This document shows positions 1 to 64,000 of a DNA stretch of 64,000 bases, piece after piece. Source of the DNA: Salarchaeum sp. JOR-1 (lineage in GTDB: Archaea > Halobacteriota > Halobacteria > Halobacteriales > Halobacteriaceae); assembly GCF_007833275.1 (NCBI RefSeq), contig NZ_CP042240.1, forward strand, positions 1 to 64,000, given 5' to 3'. A program made the translations under genes and the position numbers. Positions within the stretch are counted from its first letter, which is position 1. Each line of letters begins with the position of its first letter. The notes beneath the pieces are model-generated. The model was not told where the DNA came from. It worked only from the letters and a program-made list of their open reading frames with translations, and searched no databases.

Positions 1-104
1 ACAGGAGTTCCGTCTTCCTCAATATAGCTACCAGTCCCATCTTTGATCCGGATCTTGCCTTCGACAAATCTGGCCTTGTTGAAATCCTCAACTAGTGATA
101 GGTT
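1..104 (-). pseudogene. 3' part of an unknown gene, cut by the inverted-repeat element
   Basis: An open frame on the minus strand reads from position 104 off the window edge. Outside the repeat it gives a plausible acidic protein sequence (RFVEGKIRIKDGTGSY). Inside the repeat the frame continues as LVEDFNK up to an in-frame TGA, with no ATG, GTG or TTG start. The coding piece therefore seems to have lost its 5' end where the inverted-repeat element begins at position 75. No family is recognised. Confidence 0.35.
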
Positions 105-131
105 TCAGAAGTCGTGCTGAATACAGAGCGT
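75..131 (+). repeat. left arm of the 57-bp inverted repeat
   Basis: The arm begins CTTGTTGAAATCCTCAAC and pairs without mismatch with 538-594. Pairing stops at 132 (G against A). Confidence 0.85.
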
Positions 132-218
132 GTATTGCTCAGTCGCCGACACATCCCTCTTTTCGGATGATGGGATTCCGCAGTAGATTTTTTCAGCCAG
201 GCTTGGTAACGGCCTCAT

Positions 219-386
219 ATGGAGGTACCAGTAAACCGACTTGGAGTACTCGGTATCCTCGGAGTTATCGGCGTATGGGCCAATGAACCTGCGCTCTATG
301 CGCTGTTCGCGCTGTTCGCACTGTTCGCCAGTAACCAGACAATCACACTCCCACCCGGAGGCGAACGTTCCTCCGAAGAGATCTAA
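219..386 (+). CDS. 55-aa hydrophobic protein inside the inverted-repeat element
   Basis: A short ORF starts with ATG at 219 and ends with TAA at 386. Residues 8-19 (LGVLGILGVIGV) and 25-37 (LYALFALFALFA) are two short hydrophobic repeats joined by WANEPA, followed by a polar tail (PPGGERSSEEI). This resembles the small Leu/Gly/Phe-rich membrane proteins that in other genomes sit beside an HTH regulator gene. Here no intact regulator follows: the next ATG (402) opens only 11 codons. It is the only plausible cargo of the element. Function unknown, and the ORF could be a remnant. Confidence 0.45.
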   Translation: MEVPVNRLGVLGILGVIGVWANEPALYALFALFALFASNQTITLPPGGERSSEEI

Positions 387-537
387 TTTTCGCTCATCAA
401 ATATGAAACAGAGGTTTCCTGTACTGACTCGGAAGTGACCAGCGAATCTCGGTCTCGCGTTGCTCACTACTGGCTGTGCAGTGACCGGCGAAATAGAACC
501 ACTCTCAAGAGATTTTCATAATTGTCGTGCAAGACTT

Positions 538-594
538 ACGCTCTGTATTCAGCACGACTTCTGAAACCTATCACTAGTTGAGGATTTCAACAAG
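538..594 (-). repeat. right arm of the 57-bp inverted repeat
   Basis: Exact reverse complement of 75-131. It ends at the G of CAAG (594), after which CCGGTT is not shared with the left flank. Confidence 0.85.
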
Positions 595-658
595 CCGGTT
601 CAGTCATTATTCGACGGAGATCTGAATGCGCCTCCGCCCCTCGGCGGGCGCAAAAAAC

Positions 659-700
659 TTAACCAATAGAGTGGACGGGATCGATCACTCTGTTGGTTAA
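659..700. terminator. 15-bp hairpin at the 3' end of the broken HTH gene
   Basis: TTAACCAATAGAGTG (659-673) pairs with CACTCTGTTGGTTAA (686-700), 14 of 15 bases, with a 12-nt loop. The right arm overlaps the TAA stop of the minus-strand winged-helix gene. It could end transcription or be a processing site. Archaeal terminators are normally U-tracts, and only a run of six A lies nearby. Confidence 0.35.
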
Positions 701-1120
701 CTGAGTGAGGACGAGGATTCGATCTCGAGCACGTCGATGAGCTCTTCTGCTGTGGAACTGATCCGTCCGAGGCGCTCGCGAACGACCTCGGGATCGTCCG
801 ACTCCCACACAGCGAGGTAGAACGCCGACCCGCTGGTGTCCAACCCACAGTAGCGCCCGACGACGTTCGCGACGGCTTCGGCCTCACCGAGTGCCCAGTA
901 GTTGTCCCTTGTGTCGGACGAGCCCTCGGTCTTCGGGGCGTGAAAGGACGACGCTGATGCTCCCCGCTTTGACGTCAGTTGCGTCGCGAATCTCGCTCTG
1001 CGTGAACGCCTGGTCGGGATGCGCAGCGAGGAATCGCATCACGCGGTCTGCGTTCGTCTCTCCGGAGTGCTGGAGGCGGCCCTCGGGGGAGGATTCGAAG
1101 GTCTCGATGTCGATGGGCAT
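697..1120 (-). pseudogene. frameshifted winged-helix DNA-binding gene
   Basis: The frame starts at ATG 1120 (MPIDIETFESSPEG) and shows a helix-turn-helix at about residues 25-65 (TNADRVMRFLAAHPDQAFTQ, then SEIRDATDVK). After KGQ near position 900 the frame breaks. One extra base separates it from a frame that continues with YWALGEAEAV and ends ...EIESSSSLS at a TAA at 697. The rebuilt protein of about 140 aa resembles haloarchaeal winged-helix antitoxins or regulators, often paired with a PIN or MazF-type toxin. No toxin gene is seen here. The single-base shift would remove about half the protein if it is not a sequencing error. Confidence 0.55.
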
Positions 1121-1204
1121 ATGTATTTCTTTCTCGGCGAGTGTATTAGATGTATTGACGTATTTCAACGTGATGGTGCCTGCGGCCATCGGGTGAGAAG
1201 CCAA

Positions 1205-1336
1205 CTACTGCTTGACAAGATGCTCTTTAAGGTCGCGCGTCCAGTACGTCGCGAGCCCGTCCGGACTACAGCGAGTGCAGAGCTGCAACGCGCCTTCCAG
1301 ATACCCCAGTTCGACCCCGTTACTGAGGATTCCCCC
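1205..1336 (-). pseudogene. C-terminal fragment of an unknown protein (copy 1)
   Basis: The minus-strand frame GVELGYLEGALQLCTRC continues to a stop at 1205 but has no start codon and meets a stop at 1337. The same motif (VELGHLEDPLQLCEHC, then a conserved EHLV ending) recurs at 10716-10961 beside another DNA-binding gene, so this is a degraded member of a small family. The Cys-x-x-Cys pair could bind metal. Family unknown to me. Confidence 0.4.
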
Positions 1337-1406
1337 TCATCCTGCTTATTGCCACTCACTGGAAACCTACCCCAAGACCCGCGAACACACCACGTAAAAC
1401 ACGACT

Positions 1407-1943
1407 ATGCCCTCTACACACCGCAGCGACGGCGGCCACACAGTCTACCACCAACTCCTTAGCACCATCATCGACAGCAGTTTCTGGTACTATCCGCATC
1501 CCCAGAATTTAGACGACCGAATCACGACTGCCATCACAACCGGTGACCCCGCGATCCGCCTCATGCATCCTACCACCTCTGCAACCCTTGAAGTAGAATA
1601 CACCCCCACCACCGACACCTTCGCGACACTCGCGCTGAACGCCGCCCTTGACCCGACACTCGAATCCAAGGACGCCTACTTCGCCGGGTCTCTCGCCCTC
1701 ACGCACAAACTTATCGGCGCCTCCCACCAAACACCCCACCTCACACCCCACGCCGATCCCATCTACGTACTCACCGCCCCCCTCTCCCCACAAACAACCA
1801 CCGACGAACTCACCCGGATCCTCTCCGCAATCACAACCACCAGCCATGCGATCGACGCCCTCCACACCAACATCTGCAGCCCCCTCAAACAGTACGTCCA
1901 CCCTGTCTGCACATCCATCCCACCCAAACCACGCGACACCTAA
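1407..1943 (+). CDS. hypothetical protein, 178 aa
   Basis: ORF from ATG 1407 to TAA 1943. The codon use is typical of a haloarchaeal gene, though Thr and His are more frequent than usual. No signal peptide, membrane segment or known motif is visible. The segment HADPIYVLTAPLSPQTTTDE suggests a soluble mixed alpha/beta fold. It stands alone on the plus strand between gene fragments and a small acidic ORF, in accessory DNA. Function not recognised. Confidence 0.55.
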   Translation: MPSTHRSDGGHTVYHQLLSTIIDSSFWYYPHPQNLDDRITTAITTGDPAIRLMHPTTSATLEVEYTPTTDTFATLALNAALDPTLESKDAYFAGSLALTHKLIGASHQTPHLTPHADPIYVLTAPLSPQTTTDELTRILSAITTTSHAIDALHTNICSPLKQYVHPVCTSIPPKPRDT

Positions 1944-2074
1944 CCACTGGTATCCGCAAAGACCCGGCGGGAATCAGTCACACACCGTTTTCTCCCGAAC
2001 CTCCGGGTGTTGCCAGTGACTGGCAACTCTACACTGGATTCACTCATTACCCTGTGCAATCAACAGTTGCAGTC

Positions 2075-2230
2075 ATGACCCAGCAAAACTGGAATTGGGA
2101 AGACATCGAAACGATCGGTCGGGGACTCCCCGACTACAACGAACAACTCGTCCAGGATCCCGCGATGCTCGACGACCCCATGATCGAGGACGCGGGCTAC
2201 GACGACGACTCCCTCCTGGACGACTACTAA
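2075..2230 (+). CDS. 51-aa acidic protein
   Basis: A short ORF from ATG 2075 to TAA 2230. The product begins MTQQNWNWEDIETIGRG and ends in a run of Asp residues (YDDDSLLDDY). The composition is very acidic with many Asp, typical of real haloarchaeal small proteins. No domain is recognised and there is no close operon partner. A TATA-like promoter was not assigned. Confidence 0.45.
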   Translation: MTQQNWNWEDIETIGRGLPDYNEQLVQDPAMLDDPMIEDAGYDDDSLLDDY

Positions 2231-2414
2231 CCCCTCGCTTTTTCACACCCCAAAGGGCCACTTTCTGATGGGCGCGGTGTTCTTTATGGACTCTTAGCCG
2301 TACAGAACGTCAACTAACGGCCAACTATACGCCTCGCCACAACAAAAACCGTCGTGGGGAGAAATGAGTTCGTGTCCCCTACATCTTTGTAGGATAGCCT
2401 GAAAGGCCTCAATC

Positions 2415-4913
2415 ATGCCGTCACGGTATTACGGGGGAGAAACGACCAAAGAACTCCCCGTTAGTCAAGACGATGCCCGTGACAGACTCACTCGCGAAAT
2501 CACGCTCACTGACATCACGACTGACGACGATTCTACGACCGGGACGTACACCGTTGGTCCGCTCACATTCTTCTACGACTGGACGCTTGAACCAGCTTCC
2601 GACGGAACCCTGGTTCGTGAACGCTGGCAGTTCAACACTTGGACGCTCCTTGGATTCTGCAGCCTCTTCCTCCTCCCACTCATACTCGGCCTGCTCTTTC
2701 TGACCCTGACAACAGTCGGAATATACACTCCTTCCTCAGCCCTCTCCCCTGGGAGGATTCAGGGCACTTCCCCGACGGGCCTTCCCATCATCGCGTATTA
2801 TGCGGGTGGCGCGGTCTGTTTCGCACTCATCACCGTCGTCTTCCTCTTTTTCTACCGGGTTAGCAACGCGCCCTCCCCCATCACCAACCTAAAACACGAA
2901 GACGCAGACACACCGCGAACCACCGCCTCCACCGCCACCGGCATCAGCATCCTTCTCGCAGCCATCTACGCCCCACTCACAACCCCCTTCATCATCCTCG
3001 CCACACTCGAGGGCCCAAGCATCATATTCGAGTACGGGACACTCCTCGGCACACTCTACATTCTCTCCAGTCTTGCTGCCCTCGCCCTCCTCCTCTTCCT
3101 CGCCAGAACAAACGCGCTCCACCGTCTGGAATTCACGCACAATCACCTCGACCTCTTCTTCGACACCGACGCTGAACGCGACGATCTCGTCACTCCCTAC
3201 CGATCCGTCGACGCCACCTACACAGTTACCGACACCAACGACCTTCTCACCCGCGTCGCTGACGCAGCAGACTCACTCGACCTCAACATCGAACCCTCCC
3301 CAACCATCGACGAAGACAACCGCATACTCGGTGAAGGCGTACTCTCCCGATTCGGACTTCGCGCACGCTACGAATGGCGCGCCGAACCAATCGGCTGGTC
3401 GGCTGGCGACGTCCGCCAATTCACCGTCAGCGAAACCGTCTATATCGCCCGCGACTACCGCTATTTCTTCTGGCTATTCGGGATGCTCGGCGCTTACACA
3501 CTCCTTCTCTACACGGGTAGCATCCCCGGTCTCAGCTCGTTCGCCGTGCTCTTCGCGCCCAGTCTGTTACTCCCTCTCCTCGCACTCGCACTCTTCGCTC
3601 CACTCCCCGCACTCATCTTCCCCCGCGGACTTGACGAGACAGACACCCATCTCACCATCGCCGAATCGCGCTTTCTCCCCGCCCCACTCCTCACCATCCT
3701 CTACGGACTGTTAACCCTCGGGCTCGCCGCCGTCTACCTCAACACCCACTACGTCGTAAACGCGCTCGCAATCCTGCTTGTCGTAGCGAGCCTCATCGCA
3801 GCCACCTACTACGAGACACTGACATCCTGGTTCGTCAGTGGGATTCCGAGCCTCCAACTCCCCGCAACAATTGAAATCCACGCAACAATCGGTATCGTAT
3901 CGGCGATGCCCGCCATGTTCCTCCTCGCTGGATTCTTCAATTCTGACCCTGCTGCATACCGTCTTGCCGGCGTGCTCTCCCTCGCAGTCACGTGCGTTGC
4001 AGCGTACACGTGTCGGCGTGAGCGGCACCTCGCCATGTCCCGCTTCCGGGACACACTCACAGACCCCCCAACATCCCCTGTCTTCCGCGCAGGCGTCTAC
4101 CTCTTAAGCATCACCGTCGCGGCACTGGGAATCGGCTTACCATTGCTCGCGGCACGCTACGTCTCACAACGACCGGGCGTCAACCTCCCCACCACGCTTC
4201 TCGTCGCATCCGGCGCCCTCTACCTCCTCGCCGGCCTTCTCTACCAAGTCACCTCCGGGATCTGGGGGATCACAACGCTCTTCACCGTCAGCCGCCCCAC
4301 CACACCCGACGCAATCGATCTTCCCGCTGATGTCGCGGACGCACAACTCCGGCTGTATCCCGGCAATGTGAACGCGTTCTTCGCAACATCCACGGGCCGC
4401 ACCGGCTATATCTTCATCCCAGAAATCGCAGTCGAAGAACTCCCTGCCGACCAACTGGCCGCGCTCATTGCCCACGAAGACGCACACGCGTCCAAGTATA
4501 CGGACGGCTGGCTCAGCTTCTACGCCCCCCTCCTCGCCAGTCTCTGCCTCGTCGGCCGGAACGTCCTCTTCACAGCTCTGAACTACTCCGGCCGAGAACT
4601 GCGTGCCGACCGCTACGCAGCTACCAAAACAAGCCCCGACACATTCACCACCGCCTTTCAGAAAATCCGCCAGCTCCGGCTGAATGACCGCCTTTCTGAT
4701 GACGCCCGTGCGGAGCGCGAACGAAATACTCGCCGTGCAGCGGCCGCACTCACTCCACTTCTCCCAGACACAACTTCCCCACCCTCCGTTGGTTCGTGGT
4801 TCGAACTCCTCTACGGCGACTACCACATGGGAAAAGCACATCCAGCACCCGACGAACGCCTCACCCGCCTCCAAGAAGACGATACCAGTGGGGATGATGA
4901 CCTGAGTCGTTAG
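2415..4913 (+). CDS. large membrane protein with M48-type zinc metalloprotease domain
   Basis: The 832-aa product has many membrane segments: one or two near residues 75-105, others near 125-145, 170-250, 350-400 and 415-600. The C-terminal part carries a metalloprotease signature: HEDAH at 687-691 (an HExxH motif) and E728-x3-D732 in ELRADRYAA, as in the M48/HtpX family, where this Glu is the third zinc ligand. The middle contains soluble stretches. M48 enzymes of this class cleave misfolded membrane proteins. The length is about three times that of HtpX (about 290 aa), so most of the protein is an extra membrane module. It is not tightly linked to a neighbour; the next plus-strand gene starts about 780 bp on. 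Confidence 0.75.
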   Translation: MPSRYYGGETTKELPVSQDDARDRLTREITLTDITTDDDSTTGTYTVGPLTFFYDWTLEPASDGTLVRERWQFNTWTLLGFCSLFLLPLILGLLFLTLTTVGIYTPSSALSPGRIQGTSPTGLPIIAYYAGGAVCFALITVVFLFFYRVSNAPSPITNLKHEDADTPRTTASTATGISILLAAIYAPLTTPFIILATLEGPSIIFEYGTLLGTLYILSSLAALALLLFLARTNALHRLEFTHNHLDLFFDTDAERDDLVTPYRSVDATYTVTDTNDLLTRVADAADSLDLNIEPSPTIDEDNRILGEGVLSRFGLRARYEWRAEPIGWSAGDVRQFTVSETVYIARDYRYFFWLFGMLGAYTLLLYTGSIPGLSSFAVLFAPSLLLPLLALALFAPLPALIFPRGLDETDTHLTIAESRFLPAPLLTILYGLLTLGLAAVYLNTHYVVNALAILLVVASLIAATYYETLTSWFVSGIPSLQLPATIEIHATIGIVSAMPAMFLLAGFFNSDPAAYRLAGVLSLAVTCVAAYTCRRERHLAMSRFRDTLTDPPTSPVFRAGVYLLSITVAALGIGLPLLAARYVSQRPGVNLPTTLLVASGALYLLAGLLYQVTSGIWGITTLFTVSRPTTPDAIDLPADVADAQLRLYPGNVNAFFATSTGRTGYIFIPEIAVEELPADQLAALIAHEDAHASKYTDGWLSFYAPLLASLCLVGRNVLFTALNYSGRELRADRYAATKTSPDTFTTAFQKIRQLRLNDRLSDDARAERERNTRRAAAALTPLLPDTTSPPSVGSWFELLYGDYHMGKAHPAPDERLTRLQEDDTSGDDDLSR

Positions 4914-5473
4914 CTGTCCAACCGCGGCACTGGGTACGCGTCGTCGAACTCTTCGCCGTTTGAACTCATGATGTGTTCGAGTTGGCTTCGACGAATCAAG
5001 TAACACGACTTCGTCGCTGTCGGTGTGTCCTCAAGGAACTCTTCTGCAGTGACGAAATGCTTGACTTCTCCCGGTTCAACACGTGCGCGCTCGGGAACGT
5101 GATCGGAGACTGCGGCGTTTCCACCAGCAGACTCCGCAAAGAACATGGAGGGGATTGTCATCCGATAGCCGTCTTCTGGCCCCCGTGAGACGATCTCCCG
5201 TTGCGTTTTGAACCGGTCATCTTGCGCCACACCGTCTTGAACGACTGGTGGGTCATTCGTCAACTCGGAATCAGAGAGAATCAACCACCCCTTCTCACCA
5301 TCAAAACTCCAGTGCCCCGTCACCTTCTCATCCGACGTCTCCAGATCGGCCGGCGGCTGGTCAAGAATCCCCAGCTCGAACACTCGTTGCGGGATCACGA
5401 TCCGACCGACATTATCCCGCGTCACCGTATTCTTCCCGAGGTACTTCCACGTCCGCGTCGTGCCCCAACTCAT
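4910..5473 (-). CDS. hypothetical protein with AbrB-like N-terminal motif
   Basis: ATG 5473 gives a 187-aa protein; an in-frame TTG at 5494 would add 7 residues. Residues about 16-35 (VTRDNVGRIVIPQRVFELG) resemble the swapped-hairpin AbrB/SpoVT motif, in which a short beta segment and a loop bind DNA. The rest is acidic and unrecognised, with two Cys-poor globular stretches. Its 3' end overlaps the 3' end of the M48 gene by 4 bp (convergent). A DNA-binding role is inferred from the motif alone. Confidence 0.55.
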   Translation of the reverse strand: MSWGTTRTWKYLGKNTVTRDNVGRIVIPQRVFELGILDQPPADLETSDEKVTGHWSFDGEKGWLILSDSELTNDPPVVQDGVAQDDRFKTQREIVSRGPEDGYRMTIPSMFFAESAGGNAAVSDHVPERARVEPGEVKHFVTAEEFLEDTPTATKSCYLIRRSQLEHIMSSNGEEFDDAYPVPRLDS

Positions 5474-5697
5474 CCCTTGAGTTACTCCCACCAACCCCCA
5501 TCAATATTGGGGGGCTTGCCACACCCGGGTATCGATTCCACCTGATGGCAACTCCACGGCGGATGCTTTTCACTCCCCCCGATAGGTCAAAACGCGATGT
5601 GCGACCCACTCACTCCCCACGACCGTGCCACCCCCCTCACGAACAGCACACCCAGCCCGACCCCGAACACCCCCGAGTAAACCACGCTCCCAACACA

Positions 5698-6072
5698 ATG
5701 CCCGACACCCTCACCCTCACGATCGCTGCCGCGCTCATCAACCTCCTCGCCGGCGCCGCACTCGTCTGGATCGCCTACAGCGGCCTGGAACGCTCGCCCA
5801 CGCGCGCCATCATCACCACCAGCGTCTTCGCAGCTGCTATCATCACCGGCAACTGGTTCACCGGCAACGCCATCACCTTCCAGACCTGGACGCAATTCGA
5901 AGTCACCACCATCGCCGCGATTATCGGCGCCGCAACCGGGATCAGCGCGGCCCTCCTCACGTGGGAACCCGCACCCGCTCCGAGCACTCCGCCGGTTGAA
6001 GCCGAACAGGCCGCACTGGACGACATGATGCAGAACCGGCACAAAATCCAGGATGCCGGAGGTGACGACTAA
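5698..6072 (+). CDS. small membrane protein, first gene of the AAA cassette
   Basis: The 124-aa product from ATG 5698 has three hydrophobic segments (about 5-26, 38-55 and 69-89). A soluble acidic tail with Pro-rich linker (PAPAPSTPP) and a short helix (EAEQAALDDMMQNRHKIQDA) follows. The stop codon overlaps the start of the coiled-coil gene (TAATG), so the two are translated together. The tail could recruit the coiled-coil protein to the membrane. This role is inferred from the gene order; the family is not recognised. Confidence 0.6.
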   Translation: MPDTLTLTIAAALINLLAGAALVWIAYSGLERSPTRAIITTSVFAAAIITGNWFTGNAITFQTWTQFEVTTIAAIIGAATGISAALLTWEPAPAPSTPPVEAEQAALDDMMQNRHKIQDAGGDD

Positions 6073-6782
6073 TGCCACAGCGTCGCGCCTGGGTCGGCAC
6101 GCTGATCCGGCGTCTCAAACGCTCCGGGAACCCCGAAGCAAAACTCGACGAAATGGTAGAACCCAACGCTGACGTCCTCGGCCTCGGCGTCTCCACAACC
6201 GAGCTCACCAACGCGGTCACCGCAATGCGGGACGACCTCCGGTCGCTCAGCCGGGACATCCGCAAGCACCTCGAGCGCTACCAAGAGTACTTGCAGGCCG
6301 CCGAACAGACCGACGGCATCGACGCAACGGACTACAAAATGGACGCCCAGGCCGAACTGGAGGACGCCCAAGAAAAACGCACTGAGTACGACGCCCTCGC
6401 CAAGAAATACCAGGTGCTTCGGCGCGCCCTGAAGAAATGGGAGCGCGTTCAGCGCCGGAAACAGCGCCAGCGCGAATACGAAGTCGACCTCACCCAGATC
6501 GACATCGATGCAGCCCGCCGTAAAATCGAGGAACTCGAAGAGGAAGGCCAGATAGAGCAGCAAAACGCCGACCGGCTCCGCCGCCAGCTCGACATGCTCG
6601 GCACCACCGCCGAACCCGATCTCGGCGACGTGAACAAAGACCTCGCAGAACTCGAGAAAGACCGCCTCTCCAGCAAACGCGACGACGACTGGGATCTCGA
6701 CACCGTCAGTGACACCGACGACACCACTGACATCGAAGATACGTCCGACCCGCTGACCATGGAAGACCTCCAAGACCTCTAA
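6072..6782 (+). CDS. charged coiled-coil protein, ESCRT-III/PspA-like in layout
   Basis: The 236-aa product has a basic N-terminus (residues 1-17, with RRAWVGTLIRRLKR). Long charged helices follow at about 40-78, 88-135 and 145-176, then an acidic tail (204-236) ending PLTMEDLQDL. No membrane segment or signal is seen. A basic amphipathic start, long helices and an acidic tail with Leu at the end is the layout of ESCRT-III (Snf7/CdvB) proteins. Sequence identity to them is not evident by eye. The gene overlaps the upstream membrane-protein gene and is followed after 69 bp by an AAA ATPase. It could equally be an unrelated coiled-coil scaffold. Confidence 0.6.
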   Translation: MPQRRAWVGTLIRRLKRSGNPEAKLDEMVEPNADVLGLGVSTTELTNAVTAMRDDLRSLSRDIRKHLERYQEYLQAAEQTDGIDATDYKMDAQAELEDAQEKRTEYDALAKKYQVLRRALKKWERVQRRKQRQREYEVDLTQIDIDAARRKIEELEEEGQIEQQNADRLRRQLDMLGTTAEPDLGDVNKDLAELEKDRLSSKRDDDWDLDTVSDTDDTTDIEDTSDPLTMEDLQDL

Positions 6783-6851
6783 CGACCCCCACTTCCCTAC
6801 CACTCCCTCCTCGAGTACAGCACGCTCACCACTTTCTTTCCGTAGCAAATC

Positions 6852-8042
6852 ATGTCCACTGACACCCAGAACACCAACACGAACCCCGCGGACGATGACG
6901 GGTCGCTCGCAGACACCGCGACCACAATCGAAACCCAGATCGACCAAATTGAGGATGTCGAACAGAGCTCGGATCTCGAGGCAACGATCCAGTTCTACGA
7001 ATCCCTGAAACAAAACCTCATCACGATCAAAGACACGGAGGTCGCCACCCCGCACACGGACTCCCGACTCGAATACGTCCGCGACCGCCTAGACGACCTC
7101 TACGACGTTCGTGAAACCGCGCTCAACACCGATACCGACACGGAGGACGACTCCGAGCCATCCAACTCGGACGAGAGCTCCGAGAATGACCCGAGCCCCC
7201 AAACCAACTCAAACACCACGGACGACTCCGCGGACAGTGACACGTCCGGGACGTTCGCGCCGGAAACACCCGAGATAGATTTCTCCGATTACATCGGCCG
7301 CGACGACCTCAAAGAGGATCTTCAGGCACGTGTCCTTGGTCCCTACCGAGACGCCGACCGCATCGAAGAACTTGGCCTTGAGACAACGTCCGGCGTGTTG
7401 CTTTACGGCCCGCCGGGAACCGGAAAGAGCTACGTCGCCCGCGCCCTCGGCGGCGAGGGAGATCTCTCTTACATCGAAGTCAAGATTCCCGACATCAAGG
7501 ATCGGTACGTCGGCGGCTCAGAAGAAAACATCCAGGAACTCTTCGCTACCGCACGGGAACACGCTCCCTGTATTATCTGCATGGATGAAGTCGACGCTCT
7601 CGCTACCAGCCGCGGCGCCGACAACAACTCCACCGGCAAAGACGACATGATCAACACATTCCTTGATGAATTTGAGAAATCCCCCCGCGGCGTCCTCGTG
7701 ATCGGCACTACCAATCGCCGTGACCGCGTTGATGAAGCGTTCGAGCGCGGTGACCGCTTCGAAACCTCGTTCGAAGTCGGGCTCCCCGAACGCGACGATC
7801 GAATCAAACTCCTCAAACACTTCCTCACAACGCCAGTCGATCGTCCACGGAATCCTGGTCTCCGGATCGACATCCTCGCGAACAAAACAGACGGATACAG
7901 TACGAGCAATATCGAACAGCTCGTTAATGAAGCCGCCTGGGATGTCTATCTCAACGACCAGGATCGGCTCTCGATGGAGAACTTTGAGGCTGCGTTTGAC
8001 GCTATCAGTCCCGTTGAGTATTCGAGACCGGGCCGAGACTGA
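6852..8042 (+). CDS. AAA ATPase, Vps4/Cdc48-like, with N-terminal helical domain
   Basis: The 396-aa protein has a helical domain at about residues 22-92 and a disordered acidic linker (93-140). One AAA module (about 144-385) follows, with Walker A GPPGTGKS (186-193), pore loop KDRYVGGSEE (216-225), Walker B CIICMDEVDA (240-249), sensor 1 GTTNRRD (285-291) and arginine finger in ERGDRFE (298-304). The C-terminal lid begins GYSTSNIEQLVNEAA. A single AAA ring with a short N-terminal three-helix-like domain is the layout of Vps4, spastin and katanin, where the N-domain is an MIT fold. The ATPase probably remodels the coiled-coil protein made by the gene before it. Confidence 0.8.
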   Translation: MSTDTQNTNTNPADDDGSLADTATTIETQIDQIEDVEQSSDLEATIQFYESLKQNLITIKDTEVATPHTDSRLEYVRDRLDDLYDVRETALNTDTDTEDDSEPSNSDESSENDPSPQTNSNTTDDSADSDTSGTFAPETPEIDFSDYIGRDDLKEDLQARVLGPYRDADRIEELGLETTSGVLLYGPPGTGKSYVARALGGEGDLSYIEVKIPDIKDRYVGGSEENIQELFATAREHAPCIICMDEVDALATSRGADNNSTGKDDMINTFLDEFEKSPRGVLVIGTTNRRDRVDEAFERGDRFETSFEVGLPERDDRIKLLKHFLTTPVDRPRNPGLRIDILANKTDGYSTSNIEQLVNEAAWDVYLNDQDRLSMENFEAAFDAISPVEYSRPGRD

Positions 8043-8148
8043 TCGACCTTGGGTCTAAGGTATGTTTTGTCCCAACTACTTAGATCAATACGTAATATCC
8101 CCGATTAAATGACTGGGGGGTTATAGGTTCGGCCGGTAGTCTAACCAG

Positions 8149-8220
8149 ATGGACGCTCTCCCGAAATCGCGGTCACTCCGGTTAGTTGAGCAAGTGATAC
8201 ACTTAGCTCGGCGAGTCGAC
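8149..8220 (+). pseudogene. N-terminal remnant of an IS5-type transposase
   Basis: ATG 8149 opens MDALPKSRSLRLVEQVIHLA, which matches the usual N-terminus of haloarchaeal IS5-family transposases. After about 23 codons the similarity ends and the sequence runs into another gene fragment at about 8225. Only the 5' tip of the transposase gene remains. Confidence 0.55.
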
Positions 8221-8224
8221 GTTT

Positions 8225-8331
8225 GGGGAACTCCGAGAGGAGGCGTCGACGTATGGCCTCGAAGACGAAATCGACGCCTTGCTGCGCTACCTCGAGACGC
8301 ACGGCGAAGTCGACGACGAGCGACTTCGTAC
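8225..8331 (+). pseudogene. internal fragment of an acidic helical protein
   Basis: The plus-strand frame GELREEASTYGLEDEIDALL continues with RYLETHGEVDDERLRTG, a typical haloarchaeal acidic helix pattern. It has no start and joins other fragments on both sides. It could be the C-terminus of a small DNA-binding or antitoxin protein. Family uncertain. Confidence 0.3.
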
Positions 8332-8669
8332 CGGTTCCCGGACGCAGACTGTACCTCGTAGCGGCCCCCTTTCGAGAGGAGCGAGACGTCCCTCGCTTCG
8401 GCCACAGCATGCTTCGTGCGGGGCTCAAGATCGTCCTCCGACTGTGCGTTCTCGTCGACGACCAGCCAGTCGCGAACGTCGCCCGTTCGGCCACTATCCG
8501 GCGCGACAGCTTGGACCTCGACTTCGCGTTTCGCCCGCTCGGTATCGTCGTCGACGCCGGCGACGAGGTCGTCGATCCACTGTTCGATAGTGCTGTGCAT
8601 CTCGTCGGATCGCGTGTCGGTCGCCTCGAAGGAGACCGACGAATCACTGGTCGTAGCCATTGTGTTCAC
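8330..8669 (-). pseudogene. truncated chimeric gene: ArdC-like start joined to a SWIM-type region
   Basis: From ATG 8669 the frame begins MNTMATTSDSSVSF and includes TIEQWIDDLVAGVDD, which resembles the start of haloarchaeal ArdC/ImmA-type proteins. From about residue 85 it reads KHAVAEARDVSLLSKGGRYE and SASGNRYEV, the run-up to a SWIM zinc finger, but the zinc-binding CxC/CxH part is missing. Beyond position 8330 the DNA belongs to a plus-strand fragment. It therefore seems to be a fusion of two gene pieces that lost its 3' end. Confidence 0.45.
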
Positions 8670-8729
8670 TGAATCAAGGTTACGGCGACTGCGTCTGTGC
8701 AGACCGCGCCGCGCCCCTCAGGGGCGTTC

Positions 8730-8737
8730 AAAAAAAA
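8730..8737 (-). terminator. T8 tract after the MOT1-type transporter gene
   Basis: On the minus strand, about 50 nt past the stop at 8787, eight T residues occur, followed by the GC-rich hairpin GCCCCTCAGGGGC. U-tracts are the main archaeal transcription terminators. Confidence 0.5.
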
Positions 8738-8786
8738 CATCGCAGAGTTCGAGCGAACGGCAACCGTTGCCGGTCGAGAACTGTCG

Positions 8787-9875
8787 CTACCGGAACCGTT
8801 GGAGACCCAGGTATCCGACCGCTCCTACGACGAAGGCGACCCCGACGTTGGTCACGAGACCGATGACACCGACTCCAATCGTAACTGCCAGCTGATCCGA
8901 TTTGAGTCCTGTTCGCCCGAGTTCGACGGCGATCAGGGCGAGGATCACGCCGAGCATCGACAGGGGGAACGCGGCAACGATCCCGACGGCGACCACGGCG
9001 GCGATCGCATAGATCGCCCCCAGAATGAGATTCGACCCTGCGGTGCGTGCGCCGAAGGCGTACTTTCCAGCGACGCCGCCGCTTCCATGACACATCGGCA
9101 TCGCCCCGAGCGGAATCGCAACGAGATTCATCACGCCCATACTGGATGCGAGTTCGTCAGCTGAAACGTCTGCATCGTAGAAATCGGAGAGGAGCAATGA
9201 GGTCGCGACGGCCGCGTTCCCAACCGTCATTGCGAGCTGTGCGAGCGTCCCTTCTACGGCTGTGATCGAAACTGCTTGGACATCTGGAAGGCCGATTGCA
9301 ATGGTCGGATAGACTGGTGCAGGGAGCCCTGTCTGCGCGACGGTGATACCAACACCGACGCAGAGGACAACGAGTGCGCTCGCACGAGGATACCCGGCGA
9401 GAATGACGACACCGGCGATGGCGACGGCGACGAGGGCGAGCGGAATACTGTTGAGACCGAGTTGAACGCCTGTCTCGAGGAGGATGAGCGCGACCGCGAC
9501 CTGGACACCGCGAATCACGGGCTGGCCGATGTACTGGGTGAGCCGGCCGAGCGTTCCGGTCGATCCGACGACGAGCAGAATTCCGCCAGCGAGAAGACCG
9601 GCAACTGCAAGTTCGCCGGCAGTAAGCGATCCGGCGATCACCAGCGCAGCGAGAGCCTTCATCGGTTCAACGGACATCGGCAGGCCGTAGTGGAGTCCCC
9701 ACACGACCTGGAATACCGCGAACCCGAGGAGAAGATGGGTGAGTGAGAGATCGGTCAGCGCACCGATAGCGACAACGATCGGGAACACAGTAACTGAATC
9801 CCCTAACGCGCCAGTAAACTCACTGACCGAAAAATCGATAGCGGGTGTCTGTTCGTAATCGCTCGAATGAGCCAC
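8787..9875 (-). CDS. putative molybdate/sulfate transporter (MOT1/SulP-like)
   Basis: The 362-aa protein has 10-11 predicted membrane helices. It shows the marks of the molybdate transporter family MOT1, a branch of SulP carriers without a STAS domain: the first repeat has FTGALGDSVTVFPIVVAIGA and LPMSVEPMKALAAL, the second GNAAVATSLLLSDFY and MPMCHGSGGVAGKYAFGAR. These carriers import molybdate or sulfate across the cell membrane. The start ATG 9875 precedes a short polar N-terminus. The gene is a lone transcription unit between IS5 fragments and truncated genes, so it may have arrived by rearrangement. Substrate (molybdate or sulfate) cannot be decided from sequence. Confidence 0.8.
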   Translation of the reverse strand: MAHSSDYEQTPAIDFSVSEFTGALGDSVTVFPIVVAIGALTDLSLTHLLLGFAVFQVVWGLHYGLPMSVEPMKALAALVIAGSLTAGELAVAGLLAGGILLVVGSTGTLGRLTQYIGQPVIRGVQVAVALILLETGVQLGLNSIPLALVAVAIAGVVILAGYPRASALVVLCVGVGITVAQTGLPAPVYPTIAIGLPDVQAVSITAVEGTLAQLAMTVGNAAVATSLLLSDFYDADVSADELASSMGVMNLVAIPLGAMPMCHGSGGVAGKYAFGARTAGSNLILGAIYAIAAVVAVGIVAAFPLSMLGVILALIAVELGRTGLKSDQLAVTIGVGVIGLVTNVGVAFVVGAVGYLGLQRFR

Positions 9876-10015
9876 TATGAGGTGGTGCGGCCTCGATAGT
9901 CATGAATCCACGCAGTAACGAGATTCGATACCCCGTCTCTCTCCGATAACCAAAACCAATTACGTTCCCGGTTTGCTCTCTCCGGCTGTGTTGACTCGCT
10001 GTAAGGCGTACAGAC

Positions 10016-10517
10016 TCACTGTTTCACGGAGCGTTTGATGTTGTAGACGACACACATCAGCGGGAGTTCTCGAAACTCGCGAACCACGAACGCGCTCGCA
10101 CGGCGAAGCCGAGGAGCGCTTCACAGCCGAGTTCACGGTCTCGGTCATTGAGCTCTGATTGTAGCGTTCGTCGTCGATTCGGGCGTTGTGTGCGTGGTCG
10201 TACGGTGCGAAGATGCGGTGTTTGATCAGCGGGCGAATCCCGAGGTTGCGAAGGAATTCGCGCAACGCTTGCTTGTCATAGCCCTTGTCTGCGGCGAGAG
10301 ACCGCAGATCGCCCGCATTTCGGCGGGTGATCTGCTCAGCGAGGTCAGCGTCGCTTCCTTCACGGTTCGTTGAGCAGTGAACATCACGGGCGGCTTGAGA
10401 GTCTGTATCGGCTAGCTTCGCGACTTTCAGCTTCTGAACGCGGTGACTCGCTCGATTGCAGTAGTGACGGCTCGCAGCAGACTGTTCGTAGTAGGTCGCG
10501 TCGATTCCTCGTCGTAG
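10016..10517 (-). pseudogene. C-terminal part of an IS5-type transposase, frameshifted
   Basis: The minus-strand frame begins GIDATYYEQSAASRHYC and continues through LRSLAADKGYDKQALREF, RPLIKHRIFAPYDHAHNAR and SMTETVNSAVKR. This is a well-known C-terminal half of haloarchaeal IS5-family transposases (D of the DDE site in AADKGYD; E in MTETV). Two frameshifts follow before EFRELPLMCVVYNIKRSVKQ and a TGA at 10016. The upstream half is missing: at about 10515 the sequence passes directly into a truncated RHH gene. Non-functional. Confidence 0.75.
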
Positions 10518-10696
10518 TAGGCGGCAGCGATCTCCTGGGTGAGTGCGTCGTCGTGAGCGGCGTCTTGGAGGTACTCCCGAAGCGCGGTCACGAGGATATC
10601 TGTTCGGTCTTCGCCGAGGACTGCGGCCAGGGCGTCGGCCCGGTCGATGAGCCGATCGGGGGCCCGAAACTGCACGCGCTTCTTATCGGTGCCCAT
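10515..10696 (-). pseudogene. truncated ribbon-helix-helix DNA-binding protein
   Basis: ATG 10696 gives MGTDKKRVQFRAPDRLIDRA, the beta strand and first helix of a CopG/MetJ-type ribbon-helix-helix domain, then DILVTALREYL and EIAAAYYDE. From there the frame runs into the transposase remnant, so the C-terminus is foreign. RHH proteins of this size are usually antitoxins or autorepressors. The remaining about 60 aa still cover the whole DNA-binding fold, so a residual product could bind DNA. Confidence 0.55.
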
Positions 10697-10715
10697 GATG
10701 TGTACATTGTGAGCC

Positions 10716-10961
10716 TCAGTCGGCCACGAGATGCTCCTCGAGAGCACGTGTCAGTACGTTGCGATCCCCTCGGGTACAGTGCTCGCACAGTTGCAACGGG
10801 TCTTCCAGATGCCCGAGTTCCACGCAGAACCGAGTGAGTCGGGCGGGATCGGAGATCTCACTGGAAGCCGGCGCGGTGCGCCGGCGACGCTGCAAGCGCG
10901 TCGACGAGTACCCGTCGCAGGCGTAGTGATCGCGCTCGTCGGGATCCGGCCCCGACTGAAT
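10716..10961 (-). pseudogene. C-terminal fragment of an unknown protein (copy 2)
   Basis: The frame PDPDERDHYACDGYSSTRLQ continues through SDPARLTRFCVELGHLEDPL and QLCEHCTRGDR to a stop at 10716, 20 nt before the RHH start. There is no start codon and a stop at 962-964. It is related to the fragment at 1205-1336 (shared VELG-LE--LQLC--C and EHLV end). Its position directly before the RHH gene implies they once formed an operon. Two Cys pairs may bind zinc. Confidence 0.45.
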
Positions 10962-11005
10962 TTATCTACTGGCAGAGCGAACGTGGCGACAGAGGTGTGA
11001 AAGAT

Positions 11006-11587
11006 ATGAGTTCAGTTCTGATCCTCTACGGGACGGGTGAAGGCCAAACAGCGAAGATCGCAGAGCGGATCGCGACCACGATTAGCGAGCGAGGTCATGA
11101 AACAAACGCGGTCGACGTACAGGACCGACCAGAACCGTTCCTTTTGGACGAGTATGATGCCGTACTCGTGGGCGCGTCGATCCACGTCGGCAAACAGCAG
11201 GATGCGGTTCGCGACTTCGTCACCGAGAATCGAGACACTCTGGCAGGGATGCCGTCCGCCTTCTTCCAGGTCTCGCTGTCCTCAGCGAGTGCGGAGAAGC
11301 AGGGAGAAGCTGCCGGATACGTCGAATCATTCATCACGGAAACCGGGTGGCATCCAGACCGAATCGGGCAGTTCGGTGGCGCGCTTCGGTTTTCAGAGTA
11401 TGGATTCCTCAAGCGTCTCATGATGAAACAGATCGCAAAGGATCTGCTTAACGATGTGGAGAGGACAAACGGTGACGTTGAATTCACCGACTGGGATGCA
11501 GTCGACGCATTTGCAGCGGATGTCGCGGCATTCGTCGAAGGCCGTCTCGGTGTCACTCCGGACAGTACGGAAAATCCAGCGACATGA
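11006..11587 (+). CDS. flavodoxin-domain protein, HemG-like
   Basis: The 193-aa product from ATG 11006 (preceded by GAGGTG at 10992-10997; an in-frame GTG lies at 10997) begins MSSVLILYGTGEGQTAKIAE, an FMN-phosphate-binding loop of the flavodoxin fold. It continues with VLVGASIHVGKQQDAV and FFQVSLSSAS, features of the menaquinone-dependent protoporphyrinogen oxidase HemG group. Such proteins carry FMN and transfer electrons between quinone and a substrate. Haem synthesis in haloarchaea mainly uses other routes, so a general flavodoxin-like oxidoreductase role is safer. It overlaps the next gene by 4 bp. Confidence 0.75.
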   Translation: MSSVLILYGTGEGQTAKIAERIATTISERGHETNAVDVQDRPEPFLLDEYDAVLVGASIHVGKQQDAVRDFVTENRDTLAGMPSAFFQVSLSSASAEKQGEAAGYVESFITETGWHPDRIGQFGGALRFSEYGFLKRLMMKQIAKDLLNDVERTNGDVEFTDWDAVDAFAADVAAFVEGRLGVTPDSTENPAT

Positions 11588-12450
11588 CCGCCACACCCAC
11601 CCCCCAACGACTCCCACGCCCGTATGTGGTGTCGTCGATACTCATTATTGTGCTTTCGGTTATCGCGACCGGTATTGGGCTGTTTGTCCCGGAGTTCTAC
11701 CGGGACGCTGAGGTCCTACTCCCACAGCTGTACGGACAGGACCTACTAACCCTCCTCGTCGCTGTCCCCACGCTTTCCGTGGCGCTATATTATGCCCACA
11801 GCGGATCACTCCGTGGCTATGTCGTCTGGCTTGGAATCACCGGCTATCTCCTGTACACGTACGCCTCGTATGCGTTCCTCACCGCATTCAACGAACTCTA
11901 TCTCGTCTACGTTGCGCTGTTCGGGCTGACGCTGTTCACGCTCATCGGCGGCATCGTTCGCCTCGACCCAACCGTTCTGAAAGAGGCGTTCAATGATCAC
12001 CCGGTTCGTGGCTACGTGGCGTTTCAGCTTCTCGTCGCCGGCCTCCTGGCGCTACTGTGGCTTGGCGAAGTCGGTCCGGCGAGTCTCGCGGGAACCAGAC
12101 CTCCGAGCATCGCCGAGACGACGCTTCCGGTTCCCGTCATCCAATCACTCGATCTCGGCGTTGTCGTTCCATCGTTCGCCCTCTCGGCGGCATTCCTCTG
12201 GAAGCAACGAGCGTGGGGATACGTCTTCACCGGCGTCCTCCTCGTGAAGGGGATCACCCTCGGCCTCGCGGTCCTCGCCATGATTGTATTCATGGTTCAG
12301 AACGGCCAATCCGTCCCGCTCCCCCAGATCGTGTTGTTCGCTCTTCTGAGTCTCAGTGGCCTCTCCCTTGTGGCCCGTTTCATTCGAACCATCCCCTCTA
12401 CTGCCTCTACAACCCATCCTCGAACCAGAGATAGTACACAAACAGACTGA
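11584..12450 (+). CDS. integral membrane protein, 288 aa
   Basis: The start overlaps the flavodoxin gene's stop (ATGA), so both are likely co-transcribed. The product has about eight hydrophobic segments beginning near residues 16-36, with a longer outer loop around 160-180 (GPASLAGTRPPSIAETTLPV). The C-terminal tail is short and polar (HPRTRDSTQTD). No catalytic motif is seen. The family is not recognised. Linkage to a flavoprotein suggests a membrane redox role, but this is inference. Confidence 0.65.
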   Translation: MTATPTPQRLPRPYVVSSILIIVLSVIATGIGLFVPEFYRDAEVLLPQLYGQDLLTLLVAVPTLSVALYYAHSGSLRGYVVWLGITGYLLYTYASYAFLTAFNELYLVYVALFGLTLFTLIGGIVRLDPTVLKEAFNDHPVRGYVAFQLLVAGLLALLWLGEVGPASLAGTRPPSIAETTLPVPVIQSLDLGVVVPSFALSAAFLWKQRAWGYVFTGVLLVKGITLGLAVLAMIVFMVQNGQSVPLPQIVLFALLSLSGLSLVARFIRTIPSTASTTHPRTRDSTQTD

Positions 12451-12539
12451 CCAGGGACTACTCCACGCGGTGACTCCACGCTGCTGGATGCTATCCAGAC
12501 CCACAATAGTATTATATTTGATATGAGTGTGCTTTTTGT

Positions 12540-12749
12540 ATGGTTTCCTCAAAGCAACTTCTCATTATCGGGGCCGCCCTCCTCGTCGTTCTCGTACCCC
12601 TCGCAGCCGTCGGCTTTTTCTTCTTCCCACCGGATTTCGCGTACTCCCATGGCCGCAACTCGATGGCCATCTCCACGCCGGAATGGGGCGATACGACGGT
12701 CTATCTCGGTGAGGATCCACAATCCTGGAAGCGGGAACGACGACAGTGA
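12540..12749 (+). CDS. small single-span membrane protein, 69 aa
   Basis: ATG 12540 opens MVSSKQLLIIGAALLVV, with one hydrophobic helix (about residues 6-30) and a polar tail with WGDTTVYLGEDPQSWKRERR. The upstream stretch ACAATAGTATTAT followed by TTTGATATGA (12503-12525) looks like a promoter. It lies 36 bp before the CPBP gene and may be co-transcribed with it. Function unknown. Confidence 0.5.
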   Translation: MVSSKQLLIIGAALLVVLVPLAAVGFFFFPPDFAYSHGRNSMAISTPEWGDTTVYLGEDPQSWKRERRQ

Positions 12750-12785
12750 CACCACCGTTATCGTTGTCCTGAGGTTTGGCATCGT

Positions 12786-13595
12786 ATGTCCCTAACTGAG
12801 CATACCTCCTCCTTCACAAAGCGGTTTGGCGTGATGCTGTTAGCCGGTATGCCTGGAATCCTCGCTCTCAGTGGGTACATCTATCTCACGACACCGCCGA
12901 CCACCCTCCCACCTGGTCTATCGCTTCCGCTATTCACTGTGTCTGCCGCGGTCAACTCACTTCTTCTGCTCGCCGTTGCGTGTCTAGTCAGGACGTACAC
13001 TGCTCCGCGAGTAGGGCTGCCATCGTACATTCTCGACTGGGCGAGGACAGGCGACGACGTCTGGCGACGCCTCCGGCCCGAGGTTCGACCTGCCATGGTT
13101 CTCGGCGTCATCGGGGGCCTACTGATACTGCTCCTTGATGTCGCGCTGGCGCCGTTCGTCGCTCAGGACGTGCCTCAGTCCGCAATCGGAGCGACCGATA
13201 GGACTGTGATGAATGTCCTCGCGTATGCACCCGTCAGATTCCTCTACGGGGGCATCACGGAGGAGCTACTGCTCCGCTACGGCCGCCTGTCAGCGCTCGC
13301 ATTCATCGGTTGGATACTCACCGGCCGTCAGTCGGGCGGCCTCGGATCGGGAGTCATGTGGACCGCGATCGTAATCTCTGCAGTGCTATTCGGGATCGGC
13401 CATCTCCCGGCGCTTGCACAGTCCGTCACCCTAACCCCGGTACTCGTCGCCCGGACGATTCTCCTGAACGCGATTGCAGGCGTCCTCTTCGGGTGGCTGT
13501 ACTGGCAGCGGAGCCTCGAAGCGGCGATGGTATCCCATGCCGCCTTCCACGTCCCCTTGGTAGCACTCTCGCTCGTCCAAGTCGCGCTGCTCTGA
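12786..13595 (+). CDS. CPBP-family intramembrane metalloprotease
   Basis: The 269-aa membrane protein shows the CPBP (CAAX protease and bacteriocin-processing, Abi) motifs: E159-E160-LLL-R164, then FGIGHLPAL with the catalytic His, and GWLYWQRSLEAAMVSHAAFH with the last His. About seven membrane helices are predicted. Family members cut within the membrane and act in protein maturation or self-immunity. No bacteriocin gene is nearby. The small membrane ORF at 12540 precedes it closely. Confidence 0.8.
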   Translation: MSLTEHTSSFTKRFGVMLLAGMPGILALSGYIYLTTPPTTLPPGLSLPLFTVSAAVNSLLLLAVACLVRTYTAPRVGLPSYILDWARTGDDVWRRLRPEVRPAMVLGVIGGLLILLLDVALAPFVAQDVPQSAIGATDRTVMNVLAYAPVRFLYGGITEELLLRYGRLSALAFIGWILTGRQSGGLGSGVMWTAIVISAVLFGIGHLPALAQSVTLTPVLVARTILLNAIAGVLFGWLYWQRSLEAAMVSHAAFHVPLVALSLVQVALL

Positions 13596-13659
13596 CTGTA
13601 GATCACTGTGGCACCAATTTATGAGGGGAGCATTCCCACGACATATCAAGAACGTCGGA

Positions 13660-14967
13660 ATGGAGCTGAAAACACACATCCGAGAACAGCGGTGGACGAC
13701 GGTAGCCGGCTACGGCCTCTTCGTCGCGCTGATGGTCGCCGGCTACTACTATAATATCACGTTCGTCCAACTCGGACTCATCGACCTCGGCACATGCCTC
13801 GTCGGACTGTCCGAGACGGCAGTTTCGATGTGGATGGCGGCGCTCGCGCTCTGCACGCTCGTCGTCGCCGTCGCGACCGGTGTGACAATGGACCGCCGCG
13901 GGTGGAGCACGGACCTCCGCACGAAGCTCCGGCTCCTGCTCGGCGTTGTCTGCGTCCAGTTCGCGCTCACGCTCGTCGCACCGATGATCCGAACCGTGCC
14001 CGCCTTCGGCGCGTGGATTATCATGGCGTCGATCGGGCTCGGGGTCGGCTTCCCGGTCTCGTTCTCGCTCGCGATCGACCTCGTTCCCGTCCCGGACCGG
14101 GGCTACGTCGCCGCGGCGATCACGGCCATCGCGTACTTCCTGGCGAACGCGATTCCGCTCTCCTGGTCGGTCGACGTCTTCAGCAATCTGATGGTCGCCG
14201 TGATGGCGCCGGGCCTCCTCGTGCTGGCCGTCCTGTCGTTCGTCCGCGTCGATCAACTCGACGCGATACTCGACACCCTCGGGACCCAACACGAGACGTA
14301 TGGCACCGGACGGTTCTGTCACGAGGAGCCGGTTCGGACGCGAAGTCTGGCCTTCGTCGTCCCAGTCGTCCTGATGTTCGGCGTGTTCTTCATCGACAGC
14401 CTCGGGTTCCTCCGCATCATCGACACGCCGTCGCTTCTCCTGAGCTCCTGGCAGTCGCCCGCGCTCTCGACGCGCCTGTTCATCGCCGTCGCACACGTCG
14501 TCGGCGCGGTGATGGCCGGCGTTATCTACGCGAACTACTCGCTCTCACGCATCTTCCTCTGGACGTTCGCACTGTTCGCTCTGACGCACGTGATGTACAC
14601 GTCCGACCTCCGGTTCGCTGCAGTGTTCCCCACAATCGCAAGCGACGGCACGTCCATCCTGAACCCCGCCCTGTACGCGATCGCCGTGAGCTTCTACACG
14701 ACGCTGAACTTCGCGCTCTGGCCCGACCTCTCGACGCCCGAGACGATCGGCACGCACGCCGCGATCGGTATCGGCGTCGCCGGCTGGCTCGCCACGTTCT
14801 CCAGCACCGCGCTCGCGCTCTACTTCCAGGCAGTCGACCTCACACTCCTCTCGCACCTGAACGTCGTGCAGGCACTCTCCCTGCTCCTCCTGTTCGGGCT
14901 CGCAGTCGGCCTGTACGCCAGACGGATGGTCGTCCTCGCTCGCGAAAACGGAGGTGCGAGTACATGA
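13660..14967 (+). CDS. MFS-like membrane transporter
   Basis: ATG 13660 (MELKTHIREQRW) is preferred over an in-frame start at 13621 because the extra residues look untypical. The 435-aa protein has about 12 membrane helices, with an interdomain loop near residues 190-235 (DQLDAILDTLGTQHETYGTG) and a TMDRRGW-type loop after helix 2, as in the major facilitator superfamily. Substrate unknown. Its last four bases overlap the start of the polymer-forming protein, so the two are translated as a pair. Confidence 0.65.
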   Translation: MELKTHIREQRWTTVAGYGLFVALMVAGYYYNITFVQLGLIDLGTCLVGLSETAVSMWMAALALCTLVVAVATGVTMDRRGWSTDLRTKLRLLLGVVCVQFALTLVAPMIRTVPAFGAWIIMASIGLGVGFPVSFSLAIDLVPVPDRGYVAAAITAIAYFLANAIPLSWSVDVFSNLMVAVMAPGLLVLAVLSFVRVDQLDAILDTLGTQHETYGTGRFCHEEPVRTRSLAFVVPVVLMFGVFFIDSLGFLRIIDTPSLLLSSWQSPALSTRLFIAVAHVVGAVMAGVIYANYSLSRIFLWTFALFALTHVMYTSDLRFAAVFPTIASDGTSILNPALYAIAVSFYTTLNFALWPDLSTPETIGTHAAIGIGVAGWLATFSSTALALYFQAVDLTLLSHLNVVQALSLLLLFGLAVGLYARRMVVLARENGGAST

Positions 14968-15836
14968 GTCCCACGGAGGCCATCCCACTCCTCATCGTCG
15001 TCCTCCTCGTGATCTCCATCGGGGGCGGTGACGTCGGAGAAATGTCCGTGACCTTCCAGGGCGACAATACCGTCGACTCACTCCCAGACGTCCACGTCGT
15101 CGCCGGCGGGATCACCACAGTCCCTGAAAACGTGACTGTCGACGGTGACATCTACGTGATCGGTGGAACCACGGTCATCGACGGAACAGTCGACGGCGAC
15201 GTCACGGTTCTCAACGGGAATCTCTCGGTACTCGACGGTGCAACCGTGACCGGGACTCTCCAGACGTATTCGGGCTCCACCGCGGTCAGCGATGACGCGT
15301 CAGTCGGGCATATGTCACAGTTCGAAGCCCTCACTCCGTCGAGTTCGCCCGCACAGCGGGTCGGGGGGTTTCTCCTGCAGTTTCTCGTCCTCGGCGCGTT
15401 CGGGTGGTGGCTCGTCGAGCGACACCCCCGCCTCCTTGAGAACGTCGGCGCGGCTATCACCGACCACGCCCTCATCAGCGGTGTCGTCGGCAGTCTCGGT
15501 GCGACGACGCTCCTCGTCCTCTTCGTCTACATGGCGTTCACGCTCATCCTGCTCCCGGTGGCCATCATCGGTCTCTTTGCCGAGTTCCTGGTCATCCTCT
15601 ACGGTCAGGTCGTGTTCGGCTACCTCATCGGGACGTACCTGCCAGTCGAGCGCGATGGCGTCGCAACGGTCGCGGGAATCGTCACGTTGCTGCTCGTCCT
15701 CGAGCTCCTCGGAGTCATCCCGTACCTCGGCGGGATCGTACAACTGACCGTCGCTGTCGTCGGGTTCGGCGCCGTCCTGAACACGTACTTTGGCCTCCAA
15801 CGATTCGAGCCTGTCACCATTCCGGAGGGGACGTAA
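14964..15836 (+). CDS. polymer-forming (bactofilin-like) membrane protein
   Basis: The 290-aa product begins with one hydrophobic helix (6-22) and a beta-helix region (about 45-115). There, repeats of the type VDGDIYVIGGTTVIDGTVDG and GDVTVLNGNLSVLDGATVTG match the right-handed beta-helix of bactofilin-like polymer-forming proteins. Four or five membrane helices follow (about 130-280). The beta-helix probably lies outside the membrane and may assemble into filaments or patches. The gene overlaps the MFS-like transporter by 4 bp. Confidence 0.7.
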   Translation: MSPTEAIPLLIVVLLVISIGGGDVGEMSVTFQGDNTVDSLPDVHVVAGGITTVPENVTVDGDIYVIGGTTVIDGTVDGDVTVLNGNLSVLDGATVTGTLQTYSGSTAVSDDASVGHMSQFEALTPSSSPAQRVGGFLLQFLVLGAFGWWLVERHPRLLENVGAAITDHALISGVVGSLGATTLLVLFVYMAFTLILLPVAIIGLFAEFLVILYGQVVFGYLIGTYLPVERDGVATVAGIVTLLLVLELLGVIPYLGGIVQLTVAVVGFGAVLNTYFGLQRFEPVTIPEGT

Positions 15837-15888
15837 CTATGTATTCAAGACCCGACGATCCGAGTCCCCGAATCGAGGTACCCAGACG

Positions 15889-16050
15889 GTGGTGACCTCG
15901 CTTCACATGGGCTGGCGGCACGTCCTGTTCGCGAACTGGCCAGTCGACCCTGGCCTGCTCGACGCGCATCTTCCGTCGACACTCTCGGTCGATACGTACG
16001 CCGGCGATGCGTGGCTCTCGACCGTGCCGCTCACCCGATTGATAGGGTAG
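15889..16050 (+). pseudogene. N-terminal remnant of a DUF2071 (YqjF-like) protein
   Basis: The frame VVTSLHMGWRHVLFANWPVD continues with GLLDAHLPSTLSVDTYAGDA and WLSTVPLT, the typical start of DUF2071 proteins, which are usually about 240 aa. After VPLT the frame ends with RLIG and a stop, so only about 50 residues remain. The rest of the gene is missing. Confidence 0.6.
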
Positions 16051-16165
16051 TGGTCACTGGCGTTCGTACACTCGCAGCCGAGTGAACCGCGAAAGCCATA
16101 ATCGATGGATTCCTCCAGTGAGCCGGCGAGATAGTTTATAATCCGACTATCTAACCCACATATGT

Positions 16166-16260
16166 ATGTTAAATCTAACTAACAAGGCCGCGATCGTCAC
16201 GGGGGTTCGACCGGCATCGGGAAGGCAACCCGCAAAGTTCCTCGACGCCCCAACCAGCAC
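16166..16260 (+). pseudogene. N-terminal remnant of a short-chain dehydrogenase
   Basis: ATG 16166 reads MLNLTNKAAIVTG. With one base change of frame it continues GSTGIGKAT, the TGxxxGIG nucleotide-binding loop of short-chain dehydrogenases. The frame then breaks within about 30 codons. A TATA-like sequence (TTTATAAT, 16135-16142) sits about 25 bp upstream, so the old promoter remains. The following 230 bp hold nothing I recognise. Confidence 0.5.
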
Positions 16261-16490
16261 CGCGCGCTTTCCCGCCGGCGTTGAGGGCACATGCGTTTTA
16301 GCCCGGCAGTCCGCCCGCTACTGCAGGCAGGCAGTCCGGACTGATCGGTCGCGAGCGATGCGGAGGGCGGAACGCGGCGAGCGGTGCGGGCCGTTTGAGA
16401 GAGATCTGGGTGGCCGCAGTCGCCACATCTCCAGTGATAGTTCTCGATATGCGGAAAATGAGTCGCTTCTGATGGAACGAAGCCCGAGGG

Positions 16491-17108
16491 TTAGTTTCTA
16501 GAATCTAGAAGCGACCACACACAGACTAGCACGAGCACGATCAAGCCGCCCGTGAAGAACAGGAGGCCTGGCGACATACAGAAGCCGTCCGTACTGAACG
16601 GCATCCACCAGGCAGAGGACGGTGCTTGGTCAACTTGATACGGATTTGCCTGGGCCTGTACGAGTCGCTCTACAATACTACTGCCAACCGCCAATACGCC
16701 AACCGCGCCAATCAGCCGCGTAAGCGTTTCTCGAAGAGACGACTTCGTATTCTCTTCCCCAGCGAGGACGACGATGGACTCGTTTGTAGGCGCATAGACC
16801 TTCATCTCGTTGCCTTGCTCTGAGTACCACGTATCGGCGACCTCTATCAGGTTCGCTTCTTGTAACTTATCTAGATGGTATTTTGCATTCTGGAGTGAGG
16901 TATCCACTTCGTCAGCAACTTCAGACGCCGTCCCCGACTGATTGTAGATCGTGGTCAAGACCTGTCGTGTCGTATCCGCTGCGAGAGCCTCAAAAATATC
17001 TCCCGCACCCTGGTCGTCGATGTCGACGATCGCTGTCCCGTCGCCGGGTTCCGGACGTGAGGTTGATTGAAATGAGAGGAGACGTTTCACGGGTTCTACG
17101 AAAGCCAA
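16491..17108 (-). CDS. ArsR-type winged-helix regulator with C-terminal membrane anchor
   Basis: The 205-aa protein has a winged-helix domain at about residues 35-105 (FEALAADTTRQVLTTIYNQS, then TASEVADEVDTSLQNAKYHL). Two hydrophobic segments follow (about 125-145 and 175-198), so it is probably tethered to the membrane. Such regulators can sense a membrane or extracellular signal. A 13-bp palindrome (ACAATAGTATTGT) 13-25 bp upstream of the start suggests self-regulation. The divergent lipoprotein gene starts 93 bp away and could share control. Confidence 0.75.
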   Translation of the reverse strand: MAFVEPVKRLLSFQSTSRPEPGDGTAIVDIDDQGAGDIFEALAADTTRQVLTTIYNQSGTASEVADEVDTSLQNAKYHLDKLQEANLIEVADTWYSEQGNEMKVYAPTNESIVVLAGEENTKSSLRETLTRLIGAVGVLAVGSSIVERLVQAQANPYQVDQAPSSAWWMPFSTDGFCMSPGLLFFTGGLIVLVLVCVWSLLDSRN

Positions 17109-17120
17109 AGACCCACGCGT

Positions 17121-17133
17121 ACAATAGTATTGT
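17121..17133. promoter_or_regulatory. 13-bp palindrome between regulator and lipoprotein gene
   Basis: ACAATAGTATTGT is a perfect palindrome around the central G. It lies 13 bp upstream of the regulator's start (17108) and 68 bp before the lipoprotein start (17202). A related ACAATAGTATTAT stands at 12503 before the 69-aa membrane protein. It is a candidate operator. Confidence 0.4.
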
Positions 17134-17201
17134 CAGTGGTAAAACCGCTCTTTTAGCTCTCTCAGGGTCTTTCCTTCCGTAGTCCCTTGTCGCAACTGGA
17201 T

Positions 17202-17861
17202 ATGCGCCGCAGACAGGCCCTCGCTGCACTTGGCACAAGTATCGTTCCCGTCACAGGGTGTCTCAGTACTGCCCCACCCAGTGATGCAGCCGAGACGACG
17301 CCGACGTCGGAGTCATCCACCGGTGAGTTCCCCACCGTTTCGGTTCGCTCCGACTACGAGCAGCCATCGGATGCAACTGTGGTCGTAGACGCGATTCGAC
17401 AGTTCACCTCAACGCAACCGGCGAAAATCAAAATCTCGTACACGAATACGGCTGCGACTCAGAGAACTGTTGACTTCCAAGCATCGCCACCGTTCTCAGA
17501 CTACCTGTCGCCGGGCCCGAACGCTCCCCGTCTCGCGATCATTCCTGATGACCATTCGCACATTGCACCTGGAGAAATCGTCGATAATCAGAGTACGCGG
17601 ACGGAATCGCCGACAGAGCCACGCCAGCTAATCCCGGACGCCCCGATTGAGGGGTGTTGGACCGTTCCGGCAGGATTCGCCGTGTACGGTGTGGCCCATC
17701 CGAGAACGCTCTCGCCCGGAGAGACAGTCGCCGAGGAATACACCGTCCTCGGGTATCACACGAATACGTCGTGCTTGCCGTCGGGGACGTATCGATTCGA
17801 ACAGAATCGGTACTTCGGTGAGGGCAATCCGTGGGGATTCACGATAGAGCTGCGCAGGTAG
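17202..17861 (+). CDS. Tat-type lipoprotein of unknown function
   Basis: ATG 17202 gives a 219-aa protein with RRRQALAALGTSIVP and lipobox VTGC at residues 16-19, so it is probably exported by Tat and lipid-anchored at Cys19. An in-frame TTG at 17187 would add 5 residues. After a Thr/Ser/Glu linker the mature domain (about 40-219) looks like a beta-sandwich, with a Cys pair (GCWTVPAG and NTSCLPSG) that may form a disulfide. It is divergent from the membrane ArsR-type regulator. Function unknown. Confidence 0.65.
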   Translation: MRRRQALAALGTSIVPVTGCLSTAPPSDAAETTPTSESSTGEFPTVSVRSDYEQPSDATVVVDAIRQFTSTQPAKIKISYTNTAATQRTVDFQASPPFSDYLSPGPNAPRLAIIPDDHSHIAPGEIVDNQSTRTESPTEPRQLIPDAPIEGCWTVPAGFAVYGVAHPRTLSPGETVAEEYTVLGYHTNTSCLPSGTYRFEQNRYFGEGNPWGFTIELRR

Positions 17862-17985
17862 AACCCCCTTCTCAAACGATGGGAGGGCGCCAGCCGCGAG
17901 TTGGAGGGCCGATGCGTTCCGAGCAGAATTGAACCGTCTGGTAGTCAACGTTTGAACGGACGTAGTGCTCGATTATACCCACCTA

Positions 17986-18590
17986 TCAGTCGTCGGACTT
18001 GATGCCGGTGATCTCGATACGTGCACCGTCACCAGACCCGTTCGTTACGTGTATGTTCCAATTGTGTGACTCTACGACTTGTTTTGAGATTGTCAGTCCT
18101 AATCCGGTTCCGTCCGTTGCCGTCGAGTAGCCAGGCTCAAAGATGCGTGATTGCTCGTCTGGGGGGAGTCCTGCGCCGTCATCTTCGATGAAAAACCCGT
18201 CCGGGAGGTCGCCAACCGTAACGACCACGTCCTCACCACCGTGCTCAACAGCGTTCCGGAATAGATTTTCGAGCAGCTGCGTGACACGACTCCGATCTGC
18301 CCGAATCGACCGCGTGACATCCACTCTCAAGGTCGCTTCTTTCGTCTCGACGTGCTCCCAGGCCTGTTCACTCACCTCGGCGACAGAGATCCCGTCTCGA
18401 TCTGTGACCGGGTCTGACTCTTGCGTTAGTGTGAGTAACGCTTCGATCAAGGTACACATTCGGTCATGGGACTGTGCAACGGTGTCCAGATGGTCGCAGT
18501 CCTCCTGTACCGAATTCAAGGTGGCCCTCAGCGACGTTTCGCGGATTCCGCAGGTCGGGCGAGCAAATAGTCGTGGTTCCGGTGATCGAG
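17986..18590 (-). pseudogene. broken sensor histidine kinase (C-terminal part)
   Basis: The frame contains the dimerisation helix (HLDTVAQSHDRMCTLIEALL) and a full HATPase: N box ENLFRNAVEHGG, G1 DDGAGLPPDEQ and G2 GTGLGLTISKQVVESH, ending at a TGA at 17986. Upstream, the region that should hold the phospho-accepting His (HDLRNP...) is out of frame: another frame reads LRNPRNVAEGHLEF. The sensor part is missing. The remaining kinase half cannot autophosphorylate. Confidence 0.65.
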
Positions 18591-18596
18591 CGCGGT

Positions 18597-19607
18597 CTAT
18601 CGCCAGCGGAGCGCGCTCGCGGCCCACGTGTAGCCGGTGCCGGCGGCGAGCGCGAGGACGACGTCTCCCGCCTCGAGGAGGCCGCGCTCGCGTCCCGCTC
18701 GAACGGCGAGGATCTGGTCGACGCTCTGGACGTGCCCGTAGCGGTCGAGGTAGTGGTGGCCGTCGCCGACGCCGAGCTCGTCCGTGAGGTAGTCGTGGAA
18801 CGACCGCTTCATGTGCGTGATCGCGGCGAAGTCCACGTCGTCGCGGTCGAGACCGGCGCGGTCGAGCGCCGCGTCCGCAACGTGAAGGAAGTTCTCGAGG
18901 GACACCTCGCCGAGGCGTTCCTTCATGCCGTCCGGGTCGGGGACGGTGAGAGCGTGCATGTTCTCAGACACCGTGCGCTCGCTCGGTGGATGCCGGGAGC
19001 CGCCCGCGGGCATGACGACGTCCCGGGAGAACGAGCCGTCGGTGCGTGCGGCGTGCCCGAGACAGGACGCGACCGCGCGGTCGCCGGCGTCGCGTTCGAG
19101 GACGGACGCACACGCTCCCGACCCGAAGTTGAACATGAACGATGCGTCCGCGTCCGTGTAGTCCACGAGGTCTTCCTCGCGGCTCGCGCCGACGAGCAAC
19201 GCGGTGTCGACGTCGCCGGTTTCGAGCTGCGCGGCGACCTCGTGGAGCGTCACCGGATACCCCGCGCAGAGCGCGTACGACTCCTTCGCGTACGCGTTCG
19301 CGGCACCGAGTCGATCTGCGACGTCCGCGGCGGCCGACCAGACGACGAAGTCCTTGTACTCCGAGCCGTGGTAGACGACGAGGTCGAGGTCTGTCGCCGC
19401 GACGTCGGCCGCGTCGAGCGCGTCCCGGGCGGCCGCGACGCACATATCGGTCGCGTGGTCGCCATCGGGCGGACAGACGCGTTTCTCGACGATACCCATC
19501 TTCTCGACGACGACGTCCTCGGGGATGCCGGAGCGGGCGGCGATCTCCGCGCCCGTGAGGGTGTTGTCGGGGAGGTACGTACCGAGGCCGGTAAGTGTCA
19601 CAGTCAT
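18597..19607 (-). CDS. 3-oxoacyl-ACP synthase III-like (FabH/thiolase-fold) enzyme
   Basis: The 336-aa protein has the KAS III fold. It starts MTVTLTGLGTYLPDN and has the nucleophile region KESYALCAGYPVTL (Cys114). Candidate catalytic residues follow in AAITHMKRSF (His) and DRYGHVQSVDQIL, where KAS III enzymes usually have Asn in YGN. KAS III enzymes join an acyl-CoA starter to malonyl-ACP; archaea lack the usual fatty-acid pathway, so relatives often act in other CoA chemistry. It is the last gene of the ABC operon and overlaps LivM by 4 bp, so it probably works on the imported compound or a derivative. Confidence 0.75.
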   Translation of the reverse strand: MTVTLTGLGTYLPDNTLTGAEIAARSGIPEDVVVEKMGIVEKRVCPPDGDHATDMCVAAARDALDAADVAATDLDLVVYHGSEYKDFVVWSAAADVADRLGAANAYAKESYALCAGYPVTLHEVAAQLETGDVDTALLVGASREEDLVDYTDADASFMFNFGSGACASVLERDAGDRAVASCLGHAARTDGSFSRDVVMPAGGSRHPPSERTVSENMHALTVPDPDGMKERLGEVSLENFLHVADAALDRAGLDRDDVDFAAITHMKRSFHDYLTDELGVGDGHHYLDRYGHVQSVDQILAVRAGRERGLLEAGDVVLALAAGTGYTWAASALRWR

Positions 19608-20815
19608 GGGCGGAGTCGGTCGAGGTAGTCGGGGACGCGTTTCGCGAGCGGGCCGTCGAATCGGGCGCGGAGCGTGCCGAGGAGGCCGGCCGGCACGTAG
19701 AGCACGAAGAGGACGAACACGAGACCGATGTAGAGGCTGGCATGGCCGTTGAGGAAGGTGTTGATCGCTTCGCCGACCGTGAGGCCGTTGTAGACCACGG
19801 ACTCCATCACGGACGCCGGAAGGTGGTCGCGGAGGTAGGGGAGGAGGCCGCCACCAGCGCCGGATTTCGAGAGGAACTCGCGGACGGTCTCGTCGAACAG
19901 CCGGCCGTAGAGCGGGCCGGCGAGCGTTCCGAACCCGCCGATGATGGAGGAGAGGAGGGCGTCGCCGGTGACGAGGAAGTACATCGAGTTCTCGGGTGCG
20001 ACCGACCGCCGGAACCCCGCGAAGAGGCCGCCAGCGATCGCGGCGAAGAACCCGCTGATGGCGAACGCCGCGAGTTTGAACCGGAAGGGCTCGTAGCCGA
20101 CGGCTTCGGTGCGCTCCTCGTTCTCGCGGATGGCGAGCATCACTTTGCCGAACGGCGAGTGGATGAGTCGCTGCATCGCGAAGTAACAGACGAGCACCAC
20201 CAGCCCAACCATGTAGTAGGAGACCTCGGTGCCGTTGAGCGCGACCATCCCCACGGCGACGCTGTCGCCCGTGAGTTGTCCGATCGCGAGGTTGAGCGCG
20301 TCGACGCCCGGAATGCCGATATCGAAGCCGGACGGATGGGTGGCGGTGGAGACGGCGGCACCGTCGCGGGGGTTCTCGCTGACGTACCCCCAGCCGCGGA
20401 TGAATACGTACGCCACCTGGGAGAAACCGAGCGTGATCATCGCGAAGTAGACGCCGGACAGCCGGAACGAGACGCTGCCGACGAGCACGGCAATGACGGC
20501 CGCGAGCACGCCGGCGAGCAGGATGGAGACGACGAACGGCGTGCCCGCGGGGAGGAGGGGGAGTTTGCCGTTCGCGACGAGGACGACGAAGTACGCCCCC
20601 GTGCCGTAGAAGATGGCGTGCCCGAACGAGAGGTAGCCAGTGTACCCGAAGATGAAGTCGAACGACATGGCGAACAGGCCGAAGTAGAACACGGCGACCA
20701 TCGTCTCCACCTTCGGGAGCAGCGTTCGGGCTTCCGCGCCGATCGGGGAGGACGCAAGCGCGGCGTATATAAACGGGTAGAGTCCGAGCACGGCGATGAC
20801 GAGGAGGTGGATCAC
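19604..20815 (-). CDS. livM: branched-chain amino acid-type ABC permease LivM
   Basis: The 403-aa protein has about 9-10 membrane helices and LivM motifs (FGYTGYLSFGHAIFYGTGAY; GFFAAIAGGLFAGF; IIGGFGTLAGPLYG). The first canonical start is GTG 20815, but the frame stays open for 38 more codons to 20929. That stretch reads like a haloarchaeal N-terminus (SPSDDDPANDDGLPTA) and overlaps the LivH stop as CATTAG, so an ATT start at 20929 is possible. It pairs with LivH as the membrane channel and overlaps the ketoacyl-synthase gene by 4 bp. Confidence 0.85.
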   Translation of the reverse strand: MIHLLVIAVLGLYPFIYAALASSPIGAEARTLLPKVETMVAVFYFGLFAMSFDFIFGYTGYLSFGHAIFYGTGAYFVVLVANGKLPLLPAGTPFVVSILLAGVLAAVIAVLVGSVSFRLSGVYFAMITLGFSQVAYVFIRGWGYVSENPRDGAAVSTATHPSGFDIGIPGVDALNLAIGQLTGDSVAVGMVALNGTEVSYYMVGLVVLVCYFAMQRLIHSPFGKVMLAIRENEERTEAVGYEPFRFKLAAFAISGFFAAIAGGLFAGFRRSVAPENSMYFLVTGDALLSSIIGGFGTLAGPLYGRLFDETVREFLSKSGAGGGLLPYLRDHLPASVMESVVYNGLTVGEAINTFLNGHASLYIGLVFVLFVLYVPAGLLGTLRARFDGPLAKRVPDYLDRLRP

Positions 20816-20924
20816 GTGTTCGCGAGCGTACTGCCGGATCCACGTGCGGCCGGTCGCGTCCGCGAGCGCCGCGCTTCCGGCGGTCGGAAGCCCGTCGTCG
20901 TTCGCGGGGTCGTCGTCGCTGGGG

Positions 20925-21935
20925 CTAATGGTCTCCCACCTCCGCGACGCCGAAGAGCCCCTGCGGGCGGACGATGAGCGTCACCACGAGCACGAGGAAG
21001 ATCATCATCTCGGGTAGACCGGTGAACGTGATCGCGTTCTGGAACCACCACGTCATCGTCGCGTCGACCATGCCGACGAGAACCGCGGCGACGACCGTCC
21101 CGCGAAACGTGCCGAGGCCGCCGACGATGACGACGACGAACGCCGGCAGTAGCGTCTCGTGGGCGAGCGGGAGGCTCGCGCCCCAGACGGGATCCCACGC
21201 GAGGAGGAGGCCGGCGACGCCGGCGATCCCGGAGCCGATTGCGAACACGACCGTGAATACGCGGTGGACGTCGATACCGAGTGCGGCGGTCATCTCGTCG
21301 TCCTCGCTGCCCGCGCGAACGATCATCCCGTATCGAGTTCGGGTGAGGAACACCCAGACTGCGGCGACGGTGATGGCGCCGATCAGGATCTGGAAGAGCG
21401 AGAGCGGGGAGACCGCAATCGGGCCGAGCGAGAGTGCGTCCGCCATGAACGCGGGTTTCGTGCCGAGGGCGTCCTGCCAGTCGGCGACCGGTTGGAGGCC
21501 GTAGAACGTCACGACGATGCGGACGAGTTCGTCGAGGACGAGCGCCAGTCCGAACGTGAGGAGTATCTGGTAGATCGGCGGGCGGTCGTAGAGTTCGCGG
21601 ATGAGGCCGACTTCGACGAGACCGCCGAGGGACGCGACGAGCGCGAACACGACGACGACCGCGACGAAGAACACGACCAGCCGTTGAAGGCCGCCGGTCG
21701 TTCCCCCGACGAATACGACCATGAGGAGGCCGCCGAGGTACGCACCGATCATCGTCAGCGACCCGTGAGCGAAGTTCAGGACGCCCAGGAGGGCGAACAC
21801 AAGTGTGAGGCCGAGCGCGATCATCGCGTAGATTGCGGCTTTCGAGAGCCCGTCGATGAACACGTTGAGGAGCGTCTCGGGCCGGAGGAACTGGCCGAAC
21901 GCGTCCACGAACATCGGAAGTAGCGTTGTCGTCAT
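20925..21935 (-). CDS. livH: branched-chain amino acid-type ABC permease LivH
   Basis: ATG 21935 gives 336 aa with about eight membrane helices and LivH motifs (LGVLNFAHGSLTMIGAYLG, GIDVHRVFTVVFAIGSGIAG, VVIVGGLGTFRGTVVAA). It forms the transmembrane pore with LivM and is energised by LivF and LivG. The start overlaps the LivF stop (ATGA). Confidence 0.9.
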   Translation of the reverse strand: MTTTLLPMFVDAFGQFLRPETLLNVFIDGLSKAAIYAMIALGLTLVFALLGVLNFAHGSLTMIGAYLGGLLMVVFVGGTTGGLQRLVVFFVAVVVVFALVASLGGLVEVGLIRELYDRPPIYQILLTFGLALVLDELVRIVVTFYGLQPVADWQDALGTKPAFMADALSLGPIAVSPLSLFQILIGAITVAAVWVFLTRTRYGMIVRAGSEDDEMTAALGIDVHRVFTVVFAIGSGIAGVAGLLLAWDPVWGASLPLAHETLLPAFVVVIVGGLGTFRGTVVAAVLVGMVDATMTWWFQNAITFTGLPEMMIFLVLVVTLIVRPQGLFGVAEVGDH

Positions 21936-22630
21936 GCTGAGAGGTACTGGGTGAGTCGTTCGGAGTCGGTCGATACCTCGTCGGCGTCGCCGCTGTCGAC
22001 GACTTGGCCGTTGTCGAGAACGTAGAAGCGATCGGCGAGGTCGAGCGCCATCGGGAGGTTCTGTTCGACGAGCAACATCGTGGTATCCCGGCCGGCCTCG
22101 GCGAGCGCGTCCCGCACGGTCTCGACGATGAGCGGCGCGAGTCCCTCGCTCGGTTCGTCGACGAGCAGCATGTCGTTGTTCCCGACGAGGCCGCGCGCGA
22201 TGGCGAGCATCTGTTGCTGGCCGCCGGAGAGCGACCCCGCCTCCCGGTCGGGAACGTCGGCGAGATCGGGAAACGCGGCCCACGCCAACTCGAGGGCGTC
22301 GTCGACGCGCTCGTCCGGCGGAACGGCGATCCGGACGTTCTCCTCGACGGATAGCTGCGTGAACACGCGGCGGTCCTCGGGAATCCAGCCGATGCCGGCG
22401 TCCGCGACCTCGTAGGTGTCCCGGCCGACGAGCTCCTCTCCCCGGTACGTGATCGATCCCGTCCGGGGCGCAGTCAGTTGGAGGATGCTCCGGATCGTCG
22501 TCGTCTTCCCGACGCCGTTTCGCCCCATGAGCGCGACAGTCTCGCCCTCGTCGACGTTCAGGGTGACGCCTTCGAGGATGTGGCTGTCCCCGTAGTACGT
22601 GTGGACGTCCGCGAGTTCGAGGAGCGTCAC
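21932..22630 (-). CDS. livF: branched-chain amino acid-type ABC ATPase LivF
   Basis: The 232-aa protein starts at GTG 22630 (VTLLELADVHTYYGDS), overlapping the LivG stop as GTGA. Walker A is GRNGVGKTT, the signature is LSGGQQQMLAIARGL and Walker B is MLLVDEPSEGLAP, with the short Q-loop and His switch typical of LivF. It hydrolyses ATP to drive import with LivG. Confidence 0.9.
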   Translation of the reverse strand: MTLLELADVHTYYGDSHILEGVTLNVDEGETVALMGRNGVGKTTTIRSILQLTAPRTGSITYRGEELVGRDTYEVADAGIGWIPEDRRVFTQLSVEENVRIAVPPDERVDDALELAWAAFPDLADVPDREAGSLSGGQQQMLAIARGLVGNNDMLLVDEPSEGLAPLIVETVRDALAEAGRDTTMLLVEQNLPMALDLADRFYVLDNGQVVDSGDADEVSTDSERLTQYLSA

Positions 22631-23400
22631 GCGTCGACCCCTCCGTCGTCGCTCTCGTAGCCGCCGAGGTAGGCCCGCTGGACGTCCGGGTCGTTGCGGA
22701 CGCTCTCGGGGTCGTCGTCCGCGATGACCGCGCCCTGATTGAGCACGACGATGCGATCCGAGACGTTCATGACGATGTCCATGTTGTGTTCGACGAGCAA
22801 GACCGCGTGGTCGGTCGCGACGTCCGCGATGAGGTCGATGATGCGGTCGACGCTCTCGCTCGAGACGCCCGCGTTCGGCTCGTCCAGCAGGAGGACGTCC
22901 GGGTCGCCGGCGAGCGCGATTCCGACCTCGAGCTGGCGTTTCTCGCCGTGACTCAGCGCGGACGCGACGACGTGCGCCTGGTTGTCGAGGCTGACGCGTT
23001 CGAGGATGCGGTGGGCTTCCGCGACGTGCTCGTCGAAGCCGGCGGCGTTCCGCCAGCCCCGCCACGAGTTCGGGCCGTGGGCTTGCGCTGCGACACGGAC
23101 GTTCTCCAAGACCGTCCGTTCCGGGAAGACGTTCGTGATCTGGTAGGATCGGTGCAGGCCGTGCTGCGCCGTCGCGGCGGGCGACGCGCCCGTGAGGTCG
23201 CGCCACTCTCCGTCGGAGCGGAGTTCGATCCGGCCGTTCGACGGCTCGAGCGCGCCGGTGAGGAGGTTGAAGAACGTCGTCTTCCCGGCACCGTTCGGGC
23301 CGATGAGCGAGCAGAGTTCGCCGTCGCCGAGCTCGAAATCGACGTGGTCGACGGCGACGAGTCCGCCGAAGCGTTTCGTGAGGTCGGTCGCGCGAAGCAT
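22627..23400 (-). CDS. livG: branched-chain amino acid-type ABC ATPase LivG
   Basis: The 257-aa protein has Walker A GPNGAGKTTFF, signature LSHGEKRQLEVGIAL, Walker B VLLLDEPNAGVS and the LivG C-terminal extension (ending YLGGYESDDGGVDA). ATG 23400 immediately follows the stop of the binding-protein gene. It is the second ATPase of the importer. Confidence 0.9.
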   Translation of the reverse strand: MLRATDLTKRFGGLVAVDHVDFELGDGELCSLIGPNGAGKTTFFNLLTGALEPSNGRIELRSDGEWRDLTGASPAATAQHGLHRSYQITNVFPERTVLENVRVAAQAHGPNSWRGWRNAAGFDEHVAEAHRILERVSLDNQAHVVASALSHGEKRQLEVGIALAGDPDVLLLDEPNAGVSSESVDRIIDLIADVATDHAVLLVEHNMDIVMNVSDRIVVLNQGAVIADDDPESVRNDPDVQRAYLGGYESDDGGVDA

Positions 23401-24801
23401 CTACAGCGAGCAACCCATGTCGGGCGAGCCCTTGGGGATCGTCGTCTTGTCCTTTCCGACGGTGGCGACCGGCGTGCTCGGCATGACGGGCGCGCCCCAG
23501 TTCGACGACTGCTCGTCCGACGTCGGCACCACGTCCGCGACGGTCATCGCGGATCGCGCCTGATTGTTGTACGTCTGGAACGTGTACGCGTCCGTTCCTT
23601 TCGGCGTGTCCGCGACGGTCATGCCGCGGAGCGCGTTCGAGACGTCCTCGCCATTGGTCGATCCGGCGGCTTCGACGGCCTGCACGATCGAGGACGCGGC
23701 GGTGAACGTGCCGGACGTGAAGAGGTCGGGGACGACGCCGTACGTCGACGTGTACGTGTCGACGAACGAGTTGTTGATCTCGTTGTCGTACTGGTTCCAG
23801 TGGTAGCGCGTGGTGAACGGCCCGAGCCCGGTGTTCTGGAGTTCCTCCCGCGTCAGCGGTTTCCCGAGGACTTTCTGGAGCGTCTGACCGACCACTTGGT
23901 TCGTGATCCGGGTGGCGAATCCGCCGAAGACAGTGTAGTCGTAGTCTCCCTGGAGGTACGCGGTGAACATCTGGGGGAGCGTCGAGACTGTGAAGCCGCC
24001 GACGATTCCCTCCGCGCCCGCGTCCTGGGCGTTCTGGAGGAGGCCGTCCCACTGGCTGTACCCCTGGGGGACGTACTTCTCGCCGACGATCTCGATGCCG
24101 TGGTCTTCGAGGACGGAGCGGTAGTTCTCGACGACCGCGTGGCCGAACGAGTAGTCCGCACCGAAGAGGTAGACCGACGAGACGTCGGACTGCTCCGCGA
24201 CGTATCGGCCGCCGGAGCGGGCGTCCATCGCGGTGTTCTCGGAGGCCCGGAAAACGTTCTCGTGGCAGGTCTCGGCGTTCGACGTGATACCGGCTGACGC
24301 CGCGGGCCCCGCCATTAGCGGGATTCCGGTGGGCTTCACGACGGTGTTGATGACGCGGGTAGCGGCCCCTGAGGAGGTGAGGCCGAACAGCATGTCGACG
24401 TTCTCGTTCTGCACGAGGTCGATCGCTTTCGACTGGGCGGTGTCCGCGCTGAACTTCGTGTCGCGGACGACCAGCTCGTAGTCGACGTCACCAACCGTCG
24501 TGGTGTATGTGCCGGTGGCGGCGTTCGGAATCGGGCTCGTGTCGCCCTTGTAGGCGAGCCCGGAGTAGAACCCCCAGAGAGCCTGTTGACCGTAGTATTT
24601 CAGGCTTCCCGAGACGGGCTGGAGGACGCCGATCTTCAGTTTCGACCCGCCCGTCATCGTCCCGCCACTGGTGGTGTCGCCGGTCGTCCCGCCATCGGTC
24701 GTCGTGGTCGTGTTTGAACCGCCACTACACCCTGCAATCCCCGCGATGCCCGCCGCGCCGGCCGCCCGGAGCAGCGCGCGTCGTGACACTGTTTCGGCCA
24801 T
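23401..24801 (-). CDS. ABC transporter substrate-binding lipoprotein (LivJ/LivK type)
   Basis: The 466-aa product carries a Tat-type signal (SRRALLRAAGAAGIAGIAGC) with the lipobox Cys, a Thr/Gly linker and then a type I periplasmic-binding-protein fold (KIGVLQPVSGSLKYYGQQAL onward) of the Leu/Ile/Val family. The family also binds amides, urea and aromatic or short-chain acids. It is the first gene of the operon that continues through LivG, LivF, LivH, LivM and the KAS III-like enzyme. The ligase and MaoC genes nearby suggest an organic acid as ligand. Confidence 0.85.
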   Translation of the reverse strand: MAETVSRRALLRAAGAAGIAGIAGCSGGSNTTTTTDGGTTGDTTSGGTMTGGSKLKIGVLQPVSGSLKYYGQQALWGFYSGLAYKGDTSPIPNAATGTYTTTVGDVDYELVVRDTKFSADTAQSKAIDLVQNENVDMLFGLTSSGAATRVINTVVKPTGIPLMAGPAASAGITSNAETCHENVFRASENTAMDARSGGRYVAEQSDVSSVYLFGADYSFGHAVVENYRSVLEDHGIEIVGEKYVPQGYSQWDGLLQNAQDAGAEGIVGGFTVSTLPQMFTAYLQGDYDYTVFGGFATRITNQVVGQTLQKVLGKPLTREELQNTGLGPFTTRYHWNQYDNEINNSFVDTYTSTYGVVPDLFTSGTFTAASSIVQAVEAAGSTNGEDVSNALRGMTVADTPKGTDAYTFQTYNNQARSAMTVADVVPTSDEQSSNWGAPVMPSTPVATVGKDKTTIPKGSPDMGCSL

Positions 24802-24881
24802 GACACATGTATGTTTCTTACTCCTCCGGCAACAACTGGCGGGTTAATATGTAAACAGCGGTTTGCGGCCGTCGAGCGCGC

Positions 24882-25583
24882 TTATTCGAGGTCGTCGAGC
24901 GCCGTGACGACGCGTTCGACCATCTTCCGTTCCGCCCGGCGGAGGTTCTTCGACGCGGCCGGCTTGGAGACGTCGAATTCGTCGGCGAGGTCGCCGAGCG
25001 TCGCCGAGCGCGGGCTCTCGAAGTACCCGCCCTGGACGGCGGATTCGAGCGTGCGGCGTTCGGTCTCAGAGAGGTCGCGGCAGCCGTTGACGAGCGTCAT
25101 CGCGGCGCCGGCGTTTTGCATGATGTCCGTCATCTCGAAGAGCGAGGTGTCCTCGCGGGATTCCACGCGGAACTCGTTGTCGCGTTCGAGCGCGGCGAGC
25201 GTGTCGTCCGCCACGCTCGTGCTGTCGAAGCCGACCCGCCATGTCTCCCGGCCGTCCCGGATGTGGAAGGGGCCGGTGATGTAGCCGTCGTTGCGGCGAA
25301 TGGTGTCCATCGCGTCCGTCTTCTCGATGACGGTCCGGATCTGGGCGGCGCCGTCGCGTTTCGCGAGCAGGTCGAACGACTGCATGTGTTGGTGGTCGCG
25401 GAGCGCGCTGAGTCCGGAGTCGAGTTCGCCCCGGTCGTCTCCCTCGACGACCATGCGCGTCTCCAGGTGTTCGGCGTGCGGATTGAACTCCCAGTGGGAC
25501 GCGGCGAACGCGATCCCGTGGTCGTCGGTCGTGTCGATGAACGGACAGTCGTACTGACGCATGTTCAGCGCGACGTCTATCAT
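24882..25583 (-). CDS. bacterio-opsin-activator-type HTH regulator
   Basis: The 233-aa protein has a C-terminal HTH_10-type domain at about residues 168-225 (LSETERRTLESAVQGGYFES, then ATLGDLADEFDVSKPAASKN) and an N-terminal sensor-like half that begins MIDVALNMRQYDCPFIDTTD. Regulators of this type often sense a ligand or redox state and control neighbouring operons. It stands just upstream of the ABC operon on the same strand, 80 bp away, and probably controls it or the ligase/hydrolase genes. Confidence 0.8.
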   Translation of the reverse strand: MIDVALNMRQYDCPFIDTTDDHGIAFAASHWEFNPHAEHLETRMVVEGDDRGELDSGLSALRDHQHMQSFDLLAKRDGAAQIRTVIEKTDAMDTIRRNDGYITGPFHIRDGRETWRVGFDSTSVADDTLAALERDNEFRVESREDTSLFEMTDIMQNAGAAMTLVNGCRDLSETERRTLESAVQGGYFESPRSATLGDLADEFDVSKPAASKNLRRAERKMVERVVTALDDLE

Positions 25584-25667
25584 GAATATCCCTGCCCCTT
25601 GCCCACTAATACCAACGGAGTGTCATAAGTATTCCTCCTATTCCTTATATGAGCCGGTGTGGCGCGG

Positions 25668-27260
25668 TCAGTCGCCGAACCGATCCCGTATCGCCTCCCG
25701 ATCGATCTTCGACGGCCCCGACATCGGCATCTCCTCGACGAACGCGAGCCGGCGCGGCCGCTTGAACCGCGCGAGCCGCCCCTCAAGGAACTCCTCGAGC
25801 GCGTCGAGCGTGAGCGACCGATCCCCGCGGACGACCGCCTTCCCCACTTCGCCCCACTCCGCGTCCGAGACCCCGATCACGACGACCTCCTCGACCTTCG
25901 GATGGTCGGCGACGGCGTTCTCGACCGCAGCCGGATACACGTTCTCCCCGCCCGAGACGAACATGTTCTTCTTCCGCCCCTCGATGTAGTAGTAGCCGTC
26001 CGCGTCGACCCGCGCGAGGTCGCCCGTCGACACCCAGCCGCCCGCGTCCGACTCGGTCGTCCGACCGAACGCCTCGCGTGACTCCGCGGGCGCGTTCCAA
26101 TACCCGTCCCCCGCGTGCGGTGACGCGAGCTCGAGCTCGCCCACCTCGCCGACACCGACCTCGCAGCCGTCGTCGTCGACGACGCGCGCGTCCACGTGCA
26201 TCGCCGGGACGCCGACGCTCCCCGCCTTCTCCCGCGGCCACCCGTCCGGCATCGTGAAGTTGTTCGGGCCGCACTCCGTCAGCCCGTAGCCCTGGGAGAG
26301 CGGGACGTCGCGCTCCCACCAGCGGTCGAGCACAGCGTCCCGACACGGCCCGCCGCCTGACTTCGCGAACCGCAACGACGAGAGGTCGGTCGACGCCCAC
26401 TCCTCGTGCTCCGTCATCATCCGGAGAACGGCGGGCACCGCGACGAGCACCGACGCCGACTGCGACTCGACGAGCCCTAGCACCTCGCCCGCATCGAACG
26501 TCCGCGCGATCGCGACCGTCCCCCCCATGTGGAAGAGCGGGAGCGTGAGGACGTTCCACCCGCCCGTGTGGAACAGCGGGAACACCATCGGCGTGACGTC
26601 GTCCGCACGCAATCCCCACGCCGTAATCGTGTTGATCGAGTTCCAGAGCACGCTCCCGTGAGTCAGCACGGTCTCCTTCGGCACGCCCGTCGATCCGCCA
26701 GTGTGGAGAAACAGACAGGGGTCGTCGAGCGACCGCTCCCCAACCCGGAACCGCGAGTCGTCCGCGGGACGCCCGTCGCTGAGCTCCGGCCACGCCGCCG
26801 AGTCCGCGTCCGCCGCCGGGAGCGAGCGCACTGTCGGGTCGATACCGCTGTGCTCGAGCGCGTCCGCGACGAGATCCGCGAACGGCGCTTCCACGACGAG
26901 CATCGCCGGGTCGGCGTCGGCGAGGAGTTCGCCGAGCTCGCGCGCCGCGAGCCGGTGGGAGAGCGGCGCGAGCACGCCGCCGGTCTTCCCGCACGCGAAG
27001 AACAGATCGAACAGCTCGGGCCGGTTCCGGGAGACGACGGCGACCCGCTCGCCGCCGGTGACGTCGTAGTCCGCGAGCAGTCGCGCAGTTCGATTCGCGC
27101 GCGCGTCGAGGTCGGCGTACGTGTACGTGCGGTTCGTCGTCGCGTCGAGCACGGCCGTCCGGTCGGGCGACAGCATCGCCCGCCGCTCGCTCCACGCGCC
27201 CACCCACTCGTAGGGCCGGGCTCCGTGTTCGTGGACGCGGCCGCCGCCCTCACTGCTCAT
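25668..27260 (-). CDS. AMP-dependent acyl-CoA synthetase/ligase
   Basis: The 530-aa protein shows the adenylate-forming family signatures: P-loop LHTGGSTGVPKETVLTHGS, GYGLTECGPNNF, GWVSTGDLARVDADGYYYIE and the lysine loop GPSKIDRE near the C-terminus. It activates a carboxylic acid to the acyl-AMP and then the CoA ester in the cytoplasm. ATG 27260 overlaps the stop of the hydrolase gene, so the two are co-translated. With the ABC importer, KAS III and MaoC nearby, the substrate is likely an imported organic acid. Confidence 0.85.
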   Translation of the reverse strand: MSSEGGGRVHEHGARPYEWVGAWSERRAMLSPDRTAVLDATTNRTYTYADLDARANRTARLLADYDVTGGERVAVVSRNRPELFDLFFACGKTGGVLAPLSHRLAARELGELLADADPAMLVVEAPFADLVADALEHSGIDPTVRSLPAADADSAAWPELSDGRPADDSRFRVGERSLDDPCLFLHTGGSTGVPKETVLTHGSVLWNSINTITAWGLRADDVTPMVFPLFHTGGWNVLTLPLFHMGGTVAIARTFDAGEVLGLVESQSASVLVAVPAVLRMMTEHEEWASTDLSSLRFAKSGGGPCRDAVLDRWWERDVPLSQGYGLTECGPNNFTMPDGWPREKAGSVGVPAMHVDARVVDDDGCEVGVGEVGELELASPHAGDGYWNAPAESREAFGRTTESDAGGWVSTGDLARVDADGYYYIEGRKKNMFVSGGENVYPAAVENAVADHPKVEEVVVIGVSDAEWGEVGKAVVRGDRSLTLDALEEFLEGRLARFKRPRRLAFVEEMPMSGPSKIDREAIRDRFGD

Positions 27261-28053
27261 CGAGGAACCTCCGGATGCGTCCGGTGACGTCGTCCGCGTG
27301 CTCGATGAAGACGAGGTGGGGGCCGCCGTCGACCAACTCGAGCGTGCTGTTCGGGAGGCGGTCGTGGAGGGCGTGGGCGTTCTCCACGGGGAGTACGGCG
27401 TCCGCGGTGCCGTGCACGACCAACACCGGGAGGGTGAGCGCGTCGAGGTCGTCGCTCGCGTCGAAGGCGGTGACGGCGGCCGCCTGCGCGTTCCGCCCCG
27501 CCTCGCTCGCATCGCCGTCGAGCCGCCAGTCCACGATCTCCTCGACGAGGTTCGCGTTCTCCTCGAAGAACCCCTCGGAGACGGCCGGCGTCATCTTGTA
27601 CCGGAGCTTCTCGCGTTCGTCCGCGTCGGCGGGCGCGTCAAACATGTATGCCTGCGTTTCCTCCGGGACGGGAACCGCGTCCTCGCCGCCCGGGGACGTG
27701 CAGAGGAGAACCAGCGAGTCGGCGCGGTCGTAGTCGAGCGCGTACCGTTGCGCGATCATCCCGCCCATGCTCGCGCCGACGACGTGCGCGGACGACACGC
27801 CGGCGTCCGCGAGGACGGCGTCGAGGTCGCCCGCCATCGCCTCGATGCCGTACGGGCCGGGCGGACAGTCCGACGCACCCGTGCCGCGGTTGTCGAAGAC
27901 GATCGTGTCGTACTCCTCCGCGAGCGTGTCCCGCTGCCACCGCCACATCCAGCGCCCGTAGCCCAGTCCCTCGACGAAGACGACGGTCTCCGCCTCCGGC
28001 GGGCCGCGGCGGTCGTACGCCAGCGCGACATCGTCGTTGTACGCGGTCGGCAT
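27250..28053 (-). CDS. alpha/beta-fold hydrolase
   Basis: ATG 28053 (MPTAYNDDVALAYDRRG) gives 267 aa; a start at 28080 adds 9 residues with less typical composition. The catalytic Ser lies in VVGASMGGMIAQRYAL (GxSxG), the acid in VLVVHGTADAVLPVEN and the His in VDGGPHLVFIEH. The enzyme resembles 3-oxoadipate enol-lactonase and similar esterases. It precedes the ligase with an overlap, so it probably acts on the same substrate. Confidence 0.85.
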   Translation of the reverse strand: MPTAYNDDVALAYDRRGPPEAETVVFVEGLGYGRWMWRWQRDTLAEEYDTIVFDNRGTGASDCPPGPYGIEAMAGDLDAVLADAGVSSAHVVGASMGGMIAQRYALDYDRADSLVLLCTSPGGEDAVPVPEETQAYMFDAPADADEREKLRYKMTPAVSEGFFEENANLVEEIVDWRLDGDASEAGRNAQAAAVTAFDASDDLDALTLPVLVVHGTADAVLPVENAHALHDRLPNSTLELVDGGPHLVFIEHADDVTGRIRRFLDEQ

Positions 28054-28141
28054 ACCAGTGACTGACGTCCGACGCCGCAATCAAATACCAGATTCACATG
28101 TTAACCACGAGGACTACGCGGCCCGCGTTCGTAGGTAGCGT

Positions 28142-28552
28142 ATGGCAGTCGCAGCCGTCGGTGAGACAGCGACCGAGGATCGATCGGTGACGCGGGAGAC
28201 GATCGACGCGTTCGCCGAGGTGACGGGCGACGACAACCCCCTGCATCTCGACGAGTCGTACGCCGCGGACGGCCCGTTCGGTGGCGTGGTCGCGCACGGC
28301 ATGCTCGGCGCTGGCGTCGTCAGCGCCGCGCTCGCCACACTTCCCGGGGATATCGTGTATCTCGACCAGGATCTCGAATTCGTCGCACCGGTACGGCCGC
28401 CGACGACGCTCCGGGCGCGCGCCGCCGTCGTCGAGGATCTCGGGAACGATCGCGTGCGCGTCGAAACCACCGTTCGATCCGGGCCGGACGACGACTCGAA
28501 GACCGTTATCGAGGGGACGGCGACCGTCCTCTCGGTTCCCCACGAGGACTGA
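28142..28552 (+). CDS. MaoC-family hydratase/dehydratase
   Basis: The 136-aa hot-dog protein carries the MaoC active-site motif: FAEVTGDDNPLHLDESYA (D31, H35) and GVVAHGMLGAG. Enzymes of this family hydrate enoyl-CoA thioesters. It is divergent from the hydrolase/ligase genes (88 bp apart), sharing their control region. It fits an acyl-CoA breakdown route. Confidence 0.85.
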   Translation: MAVAAVGETATEDRSVTRETIDAFAEVTGDDNPLHLDESYAADGPFGGVVAHGMLGAGVVSAALATLPGDIVYLDQDLEFVAPVRPPTTLRARAAVVEDLGNDRVRVETTVRSGPDDDSKTVIEGTATVLSVPHED

Positions 28553-29005
28553 CGCGGCCCCGACCGCCTCCGGTGGGAAGCGGAGGTCAACGGAGCGCCG
28601 TGGCCCCGATTGCCAGCGGTGGCGTTCCCGTCTCCCACGCCCTGTGAACAGGCCGCATTGCTGAGCTCGTCTATGCGATGGTGTGGCTCTGGATCGCCGC
28701 TCTCCGCCGCTCTGTCGGTGCCGGAGTCAGCAAACCGGTCGTACGCACCACATCGGCAGCCCGCGTGAACCGCCTCGGGGTCAAGCCCCGAGGCACTCGG
28801 CCTGCTCCGCCTGTAGAGAGATTGCAGTCGCAGCGCTCACCGGGGCGCTCGGACGCTGTACCGTGCTCACGACTAGCGCCGTCTTATCGCCCGTCCTGGG
28901 CGACGCGGTTCTCCCGCACGCGGTTTGACTGCGTGACGAGCGAGCACTCCTCGACGAGGCGAGCGAGACCGGCTGCTGTCCCGATCCCGCGTCTCGTGCT
29001 GGTCG
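28553..29005. other. 453-bp non-coding stretch with a strong hairpin
   Basis: No convincing gene is seen. At 28772-28794 a perfect 9-bp hairpin (GCCTCGGGG, loop TCAAG, CCCCGAGGC) resembles the 3' end hairpins of IS200/IS605-type elements, which haloarchaea carry in numbers. No transposase or TnpB frame could be followed upstream, so a remnant is only a guess. Confidence 0.3.
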
Positions 29006-29578
29006 CTAGGACGGCCACTCCCCGTTCGAGTTCCAGTGACGCTGCCAGAGGTACCATCCGACGACGAGGCTTCCCGCGTAGAGCGCGAGCAGGAGTATCG
29101 ATCGACCCTGGGCGAGGATCGCGTACAGCACGAGGAAGCCGCCGAGGACGCTCCCGCCGACGAGCTGTAAGAGCGACCCGCCGGGTGTCTGCGCCTGGAG
29201 ATCGAGACCGGTCCACGATCGAATCCCTACCAGGACGCCAACGAGACCCGCGGTCGTGACGACGGGGAGCCCGGGGAATGCCCAGAGGGCCGTCGGCAAC
29301 GCCGGCGCCTCGCTGAGGATCACCGCCCACGCGAACAGACTCCCACCGTACCAGACGATGCCCCGGAGCAGTTCCTCGCCCACGATCCGGTGGCGACCGG
29401 ACGCTTCGAGGATCCCACCGACGAAGTAGAGAATGCCGAGCGGAGCCACGAAGGCGAGCGGCGGCCCCAGGAATGCGAGCGGCCCATCGACCACCACCGC
29501 GAGGAGGGCAAGCAGACCGGCCAGCACCGAGACGCCAGCCCCGTATCGGTGGATGGAGAGGAACGTCTCGTGATCCAT
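29006..29578 (-). CDS. integral membrane protein, 190 aa
   Basis: ATG 29578 (MDHETFLSIHRYGAGVSVL) is preferred over 29620. The protein has about six hydrophobic helices with short loops and ends WYLWQRHWNSNGEWPS. No catalytic motif is seen. It is a single gene convergent with the non-coding stretch before it and divergent from the amidohydrolase. Family not recognised. Confidence 0.6.
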   Translation of the reverse strand: MDHETFLSIHRYGAGVSVLAGLLALLAVVVDGPLAFLGPPLAFVAPLGILYFVGGILEASGRHRIVGEELLRGIVWYGGSLFAWAVILSEAPALPTALWAFPGLPVVTTAGLVGVLVGIRSWTGLDLQAQTPGGSLLQLVGGSVLGGFLVLYAILAQGRSILLLALYAGSLVVGWYLWQRHWNSNGEWPS

Positions 29579-29779
29579 ACGACCGACTTGTTCGACTCCT
29601 CGTAAAAATCTTGTCCGCACCGTTCGGGCGCCGGCCGATCAGCCAGTACGCGCCCGAGAGGCACACGTCTCCGAACCGACGACGCGCACCCATCCCGGAA
29701 CTCCCGCTGAGTATCTATCGAGCTGGTTTCACTTCACCCACCCCAAACTTGTTCTAACCCGTAGAATATTCAATAGGTA

Positions 29780-31231
29780 ATGGCGGACATCCTGATTCAC
29801 GATGCGATCGTCCTCACGGTAAACCAAGACCATCAAATCTTGAAGAACGGATCCATTCGCATCGCAGACGGAACGATCCAAGCTGTTGACCCGACCGCAC
29901 CTGCTGATCGAGACCGATCAGCAGATCGCGTCATTGATGCTGGCGGGAAGGTCGTGCTCCCTGGCCTCATCGATGCCCACCGGCACACGGACTTCACGCT
30001 CGTTCAGGGGCTGTTCAGCGAACTCGAAGGCGAGGAGCTGCTGAAAGAAGCGCTCGCATTATATCACAGCGCTGAACCGACGCTGGGGGACGGGTTTTTC
30101 GAGGCTGCATGGCAACTCGCCTGTCTCCGTCAGCTCACACACGGCGTGACGACCGTCAACGCGATGGATTTCACTCCCGCACTCGGGGCGGAAGCGATCG
30201 GAGACGCCGGACTGCGGGGAGTGATCGGCCCAGAACTCGCGGACTTTCTCAAGCCTGACACACCGGACGAGCAACTCGCTGAGGCCCGAGAATTCATCGA
30301 AACGCACCACGACACCTACGAGGGGCGTGTCAGGGCGAGTATCGCACCAGGTGGTGAGGCTGGGTGTACACGAGCACTCTGGGACGGCGTGGCAGACCTT
30401 CGAGACGAATATCCCGAATTACGGCTGCACACCCATCTGTACGACTCTGACGCGGCAGATACGATGGCGGCTGGCAGCGGTGCAGACGACCCGCTTGACT
30501 TACTCGAACAGTACGACCTTCTCGATGAGCGGACGCTATTGACGCATCTGCTGCACGCTGATCGGGACGACGCGCGTCGCATCGCTGCGGCTGGCGCGCA
30601 CGTCCTCCACTGCCCGACAGTCTACAGCTACTTTCAGGCCGGGGAGCGAACGTGGTTCCCGCTGCCAGCACTCACCGAGTTCGGTGCGAACATCGCCATC
30701 GGGCTTGACGACCCGTTCTGGTTCGATTCCTGGGATCTCCTTCAAGAGGCGAAGCACGCGCGACTCCTCTCGAATTTCGAATATGGCGCGCAGCAGTGGT
30801 CGTCGTACGACCTCATCAAGATGCTCACGATCGACGCCGCGCAGGCACTCGGTCTGGACGACCGAATCGGGAGTCTCGAACCCGGAAAGCGAGCAGATCT
30901 AGTGATCATTGATATCGATACGCCTCGCCTCCAGCCATTCAGCAATCTCCCGTCAGTGCTGACGAACTCGGTGACGGCTGGCGACATCGAGACGGTGATT
31001 GTGGACGGGACGATTCTCATGGAGGACAACCAGGTGAGATCGATGGACGTCGAACAGGTTCGTGCCGCTGCAGCGCGGGAGCGAGAACGGCTGCAAGCCG
31101 AGACTGGCTGGGGGACATCCCTCGCGGGAAGCTCGCCACCGGATACGTCGATTCTCCGGCGTGTCTCCGGACGGCCACTGGTGCGCGCACTGAAACAGTA
31201 CGGACGCGGATTCGTTCACGAGCACGTCTGA
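29780..31231 (+). CDS. amidohydrolase, deaminase-type (MtaD/TrzN-like)
   Basis: The 483-aa protein has the metal-binding LIDAHRHTDF (H67, H69), a later His in LRLHTHLYDSD, LLTHLLHADRDD and GLDDPFW with the catalytic Asp, and it ends with the family's small beta domain (GKRADLVIIDID). This is the TIM-barrel amidohydrolase superfamily, near S-adenosylhomocysteine/5-methylthioadenosine deaminases and chlorohydrolases. Haloarchaea use such enzymes on nucleosides or guanine-like bases. The substrate cannot be told. A lone gene with a TATA-like region at 29766. Confidence 0.8.
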   Translation: MADILIHDAIVLTVNQDHQILKNGSIRIADGTIQAVDPTAPADRDRSADRVIDAGGKVVLPGLIDAHRHTDFTLVQGLFSELEGEELLKEALALYHSAEPTLGDGFFEAAWQLACLRQLTHGVTTVNAMDFTPALGAEAIGDAGLRGVIGPELADFLKPDTPDEQLAEAREFIETHHDTYEGRVRASIAPGGEAGCTRALWDGVADLRDEYPELRLHTHLYDSDAADTMAAGSGADDPLDLLEQYDLLDERTLLTHLLHADRDDARRIAAAGAHVLHCPTVYSYFQAGERTWFPLPALTEFGANIAIGLDDPFWFDSWDLLQEAKHARLLSNFEYGAQQWSSYDLIKMLTIDAAQALGLDDRIGSLEPGKRADLVIIDIDTPRLQPFSNLPSVLTNSVTAGDIETVIVDGTILMEDNQVRSMDVEQVRAAAARERERLQAETGWGTSLAGSSPPDTSILRRVSGRPLVRALKQYGRGFVHEHV

Positions 31232-31404
31232 TACTCACAACGTGTACGGATCGTGCGCCCGCTACCGCGGAGTGCTTGACGCGTGTCGCGTGCGAGAACC
31301 ACGGAGCGACACGGCGCCAGAGCCCCGAATTCGACGGATTACCCTGGTTACTATCCGCCAGACGAATGCCGGGGAGCGGTCTCCGCGGATCCTTCGTTCG
31401 ACCA

Positions 31405-31785
31405 TCACCTGGTCGTCTGGTCGAGCGTCTCTCCGGTGGCCCGGAGGTAGGAGGCAACGGCGACAGCACTTCCGACGCCGACACCGATGACGATGCTGGT
31501 ACCCGTCCCGATGTGGAGGAGGCTGCCGGCGACGACCACGACGAGGAAGCCCGCCCCAAACGTTCCGAACGCGGTGGCCAGCCGGCGACGCCCTGCGGGC
31601 GCTCCCCTGTTGGTGCCCCAGGCGACAAGGCCGGCCGCGGTAGCGCCAGCGACCACGCCGACGGGGAGGCCGACTAGCAGCGAGAACTCGATGCGCGACT
31701 GCAGCAGCTCGGTGACAACAACCCCGACGATGAGGAAGGTCGCCACGCCGGCGGCGAGCGTGAGTCCGAGGAGTTTGCGGTTCAT
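31405..31785 (-). CDS. small four-span membrane protein, 126 aa
   Basis: ATG 31785 (MNRKLLGLTLAAGVATFL) gives four hydrophobic helices (about 5-25, 35-58, 70-92 and 94-113) and a short polar tail (RATGETLDQTTR). Small haloarchaeal membrane proteins of this sort are common and uncharacterised. It stands alone. Confidence 0.6.
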   Translation of the reverse strand: MNRKLLGLTLAAGVATFLIVGVVVTELLQSRIEFSLLVGLPVGVVAGATAAGLVAWGTNRGAPAGRRRLATAFGTFGAGFLVVVVAGSLLHIGTGTSIVIGVGVGSAVAVASYLRATGETLDQTTR

Positions 31786-32204
31786 CTGAATCACTAGCAC
31801 GTACGGGCCGGTCCGGGAAATACCACGCTCCTGGGTCTCGGTCAGGCGGACGCAGCCCTCACTCCATGCGCGGCGGACTCGTGTCCCCTCTCGCCCGGAC
31901 AGCCACTGGGAGAGCCGCGACCAGCCCGCCCCCACCCGGGGTATTGGGTGTACTCGCCGATTGGTCTCGGAGCGACTGGGACTGTCGGTCGGCACGTTGT
32001 CCCGGCCGTTACTACGGCACGCCTCGGAGTAACGGCCCGGGTGACCGGATCGGTTGGACGACGCCCTTCCTACCACGCCGCCGGAACGCCCCGCCCTCGA
32101 AATTATTTCCGCTATCTTCGAAGGGGCGGCGACAACGGTCAATAATCGCACGCTGGCGGCCCCTTTTGGATCGACGACGCGTACGGTCGCTTGTGAGCCA
32201 CCGC
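31786..32204. other. 419 bp without a supported gene; one hairpin
   Basis: No frame here has haloarchaeal codon use. A 10-bp perfect inverted repeat, GGCCGTTACT (32004-32013) with AGTAACGGCC (32028-32037), could form a hairpin. The rest is unassigned. Confidence 0.3.
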
Positions 32205-32405
32205 ATGAAACCGACAGCCACGCTCGACCGGATCGACACACCCCTGTTCGTGGCTGGGGCGCTACTCGTCCTCGTGAGCCTGACCGCGGCGGTCTGGATG
32301 CTCAGCCTCGGCGACGTCGTCACGGCGCTCGGACTGGGGCTGCTCGTCGCTTCCGGTCTGTTGCTGACCGGCATCGGCCTCTCGCCCGACGCGGCGACGC
32401 ACTGA
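32205..32405 (+). CDS. 66-aa membrane protein
   Basis: ATG 32205 (MKPTATLDRIDTPLFVAGAL) gives two hydrophobic segments (about 13-33 and 37-57). It ends SPDAATH and is followed by another small membrane ORF about 130 bp on. Unknown function; real coding is supported by composition and length. Confidence 0.45.
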   Translation: MKPTATLDRIDTPLFVAGALLVLVSLTAAVWMLSLGDVVTALGLGLLVASGLLLTGIGLSPDAATH

Positions 32406-32539
32406 CCGACACGGTTCTCAGCGCCCGTCCCGTTGGATACCTATGTTCGAGCGAGACGATACGCCGACGGCACGCTGCTCCCCGTGGGGACTCGGGAGCG
32501 ACGGTACCGCTCGCCGCCGCGGCCCGGAGGTGTCTGTTC

Positions 32540-32737
32540 GTGCCTGAGAACGCGTCTGCCGACGTGGCGACATGGATGCTGGTTCTCTCGGGCGTCGTCA
32601 TCGCCTTTCTGATCGGGGTCGGCTTGCTCCAGCTACTGCGAACCGGCGACCTGGGCCAGTTCCTCCGCGATCTAGGGATCGGCCTGGTCTTGTTGCTTTT
32701 CAGTCTCGGCTTCTACCGGAAGTGGCACGACGCGTAG
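32540..32737 (+). CDS. 65-aa membrane protein with GTG start
   Basis: GTG 32540 follows a strong Shine-Dalgarno site, GGAGGTG at 32526-32532, with 7 nt of spacing. The product has two hydrophobic stretches (about 12-30 and 42-57) and ends GFYRKWHDA. It converges on cydB, whose stop lies only 6 bp away. Unknown function; a bd-oxidase accessory role is conceivable but not shown. Confidence 0.5.
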   Translation: MPENASADVATWMLVLSGVVIAFLIGVGLLQLLRTGDLGQFLRDLGIGLVLLLFSLGFYRKWHDA

Positions 32738-32743
32738 GCCGAC

Positions 32744-33757
32744 CTACGCGTAGGCGTCCTGCTCCTCGACCGGACCGCTGAACGCCGAGTACAGCACGAC
32801 GAAGTAGGACACGACGAGCGGTAAGAGCACGCCCGCGCCGATCGTCGAGAGGTTCAGCGGGAGCGTCGACACGACCGCCGCCGTGACCGTGAGACCGGTC
32901 GCGGGGTCGATCTGTGGGTACAGCAGTATCGCGACGAGCGCCACGAGGCCGTACACCTGGGCTGCGACCGCCGCGAACGCGAGGTAGTACTGGTCGGCCC
33001 GGCCGGCGAGGACGTGGACGCCGGCCAGGAGAACCGTCAGCCCGACCAGCCCCAGAGTCGGCAGCGAGAGGAGCGTGACGTGAGACGCCGAGCGACTGCC
33101 CGCGACCAGCGCGGCGACCGCCAGGATCAGGTAGGCGACCTGTGCCAGGTGGCCAAGCGCCCGGGTCTCGAGCCGAACGTCGCCGCGCGTTTTCAGCCCG
33201 AGGTAGGCGGCACCGTCGACGACGGTTAGTGCGACGACGGCGAGGCCGACGAGCACGCTGGCGGGCGACGCGACGCCCGTGACGCCGAACAGCCAGTTCC
33301 CGGCGAACACGCCCAGGAAGAACGGAGCAGTGATGCTCCCGACGACGAAGGCCTGTCCCCAGCGGCGCTGCCAGGCGTCGTCGTGGCGCTGTTCGTACAT
33401 CTCCGGCGCGAGACCCCGCAGGATGAGCGCCGCGAGGATGGCGAACATCAGCAGGTAGTGGCGGCTGAACAGGGCCGCGTACACCTCGGGGAAGACCGCG
33501 AACAGCATCCCCCCGAAGACGACGAGCCACACCTCGTTGCCGTCCCAGAACGGCCCGATGGCGGCCAGCAACTGCTCGCGCTCGTGGGCGTCGTCCCGCG
33601 TTGCGAACAGCGCGCCCACGCCGAAGTCGAACCCGTCCAGAAACAGGAAGGTTCCGAAGACGGCGAAGACGAGCGCGAACCAGAGCCGGGCCAGCGGGAG
33701 GCCAAAGAGCGGGCCGTCGCCGAGACCGAGGGTCGTCGCGACGATCGGATCAGTCAT
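32744..33757 (-). CDS. cydB: cytochrome bd quinol oxidase subunit II
   Basis: ATG 33757 gives 337 aa with eight or nine membrane helices and CydB motifs: LWFALVFAVFGTFLFLDGFD at the start, and GPFWDGNEVWLVVFGGMLFA, a hallmark of the family. Subunit II stabilises the oxidase. The gene overlaps cydA by 8 bp, so both come from one mRNA. Cytochrome bd reduces O2 to water with quinol and works at low oxygen or under sulfide and oxidative stress. Confidence 0.9.
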   Translation of the reverse strand: MTDPIVATTLGLGDGPLFGLPLARLWFALVFAVFGTFLFLDGFDFGVGALFATRDDAHEREQLLAAIGPFWDGNEVWLVVFGGMLFAVFPEVYAALFSRHYLLMFAILAALILRGLAPEMYEQRHDDAWQRRWGQAFVVGSITAPFFLGVFAGNWLFGVTGVASPASVLVGLAVVALTVVDGAAYLGLKTRGDVRLETRALGHLAQVAYLILAVAALVAGSRSASHVTLLSLPTLGLVGLTVLLAGVHVLAGRADQYYLAFAAVAAQVYGLVALVAILLYPQIDPATGLTVTAAVVSTLPLNLSTIGAGVLLPLVVSYFVVLYSAFSGPVEEQDAYA

Positions 33758-35150
33758 CGTTCGGAACGACCTCCTCACGACCGGGCGTGTCGCGTTCGAG
33801 AGCCGGTGGTCGCGTCGGGGCCTCCTCCCGAATGAGCCTGACGACGACGTACCAGTAGAGGACGAGTAAGGCGGTGTAGACGCCGACGAAGCCGGCGAGC
33901 GTGGCGAGGGCCTCAGCGCCGGTCAGTCCCGCCGAGACGCCGGCGTGGGTCTTCATGACGCCCTGGATGACCCACGGCTGTCGACCGACCTCCGTGACGA
34001 TCCACCCCAGCTCGACGGTGACGATCCCCAGTACCGACGAGCCGACCAGCGCCTTCGCGAGCAGGTCGTCCTCGAACAGTTCGCCCCGGAGCCAGCGGTA
34101 TCCGCCCCAGAACGCCAGCAGGATGAACCACATCCCAAGGCCGACCATCGCCCGGAACGCCCAGAACACGATGGCGACCGGCGGGCTCTCGCCAGGAATG
34201 TCGTCGAGTCCCGTGATCTGTGCGCCCGGATCGCCGCCGCTCGCCAGTATCGACGCGACGAAGGGGAGCTCGACGACGAACAGATTCTCGGCGTGGGGGT
34301 CGATAACGTCCTCTAGACTCGTCGGAAACGCCAGCAATTTCAGTCCGACCGAGGACTCGGTGTCGTACTGTGCCTCCATGGCGGCGAACTTCTTGGGCTG
34401 GGTTTCGGCGACGTGGCGGCCGTAGGCGTCGCCGTGGATCGCCTGGAAGGGAGCCGTGACGAGCAGCACTGCCAGACCCACTTTCATCGTCTTACGCCAG
34501 AACCGTGTATCGCGGTTCGTCCAGACGTAGTAGGCCGCCACGCCGGTGATGAAGAGCGCGACCGACAGCACGGCCGCGTTCTGCATGTGGATATACATCC
34601 ACGGGAACCGGGGGTTGGCGTAGGCTGCGATCGGATCGACGAGCGATATGACCGGCTGGCCGCTCTCTCGTGCGACCTCGAACCCCCGGGGCGTCTGCAT
34701 CCAGGAGTTGGCGATCAGAATCCAGACCGCCGACAGCCACGTTCCGAGGCCGACGAAGATGGACGACAGCATGTACAGTCGGTCGCCAACCTCGTCCCGA
34801 CCGAACACGAAGATGCCCAGGAACGTCGCCTCGAGCATGAACGCCATCATCCCCTCGATGGCAAGTGGGCCGCCGAACAACTCGCCCGCCGCCGTCGCGA
34901 ACGCCGCGAAGTTCGTCCCGAACTCGAACTCCAGTACGATCCCCGTCACGGTGCCGACGACGAAGGAGATGGCGAAGATCTTCGTCCAGAAGACCCGGAG
35001 CTGTTCGTATACCTGTTCCTGCGTCCGTATCTCCTTCCAGGTGAAATAGATGAGAAACGGGGCCAGTCCCATGCTCATCACCGGGAAGATGATGTGAACG
35101 ATCGTCGTCAACGCAAATTGGAGTCTGCTAGCGATAACTGGATCGATCAT
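33750..35150 (-). CDS. cydA: cytochrome bd quinol oxidase subunit I
   Basis: The 466-aa protein has the CydA signatures: TTIVHIIFPVMSMG with the b595-ligand His, YIHMQNAAVLS with a haem b558 His, VVTAPF-type helix PFQAIHGDAYGRHVAETQPK in the Q-loop region, and GWIVTEVGRQPWVIQG. The Q-loop is of the short type. It is the catalytic subunit that holds haems b558, b595 and d. The start ATG 35150 lies 80 bp after the peroxiredoxin stop, so peroxiredoxin, cydA and cydB may form an operon. No cydCD or cydX is seen. Confidence 0.9.
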   Translation of the reverse strand: MIDPVIASRLQFALTTIVHIIFPVMSMGLAPFLIYFTWKEIRTQEQVYEQLRVFWTKIFAISFVVGTVTGIVLEFEFGTNFAAFATAAGELFGGPLAIEGMMAFMLEATFLGIFVFGRDEVGDRLYMLSSIFVGLGTWLSAVWILIANSWMQTPRGFEVARESGQPVISLVDPIAAYANPRFPWMYIHMQNAAVLSVALFITGVAAYYVWTNRDTRFWRKTMKVGLAVLLVTAPFQAIHGDAYGRHVAETQPKKFAAMEAQYDTESSVGLKLLAFPTSLEDVIDPHAENLFVVELPFVASILASGGDPGAQITGLDDIPGESPPVAIVFWAFRAMVGLGMWFILLAFWGGYRWLRGELFEDDLLAKALVGSSVLGIVTVELGWIVTEVGRQPWVIQGVMKTHAGVSAGLTGAEALATLAGFVGVYTALLVLYWYVVVRLIREEAPTRPPALERDTPGREEVVPNDD

Positions 35151-35230
35151 GTGGGGGGGTGAGAGTCGTGGGTTCGGCACTCGTTCGGCGGCGGGCGAGC
35201 GCTCGGGTTCCGACGCGGGCCGCTGGCGCG

Positions 35231-35920
35231 TTACCGCTCGCGCGTCACGAACCACCAGTCGTGGTACTCGGCGTCCTCGCGGTCGGCAGCCTCCTCTTTC
35301 CGGGCCCGTGCGTCCGCTTCGGTTCCGGGCGGCGACAGGAGAACGCGGTCGCCGAACGTCTCGTTTTCCGGCCAGTCGGCCGGGGTCGCGACGCCGTCGG
35401 CGTCGCTCTTCTGCAGCGCACGCAGCGACCGGAGGATCTCGTCGATGTTGCGGCCGATCTCCATCGGGTACGTCAGGCGCAGTCTGACCGTCCCCTCCGG
35501 ATCGACGATGAAGACGGTGCGAACGGTCGCGGTTCCTGCTCCGGGGTGGAGCATCCCGAGCCGTTCGGCGACCGTCCCCTGGTCGTCGGCGATGATCGGG
35601 AACTGGATGGTGACGTCGAGGTTCTCCTGAATCCACTCCGTCCACTTGATGTGTGAGTGGACACGGTCGATGGAGAGCCCGAGCAGCTCCGTCTGGCGGT
35701 CTTCGAACGCTTCGCGGCGCTGTTCGAAGGCGACGAACTCCGAGGTACAGACGGGCGTGAAGTCGCCCGGGTGGCTGAACAGGACGAGCCACTGCCCCTC
35801 GTAGTCGTCGGGTAGCGTCCGCTCGCCCATGCTCGTCTCGACGGTCATCTCCGGGAACTGATCGCCGATGCCCGGCGTCTCGGATCGTGCGTCGTCCGTG
35901 GCCGTCTCTGGCTGTGACAT
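35231..35920 (-). CDS. 1-Cys peroxiredoxin (Prx6-type)
   Basis: The 229-aa protein has the peroxidatic motif FSHPGDFTPVCTSEF (Cys58) and the Prx6-type C-terminal arm with YPMEIGRNIDEILRSLRALQ. It reduces H2O2 and alkyl peroxides, with the oxidised Cys restored by a thiol such as thioredoxin. A TATA box (AAATATA) about 50 bp upstream and a GTTCGT...ACGAAC inverted repeat just after it suggest repressor control. It precedes cydA on the same strand. A short N-terminal Ser/Thr-rich stretch is normal for the group. Confidence 0.9.
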   Translation of the reverse strand: MSQPETATDDARSETPGIGDQFPEMTVETSMGERTLPDDYEGQWLVLFSHPGDFTPVCTSEFVAFEQRREAFEDRQTELLGLSIDRVHSHIKWTEWIQENLDVTIQFPIIADDQGTVAERLGMLHPGAGTATVRTVFIVDPEGTVRLRLTYPMEIGRNIDEILRSLRALQKSDADGVATPADWPENETFGDRVLLSPPGTEADARARKEEAADREDAEYHDWWFVTRER

Positions 35921-35951
35921 CCTGTCAGTCGATAGGCCGCCGCCATACTAA

Positions 35952-35968
35952 GTTCGTGTTCTACGAAC
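35952..35968. promoter_or_regulatory. inverted repeat GTTCGTGTTCTACGAAC in the peroxiredoxin promoter
   Basis: Arms GTTCGT and ACGAAC with a 5-nt spacer lie just downstream of the TATA-like TATATTTTC (read as GAAAATATA on the minus strand, 35969-35977) and about 30 bp before the start. A repressor sitting here would cover the transcription start. Confidence 0.4.
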
Positions 35969-36192
35969 TATATTTTCTCGGTCTAAAACTGATATCAGTA
36001 AGAGGAGAACATAATTTCCGATATATCTGGCGGCGTCCCACCGGCGCGCTGGTGATAACCCCGTTAGCGCAGACAGGCGACGGCAGCGGTGGAAAGCGCG
36101 AGCGCGTGGGCGCGACGAGAACGCCGGGCCACGTACCGTCCGTCAAGACCGCCGTCCCGCCCCGGTCGACAGCTGGCCGGTCCATGGGCCGG

Positions 36193-37383
36193 TCACTCGC
36201 CCTCGCCCTCGCCGTCACAGGTCTCGACGGGAACGTTGACGAGGTTGCCCCACTCGGTCCACGAGCCGTCGTAGTTCTTCACGTTCGGATACCCGAGCAG
36301 TTCCGAGAGCGCGAACCACACCAGCGCCGAACGCTCGCCAACGTTACAGTACACAATAATGTCGTCGTCCTCGTCGATGTCCCCCTCCGCAAACGGCCGT
36401 TCCAGCGCACGCGGCTGTTCGAACCGGCCGCACTCCCGAACGACGCTCTCCCACTCGATGTTCAGTGTCCGCGGGATGTGACCGCTCGCGCGAGCGGGAG
36501 CCTCGACGTCGCCGCAGTACTCCTCGGGTGCCCGGACGTCGATTATCGCGACGTCCTCCGAGAGGGCGTCCTGCACGTCCTGACGGTACGCCCGGACGTG
36601 TTCGTTCGGCGGCTGAGTGTCGTACTCGACGGGTGTCACCGACGGGGTCGCTCCGGTCGTCGGGAAGCCGTTCTCCGTCCAGTACTGCTTCCCGCCGTTG
36701 AGCAGACGGACGTCCCGGTGCCGGTAGTACTTCAGCGTCCAGTAGACGAACGCGGCGAACTCGTTGAACTCGTCGCTGTAGAGAACGACCGTGCTCTTGG
36801 GGGTGATGCCTCGCTCGCCCAGCAGCGTTTCGAGCCGATCGGCGTCCGGGATCGTCCGCGTGCCGGCGTCGGAGAAGTCCGCTCGCGGGTCGAGTTCGAC
36901 CGCGCCCGGAATGTGCCCCTCGTCGTACTCGGTGGAAACCTCGACGAGGCGGAAGCTCGGATCGTCTCGCTTGAACTCGTCGAGTCGCTCGTGGGTGCTG
37001 TCCGGCCGTACGAGAACCTGTTCGGGATAGCCGGTACGGTCGTGTCCGACCGACCGGTAACTGATGCTGTAACAGGTCTGGCGCCCGTCGTGGAGGGCCG
37101 GCGCGGTTTCGACCAGTCCTTCGTCTTCGAGTTTCGTGAGGCCGTACCGGGCCGTCCGCGAGCCAAGCAGCGTCTCTTCGGTGATCTGTTTCAGCGTCAT
37201 CGACCCTTCCCGCGACAGCGTCTTGTAGATAAACTTCGAACTCGGCGGGAGGTCTACCAGGGCCTCCTCGACGTCTGAGCGTTGCATTGGTCTTGCAAGT
37301 CTCTCTAGCGCCGTAGGCGTAAAGACGCTATTGGTCCCCTCGGCGTCAGTGTCACGTTCGGCCGACCGGATGGAGCCGCTCAT
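36193..37383 (-). CDS. HTH domain fused to tandem rhodanese domains
   Basis: The 396-aa protein has a winged-helix domain (about residues 45-110: SSKFIYKTLSREGSMTLKQI, GSRTARYGLTKLEDEGL). Two rhodanese domains follow. In the first (about 120-240) the active-site position reads VVLYSDEFNEFA, with no Cys. The second (about 262-392) has VYCNVGERSALVWF with Cys346. Thiosulfate sulfurtransferases move sulfane sulfur through such a Cys. Fusion to a DNA-binding domain suggests a transcription factor that reads persulfide. An alternative start is ATG 37287. It is divergent from the rhodanese-dioxygenase gene. Confidence 0.8.
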   Translation of the reverse strand: MSGSIRSAERDTDAEGTNSVFTPTALERLARPMQRSDVEEALVDLPPSSKFIYKTLSREGSMTLKQITEETLLGSRTARYGLTKLEDEGLVETAPALHDGRQTCYSISYRSVGHDRTGYPEQVLVRPDSTHERLDEFKRDDPSFRLVEVSTEYDEGHIPGAVELDPRADFSDAGTRTIPDADRLETLLGERGITPKSTVVLYSDEFNEFAAFVYWTLKYYRHRDVRLLNGGKQYWTENGFPTTGATPSVTPVEYDTQPPNEHVRAYRQDVQDALSEDVAIIDVRAPEEYCGDVEAPARASGHIPRTLNIEWESVVRECGRFEQPRALERPFAEGDIDEDDDIIVYCNVGERSALVWFALSELLGYPNVKNYDGSWTEWGNLVNVPVETCDGEGEGE

Positions 37384-37500
37384 ACCGTGACACCCGACTC
37401 AACTACCGGAAGTTATTTCGTTTACTTCGGGGTCTTAGGTCCGTCTCCCGGATTCTCCCGCTAATTTTTTTCGCTGCTCGAACCGTTTTACGTGGGCCAT

Positions 37501-37515
37501 CAGTACAATACAGTG
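37501..37515 (+). promoter_or_regulatory. CAGTACAATACAGTG between TATA box and start of the dioxygenase gene
   Basis: Related to the CAGTATTGT element of the sulfur genes (reverse complement CACTGTATTGTACTG). It lies 3 bp before ATG 37519, and the TATA-like GTTTTACG lies upstream at about -33. The site overlaps the likely transcription start, as expected for a repressor. Confidence 0.45.
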
Positions 37516-37518
37516 ACG

Positions 37519-38694
37519 ATGGTCGAGACAATCACGGCAGACGAACTACGAGATATGATCGACGCGGACGAGGACATCGTCCTCTACGACACCCGATCAC
37601 CGGACAGCTTCGAAGACTGGCACATCGCCGGCGCCGAAAACGTCGAGTTCTCGAGCACCGACGACGAACTGCTCGGCACGTTCGACCCCGACGAACTCGA
37701 CGCGGGCGACACAGTCGTCACCATCTGTGCGACCGGAAACTCCGCAAGCAGCTTCGCCGAGTTCCTCGAACGCGAGGGGCACGCTCACGACGTCAAGACC
37801 GTCGACGGCGGCATGGAAGCCTGGAGCATGGTGTACGACACCGTTCCGATCGCCACCCAGAACGACGACCTCGTCGTCCTGCAACTCCAGCGCCGCTCGA
37901 AGGGCTGTCTGGGATACGTCGTCGGCTCGAAACGTGCTGGTGAGGCCGCGCTCGTCGACGTGACCCGCGCGACCGACGCGTTCCTCGACGCCGCCAGCGA
38001 CTACGGACTGAAAGTCACGCGCGTCCTCGACACGCACATCCACGCCGACCACATCTCGAAGGGGCGAGAGCTCGCTGACCGACTCGGGGTTCCCTACCAC
38101 CTCGGGAAGCCCGCGGAGACGCGCGAGCCCGCCTTCGAGTTCGACCCCATCGAGCCCAACGACGTGGTGGAACTCGGGGACGTAGAGATCAAGGCAGTGC
38201 ACACGCCGGGGCACACCACGGGCATGACCTCGTATCTCGTGGAGGACGAGGCGCTGCTCACCGGCGACACCCTCTTCGTTGAGTCCATCGGTCGCACGGA
38301 ACTGCAGTTCGCGGATCAGGACGCCCGGGACGGTGCGCGCGTCCAGTACGAGACGCTGCACAAGGTCATCATGACCGAGCCTAACGACGTGAAGGTGCTT
38401 CCGGGGCACTTTTCGGTCACTGACGACGGGCGGTACATCGACGTGACGCCGGGGCAGCCGATGTTCTCGACTGTCGGCTATCTGTGGGAGAACAACGAGA
38501 TCCTCCGATTGGACGAAGACGAGTTCGTCGAGCACATGTTCGATAATCTCCCGTCGAAGCCGCCGAACTACGAGCAGGTTATCGCGACCAACGCGGGCGA
38601 GTACCAGCCGGACGACGAGGACGAGGCGACGGAACTGGAACTCGGCCCGAACCGGTGTGCCGCCACGTCCGAGAGCGCCGTCGCCGACGACTGA
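37519..38694 (+). CDS. rhodanese-metallo-beta-lactamase fusion (persulfide dioxygenase-like)
   Basis: ATG 37519 gives 391 aa. A rhodanese domain (about 1-105) has active-site CATGNSA (Cys70), and a metallo-beta-lactamase domain of the ETHE1/persulfide-dioxygenase type has THIHADH (172-178), HTPGHT (H232) and LLTGDTLF (D250). ETHE1-type enzymes use one Fe(II) to oxidise glutathione or other persulfides to sulfite; the rhodanese can supply or accept sulfane sulfur. The tail carries LELGPNRCAA, shared with the two paralogues. It is divergent from the HTH-rhodanese gene and is followed by a TauE exporter, suiting sulfite export. Confidence 0.9.
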   Translation: MVETITADELRDMIDADEDIVLYDTRSPDSFEDWHIAGAENVEFSSTDDELLGTFDPDELDAGDTVVTICATGNSASSFAEFLEREGHAHDVKTVDGGMEAWSMVYDTVPIATQNDDLVVLQLQRRSKGCLGYVVGSKRAGEAALVDVTRATDAFLDAASDYGLKVTRVLDTHIHADHISKGRELADRLGVPYHLGKPAETREPAFEFDPIEPNDVVELGDVEIKAVHTPGHTTGMTSYLVEDEALLTGDTLFVESIGRTELQFADQDARDGARVQYETLHKVIMTEPNDVKVLPGHFSVTDDGRYIDVTPGQPMFSTVGYLWENNEILRLDEDEFVEHMFDNLPSKPPNYEQVIATNAGEYQPDDEDEATELELGPNRCAATSESAVADD

Positions 38695-38717
38695 TACAAA
38701 GCTACGTTCCACTAGTC

Positions 38718-38867
38718 ATGTTTGGAATCGAATCCCTCTCCGGAAACGCACACGCCGCCGCCCTCGTGGGCCTGGTGTTACTCGAAGCGATCGCGCTCTA
38801 CGTCGGGTACGGCGTCCTCCAACGAGTACTCGGAACGCACGTGATCGACCTGGTGCGGGGTGAGTAG
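38718..38867 (+). CDS. 49-aa membrane protein preceding TauE
   Basis: ATG 38718 opens MFGIESLSGNAHAAALVGL and ends DLVRGE. A single helix (about 11-32) is predicted. A paralogue (MFGIESASGSVQAGL) lies at 63723-63872 in front of the other TauE gene, so the pair small protein plus exporter is conserved. It may be a helper subunit of the exporter, by inference. The stop is 2 bp before the TauE start. Confidence 0.7.
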   Translation: MFGIESLSGNAHAAALVGLVLLEAIALYVGYGVLQRVLGTHVIDLVRGE

Positions 38868-38869
38868 CG

Positions 38870-39859
38870 ATGGACATACTCGGAATGAGCGCCCTCATGC
38901 TGGGGACGTTCACCGGCTTCGGCCTGCTCATCGGCATCCTGTTCGGGTTCTTCGGCATGGGCGGCTCGTTCCTCGTCACCCCGGCGCTCCTGGTCATGGG
39001 CTTCCGGTCGGAGGTCGCGGTCGGGAGCGGCCTGGCCTTCGTCTTCGGCACCTCCGTCATCGGGGCGCTCCGCCACCGCGGCCTCGGGCAGGTCGACTAC
39101 AAACTAGCGGCGCTGATGGTCGTCGGCATGACGAGCGGTATCGAAGTCGGGAAGTACGTCATCGAGTTCCTCAGTGCGCTCGGTGCGCTCGACCTGTTCA
39201 TCAGCGTCGCCTACATCGGCCTGCTGGCGCTGGTCGGACTCATCACGCTCCGTGACGCTCGCAGCGAGTCCACTGACGACGAGGACGGGGTCGCCTCGCG
39301 CCTGCAGGACATCCGGATACCGCCGCTCGTCTCCCTCAACGGCGGTTCAACCGTCTCGCTGTGGATCATCCTGGCCGTCGGCTTCGGCATCGGCATCCTC
39401 TCGGGCATCCTGGGCGTCGGTGGCGGGTTCCTCCTGATGCCCGCGATGATGTACGGCTTCGGCGTGCCCGCCGCCGTCGCGGTCGGGACGGACATCCTCC
39501 AGATCACCCTCTCCGGCGCGTTCGGCGCGTTCACCTACGCCCAGTCGGGCTATGTCAACATCCCGGTCGTCGCCGCACTGCTCGGCGGAAGCGCTCTCGG
39601 CGCCCGCATCGGCGCTGCGGCGACGGGTCTCGCCGACGAAGACGACATCAAGGGCTACTTCGCCGCGATGCTGCTGGCCGGCAGTCTGGCCGTCGCCAGC
39701 AAGAACCTCAGCGACCCGCTGGGGATCGACGCGCTGGAAACCGTGAGTATCGTGCTCATCCTGGGCTCGGCCTTGCTAGTGAGCGCCACCGTCGTGCTCA
39801 CCAGCGTCCGCGAACTCCGGGCTGCCGAGGACCCGTCGACCGGCTCGACGGCCGACTGA
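38870..39859 (+). CDS. TauE/SafE-family sulfite exporter
   Basis: The 329-aa protein has about eight helices with the typical repeated motif FGFFGMGGSFLVTPALLVMG and LGVGGGFLLMPAMMYGFGVP. These carriers export sulfite, sulfoacetate or similar anions. It follows the persulfide dioxygenase gene and the 49-aa protein in what seems one operon, so sulfite from persulfide oxidation is the likely substrate. A second TauE (62725-63720) is close in sequence. Confidence 0.85.
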   Translation: MDILGMSALMLGTFTGFGLLIGILFGFFGMGGSFLVTPALLVMGFRSEVAVGSGLAFVFGTSVIGALRHRGLGQVDYKLAALMVVGMTSGIEVGKYVIEFLSALGALDLFISVAYIGLLALVGLITLRDARSESTDDEDGVASRLQDIRIPPLVSLNGGSTVSLWIILAVGFGIGILSGILGVGGGFLLMPAMMYGFGVPAAVAVGTDILQITLSGAFGAFTYAQSGYVNIPVVAALLGGSALGARIGAAATGLADEDDIKGYFAAMLLAGSLAVASKNLSDPLGIDALETVSIVLILGSALLVSATVVLTSVRELRAAEDPSTGSTAD

Positions 39860-40127
39860 CACCCACTCCCCCCGTTCCGGGCGCGCACGTGTCCGGCGCT
39901 TCTTGCCCGCACGGCGTTCCGCGAGCCGCTCGGTGTCGTGTCGCGCTTCGATAGCCGTCCGTCTGTACGGTCGCGGTGCTCCTCACCGTCGTACACCGGC
40001 ACCGCCTGAAGCGCCCCCTCCGCACGTGACTGTCGGCGGTCGACGACGTCGGTGCACTCGCGATTCGGAGCCGCGGGTTCCTCCGGTAGCTCCGGACTTC
40101 TTAACCCCGGCGGTCTAACGCCCTCTC

Positions 40128-41567
40128 ATGGAACAGTTTGATTTTCTGGTCATCGGCTCTGGATCCGGGTTGGACGTAGCGAACGTCGCAGCAAATCGGG
40201 GTCAGTCCGTCGCCGTCGTCGAAACGGGCCCGCTCGGGGGCACCTGCTTGAACCGCGGCTGCATCCCGTCGAAACACCTCCTCTATCACGCAGACGTACT
40301 GGAGACCATCCAGCACGCCGACGAGTTCCACATCGACGCGGAGGTCAACGGCGTCGACTTCGGGCAGATCGTCCGGAACGTGAACGAGGCGGTCGGAGAA
40401 GACGCCGAGTCCATCCGCCGCGGCCTGCGCTCTTCCGACCAGCACGAGCTGTTCGAGGGTGAGGGACGGTTCGTCGACGAGAAAACCATCGGAATCTCCG
40501 GTGGCGAGGACGACGGCGCCCGCCTGACCGCCGACACGATCCTCATCGCGGCCGGGACTCGCCCGGCCATCCCGCCGATCGACGGCATCGAGGACGTGGA
40601 CTACATGACGAGCACCGAAGCGCTCGAGCTAGAGGAGCGCCCGACTCACCTCGTCATCGTCGGCGGCGGCTACATCGCCGCCGAACTCGGCCAGTTCTTC
40701 GGCACGTTCGGCACCGACGTTACCATCATCGGTCGACGGCCGACCCTCCTGCCGGACGCCGACCCGGAGGTCGCCGAGGCGTTCACCGAGCAGTACGCCG
40801 ACCGGTTCACTGTCCACACCGGCCACGCGGCCACGGCGGTCTCCCAAGCGGACGGCGAGATAACCGTCGAGGCACGCGAGTACGAGTACGGCGAGGACGG
40901 CGGTATCGTCGAGGACGCTGACCCCCTCACTGTGACCGGCGACGAACTGCTGGTCGCAGCGGGCCGAACGCCGAACACGGATACGCTGAATCTCGATGCG
41001 ACCGGTGTCGAGACGGACGGCCGTGGCTTCGTCGAGACCGACGACTACTTGCAGACTGACGTCGACGGCATCTGGGCGCTCGGCGATATCGTCGGCGAGT
41101 ACTTGTTGAAACACAGCGCGAACCACGAGGCCCGCGCGGTCGCACGTAACATCTTCGGGAGCGAGCCGGAACCCGTCGACTACAGCGCCATGCCGTTCGC
41201 CGTCTTCGCCTCTCCCGAGGTCGCCGGCGTCGGGACGACCGAAGACGAACTCCAGGCTGCGGATCGGGAGTACGCGACGAACACCTACCGCTACGAGGAC
41301 ACCGCCCGCGGTGACGCGATGAACGCCGAGGGATTCGTGAAGGTGCTCATCGACCTCGAGGGAGAGATTCTCGGCTGCCACATCGTCGGCCCCGACGCCT
41401 CGACGCTGATCCAGGAGGTCGTCGTGGCGATGAAGTCCGGGAGCGGAACCGTCCAAGACATCCGGGAGTCGATCCACATCCACCCGGCGCTCCCCGAGGT
41501 GGTTCAGCGAGCGTTCTCGGGACAGTTCAGCCGCGGCAGTGGCGGCCGGCACTCCCACCACCACTGA
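40128..41567 (+). CDS. dihydrolipoamide dehydrogenase/mercuric reductase-like flavoprotein
   Basis: The 479-aa protein is a class I pyridine-nucleotide disulfide oxidoreductase. It has an FAD motif near the start (FLVIGSGSGLDVAN), redox pair GGTCLNRGCIPSKH (C40 and C45), NAD motif VIVGGGYIAAELGQFF, second FAD motif GIWALGDIVGEY and C-terminal His-Glu HIHPALPEVVQRAF. It reduces a disulfide or persulfide substrate with NAD(P)H. No E1/E2 genes lie nearby, so a partner in the pyruvate complex is unlikely; a role with mycothiol-like or gamma-Glu-Cys thiols is possible. The tail ends HSHHH. Confidence 0.85.
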   Translation: MEQFDFLVIGSGSGLDVANVAANRGQSVAVVETGPLGGTCLNRGCIPSKHLLYHADVLETIQHADEFHIDAEVNGVDFGQIVRNVNEAVGEDAESIRRGLRSSDQHELFEGEGRFVDEKTIGISGGEDDGARLTADTILIAAGTRPAIPPIDGIEDVDYMTSTEALELEERPTHLVIVGGGYIAAELGQFFGTFGTDVTIIGRRPTLLPDADPEVAEAFTEQYADRFTVHTGHAATAVSQADGEITVEAREYEYGEDGGIVEDADPLTVTGDELLVAAGRTPNTDTLNLDATGVETDGRGFVETDDYLQTDVDGIWALGDIVGEYLLKHSANHEARAVARNIFGSEPEPVDYSAMPFAVFASPEVAGVGTTEDELQAADREYATNTYRYEDTARGDAMNAEGFVKVLIDLEGEILGCHIVGPDASTLIQEVVVAMKSGSGTVQDIRESIHIHPALPEVVQRAFSGQFSRGSGGRHSHHH

Positions 41568-41648
41568 TCGGGGCGGTGACACCGGCGTAACCGGATTACC
41601 GCTGGGTTGCCGACGGCGTATCCGGTCGCCCCTCCTATCCGCGGTTGC

Positions 41649-42005
41649 ATGACGAAAGCCGCTGTCGTGATTCTGGCTGGCACAGAGGGACACGCGAATC
41701 TCGGTCGACTGGTGAACGGTCTCGAGGCGGCGAAAGAGTTCGCCGACACCGAGGGCGACGAGGTCGAACTCATCTTCGACGGCGCCGGGACGCAGTGGAT
41801 TCCCGAACTCGAAGACGAGGACAGCGACTACCACGAGCTCTATCAGGCGGTGTGCGACGACGCGTCGGCCTGTGACTACTGTTCGGGCGCGTTCGGCGTC
41901 GAAGAGGCCGTTGACGACGCCGGCATCGTCACGCTCGACGACCACGACGGCCACCCGAGCATCCGCTCGCTGGTCGACGACGACTACGAGATCATCACGT
42001 TCTAA
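41649..42005 (+). CDS. DsrE-family protein
   Basis: ATG 41649 gives 118 aa. It begins MTKAAVVILAGTEGHANLGR and has VELIFDGAGTQWIPEL and DYCSGAFGVEEA with a Cys pair (C-x2-C), in line with DsrE/DsrF-like proteins that carry or sense sulfur as persulfide. Its place inside a sulfur-redox island supports this. A soluble cytoplasmic protein. Confidence 0.75.
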   Translation: MTKAAVVILAGTEGHANLGRLVNGLEAAKEFADTEGDEVELIFDGAGTQWIPELEDEDSDYHELYQAVCDDASACDYCSGAFGVEEAVDDAGIVTLDDHDGHPSIRSLVDDDYEIITF

Positions 42006-42146
42006 CTGACCGACGGAGCCGTCGAGACCGGCGGTTCGGGGACGATCGGGTCGGCGTGCGTGGTGATGGCAGCGTCTCCGGTCGGTGTTGCGAGTGTCGA
42101 GAACACAGGCGTCGGTTAGCACTACACGGCCTTTGTTAGAAGCGGG

Positions 42147-42178
42147 GGTGCGCGTTCTAGGGGGTACGAGAACGCACC
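42147..42178. other. hairpin just before a start codon
   Basis: GGTGCGCGTTCT (42147-42158) pairs with AGAACGCACC (42169-42178), one bulge, loop AGGGGGTACG. The hairpin ends 1 nt before ATG 42180 and would hinder initiation there, or it could mark the real transcription or start region. Confidence 0.3.
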
Positions 42179-42179
42179 G

Positions 42180-42539
42180 ATGCCGGCGGCCGAAGAGCTC
42201 TACGACCGCCGCCCGGCGGCCTACGCGAAGTTCGAGGAGAACCGCCAGCAGGTGGGGTTCGAGACCGACACGACCGTCCTGGTCAGTCTGCTCGACGACG
42301 AGTACGTGGAACTCACGTTCGACGGCGAGGGGTTCGGACTGGTGCGGTCGCCCGACCTCGACCAGTACGACGGCTACGTCCGCATCGAGGTCGACCCGCG
42401 ACTCCTGAACTGGCTGCTCCAGGGCAGCGAGAACGCCCACTGGAGCGACGCCAAAATCGGCTCCCATCTCGGCATCGACAAACAGCCGGACATCTACGAG
42501 CGACAGCTGTACAACTGCCTCGGCTCCTTCCACGCCTGA
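42180..42539 (+). CDS. hypothetical protein, 119 aa
   Basis: ATG 42180 opens MPAAEELYDRRPAAYAKFEE. The C-terminal segment SENAHWSDAKIGSHL is reminiscent of a domain found at the end of larger haloarchaeal metallo-hydrolases; here it is a separate short protein, possibly the remains of one. It is acidic and has no membrane segment. Function unknown. Confidence 0.5.
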   Translation: MPAAEELYDRRPAAYAKFEENRQQVGFETDTTVLVSLLDDEYVELTFDGEGFGLVRSPDLDQYDGYVRIEVDPRLLNWLLQGSENAHWSDAKIGSHLGIDKQPDIYERQLYNCLGSFHA

Positions 42540-42563
42540 CCCGGTCGGGTTCGCGCGAAACGG

Positions 42564-42953
42564 TCATTCTCGGCCGTCCCGCTCGTTGTCGCGAAGTCTC
42601 TTGGCTCGGGTCTCGTACTCCTCGTCGCTGAGTTCGCCCCGGGCGTACGCGATTCTGAGTTCTTCCTGTGCAGGGTCGGTGGACGACTCCGCTCGCGACC
42701 CGGAGAGCACCCGGTACGCGGCGTAGCCGATGACGGCGAGAACGAGCAGCAACCCGAGGGACAGGCCGATTCCCCAGATTGGCGAGTAGCCACCCATCAT
42801 CCCCCCGTAGCCGCCGTAGCCACCCATCATCCCCCCGTAGGCGCCCATGAAGGGTATCATGACCGCCATGACGACGAGCGGTGTTCCGACGAGCACTGCG
42901 AGCGCGATCACGACGAGACGGAGCGTCCCATCCGGTGGCTGAGAGTTCCCCAT
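42564..42953 (-). CDS. membrane protein with SHOCT domain
   Basis: The 129-aa protein has two helices (about 12-33 and 58-80), a Gly/Met/Tyr-rich loop with repeats GGMMGGYGGYGGMMGGY, and a C-terminal SHOCT motif (about 98-120: DPAQEELRIAYARGELSDEE). SHOCT domains help oligomerisation. The Met-rich loop might bind copper and the multicopper oxidase gene is close, but this is inference. Confidence 0.7.
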   Translation of the reverse strand: MGNSQPPDGTLRLVVIALAVLVGTPLVVMAVMIPFMGAYGGMMGGYGGYGGMMGGYSPIWGIGLSLGLLLVLAVIGYAAYRVLSGSRAESSTDPAQEELRIAYARGELSDEEYETRAKRLRDNERDGRE

Positions 42954-43118
42954 GACGTGTTCACCAACTCCGGAGTTCGGGCTCCGCCGGCGTAAGTATT
43001 GGGACGGGCGGGCGCTGGCTGCGTCCGTGGTGTCAGTCTCCGCGCCCTGCGGGGCGTTCTCCGTGACGCCGGGGAAACGGCGGGCGTGCTCCCCTCGCGA
43101 TACGAGAGCGGCGTGGTG

Positions 43119-44528
43119 CTACGTGTAGCGGAGAACGCGGGCCATCCCGGATTCGAGATGGTAGAGGTTGTGGCAGTGGAACAGCCAGTTCCCGGGGTTG
43201 TCCGCAGTGAAATCGAACGTCACCTGTCCCATGTGACCGGGGACGCGCACGGTATCCATGAGCGCGTCCCCGACGCGGAAGAAGTGCCCGTGGAGGTGCA
43301 TGGGGTGCGTGACTGGACTCCGGTTGGTCATGCGAACGCGGACGTGCTCTCCCTCACGAACCGCGAGCGGTTCCGCGTTCGGATACGCCTGCCCATCGAT
43401 CAGCCACGTATACGAATTACGTAGTCGTGAGAGTGTGAGGTCGTAGATTCGATCCGGCGATCCCGACGGACGGGATTCGATGCTGGAGAGGGCTCCGTAC
43501 TGCAGACGTCGTCCAGACCCCCAGCGTGGCTCCTGCGCGGTCTCGCCCTCATCGTCGTACCGGACAGCGATACGGGCGGGCGTCTCATCTCCGGTGACTG
43601 GTGCCGCTCGCAGTTGCCACGCACCCGGATTGACACACTCGACGACCGCGTCGTAGCGTTCGCCCGGTCCGAACACGAACTCGTCGGCTGCGACGGGTTC
43701 GACGGGTCGACCGTCTTTGTGTGAGATGGAGAAGTGGTGTCCGGCGAGGCGCGTCCGGAACTCGGTTGCACTCGCCGCGTTCACGAACCGGAACCGGACG
43801 CGTTCGCCCTCCCGAACGTCGAGGGTGGACGGATCGGACGGCAACCGGCCGTTCGCGAGGAGGCCGCGATATGGCGGTCGCTCGTCGCCCCCCATCATCC
43901 CGCCCATTCCACCGCCGCCCGTGTCGGAGACCGGTTCAGGGGGACGGTCGAGGTAATCGTCGAAAACGACGACGAAGTCGCGGTCGTACTCCACGTGGGG
44001 CTCCGGTTCTTCGACGACGAGGGGGCCGAGGAGCGCGCGGTCGAGCTGGAGGCCGGCGTGACTGTGGTAGAAGTACGTCCCCGCGGGTTCTGCACGGAAC
44101 CGATACGTGAACGATTCGCCCGTCGGAACCGGCTGCTGGGTGACGTGGGGAACACCGTCGTAGGCGTTTTGCAGGGGAAGACCGTGCCAGTGAGTGGTCG
44201 TCCCCGCCGGAAGCCGGTTTTCCAGGGTGACTTCGACGACTTCTCCCTCTTGCGCACGGAGTTCCGGGCCGACGTAGTGGTCGTCGTACCCCCAGACGTG
44301 TTCTACCGCAGACGGCTCCGGGGAGGCTGTGACGGTTCGCGCGTCGAGCGTTCGCGTGCGGTCTGGCGTAGGGAGCGGGGCTGGTTCCGGCGGGGTGTAC
44401 GCGGGTGGGTCGATGTCTCTGGGGAGGGAGTCTCGCTCGCCGGGCGCGAAACGGGCACAGCCAGCGAGTGCAGAAAGCGTGACGCCGGTGAGGCCGGCAA
44501 GGAACCCGCGGCGGGAGTCATCGGGCAT
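43119..44528 (-). CDS. multicopper oxidase, exported
   Basis: The 469-aa protein has a signal with RRGFLAGLTGVTLSALAGC (Tat plus lipobox) and three cupredoxin domains. Copper sites are HWHG and YHSHAG in domain 1, and HPMHLHGHFF and HCHNLYHLESGM in domain 3. A Met/Gly loop (GGGGMGGMMGGDE) may bind Cu(I), as in CueO-type copper detoxification oxidases; laccase-like activity on metals or phenols is also possible. It acts outside the cell. It is transcribed on its own. Confidence 0.9.
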   Translation of the reverse strand: MPDDSRRGFLAGLTGVTLSALAGCARFAPGERDSLPRDIDPPAYTPPEPAPLPTPDRTRTLDARTVTASPEPSAVEHVWGYDDHYVGPELRAQEGEVVEVTLENRLPAGTTTHWHGLPLQNAYDGVPHVTQQPVPTGESFTYRFRAEPAGTYFYHSHAGLQLDRALLGPLVVEEPEPHVEYDRDFVVVFDDYLDRPPEPVSDTGGGGMGGMMGGDERPPYRGLLANGRLPSDPSTLDVREGERVRFRFVNAASATEFRTRLAGHHFSISHKDGRPVEPVAADEFVFGPGERYDAVVECVNPGAWQLRAAPVTGDETPARIAVRYDDEGETAQEPRWGSGRRLQYGALSSIESRPSGSPDRIYDLTLSRLRNSYTWLIDGQAYPNAEPLAVREGEHVRVRMTNRSPVTHPMHLHGHFFRVGDALMDTVRVPGHMGQVTFDFTADNPGNWLFHCHNLYHLESGMARVLRYT

Positions 44529-44614
44529 AGTACGTCCTTCGGATGTGACTCACTTCGCTGTGTCGCCCAGTCCGGCGCACTCGCAGACCGCGTCGGGTTC
44601 TGGTCGAGGCGCGA

Positions 44615-45640
44615 TCAGGTGGTCGGCGTGGGTGTCGGTTCGTCCGCCTCGCGTCGGGTTTCGAGGAACTCCTCGGCGTCGAGCGCGGCCATGCTCCCGG
44701 TGCCGGCGGACGTGATCGCCTGCCGGTATCGGGGGTCGGCGACGTCGCCAGCGGCGAACACGCCGTCGACCGTCGTCCGGGCCGTCGGCCGGCCGGCGTC
44801 GTCCGTCTGCGTGAATACGTAGCCGCTTTCGTCTCGCTCGACTCCGGTCTCGTCGAGGAACCGCGTGTTGGGCGTGTGGCCGACGGCGTAGAACACGCCG
44901 CCGACGTCGACGGTCTCCCGGTCGACATCGCGGCCGGACTCGGCCTTCTCCCGGGGATAGCCGTCGGGGTGAGAGATCAGGGTCGCGCCGGTGACGCCGT
45001 CCTCCTGAGAGCCGTGAATGGCTTCGAGTTCCGTGTTCCAGCGGAACTCGACGTCGTCGTGGTCGCGGGCCCGATCGGCCATGATCTCGGACGCGCGCAG
45101 TTCCTCGCGGCGGTGAACGACCGTCACGGAGTCCGCGAACTTCGCGAGGAAGAGCGCCTCCTCCATCGCGCTGTCGCCGCCGCCGATGACGAGGACGTCG
45201 TCGCCGCGGTGGAACGCGCCGTCGCAGGTCGCACACGTCGAGAGCCCGTACCCCATGAGTTCGTCCTCGTTCTCTGCGCCGACCCAGCGCGCGCTCGCGC
45301 CGGTCGCGACGACGAGGGCGCGGGTTCGAATGGTGTCGCCGGTCGACAGCGACAGCTCGAACGGCTGGTCATCGAGGGAGGCGTCGTCGATGCGGCCGTG
45401 CTGGAACTGAGCGCCGAACTTCTCGGCCTGCTCCTTGCCGCGCTGGACGAGATCCATGCCGCCGACGCCGTCGGGGAATCCGAGGTAGTTCTCGACGTCG
45501 GTGGTGAGCGTGAGCTGGCCGCCGGGTTCGTCGCCCTCCAACACCAGCGGGTCGAGGTCGGCGCGGGCCGCGTAGACCGCCGCGGAGAGGCCGGCGATTC
45601 CCGAGCCGGCGATGACGAGGTCGTGTGCGTCCGTACTCAT
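44615..45640 (-). CDS. trxB: thioredoxin reductase
   Basis: The 341-aa protein has FAD motif VIAGSGIAGLSAAVYAARAD, redox pair CATC (C136 and C139) in LSTCATCDGAFH, NADPH motif VLVIGGGDSAMEEALFL and FAD motif VDGVFAAGDVADPRYRQA. It passes electrons from NADPH, or another donor in archaea, to thioredoxin. It directly follows a thioredoxin gene (stop at 45641), so the pair forms an operon. Confidence 0.9.
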   Translation of the reverse strand: MSTDAHDLVIAGSGIAGLSAAVYAARADLDPLVLEGDEPGGQLTLTTDVENYLGFPDGVGGMDLVQRGKEQAEKFGAQFQHGRIDDASLDDQPFELSLSTGDTIRTRALVVATGASARWVGAENEDELMGYGLSTCATCDGAFHRGDDVLVIGGGDSAMEEALFLAKFADSVTVVHRREELRASEIMADRARDHDDVEFRWNTELEAIHGSQEDGVTGATLISHPDGYPREKAESGRDVDRETVDVGGVFYAVGHTPNTRFLDETGVERDESGYVFTQTDDAGRPTARTTVDGVFAAGDVADPRYRQAITSAGTGSMAALDAEEFLETRREADEPTPTPTT

Positions 45641-46003
45641 TTAGTTCGTGTAGGAGTCGACGAGCGTTCGAAGCTGCTCTTCGCCCTGGAGGCCGACGAT
45701 CTCCTCGACCTGTTCGCCGTCGGCGAACAGGACGAGCGTGGGGACGCCGCGGACGCCGTACTGGGCGGCGAGCTGTTGGTTCGCGTCGACGTCGACCTTC
45801 GCGACCGTCGCGGCGGTGTCGGCGGCGATGGTCTCGACGATCGGTTCGAGCATCTGGCAGGGGCCACACCAGTCCGCGTAGAAGTCCGTCAGGACGACGT
45901 CGTCTCGGCTGACGAGCGCGTCGAGTTCGCCGGCACTGTCGACGTGGGTCGGTTCGTTCGCGGAAGTGCTGTGCGCGTCGTTTGCAGTATCGGTTGTCAT
46001 CAC
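45641..46003 (-). CDS. thioredoxin (first gene of trx-trxB operon)
   Basis: The 120-aa protein has the active site DWCGPCQ (C46 and C49), an acidic N-terminal stretch and a cis-Pro loop RGVPTLVLFADG. It reduces disulfides and is recharged by the reductase encoded immediately after it. A CAGTATTGT element lies 44 bp upstream of the start, with a TATA-like AGAATTAATGG at about -27. Its DNA matches that of the thioredoxin at 56207-56620 over about 185 bp with about four differences. Confidence 0.9.
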   Translation of the reverse strand: MMTTDTANDAHSTSANEPTHVDSAGELDALVSRDDVVLTDFYADWCGPCQMLEPIVETIAADTAATVAKVDVDANQQLAAQYGVRGVPTLVLFADGEQVEEIVGLQGEEQLRTLVDSYTN

Positions 46004-46046
46004 CAGTGTCTATGGACTACCGCCCATTAATTCTTGTCCTAATCCC

Positions 46047-46055
46047 ACAATACTG
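46047..46055 (-). promoter_or_regulatory. CAGTATTGT element upstream of trx (46003)
   Basis: ACAATACTG on the plus strand, read as CAGTATTGT on the coding strand, 44-52 bp upstream of the ATG and about 15 bp upstream of the TATA-like AGAATTAAT. The same element stands at nearly the same place before other sulfur-redox genes in this window. Confidence 0.5.
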
Positions 46056-46224
46056 CTGGCTAGCGAAGACAGCGACCGGGCATGACCAGATCCAATATCG
46101 GATATTTAGAGTTCTAGAGAGCGTTTTCAGCTAGAGGGCGCCCACACCACGCAGTCGCCGCACGAATCAGAATTGTATTGCGTGTGAACTCCTGGTGCTA
46201 TGGTCGGAGTCGCCTCCGTCCACG

Positions 46225-47343
46225 TCAGCCCCACTCGGGCTCGAGCGCGTCGAGCAATCCGTCCACCTCGTCGGCCGTGTTGACCGCGTGGACGGACACG
46301 CGGATCGCGTTCGGGCTCGGGAGCGAGCGCACGACGAACCCCTCCGTCGCCAGCCGTTCGACCGTCGATTCGGGATCGTCGACGTCGATTGTGACGAGGC
46401 CCGACTCGGGCGGATCGGGACTGTAGAGCCGAGCGTCCGGAACGCCGTCCGCGAGCCGTCCGGCCAGCGTCTGGATTCGCTCCGCGATGCGATCGATTCC
46501 GATCTCGTCGATCGCATCGATCGCCTCGGCCAGGGCGACGTGGGGGGCGGGGTTCGACGACCCGACCTCGAATCGTCGGGCGCCGACCGCGAACTCGTAG
46601 GGATCCGCCGTCGGAGTCTCGACGCTCCGGTAGCCGACCGTGTTGGGCGTGAGCGACTCAGCGACGTCGCCGTCGACGTAGAGGAAGCCGCCGCCCCAGA
46701 GCCCCAAGAGCCACTTGTGGCCGGCCGCCGCGACCGCGTCAGCGCCCCACTCGCCGACGTCCATCGGGAGCTGTCCGGGAACCTGGACCGCGTCGACGAG
46801 CGCGAACGCGCCGGCTTCGTGGGCGATGTCGACGAGGTCGCTGACGGGCAACTGGGTGCCGTGCGTCCACGTCACCGCACTGAAGCACGCAAGTCGCGCG
46901 TCCTCAACGGCGTCGGCGAAGGCGTCGCGGTCGACACGGCCGTCGTCGGTTTCGACGACGCGAACGTCGACGCCGTTCTGTTCCAACCGCTGCCACGGGA
47001 GCGTGCCGGCGGGATGTTCGAGGTCGGTTCGAACGACAGTGTCGCCGGGCTCCCAGTCGATGGCGTTCGCGATAGCGTTGATGCCCGCGGTGGTGCTCTC
47101 CGTGAGCGCGATCTCGTCGGCGTCCGCGCCGACGAAGTCGGCGACGCGCGCTCGGGCCCGGTCGTAGGCGTCGAACGCAACCTCGTAGGGGTCGTTTCGA
47201 GCGCTCGTCTCATACTCGTGTGACTGCACGAATTCGGTGGCGGCGTCGACGACGTACCGGGGACTGGGGCCGTGGGCGCCGAAGTTGAGGTAGACGTCCT
47301 CGTGGAGGGCGGGCGTGTCAGCGCGAAGGTCTCTGGGAGTCAT
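46225..47343 (-). CDS. PLP-dependent aminotransferase class V (cysteine desulfurase-like)
   Basis: ATG 47343 gives 372 aa; a GTG at 47367 overlaps the thioredoxin stop and may be used. The PLP lysine is in AVAAAGHKWLLGLWGGGF and the Asp in LVDAVQVPGQLP; a substrate-binding TSTTAGIN-like loop is at TESTTAGINAIA. Fold type I, SufS/NifS-like in domain order, but the usual C-terminal sulfur-carrying Cys loop is not clear. It lies behind a thioredoxin gene, so it may move sulfur from cysteine into a thiol relay; isopenicillin-epimerase-like functions are also possible. Confidence 0.8.
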   Translation of the reverse strand: MTPRDLRADTPALHEDVYLNFGAHGPSPRYVVDAATEFVQSHEYETSARNDPYEVAFDAYDRARARVADFVGADADEIALTESTTAGINAIANAIDWEPGDTVVRTDLEHPAGTLPWQRLEQNGVDVRVVETDDGRVDRDAFADAVEDARLACFSAVTWTHGTQLPVSDLVDIAHEAGAFALVDAVQVPGQLPMDVGEWGADAVAAAGHKWLLGLWGGGFLYVDGDVAESLTPNTVGYRSVETPTADPYEFAVGARRFEVGSSNPAPHVALAEAIDAIDEIGIDRIAERIQTLAGRLADGVPDARLYSPDPPESGLVTIDVDDPESTVERLATEGFVVRSLPSPNAIRVSVHAVNTADEVDGLLDALEPEWG

Positions 47344-47359
47344 CGGTCGTCCGTTGGAG

Positions 47360-47698
47360 TCAGTCACTGAATCGAGCGAGCAGATCGCGGAGTGCCTGTT
47401 CGGTCTGGCCGCCGCGGAGCTGTTTCACGGGCTTCCCGTCGGCGAACAGGACGAACGTGGGCGTGCTCTGAGCACCGAACTCGATCGCCGTTTCGAGGTT
47501 CGACTCGATGTCGACCGTCACGACCGTCGCGTCCGTGTCGTCTGCGAGCGTATCGAGAACCGGCTTCATCCGCTTGCAGGTGCCACACCACTCCGTGTAG
47601 AACTCGACGAGCGTGACGCTGCTGTCCTCGACGATCGCCTCGAGGTCGCCGTCGCCGAGCGAGCGCACGCTGTCCGTCTTCGCTGTTTGTGTTGCCAT
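47360..47698 (-). CDS. thioredoxin
   Basis: The 112-aa protein has EFYTEWCGTCKRMK (C38 and C41), with Thr in place of the usual Pro, and STPTFVLFADG. The WCGTC pair can lower the potential compared with WCGPC. It precedes the aminotransferase in the same operon. Upstream are a TATA-like GACTATTAACC at about -28 and a GGTATTGT element 47-54 bp before the start. Confidence 0.9.
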   Translation of the reverse strand: MATQTAKTDSVRSLGDGDLEAIVEDSSVTLVEFYTEWCGTCKRMKPVLDTLADDTDATVVTVDIESNLETAIEFGAQSTPTFVLFADGKPVKQLRGGQTEQALRDLLARFSD

Positions 47699-48327
47699 TA
47701 ACGGATTCTACGCACCGCACGGTTAATAGTCTTGGGCCTACTATACAATACCATTTGTGCGTACTCAGAGCACTCCCGTTGAGACCGGGCAGTGAGAACC
47801 CACGAACCAGAAACCACCCCGTTCGTGAGACTCCCGAGGGCATGCTCACGACCGTTCGAATACGAGCGCGTGATGGGACGTAGCAGGTCGACCTGTCGAT
47901 CGAACGCAGCGGCTGACGCCGAGAGTACGGCATCGTTGGTTTCCGCTGGCGTCACCCGCAACTCTGCCGGCGGGTCGCGCCGTCCTCGCGAACGGGCCTC
48001 CGGGCCGACTGGCTCCAGCGAGAATAACGGGCGAGAACGTGTCATCGAGCAGTGCGAGCACCGTCGGGGCGGCGGCGTTTCGCGAGCGACAGACATCACT
48101 CGCCCCGGTCGATGAAGTAGTTACAGTCCAGCAACACACTGATTCGGTCATTCACATCACGCTTCGGGACAAGATCGCCGAGGAAGCTTTGGGATGTACT
48201 GGGGCCTATATATCAGAACAATCCGTAGTAAGACGTTCCTATACGCCAAAATGCATCCTATCGATCGGGACTCCTAATTACCAATATTATAAAATTACTT
48301 TCACAACCTCGCGAAACGTGAGTCTGC
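47699..48327. other. intergenic stretch with a gene fragment
   Basis: Apart from the promoter of the thioredoxin gene, one minus-strand frame (48096-48212) reads SFLGDLVPKRDV then DRISVLLDCNYFIDRGE and a stop, but has no start; it looks like the C-terminus of a lost protein. The rest (about 47760-48090) shows no coding sign. Confidence 0.35.
47745..47752 (-). promoter_or_regulatory. GGTATTGT element upstream of trx (47698)
   Basis: ACAATACC on the plus strand, read as GGTATTGT, 47-54 bp upstream of the ATG, 14 bp from the TATA-like sequence. One base differs from the consensus CAGTATTGT. Confidence 0.4.
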
Positions 48328-51030
48328 ATGGTAGACCTCACCAGGCGGAACCTGATTGCGACGTCCGTCGCCGCTGCGGTCGGAGCCGGAATGTCCGGCG
48401 TGGCGAGTGCAGACGTAACAGAAACCGACACGGTCGGTGCACCGAGTGTCAAAGGAGAGATCGAGCGCTTCGTCACGACGTCTCTCGGGGCCGAAGTGAC
48501 GGGGCCCTTCGTCTTCGAGAGCGACAACACACTGCTTTTCAGCCACCAGCATCCGAGCCGCGACAACCCCGAACCGTGGGCTCGCGGGGGGATTGGCTAC
48601 GTGAGCGGATTCAATTTCACGCTCGACGGGAGCAACGACGACTTCGAGGAGCTGTCGGTGCCGACGACGGCCGACGAGCAGAACGAAGTCCGTACCAGTG
48701 AGGGCGAGTACGTCTTCCTCGCCAGACAGGAAGAGCCGATCAATAACGGAGACGAGCAACTCGGTGTCCCCGAGACGCCGGACGGCGACCCGATCGATCG
48801 GTTCGCGGGGAGCCGCTACACCGAGCCGGGGTACACGCCGGACTGCAACCAGTTCATCCCCACGAACGAAGCGGGAACCGAGGGCTATCTCTTCACCAAC
48901 TTCGAGACGAGCCCCGGGAACGTCTCTCGGATTCCGATCTCGCGAACCGAGGACGGCGAGTGGGAGGCCGACCTCGACAACGCCATCAACCTCGCCAACA
49001 CCGAGTCGCTCCGGAGCCTTGGCGGAACGCGGATCAACTGCGGGGGCAACCGCACCCCCTACGGCACCTACGTCTCCTCCGAGGAGGAGTACGCGATGCC
49101 GCGAACCAGCTACGGAGCCACCGTCAGCGAGACGCTGAAATCCGAGTCGGGTGCCGGCCTCCGGGGCGCAGCGCACTTCTGGAATCGACCGAATCCGGCG
49201 GAGATCTCGGGCAAGGACTATGTCACCTGGTACCCCCAGGGCGCGTTCGCCCTCACGGGCGTCGAACTGACCGCGTACTACCTCGGCGCGGACGCGGTCG
49301 ACCAGGACGGTCCTGGGCAGTCGGGCTGGGACGTCGACACGCCGAGCGGTATCGACGCGCGCGCCAACGGCACGAGCGTCGAGGTCGACGAGTCGAACAC
49401 CCGCGAGCCGATCGGCGAGGGCTACCCCAACAAGTACCGCTACGGCTACCAGGTCGAGTTCCGAGAGCCGACGGCGGAGACGCCAACCGCGGTCAAACAC
49501 TACGCGATGGGGCGGGGCTCCTGGGAGATGCCAAGCTTCCAGCCGGACAACCGAACCGTCTACGAGCTCTCTGACGGCGACAACAAGGGGATCTACAAGT
49601 TCGTCGCCGACCAGCCCCTCGACAGCTACGACGACCCGATGCAGGTCTCGGGCACGCTCTACGTGGCCAAGGTGACCAACGCCGCCGCGAGCGCCGCCGA
49701 CGCGGGCCAGCGGCGCTCGCCCGCGAACACGAACCTCGAACTCGAGTGGCTGCCGCTCGGCAACGCGACGAACGCCGAGATCGAGTCATGGATCGCCGAC
49801 TACGACGACGTCACGCAGGTCGACTACCTCGAAACCCACGCCGACACCGACTGGCAGGAGAACCTCGACGCGGCCATCGAAGAGGCCGATCAGGAGGTCA
49901 TCGCGAACGGCAACCAGAACTACATCTCGGATCAGGAGATCGTGGAGTGGGCGACGCAGTACGAACAGCGCGGCCCCGACGGCGTCGATGAGGAACTCCG
50001 CCGGGTTCCCTTCCTCGAGACGCGTGCCGCGGCGAAGGAAATCGGGGCGTCCACGGACTTCAACAAGGCCGAGGGCGTCGACAGCATCGACGGCGCGCAG
50101 CCAGGCGACTTCGTCTACATGGGCATCTCCGAGTTCAACGACGCCTTCGCCGACAGCTCCGGGGACATCCAGCTCGAGCGCGTCGACGGCGGCCTCGTCT
50201 ACCGGGCTGAGCTCGACCAAGACTACGATATCTCGCGGCTCGAGCCCGCCATTGTGGGCCCCGACAGCACGGACTCCTCGGCCGTCTCCGACGACGCGCT
50301 GCTCAACGTCGACAACGTCCACGTGATGGACGACGGCCGCGTGCTGTGCTGTGAGGACGCCGACCAGCTCGGCCGCTCGTACCCCAACGACTGCCTCTAC
50401 GTCTACCAGCCGAACGTCCTCGTCGACGTGGAGTCGGCGGCCGTGAGCCTCGGCGTGACCGGCACCGTCACCCTGTACGCCAAGTCGCTCCCGACCGGCT
50501 TCTCGGGCGCGCAGCTGAACGTCGCCGTCTCGAACCCCGATGTGGCGACGGTGACGGGCGTCGACTTCAACGACGCGCTGGGGCTCACCGAGAGCACGGT
50601 GACCGAGGACGGCTCGACAGCGAGTTTGCGGTTCGCTGACACGGAGCGCAAAGTCCAGCCCGGCGGACACCGGGTTCCGATCGCCGAACTCACCCTACGC
50701 GGCGACAGCACGGGTACGACCGATCTCGACATCTCCATCAATCAGATGGACGACGAGACCGGGGATCCAATCGACGCCGAGGATGGCTTCGGTGTGCTCG
50801 TCGTCGGGCCGCCGGCGGTTGCGGGCAGCGGCGCGCCCACCGACCCCGACGGCGACGGGCTCTACGAAGACCTGAACGGAAACGGCCGCCTGGACTACGA
50901 GGACATCCAGATCCTGTTCAGGAACTTCAACGCCGACAGCGTGACGATGAACGAGTGGGCGTACGACTTCAACGAGAACGGACAGCTCGACTACGACGAC
51001 ATCGTCGAACTCTTCGAGGAGGTCAACTGA
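48328..51030 (+). CDS. PhoX-type alkaline phosphatase with cohesin-like and dockerin domains
   Basis: The 900-aa protein begins MVDLTRRNLIATSVAAAVGA, a Tat signal. The main part (about 40-680) is a PhoX/DUF839 phosphatase: FVFESDNTLLFSHQHPSRDN, GGTRINCGGNRTPYGTYVS, VYMGISEFNDAF and VDNVHVMDDGRVLCCEDADQ. PhoX enzymes use Ca and Fe and release phosphate from esters outside the cell. After it comes a cohesin-like beta-sandwich (about 695-820). The C-terminus is a dockerin type-I-like pair of calcium loops, DLNGNGRLDYEDI (848-860) and DFNENGQLDYDDI (880-892). The downstream cohesin-like protein could bind this dockerin at the surface. Confidence 0.85.
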   Translation: MVDLTRRNLIATSVAAAVGAGMSGVASADVTETDTVGAPSVKGEIERFVTTSLGAEVTGPFVFESDNTLLFSHQHPSRDNPEPWARGGIGYVSGFNFTLDGSNDDFEELSVPTTADEQNEVRTSEGEYVFLARQEEPINNGDEQLGVPETPDGDPIDRFAGSRYTEPGYTPDCNQFIPTNEAGTEGYLFTNFETSPGNVSRIPISRTEDGEWEADLDNAINLANTESLRSLGGTRINCGGNRTPYGTYVSSEEEYAMPRTSYGATVSETLKSESGAGLRGAAHFWNRPNPAEISGKDYVTWYPQGAFALTGVELTAYYLGADAVDQDGPGQSGWDVDTPSGIDARANGTSVEVDESNTREPIGEGYPNKYRYGYQVEFREPTAETPTAVKHYAMGRGSWEMPSFQPDNRTVYELSDGDNKGIYKFVADQPLDSYDDPMQVSGTLYVAKVTNAAASAADAGQRRSPANTNLELEWLPLGNATNAEIESWIADYDDVTQVDYLETHADTDWQENLDAAIEEADQEVIANGNQNYISDQEIVEWATQYEQRGPDGVDEELRRVPFLETRAAAKEIGASTDFNKAEGVDSIDGAQPGDFVYMGISEFNDAFADSSGDIQLERVDGGLVYRAELDQDYDISRLEPAIVGPDSTDSSAVSDDALLNVDNVHVMDDGRVLCCEDADQLGRSYPNDCLYVYQPNVLVDVESAAVSLGVTGTVTLYAKSLPTGFSGAQLNVAVSNPDVATVTGVDFNDALGLTESTVTEDGSTASLRFADTERKVQPGGHRVPIAELTLRGDSTGTTDLDISINQMDDETGDPIDAEDGFGVLVVGPPAVAGSGAPTDPDGDGLYEDLNGNGRLDYEDIQILFRNFNADSVTMNEWAYDFNENGQLDYDDIVELFEEVN

Positions 51031-51172
51031 CCGTGTCACCCGTCGTCCGGTGTCGATTCGGCCGGCCGCGCCCGCCAGAGTCGGTCCGGAACCGGGCGAC
51101 GGCCACCACGGGTTGTCCCGTCGCCCCCGAACTCGACGGCAGACAGGCGTTCCACACCGCACCTCAGGAGCA

Positions 51173-51880
51173 ATGACTCACGACGCACCTTCGATCTCGA
51201 TTCCGCTCGACGCCCGCCGTCGTCGCGCGGCCGTCGCGGCCTCGCTGGCGATGTTCGCCCTCCTCGGAGCGGTGGCGGCGACGGGGACGGCCACCGCACA
51301 GAGTGACCGACCGACGGTCGTCGTCGTCGGCAACGAGACCACTGTGAACGAAACCACGACGGTGAGGGTCGTCCTCACGAGCGCCCCCAACGGCCTCTCG
51401 GGCTACTACCTCGACCTACACGTCGAAACCGCCGGCGTCGCCCGGATCGAGTCGGCAAGTTACCCCGAACAGTTCGGCCTGACGAGTGCACCGAGGATTA
51501 CCGACGGAACGACCGTCACGCTCGAAGCCGCCGACATGGAGGGCGCCATCGGTTCGGGAGCGACGAACGTGACGCTCGCGACCGTGACACTCGTCGGGGT
51601 CTCGCGCGGGAACGCGACGCTCACGGTCGACCCGCGACAGTTCGACGACGACGGCGGGGCCTTCACGCCGGCAACCCAGTCGGGAACAGTAGTCGTGACC
51701 GACGGCGCGTCGGAAACCCGATCCGACGGAGGGGGAACCGACGGAACCACCGCCGGAACCGACAGATCCGGTACCGCCGGCGGCGGAGAGACGACCGGCG
51801 CGTCCGCACCGCTGTCACCGATCCTCACGCTCGTCGCCGTAGGCCTCGCGGTCGCGGTCGGGCTTCGCCGGCGGAAGTAA
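51173..51880 (+). CDS. membrane-anchored cohesin-like protein
   Basis: ATG 51173 (AGGAG Shine-Dalgarno at 51165) gives 235 aa: a signal or anchor (about 20-45), a cohesin-like beta-sandwich (about 48-175, starting VVVVGNETTVNETTTVRVVL), a Gly/Thr/Asp-rich linker (176-210) and a C-terminal membrane helix SPILTLVAVGLAVAVGLRRRK cut at RRRK. It is directly after the phosphatase with a dockerin, 142 bp apart on the same strand. It may hold the phosphatase at the cell surface; the binding itself is inference. Confidence 0.7.
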   Translation: MTHDAPSISIPLDARRRRAAVAASLAMFALLGAVAATGTATAQSDRPTVVVVGNETTVNETTTVRVVLTSAPNGLSGYYLDLHVETAGVARIESASYPEQFGLTSAPRITDGTTVTLEAADMEGAIGSGATNVTLATVTLVGVSRGNATLTVDPRQFDDDGGAFTPATQSGTVVVTDGASETRSDGGGTDGTTAGTDRSGTAGGGETTGASAPLSPILTLVAVGLAVAVGLRRRK

Positions 51881-51919
51881 GCGATCGAACCGCCCTTCGA
51901 ACAGTCACTCCGCACGCCA

Positions 51920-52363
51920 ATGTCACAATCACGATCCAGAGACGATCGACGCGAGGAACCGCCAGCCGACGGCGCCGAGTACGTCCACCGCGACTACGTG
52001 CTCGACGTGCGCATCGTCGAGCGAACGACAGACGACGGCGAAACCGTCTATCGGTTCGAGGCACCGAACCACAAGGGAAAAGAGTTCGCCGATCCCGACG
52101 CGGCCGAGTTGTACGCCGACGTCTACTTCGACGTCAACGGCTTCGTCGAGGAAGGCGTCGGCGAGCGCGGCGTCCCGATCGAGGTCGTCCAGGCCGGCCG
52201 GGACACGCTCATCGCCTACCTCCTGACCTGGCCCACTACCGACGCCGACTGGGTCGCCTCGTTCAGCGGCCGACGCCCGGAGAAGATCCGGCGATACTCG
52301 AGGCGTCTCCAAGAGCGAGCGGAATCGATCCGTGAGAAGATTGTCGCACAGGGCGTCGATTAG
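51920..52363 (+). CDS. hypothetical protein, 147 aa
   Basis: The acidic soluble protein begins MSQSRSRDDRREEPPADGAE and has the region YRFEAPNHKGKEFADPDAAE and a C-terminal helix with RRPEKIRRYSRRLQERAESI. No known motif. It is 39 bp after the cohesin-like gene, so it may belong to that unit. Unknown function. Confidence 0.55.
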   Translation: MSQSRSRDDRREEPPADGAEYVHRDYVLDVRIVERTTDDGETVYRFEAPNHKGKEFADPDAAELYADVYFDVNGFVEEGVGERGVPIEVVQAGRDTLIAYLLTWPTTDADWVASFSGRRPEKIRRYSRRLQERAESIREKIVAQGVD

Positions 52364-52488
52364 CGACGCGCCCCCACTCCGGTATTTGTTCGGTTCCTCG
52401 ATCGAGGAAGGCCGGTTTTTTGTCCTGAAGCCCGGCTTCGCGCTCCACGGGTTGGCGCTCCGGTGTGCTCGAGGCGTGCTCGACGTAT

Positions 52489-52707
52489 CTACCTGGAATC
52501 CGACGTGTCGATGCCCAGCAGTCGATAGAGGAGACAGACCCGGACGAGTCCGGTTCCGACGAGAACCAGCCCCAGCAGCGCCAGGACTGCGCCGACCGTC
52601 GATCCCAGACCCAGCAGGCCGCCCACTGCCGCCAGCCCGATGACCGCGAGACTCACACCGACGACAACGCGAGTCAGCCGGTCTGTCGCGCCAATATTGT
52701 GTTCCAT
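52489..52707 (-). CDS. DUF2892 two-span membrane protein
   Basis: ATG 52707 (MEHNIGATDRLTRVVVGVSL) gives 72 aa with two helices (about 15-36 and 40-58) and the tail CLLYRLLGIDTSDSR. This is the DUF2892/YgaP membrane module, usually linked to rhodaneses, which fits the sulfur-rich context. A Cys and Arg near the end are conserved in the group. Confidence 0.7.
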   Translation of the reverse strand: MEHNIGATDRLTRVVVGVSLAVIGLAAVGGLLGLGSTVGAVLALLGLVLVGTGLVRVCLLYRLLGIDTSDSR

Positions 52708-52809
52708 ACCCACGAGTGGGTCGCACTCGCCTAAGTCCTTTCGGCGGCTGGCCGGAGACCGACGCAGTCGGTGAACGACGGGCGTCTCTCCTAGAAGAAA
52801 GATAGACCG

Positions 52810-54060
52810 CTACTGGGCTCTCTGAGACCGCCACGCTGCCGGAAGCTGTGCGTAGACGACCGCGTTGTCGACGAGCACGTCGACGGGGACGTACTCGTCG
52901 GGCGCGTGGACGGTGTCGGTTCCGAGCGCGAACTCGACAGTCGGGATGCCCGCGTTCCGGAGGGTCTTCGCGTCCCCGCCGCCCGTGGCACTCCGCCGGA
53001 AGATCCGCTCGCCCGTGACGGCCGCCGCCGTCGACGCGACGGCTTCGACGAGCGGACTGTCTGGAGCCTCGGCGGTCCCGACGCTCCACGAGACGTCGGC
53101 TATCGTGATGCCCTCGCAGTCGGCGACGCACTCCCGAATCGCCGCGAGCACGTCGGGCGTGTGGACGCCCGCCGTCAACCGCACGTCGATCTCGGCGCGA
53201 GCGGACTGCGGGACGCTGTTTACCGCGTCACCTCCCTCGACGACGCCGAGATTGATCGAGGGATAGTGGAACAGCTCGCGGGCCGCGTCCTCGCCCATCG
53301 ACGGGCCGTAGTATTCGACCGACTCCTCGATGATCGGCTCCACGTCAGCGTCGATATCGAGGCGTTCGGAACCGAACTGCTCGCGCACGGTCTCCACGGC
53401 ATTGTACAGCCGGTCGATCGCGTTCACGCCGAGTACCGGCCGCGAGCCGTGGGCGCCCTCGCCGCTGGCTTCGAGCGTCAGCCAGATACTGCCCCGGTCT
53501 GCGACCGTGACGGAGTGCCGGCCCTCCTCGCAGGTCGGCTCCCCGATGACGCAGGCGTCCGCGTCGAGACCCCTATTCTTCAGCAGCGCGGGCAGGCCCG
53601 CGTCTCCGCCCACCTCCTCGTCGCTCACGAACGCGAACAGGAGGTCGACGGGTGGCTCAGTGTCGGTGCCTGCGAACGCCCGAATCGCGAACAGCATCGA
53701 CGCCACGGCGCCCTTCATGTCGGTCGCGCCGCGACCGTAGACGCGGTCGTCGACGCGCTCGCCCAGGGGGTCGCGTGTCCACGCCTCGTCGTCGAACGGA
53801 ACCGTATCGAGGTGGCCGTTGTACAGCAGCGTGCGGTCCGACTCGCCAGCGACCCGAACGAGCAGGTTCGGCTTCGCCGGGTCGACCGCGAACCGCTCGA
53901 CGCCCACCGGGAGCGGCTCGAGGAAGCCCTCGATCTCGGCGACGATCTCGCGCGTATCGCCGGGCGGGTTCGACGTCTCCGTTCCGAGGAGATCCATGGT
54001 GAGCGCGACCAGTTCCTCGCGGTGCGTCCGAACATACGCCGGGGGCTCCGTCGCGCCCAT
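52810..54060 (-). CDS. M20-family metallopeptidase (ArgE/DapE-like)
   Basis: The 416-aa protein has the M20 zinc motifs: LLYNGHLDTVPFDDEAW (metal His and Asp), GRGATDMKGAVASMLFAI (bridging Asp) and FVSDEEVGGDAG (Glu pair), plus the dimerisation domain and final His region RSATGGGDAKTLR. These enzymes remove acyl or amino-acid groups in amino-acid metabolism. ATG 54060 overlaps the stop codon of the disulfide-reductase gene, so it is in the same operon. Confidence 0.85.
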   Translation of the reverse strand: MGATEPPAYVRTHREELVALTMDLLGTETSNPPGDTREIVAEIEGFLEPLPVGVERFAVDPAKPNLLVRVAGESDRTLLYNGHLDTVPFDDEAWTRDPLGERVDDRVYGRGATDMKGAVASMLFAIRAFAGTDTEPPVDLLFAFVSDEEVGGDAGLPALLKNRGLDADACVIGEPTCEEGRHSVTVADRGSIWLTLEASGEGAHGSRPVLGVNAIDRLYNAVETVREQFGSERLDIDADVEPIIEESVEYYGPSMGEDAARELFHYPSINLGVVEGGDAVNSVPQSARAEIDVRLTAGVHTPDVLAAIRECVADCEGITIADVSWSVGTAEAPDSPLVEAVASTAAAVTGERIFRRSATGGGDAKTLRNAGIPTVEFALGTDTVHAPDEYVPVDVLVDNAVVYAQLPAAWRSQRAQ

Positions 54061-55409
54061 CAGCCATCGAGCTGCCCGTCGAGCACTTTCGCCGCCGTGA
54101 GAATCGGATCCCAGACGGGACTGAACGGTGGCGCGTACGCCAGGTCGGCGTTCCGGAGTTCGGTCACCGTCATCCCGGCCGTGAGCGCTGTCGCGACCGT
54201 GTCGATGCGCTTTGCGCCTTCCGCACCGACCACGCTTCCGCCCAGGAGCCGACCGGAGTCCCGGTCAGCCACCAGCGTAACGGTGAGCTCCGCGCCGTCC
54301 GGGTAGTAGTGGGCTCGCGTCGACGCCGTTACCGTGGCCGAGACGGGATCGAAACCCGCGTTCCGCGCCCGCTCCTCGTCGAGGATTCCGGTTCGAGCGG
54401 CACCACGGTCGAACGCTTTGACGATGGCCGTGCCGGCGATCCCGCCGACCGGTTCCGGATCGCCGGTGACGGTCTGCCCGATCGCGCGGCCGGCGCGGTT
54501 AGCCGTCAGCGCCAGGGGCACGTGATCCGGCTCGCCGGTCACGACGTGGCGCGCCTCCGCACAGTCGCCCGCAGCGTAGATGTTCTCGTAGTTCGTCCGC
54601 CCGAACTCGTCGGTCGCAATCGCCCCGGTGTCGCCCAGGTCGATACCGGCGTCGGCCGCCAGGTCGGTGTTCGATTCGACGCCGACCCCGACGATGGCGA
54701 TATCGGCGGGATGGGACTCGTCGTCGAGAGTGACGCGGTCGACCCGCTCGGATCCCTCGAAGCCGGAGACGGCCGTGTCGAGGTGTAACTCGACGCCCTG
54801 TTCGCGGAGGTGGTCTTCGACGACCTCGGCCACCGCGTCACCGAACGGCTGCAGCACGTGGGGGAGCATCTCGTAGAGGCTGACGTCGACGCCGCGCGCC
54901 GACAGCGCTTCGGCCATCTCGATACCGACGTATCCGCCGCCGACGATGGCTGCGGAGTCGGGGGAGTGCTCGGTGACGTAGCCTTCGATGGCGTCGGCCT
55001 CGTCCATGTCGTGGATGGTGAACACGCCATCGAGGTCGAGGCCGTCGAACGGCGGTTCGATAGCGCTCGCGCCCGTCGCGACGAGGAGGTCGTCGTAGGG
55101 CTGGTCGAACGTCTCGCCGTCGCCCTCGACCGTGACGGTTTCGGCCGCGGGGTCGATGTCGACGACCTCGTGGCCGGTTCGGAGGTCGACGTCTCGCTCG
55201 TCGCGGAACTCCTCTGGCGTCACGGCGACGAGGTCGTCCAAGTCCTCGACGTCGCCTTTGACGTAGTAGGGCATTCCGCAGGCGGCGTAGGACACCCACT
55301 CGCCCTGCTCGAAGACGACGACGTCCAGCGCCGGGTTCTCGCGCTTGGCCTTGCTCGCGGCGCTCATTCCTGCGGCGTCACCGCCAACGACGACGAATGT
55401 GTCGCTCAT
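54060..55409 (-). CDS. CoA-disulfide reductase/NADH oxidase-type flavoprotein
   Basis: The 449-aa protein has FAD motif FVVVGGDAAGMSAASKAKR, active-site Cys44 in SYAACGMPYYV, NAD motif AAIVGGGYVGIEMAEALSA and YAAGDCAEARHVV. The single redox Cys is the hallmark of CoA-disulfide reductases and the related NAD(P)H persulfide reductases. Its substrate may be CoA or gamma-Glu-Cys disulfide or persulfide. A CAATATTGT element lies 46-54 bp upstream with a TATA-like AAATACTTTTCA at about -28. It starts an operon with the M20 peptidase. Confidence 0.9.
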   Translation of the reverse strand: MSDTFVVVGGDAAGMSAASKAKRENPALDVVVFEQGEWVSYAACGMPYYVKGDVEDLDDLVAVTPEEFRDERDVDLRTGHEVVDIDPAAETVTVEGDGETFDQPYDDLLVATGASAIEPPFDGLDLDGVFTIHDMDEADAIEGYVTEHSPDSAAIVGGGYVGIEMAEALSARGVDVSLYEMLPHVLQPFGDAVAEVVEDHLREQGVELHLDTAVSGFEGSERVDRVTLDDESHPADIAIVGVGVESNTDLAADAGIDLGDTGAIATDEFGRTNYENIYAAGDCAEARHVVTGEPDHVPLALTANRAGRAIGQTVTGDPEPVGGIAGTAIVKAFDRGAARTGILDEERARNAGFDPVSATVTASTRAHYYPDGAELTVTLVADRDSGRLLGGSVVGAEGAKRIDTVATALTAGMTVTELRNADLAYAPPFSPVWDPILTAAKVLDGQLDG

Positions 55410-55454
55410 GTCTCGACGTTAGTGCGGTGGAATGAAAAGTATTTCTCGCGTTCC

Positions 55455-55463
55455 ACAATATTG
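55455..55463 (-). promoter_or_regulatory. CAATATTGT element upstream of the CoA-disulfide reductase gene
   Basis: ACAATATTG on the plus strand (part of the palindrome ACAATATTGT), 46-54 bp upstream of ATG 55409 and 14 bp upstream of the TATA-like AAATACTTT. Confidence 0.5.
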
Positions 55464-55779
55464 TCACTCGCCCCGCGGAGCCCGAACCGACCGAGGCGTC
55501 AGGTCACAGATCGGGCGGCCGAACGCCAGGAACCCGCCGACGATGCCACCGGCGGCGAACCGGTCGCCGAATGGCTCCTCGGCGAGCGATCGCGGGTAGA
55601 CGAACGCGCCCGCGAAGACACCAGGTGCGGTGAGAAACGCGTCGTCTGCTGGAGTCCGGGAGCCCATCCGAGCGTCGATCGGAGCCGGCAGGCGGCCGGT
55701 CACAGTCCCCGGGAAGACGACGGTCGCGATGCCGATACTGACGCTTCGAACACCCGCCTGCGCGAGAGCGAAACGGGCG

Positions 55780-56202
55780 TCACCGTTCGAACGCCGCGTC
55801 TTCGAGCGTTTGGATCACGTCGTACGGATCGTGCGCCCCGTCGTTTTGAAGGACGGCGACGAGGCCGGTCGTTTCTGTAACAGGCACGACGACGGTGACC
55901 GTCTCCTCGTAGACCCGGACAGTTGCGCGTAACGCCTGTCCGTGGTGGCCTTCGTACGCTCTGATACCCATGCCCTCCAGCTGAATGTTCTCCAGAATCG
56001 CGGTGATGTCCGCCGTGGTGTACTGGGCGGACGCAGAGCTGTCCCGATACGGAACGCTGTACTCGCCGTTCTCGTAGGCGGCGATCCCGACCAGTGTGTC
56101 ACCGACGCTGTCCGTCAACGCTGGTTTGCTCTCGCGCGCGACGTCGGCAAGCGACCGGTCGCTGTCCGTCCGCCGTTCTGCCGACGTGGAGGTGTCGGCC
56201 AT
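55780..56202 (-). CDS. hypothetical protein, 140 aa
   Basis: ATG 56202 gives an acidic soluble protein beginning MADTSTSAERRTDSDRSLAD. It contains repeated small strands (YSVPYRDSSASAQYTTADIT; RATVRVYEETVTVVVPVTET) and ends EDAAFER. It follows the thioredoxin gene by 4 bp. It resembles small haloarchaeal regulatory proteins of unknown fold. Function not recognised. Confidence 0.6.
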   Translation of the reverse strand: MADTSTSAERRTDSDRSLADVARESKPALTDSVGDTLVGIAAYENGEYSVPYRDSSASAQYTTADITAILENIQLEGMGIRAYEGHHGQALRATVRVYEETVTVVVPVTETTGLVAVLQNDGAHDPYDVIQTLEDAAFER

Positions 56203-56206
56203 GGAG

Positions 56207-56620
56207 TTACGTATGGGTCTCGACGGCGGCGCGGAGCCGTGATTCGTCCTGCATACCGACAAGTCGTTCGACCGGCTGCCCGTCGGCGAACAGGACGAGC
56301 GTGGGGACGCTGCGGACGCCGTACTGGGCGGCGAGCTGTTGGTTCGCGTCGATGTCGACCTTCGCGACCGTCGCGGCGGTGTCGGCGGCGATGGTCTCGA
56401 CGGTCGGTTCGAGCATCTGGCAGGGGCCACACCAGTCCGCGTAGAAGTCCGCCAGGACGACGTCGTGCTCGTCGACGGTTTCCGTCAGCGCGGCCTGTCC
56501 GCTGATCTGAACCGGCGTCGAGGGGGTCGACGTGGTGGGCTCGGTCTCCGGTTCGGATTCGGCTCGGCTGCGCAGTTCTTCCAGTTTTCGCTGTCGGATG
56601 TCCTCTATCTTCTCCGCCAT
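56207..56620 (-). CDS. thioredoxin with N-terminal helical extension
   Basis: The 137-aa protein has a charged N-terminal helix (MAEKIEDIRQRKLEELRSRA), a Thr/Pro linker and a thioredoxin domain with DWCGPCQ (C64 and C67). The extension resembles the start of archaeal PDCD5-like proteins. The thioredoxin domain is about 98% identical in DNA to the copy at 45641-46003 over about 185 bp. An inverted repeat CAGTATT...AATACTG lies about 40-57 bp upstream. Confidence 0.85.
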   Translation of the reverse strand: MAEKIEDIRQRKLEELRSRAESEPETEPTTSTPSTPVQISGQAALTETVDEHDVVLADFYADWCGPCQMLEPTVETIAADTAATVAKVDIDANQQLAAQYGVRSVPTLVLFADGQPVERLVGMQDESRLRAAVETHT

Positions 56621-56658
56621 GGTGTCGTTCTTCGGCGCACGACGACTTAGTTGTTTTG

Positions 56659-56677
56659 CAGTATTTGTACAATACTG
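56659..56677. promoter_or_regulatory. palindromic CAGTATT-GTACA-AATACTG operator candidate upstream of trx
   Basis: On the coding strand it reads CAGTATTGTACAAATACTG: 7-bp arms around 5 bases. The first half equals the CAGTATTGT element of other sulfur genes. It ends 39 bp before ATG 56620, just upstream of the AT-rich AAAACAACTAAG where a TATA box is expected. Confidence 0.55.
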
Positions 56678-56732
56678 TCTGGGTGGGAGGGCGACGCGAC
56701 GGCGCAGGACATCCGTGGAACGGTTGTGACGG

Positions 56733-57992
56733 TCACTCCGGAGCGGGCGGTTCGTGCGTCCCGAAGTCGGGGTGGGTCTCCTGCATCCAGACGTACACGA
56801 CCGCTCCCGAAGCGAACATCAACAGGCCGATCACGTAGAACGCGGCCTCGATGCTCAGCACCTCCATCGAGAGGCCGATAAGGATCGCACCGACGCCGTA
56901 GCCGGTGTCCCGCCACATCCGGTAGACGCCCATCCCGGTCGCACGCCACGTCGGGTGCGCGGCGTCCCCCGGCACCGTCATCAGGTTCGGGTACAGCAAC
57001 GCCATCCCGAGCCCGGACGCCCCGGAGAGCACGGCCCACGCGAGGTAGCCCTCGACCAGTACCATTCCGAGGACGCCCGCGCCGGCGAGGAACATCCCGG
57101 CGAGAACCGGCGGTCGGCGGCCGATCCGGTCGGCGAGGCCGCCGGTCGCGATCTGGAGGAAGTACATCGCGCTGTGCACGGCGACGACGAACCCGACCGC
57201 CGCGATGCCGAGCCCCTGATCCGTGAGGTACAGCGGAACGGCGAGCCAGAACAGCGTGTCGACGAACTTCTCGATGTGGCCCGCCTGTGCCGCGGCGAAC
57301 AGCGTCTTATCGCCGTAGGTCGCGCGCTTCAGCACCTCGACAAACGGGAGGTTCGCGTCGTGGTGGTCGTCGTCCTCGACCTCCAACTCCGCGAGGTGGA
57401 CGGTCTCCTTGATGAGGAAGATCGAGACGAGGAACGCCAGCCCGACGACGGCCGCGAGGAAGTAGAACGGCTCCGGTCGAAGGCTCGTCCGGGCGGCGAT
57501 GACGCCCGTCACCCAGGCGCCGACGGCGACGCCGGTGTACCCGAACGCCTCGTCGATACCGACCGCGAGGCCGCGCTGGTCGGGGCCCGCGATGTCGATC
57601 TTGGCGTTGATTGCCATACTCCAGGTCAACGCCTGATTGATCCCCAGCAAGACGTTCCCAACAGTGATCCACGCCCAGCTCGGAGCGTAGATGAGGATGA
57701 TGGGCAGCGGGAGTGCGGTCGCCCAGCCGAGGACGAGGACGGGCTTGCGACCGTACTCGCCGCCCCACTTCCCCGCGTAGAGGTTCAGGAGGCCCTTGAC
57801 GAAGCCGAATGAGACGACGAACGACCCGATGACGAGCAGGGACTCGACGCCGAACACGTCCCGGCCCAGCACCGGGACGACGGCGCGTTCGGATCCGATG
57901 GTCAGCCCCGTCGCGAACACCAGGAGGACGTGGAGTGAGAACTGGCCGAGGTGCTCACGGATACCCTGTTTGTGTGCGAGTTCCGTGCCCAT
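56733..57992 (-). CDS. MFS transporter
   Basis: The 419-aa protein has 12 membrane helices in two bundles, the MFS loop-2/3 motif in GKWGGEYGRKPVLVLGW and a long cytoplasmic loop with VEDDDHHDANLPFVEVLKRA. ATG 57992 lies 3 bp after the stop of the rhodanese-dioxygenase gene upstream, so the two are in one operon. The cargo may be a sulfur anion or an organic thiol, based on position only. Confidence 0.75.
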   Translation of the reverse strand: MGTELAHKQGIREHLGQFSLHVLLVFATGLTIGSERAVVPVLGRDVFGVESLLVIGSFVVSFGFVKGLLNLYAGKWGGEYGRKPVLVLGWATALPLPIILIYAPSWAWITVGNVLLGINQALTWSMAINAKIDIAGPDQRGLAVGIDEAFGYTGVAVGAWVTGVIAARTSLRPEPFYFLAAVVGLAFLVSIFLIKETVHLAELEVEDDDHHDANLPFVEVLKRATYGDKTLFAAAQAGHIEKFVDTLFWLAVPLYLTDQGLGIAAVGFVVAVHSAMYFLQIATGGLADRIGRRPPVLAGMFLAGAGVLGMVLVEGYLAWAVLSGASGLGMALLYPNLMTVPGDAAHPTWRATGMGVYRMWRDTGYGVGAILIGLSMEVLSIEAAFYVIGLLMFASGAVVYVWMQETHPDFGTHEPPAPE

Positions 57993-57995
57993 GGA

Positions 57996-59108
57996 TTACT
58001 CGGCGGCGCAGTTGTTGGGGCCCAGTTCCAGCCCGGCCAGTTCGTCGGCCGGAACCGACTCCTCTCCCACGTTCGCCCGCTTGACACGCTCGAAGTTCGG
58101 CGGATGATCCGGAATGTCCGCTGCGAGTTCCTCGACGAACGCTTCGCGGTCGCGGCCCAGATCGTCGTTCCGGTCTTTGACTTCGGCAAGGGTCGCAGCG
58201 ACCGGCGGTTCGGGCGAGCCAGGATCGTGGGCCGGCAGGACGAGCGCGTCGTCCGGTCGATCGAGCACTCGCTGAAGGCTCTCGTAGAGCGTAGCCGCGT
58301 TCCGTTCGACATCGGAATCCTCGATGCCGGCTTCGACGCCGAGTTCGACGCGACCCACGCTCTCGTGGAAGAGTGTGTCGCCCGTGAACAACGCCGCCCC
58401 CTCGATGTCGAACGAGACGCTTCCCTCGCTGTGGCCCGGCGTGTGAATGACCTCGACGTCGCTCTGACCGACCGTCACGGCCTGGCCGTCTTCGAGGGGG
58501 GTCGCGTCGAGCGCGAGCGCGTCCTTCGGGTGAAGGTAGTAGGGTGCGTCGTGTCGGGCGGCGAGCTCCGCAGCTCCGGAGACGTGGTCGGCGTGGGCGT
58601 GCGTGTCGAAGACGCCGACGAGGGTGGCATCGTACTCGTCGAGAATCAGTTCGTACTCGTCGAGATAGTGCGACGGGTCGAAGACGGCGGCCTCCCCGTC
58701 CGAGACGAGAACGTGTGAAAGACAGCCCGTTCCCGGACGCGCGACCTGGACGAGCGTGCTATCGAGGTCGGCCGGTACTTCTGCGTGCCGGTGGACGCGG
58801 CTCCAGCCATTCATCCCGTCGGTAAGCGTTACTGCGTCGTAGCCCAGTTCGTTGAGGATCGCTGTCGCAGTCTGGGCGGCGACGCCTGCGGCGCAGACCG
58901 TGACAATCCGCTTCTCACGGGGCAGGTCGGAGAGGGCGTCTTTGGCCTGTTCGGGGTCGTCAGTGAGTTCGTCGTAGACGTCGACGTTGACACTCCCCGG
59001 GATATGCCAGTCCTCGAAGTCCGCTTCGTGGCGGATATCGACGACGAGCGGGTCTTCGTCGCCGTCGTGTACCAGTTCGCTAAATTCGTCCGGCGGTAGT
59101 TCCTCCAT
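57996..59108 (-). CDS. rhodanese-metallo-beta-lactamase fusion (persulfide dioxygenase-like)
   Basis: The 370-aa protein has a rhodanese domain (about 1-110, active-site VTVCAAGVAAQTA with Cys72) and a metallo-beta-lactamase domain: THAHADH (169-175), VIHTPGHSEG and ALFTGDTLFH. The tail has LELGPNNCAA. It should oxidise persulfide to sulfite; the rhodanese may deliver sulfane sulfur. It is followed by the MFS gene in the same operon, and the divergent neighbour at 59198 may regulate it. Confidence 0.9.
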   Translation of the reverse strand: MEELPPDEFSELVHDGDEDPLVVDIRHEADFEDWHIPGSVNVDVYDELTDDPEQAKDALSDLPREKRIVTVCAAGVAAQTATAILNELGYDAVTLTDGMNGWSRVHRHAEVPADLDSTLVQVARPGTGCLSHVLVSDGEAAVFDPSHYLDEYELILDEYDATLVGVFDTHAHADHVSGAAELAARHDAPYYLHPKDALALDATPLEDGQAVTVGQSDVEVIHTPGHSEGSVSFDIEGAALFTGDTLFHESVGRVELGVEAGIEDSDVERNAATLYESLQRVLDRPDDALVLPAHDPGSPEPPVAATLAEVKDRNDDLGRDREAFVEELAADIPDHPPNFERVKRANVGEESVPADELAGLELGPNNCAAE

Positions 59109-59197
59109 CTGTGTGTCCGTATAGTAGGGAGACCGGCAACAGGCTACTGCCGGACATGACCGGCACCGTTAATTTTGACGAGGCCCGAGGTGTTCGT

Positions 59198-59932
59198 ATG
59201 AGTCTGTACGAGGCGTCGATCCGGGTCAAACACGAGTGTCCGTACCGGTCGATCTCGGAACGCTACCCGGACTTAACGATACGCGAGTGGCCGCTGAGCG
59301 ACTGCCAAGTTCTCGAAATCACAGCCGAGGCGACGCCCACCGACGAGTTACTCGCGGAGATCGATCAGCTCGGCACCGTGCTGCACGAGTCGGCGGAGGA
59401 GGACGGGTATCACGTCGTGACGCAGTCCTGTCTCTGCTCGCTCGAGGAATCTATCGTCGACCGATTCGAGAAACACAACTGCCTGTATCAGTCCCCGACG
59501 ATCTACCGACAGGGCTGGGAGCACTACACGGTGATTGCGTTCGATGGAGACGACATCCGGGGGCTGCTCGGTGACTTGCGATCTGATAGAGAGATCGAAC
59601 TCCTCTCGAAAACCTCGATTTCGGAGAAACAGGTTCCGCACAGTATGTTGGCCCCGGTCGACCAGCTCTTCGAAAACCTCACAGACCGGCAGGTGGCAGC
59701 ACTCCAGTTAGCGCTCAAAACGGGCTACTACGAACAGCCACGGCAGACGTCGCTGCGTGACCTCGCCGAGCAGACGGCAGTCGCCCGCTCGACGTACGAG
59801 GAACACCTTCGAAAGGCGGAGAACAAACTCCTCACGAACGCCGGTCAGTTCCTCCGGTTAGTCACCGCGATGACGACATCGAACCCGCTACAGGTCGAAA
59901 CACCCCCGCAGGAAGAACAGGCCGCCGACTGA
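59198..59932 (+). CDS. bacterio-opsin-activator-type HTH regulator
   Basis: ATG 59198 (MSLYEASIRVKHECPYRSIS) gives 244 aa; the frame is open upstream to 59111. The C-terminal HTH_10 domain (about 172-228) has LTDRQVAALQLALKTGYYEQ and SLRDLAEQTAVARSTYEEHL. The N-terminal half has several Cys (KHECPYRS, VTQSCLCSLEE, HNCLYQ), which could sense thiols or metals. It stands between two rhodanese-dioxygenase genes, both on the other strand, and may control the one starting at 59108. Confidence 0.8.
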   Translation: MSLYEASIRVKHECPYRSISERYPDLTIREWPLSDCQVLEITAEATPTDELLAEIDQLGTVLHESAEEDGYHVVTQSCLCSLEESIVDRFEKHNCLYQSPTIYRQGWEHYTVIAFDGDDIRGLLGDLRSDREIELLSKTSISEKQVPHSMLAPVDQLFENLTDRQVAALQLALKTGYYEQPRQTSLRDLAEQTAVARSTYEEHLRKAENKLLTNAGQFLRLVTAMTTSNPLQVETPPQEEQAAD

Positions 59933-59984
59933 AATTAGCTAACCCGGCCGAGGAGTTGCGCGGGTCGTTTTCAGGTTTTCTTCC

Positions 59985-61106
59985 TTAGTTCGCGGCGCAG
60001 TTGTTCGGGCCGAGTTCGAGCGATTCCACGTCGCCGCCAGGCTGGGTCTTCCCCCAGTTGATCTGCTTGATCTCGTTGTAGTTCGCGGGCTCCTCTGCGA
60101 GGCTCTCGACGATGGTCTCGACGAACGCCGTCTCGTCGCCGTCCGCGACGTAGCTCAGGAGTTCGTTGTTGGCTTCCGCGGTGAGGGCGTCGAGTTCGGT
60201 CGCGACCGGACGGACGTCCTCGTCACTGAAGTGGCCGGGGAGGACGACGGTGTCGTCGTCGAGGTCGGTGAGGCGGTCGAGGCTGTCGAACAGCTGAGAG
60301 GCCGCGTCCCGAACCGCGTCCTCAGAACTGTCCTCGAGGTCGGGGCGGCCGACGCTGCGGAGGAACAGGGTGTCCCCGGAGAGGAGCGCGGAGCCGAACT
60401 GGAAGGACGTGCTGCCGGGCGTGTGGCCGGGCGTGTACAGCACGTCGAGTTCGCGGTCGCCGACGGGGATCGTGTCGCCGTCCGCGAGTTCGGTGACCGC
60501 GTCGAGTTCGCCCGCGTCCGCTTCGTGGAGGTAGTATGGGACGTCGAGTTCGCCGGCGAGGCGGCGCGCGCCCGAGACGTGGTCGGCGTGGGCGTGCGTG
60601 TCGGCGACCCCGACGATGGAGAGGCCGTGTGCGTCGGCGATGTCGAGGTACTGTTCGATGTACTGCGTCGGGTCGACGACGACGGCCTCGCCGTCGTCGT
60701 GGACGAGGTAGGAGACGCAGCCCGTCCCGGGGCGGACAACCTGGATGACGCCGTCCGTGGTGGCGTCGTACTCGCGGTGGACGCGGCCCCAGCCGTTCAT
60801 GCCGTTGTCGACGGACGCCGCGTCGAAGCCGTGCTGGCGGAGGAATTCGGCGGCCCGGGCGGACGTGACGCCGCCGACGCAGACGACGGCGATCTCCTCG
60901 TCTTCGGGGAGGTCGTCGAGGTGCGTTTCGAGCGTCGAGTAGTCGTAGTCGAGCAGGTCGTCGTAGATCGGGAGGTTTGTGCTCCCGGGTATCTGCCACT
61001 CGTCGTAGTCGGCTTCGTTGCGGACGTCGAGGACGAACAGGTCTTCGGCGTCGTCTTCGGCGATTCGCCGTGCGACCTCGGACGGCTCGAACCCAGTATT
61101 GCTCAT
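59985..61106 (-). CDS. rhodanese-metallo-beta-lactamase fusion (persulfide dioxygenase-like)
   Basis: ATG 61106 gives 373 aa. The rhodanese active site is VVCVGGVTSARAAEFL (Cys76), and the dioxygenase domain has DTHAHADH (H171, H173, D175, H176), YTPGHTPGSTSF and LLSGDTLFLRS. The tail has LELGPNNCAA. It is close to the copy at 57996-59108, and tandem duplication with a regulator between is likely. A TATA box (TTTATATCGG) about 30 bp upstream and an AGTATTGG site next to the start suggest leaderless, repressible expression. Confidence 0.9.
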   Translation of the reverse strand: MSNTGFEPSEVARRIAEDDAEDLFVLDVRNEADYDEWQIPGSTNLPIYDDLLDYDYSTLETHLDDLPEDEEIAVVCVGGVTSARAAEFLRQHGFDAASVDNGMNGWGRVHREYDATTDGVIQVVRPGTGCVSYLVHDDGEAVVVDPTQYIEQYLDIADAHGLSIVGVADTHAHADHVSGARRLAGELDVPYYLHEADAGELDAVTELADGDTIPVGDRELDVLYTPGHTPGSTSFQFGSALLSGDTLFLRSVGRPDLEDSSEDAVRDAASQLFDSLDRLTDLDDDTVVLPGHFSDEDVRPVATELDALTAEANNELLSYVADGDETAFVETIVESLAEEPANYNEIKQINWGKTQPGGDVESLELGPNNCAAN

Positions 61107-61111
61107 TGCAT

Positions 61112-61120
61112 CCAATACTA
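61112..61120 (-). promoter_or_regulatory. TAGTATTGG site between TATA box and start of the dioxygenase gene
   Basis: CCAATACTA on the plus strand, read as TAGTATTGG, 6-14 bp before ATG 61106. The TATA box TTTATATCGG is at 61131-61140. The site overlaps the expected transcription start, as at 37501. Confidence 0.4.
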
Positions 61121-61130
61121 CACAGTCCCG

Positions 61131-61140
61131 CCGATATAAA
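61131..61140 (-). promoter_or_regulatory. TATA box of the dioxygenase gene at 61106
   Basis: TTTATATCGG on the minus strand, 25-34 bp upstream of the ATG, fits a leaderless haloarchaeal promoter. Confidence 0.6.
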
Positions 61141-61290
61141 TGTGTTGCGTAGAGCAGACGCGCACACCACACGATACGCGTTCGGCGGGCCGAATAGCCT
61201 CGTCCCCTCCGATACAGCCCCCGCCACGAACGGCCGCGCACGATAGCCGGGTCGCCAATTATTTCGCGCTCCGCCCACGACTGTATGCGT

Positions 61291-61854
61291 ATGGGACATC
61301 ACACGTTCGACGCCGCCCAGGCGGCAAACCTGGAGGACGCCGCGACGCGCTACCGCTACCTCTCGCGAGAAGAACTCGTCTGGGCGCTCGACCCGGACGA
61401 ATCAGCGACAGTCGCAGACCTGGGCAGCGGAACCGGCTTCTACACGGACACGATCGCACCGCACGTCGCGCACGTCTACGCGATCGACGTCCAGGACGCC
61501 ATGCACGACTACTACCGCGAGAAGGGCGTGCCCGAGAACACCGAACTCGTCACGTCGGGCATCGAGACCCTCCCCCTCGAGTCGAACCGGCTGGACGGGG
61601 CGGTCTCGACGATGACGTATCACGAGTTCGCGAGCGCGCAAGCCCGATCCGAACTCGCGCGCGTCCTCGCGCCCGGCGGCCGCCTCGTCGTCGCGGACTG
61701 GTCGGCGGACGGCACCGGCGACGCCGGCCCGCCGCTCAGTGAGCGGTTCACCGCTGACGACGTAACGACCGCGCTCCGCGAGTCCGGCTTCGATATCGAG
61801 TTCCGAGCAACCCGGCCGGAGACGTTCCTCGTCGTGGGTGTCGCCGGTGAGTAG
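61291..61854 (+). CDS. class I SAM-dependent methyltransferase
   Basis: ATG 61291 gives 187 aa with motif I VADLGSGTGFYTD, motif II acidic AIDVQ, a post-motif YHEFASAQ and LAPGGRLVVADW. It methylates a small molecule with S-adenosylmethionine. It overlaps the rhodanese gene that follows, so both are on one mRNA; thiol or sulfide methylation is conceivable. Confidence 0.8.
   Translation: MGHHTFDAAQAANLEDAATRYRYLSREELVWALDPDESATVADLGSGTGFYTDTIAPHVAHVYAIDVQDAMHDYYREKGVPENTELVTSGIETLPLESNRLDGAVSTMTYHEFASAQARSELARVLAPGGRLVVADWSADGTGDAGPPLSERFTADDVTTALRESGFDIEFRATRPETFLVVGVAGE

Positions 61855-64000: not shown

Follow-up and report, generated by a model that had tools for sequence, protein, structure and literature searches.

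A three-gene cassette of Salarchaeum sp. JOR-1 as a probable reduced, divergent ESCRT-III/Vps4-type module with a proposed membrane anchor

Archaea and human cells use ESCRT machinery to bend and cut membranes. The Cdv system of the Sulfolobales (CdvA/CdvB/CdvC) follows a two-part plan of filament and MIT-AAA ATPase; PspA and Vipp1 share the ESCRT-III-superfamily fold, and we know of no dedicated adjoining Vps4-like ATPase for them. Several archaeal ESCRT clades are described by Makarova et al. 2024 (PMC10936438): the Main clade, in which Halobacteriales are included, combines Vps4 and ESCRT-III with arCOG08177 (carrying an inactivated Cas2-like N-terminus) and arCOG09748, and the Halo_FHA and Halo_adaptin clades contain haloarchaeal pairs of ESCRT-III-like and Vps4-like proteins.

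The three-gene cassette of Salarchaeum sp. JOR-1 analysed here is probably a membrane-remodelling module of the ESCRT-III/Vps4 type, reduced and very strongly diverged, that brings its own membrane anchor and lacks the other ESCRT genes. As in the Main clade (PMC10936438), the putative ESCRT-III-type gene is positioned directly upstream of the putative Vps4-type gene; in contrast to the Main clade, the cassette comprises a small membrane protein and its sequences are far diverged. The pairing of an ESCRT-III-like with a Vps4-like protein is shared with the Halo_FHA and Halo_adaptin clades, whereas no FHA, adaptin-like, CetZ-like or VAT-N domain was seen in the genes of the cassette. The two-part plan also corresponds to that of the Sulfolobales, and the ATPase of one relative spans the CdvC model; unlike in the Cdv system, no CdvA was found adjoining the cassette, Snf7 and MIM1 were not recognised, and the cell possesses tubulin-family genes. 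PspA and Vipp1 appear among the structural matches of the modeled coiled-coil protein but have no sequence match with it. ESCRT-type cassettes are a known kind, of which this would be a reduced form; its function is predicted from sequence and structural models.

The window, i.e. the whole stretch of DNA analysed, comprises bases 1-64000 of a contig of 178,915 bases. This contig, the smaller of the two in the genome (the larger measures 2.34 Mb), is likely to be a plasmid or a second replicon. The open reading frames and their coordinates (Table 1) bear out the preliminary description of three plus-strand genes, the first two overlapping in TAATG (stop codon TAA at 6070-6072, start codon ATG at 6072-6074). 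Likewise present are the features that it had listed for the coiled-coil protein, whose N-terminus is basic (MPQRRAWVGTLIRRLKR), whose helices are long and whose acidic tail terminates in PLTMEDLQDL, and, as confirmed from sequence and Pfam, those of the ATPase, i.e. one AAA module with the pore loop RYVGG, preceded by an N-terminal helical domain and a linker. The AAA module also contains Walker A and Walker B (DEVDAL), its pore loop is aromatic, and the linker is acidic and of low complexity. The 124-aa protein contains two to three hydrophobic helices and an acidic C-terminal tail and is proposed to be the membrane anchor. In the three cassette proteins, Pfam recognised the AAA core only. 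Profiles built without the window sequences (from 12 relatives for the coiled-coil protein, 5 for the membrane protein and 11 for the ATPase) retrieved their counterparts among the 591 ORFs of the window with E values of 1.8e-15, 1.8e-12 and 2.8e-76, respectively, the next-best ORFs reaching 0.75, 0.48 and 1; because these relatives-only profiles pick out all three, the reading frames are more than chance ORFs.

Table 1. Coordinates of the cassette genes and of selected features within the window.
Feature	Position	Strand	Basis
Small membrane protein, 124 aa	5698..6072	+	ORF
Coiled-coil protein P0002, 236 aa, predicted ESCRT-III-like subunit	6072..6782	+	ORF, profile match
Long helical hairpin of P0002, residues 42-136	6195..6479	+	AlphaFold2, Foldseek
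C-terminal PLTMEDLQDL tail of P0002	6750..6779	+	Sequence, motif scan; not MIM1-spaced
Single-AAA ATPase P0003, 396 aa, N-terminal three-helix domain, proposed disassembly motor	6852..8042	+	Pfam AAA 1.6e-34
N-terminal three-helix domain of P0003, residues 16-96, MIT-like position and topology	6897..7139	+	AlphaFold, low confidence
Walker A GPPGTGKS	7407..7430	+	Sequence
Pore loop 1 RYVGG	7503..7517	+	Sequence

Searched alone, P0002 gave only weak, chance-level matches in haloarchaea (394 Halobacteriales genomes) and no relative in plasmids, phages or IMG/VR; further viral scans found nothing. The search with the ATPase turned up a plasmid of Haloplanus on which the three genes stand in the same order (110, 234 and 371 aa), and the 124-aa protein matched the Haloplanus protein P0004 with a BLASTP E value of 7e-6. 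From the Haloplanus set, the family was extended to the genomes G301 and G389, by profile to ten more loci, and to G122, G079, G117 and G411; Halonotius and J07HX64 were added by name. A survey of gene order, set beforehand as one of the tests on which the ESCRT-like reading could fail, found the linkage conserved: the coiled-coil gene is immediately followed by a single-AAA ATPase gene in 15 of the 17 Halobacteriales occurrences at E <= 1e-3 (window, G301, G389, G371, G285, G172 twice, G135, G072, G032, G368, G321, G118, G275, G122, G079 and G117). The two exceptions are G118, with no ATPase within 10 kb, and G275 (L060, 1399-2556), where the coiled-coil relative is fused to an extra C-terminal domain and no ATPase adjoins. 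In Halobacteriales, a membrane gene coding for three helices is often found upstream. Profile searches identified the membrane gene in the window, G301, G389, G371, one of the G172 copies, G072, G122, G411 and J07HX64; G032 has a divergent small membrane ORF at the same position. Taken as a set, the three window genes have homologous counterparts in cassettes of other archaea. The "ATP-binding protein" cassettes of Haloterrigena and Haladaptatus were rejected as relatives, their partners being large membrane proteins unrelated to the coiled-coil family. In the loci L018 (Haloterrigena pHTUR03) and L019 (Haladaptatus), a conjugation-like cassette has a large polytopic protein and, after it, a single-AAA ATPase anchored in the membrane.

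According to the AlphaFold2 model of the 236-aa protein (alignment of 8 sequences; mean pLDDT 64, hairpin mostly 73-95), a long alpha1-alpha2 hairpin (residues 42-79 and 83-136) is followed by shorter helices (145-157, 163-177 and 187-201), a helix order predicted to be ESCRT-III-like; further helices span residues 2-17, 21-29 and 230-235. Among the 50 Foldseek matches listed for this model, 17 were CHMP, Snf7, Asgard or Loki ESCRT-III, PspA or Vipp1 proteins, and those of the hairpin include CHMP1B/IST1, Snf7, Vipp1 and PspA; the top probabilities within the ESCRT-III superfamily were 0.96 (6tz4) and 0.93 (5fd7), all matches having E values of at least 0.33 and none reaching E <= 0.001. Coiled coils are prone to spurious structural matches. 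The Pfam Snf7 model matched neither P0002 nor any other protein of the window's genome, and its best value in the relatives (0.66) is below the cut-off; the same model stays below its cut-off in 14 of 14 control genomes, Sulfolobus included. Neither the PDB profile searches with the coiled-coil alignments nor the single-sequence searches with the coiled-coil protein gave a significant match to a solved ESCRT-III.

The profile comparison points to the methanogen-type ESCRT loci. In HHalign, the family profile (window included) aligned with the methanogen-type coiled-coil profile with a probability of 93.6% (E 2.2e-7, 163 columns) versus 0.4% and 0.1% for two helical control profiles; the best natural PDB match of the methanogen-type profile is CdvB (9s9j), which is co-linear and not significant (E 0.092). 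The genes regarded here as arCOG08177-like and arCOG09748-like were judged from descriptions and not against arCOG, and Pfam recognises neither family. An arCOG08177-like gene is found beside the cassette in G072, G172, G135, one Halonotius locus, G411 and the methanogen-type locus L117, an arCOG09748-like gene in Halonotius and G411. The bridging locus of G411 (L119) comprises the membrane gene, the family coiled-coil gene, the ATPase gene, the arCOG08177-like and arCOG09748-like genes, a second coiled-coil gene (weak, near-full-length Snf7 match of its product, E 0.66) and the start of a second ATPase gene. Homologous coiled-coil and ATPase proteins are common to the cassette and the Main clade; both occur in relatives, among them Halonotius, G411 and the loci of methanogen type. 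In contrast to the Main clade, the two arCOG-like genes are absent from the loci of Haloplanus (35 kb), G301 and G389 (18 kb each), G285 (11.5 kb) and G032 (8 kb), and a profile search found neither in the 64-kb window; in the entire genome to which the window belongs, no arCOG08177-like gene was found (best E 0.03). The main text of PMC10936438 includes no membrane subunit for the Main-clade systems; conserved next to the putative ESCRT-III gene in haloarchaea as well as G411, this subunit would be a candidate for placing ESCRT-III on the membrane.

In the AlphaFold model of the ATPase (mean pLDDT 55), the N-domain helices 16-37, 42-65 and 71-96 are followed by the linker and the AAA module, and by its modeled position and topology an MIT identity of this domain is plausible. 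The N-domains of the relatives reach 1.3e-3 with Pfam MIT, below the cut-off, and match Sulfolobus-type Vps4/MIT chains of the PDB at only 0.2-0.5; residues 11-377 of the G072 ATPase align to the full length of the NCBIfam CdvC model (4e-52). The window's own N-domain was missed by the profile of the relatives' N-domains. Vps4_C had no Pfam match in P0003 and weak matches only in the methanogen-type ATPase (0.028) and the G079 ATPase (0.048); none of the proteins of the window or of the relatives tested passed the cut-offs of Snf7, MIT or Vps4_C. At the position of pore loop 1, the relatives mostly carry SLVGE. The preliminary description had drawn a parallel to the binding of C-terminal ESCRT-III motifs by the MIT domain of Vps4, with the caveat that the tail departs from MIM1 spacing. 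The caveat agrees with the motif scan, by which the window tail was rejected as MIM1 (such spacing occurs in 4 of 17 relatives versus 1.6 expected); the parallel itself is not supported, the tail not being MIM1 and the window N-domain not being recognised as MIT. The comparison with Snf7, PspA and MIT folds that it had recommended yielded the ESCRT-III-like predicted helix order and a predicted three-helix N-domain, with no significant Foldseek E value and no recognition of MIT in the window.

CDC48, FtsH and PAN are at least as close to the AAA core as Vps4 is; the CDC48 and FtsH models score higher than CdvC, and p97, FtsH and Msp1 come first in the Foldseek search with the ATPase model. In a tree that contained no TACK, Asgard or eukaryotic Vps4 sequences, the window ATPase grouped with the cassette ATPases of haloarchaea, with a support of 91/90 that falls short of the starred level; two non-ESCRT ATPases were nested in the same group, and the methanogen-type Vps4s were located elsewhere. 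For the Vps4-like assignment, the partners and the gene order weigh more than the AAA domain. Such affinities of the AAA core, and the M48-type membrane peptidase gene just upstream, would also suit an AAA unfoldase or chaperone that, together with a coiled-coil adaptor and a membrane receptor, serves membrane protein quality control by an FtsH/Msp1-like action without any filament. This explanation is nevertheless unlikely: the ATPase has no protease domain, profile comparison connects the coiled-coil partner to ESCRT loci of the methanogen type, the predicted helix order of this partner is ESCRT-III-like, and the M48 gene was not seen adjoining the cassette in the relatives examined. Of the ESCRT-like module initially suggested, the linkage, the methanogen-type profile links and the predicted helix order stand; a particular closeness of the AAA core to Vps4 does not.

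The cassette is patchily distributed (13 of 394 genomes), and the sequenced genus-mate of Salarchaeum sp. JOR-1 has no detectable copy. This patchiness, the location on the 178,915-base instead of the 2.34-Mb contig, the plasmid-borne copy of Haloplanus and the AAA ATPases encoded by conjugation-like haloarchaeal cassettes are in line with a function for plasmids or mobile elements (partition, conjugation or defence against viruses) exerted by an AAA ATPase and a coiled coil; such a function is nonetheless improbable, since the partner proteins of the conjugation-like cassettes are unrelated, other copies reside on large contigs (G072, G122, G389), and PADLOC gave only generic AAA and coiled-coil matches, for which reason defence was rejected as the best guess. 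That an unrelated coiled-coil protein accompanies the AAA ATPase, its ESCRT likeness being due to convergence or an artefact of the composition of coiled coils, would agree with the missing significant match (single-sequence or profile) to solved ESCRT-III but is very improbable in view of the three-gene co-conservation, the bridging G411 locus with its arCOG08177- and 09748-like genes, and the HHalign result, for which the negative controls remained below 1%.

In the preferred reading as an ESCRT-III/Vps4-type module, the 124-aa protein would be membrane-embedded and perhaps recruit the 236-aa protein; the latter, with a basic N-terminal helix followed by the predicted ESCRT-III-like hairpin, would form polymers at the inner face of the membrane. 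By analogy with Vps4 and CdvC, the N-terminal three-helix domain of the ATPase might bind the acidic C-terminal region of the 236-aa protein, and the pore of the ATPase hexamer would pull in subunits, with the result that the filament is remodelled or disassembled. Given the four FtsZ/CetZ-type tubulin-family genes in the genome of Salarchaeum sp. JOR-1, cell division is unlikely to be the sole role; because of these genes and the genus-mate without a detectable copy, an accessory role, e.g. in forming vesicles or buds or in repairing membranes, appears more likely than division. If this reading is true, 2.3 kb suffice for an ESCRT made up of anchor, filament and motor, and domain searches miss the cassette because of its sequence divergence. 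Haloarchaea, within which this reduction would have been found, are a genetically tractable group, and the cassette would represent a natural minimal system for the reconstitution of membrane remodelling. It is possible, rather than probable, that the cassette is a so far undescribed minimal ESCRT (anchor, ESCRT-III-like protein and Vps4-like motor, free of other partners, borne on accessory replicons and spreading between haloarchaea as a self-contained scission or vesicle unit).

Further observations concern the surroundings of the cassette. In G389, a small protein encoded between the coiled-coil and ATPase genes (L025, 2105-2404) reads like a free-standing three-helix MIT-like domain, with no Pfam match. 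In the window, an 832-aa multi-helix membrane protein with a C-terminal M48 peptidase domain (Pfam 1.4e-5) is encoded just upstream of the cassette (2415-4913, plus strand), and a 680-aa ORF (13794-15836, plus strand) has a weak bactofilin match below the cut-off (E 0.003). Divergent from the cassette lies the gene of a 194-aa protein (4910-5494, minus strand) that by eye resembles an AbrB/SpoVT-type regulator and has no Pfam match; in several relatives, a winged-helix regulator is found at the corresponding position.
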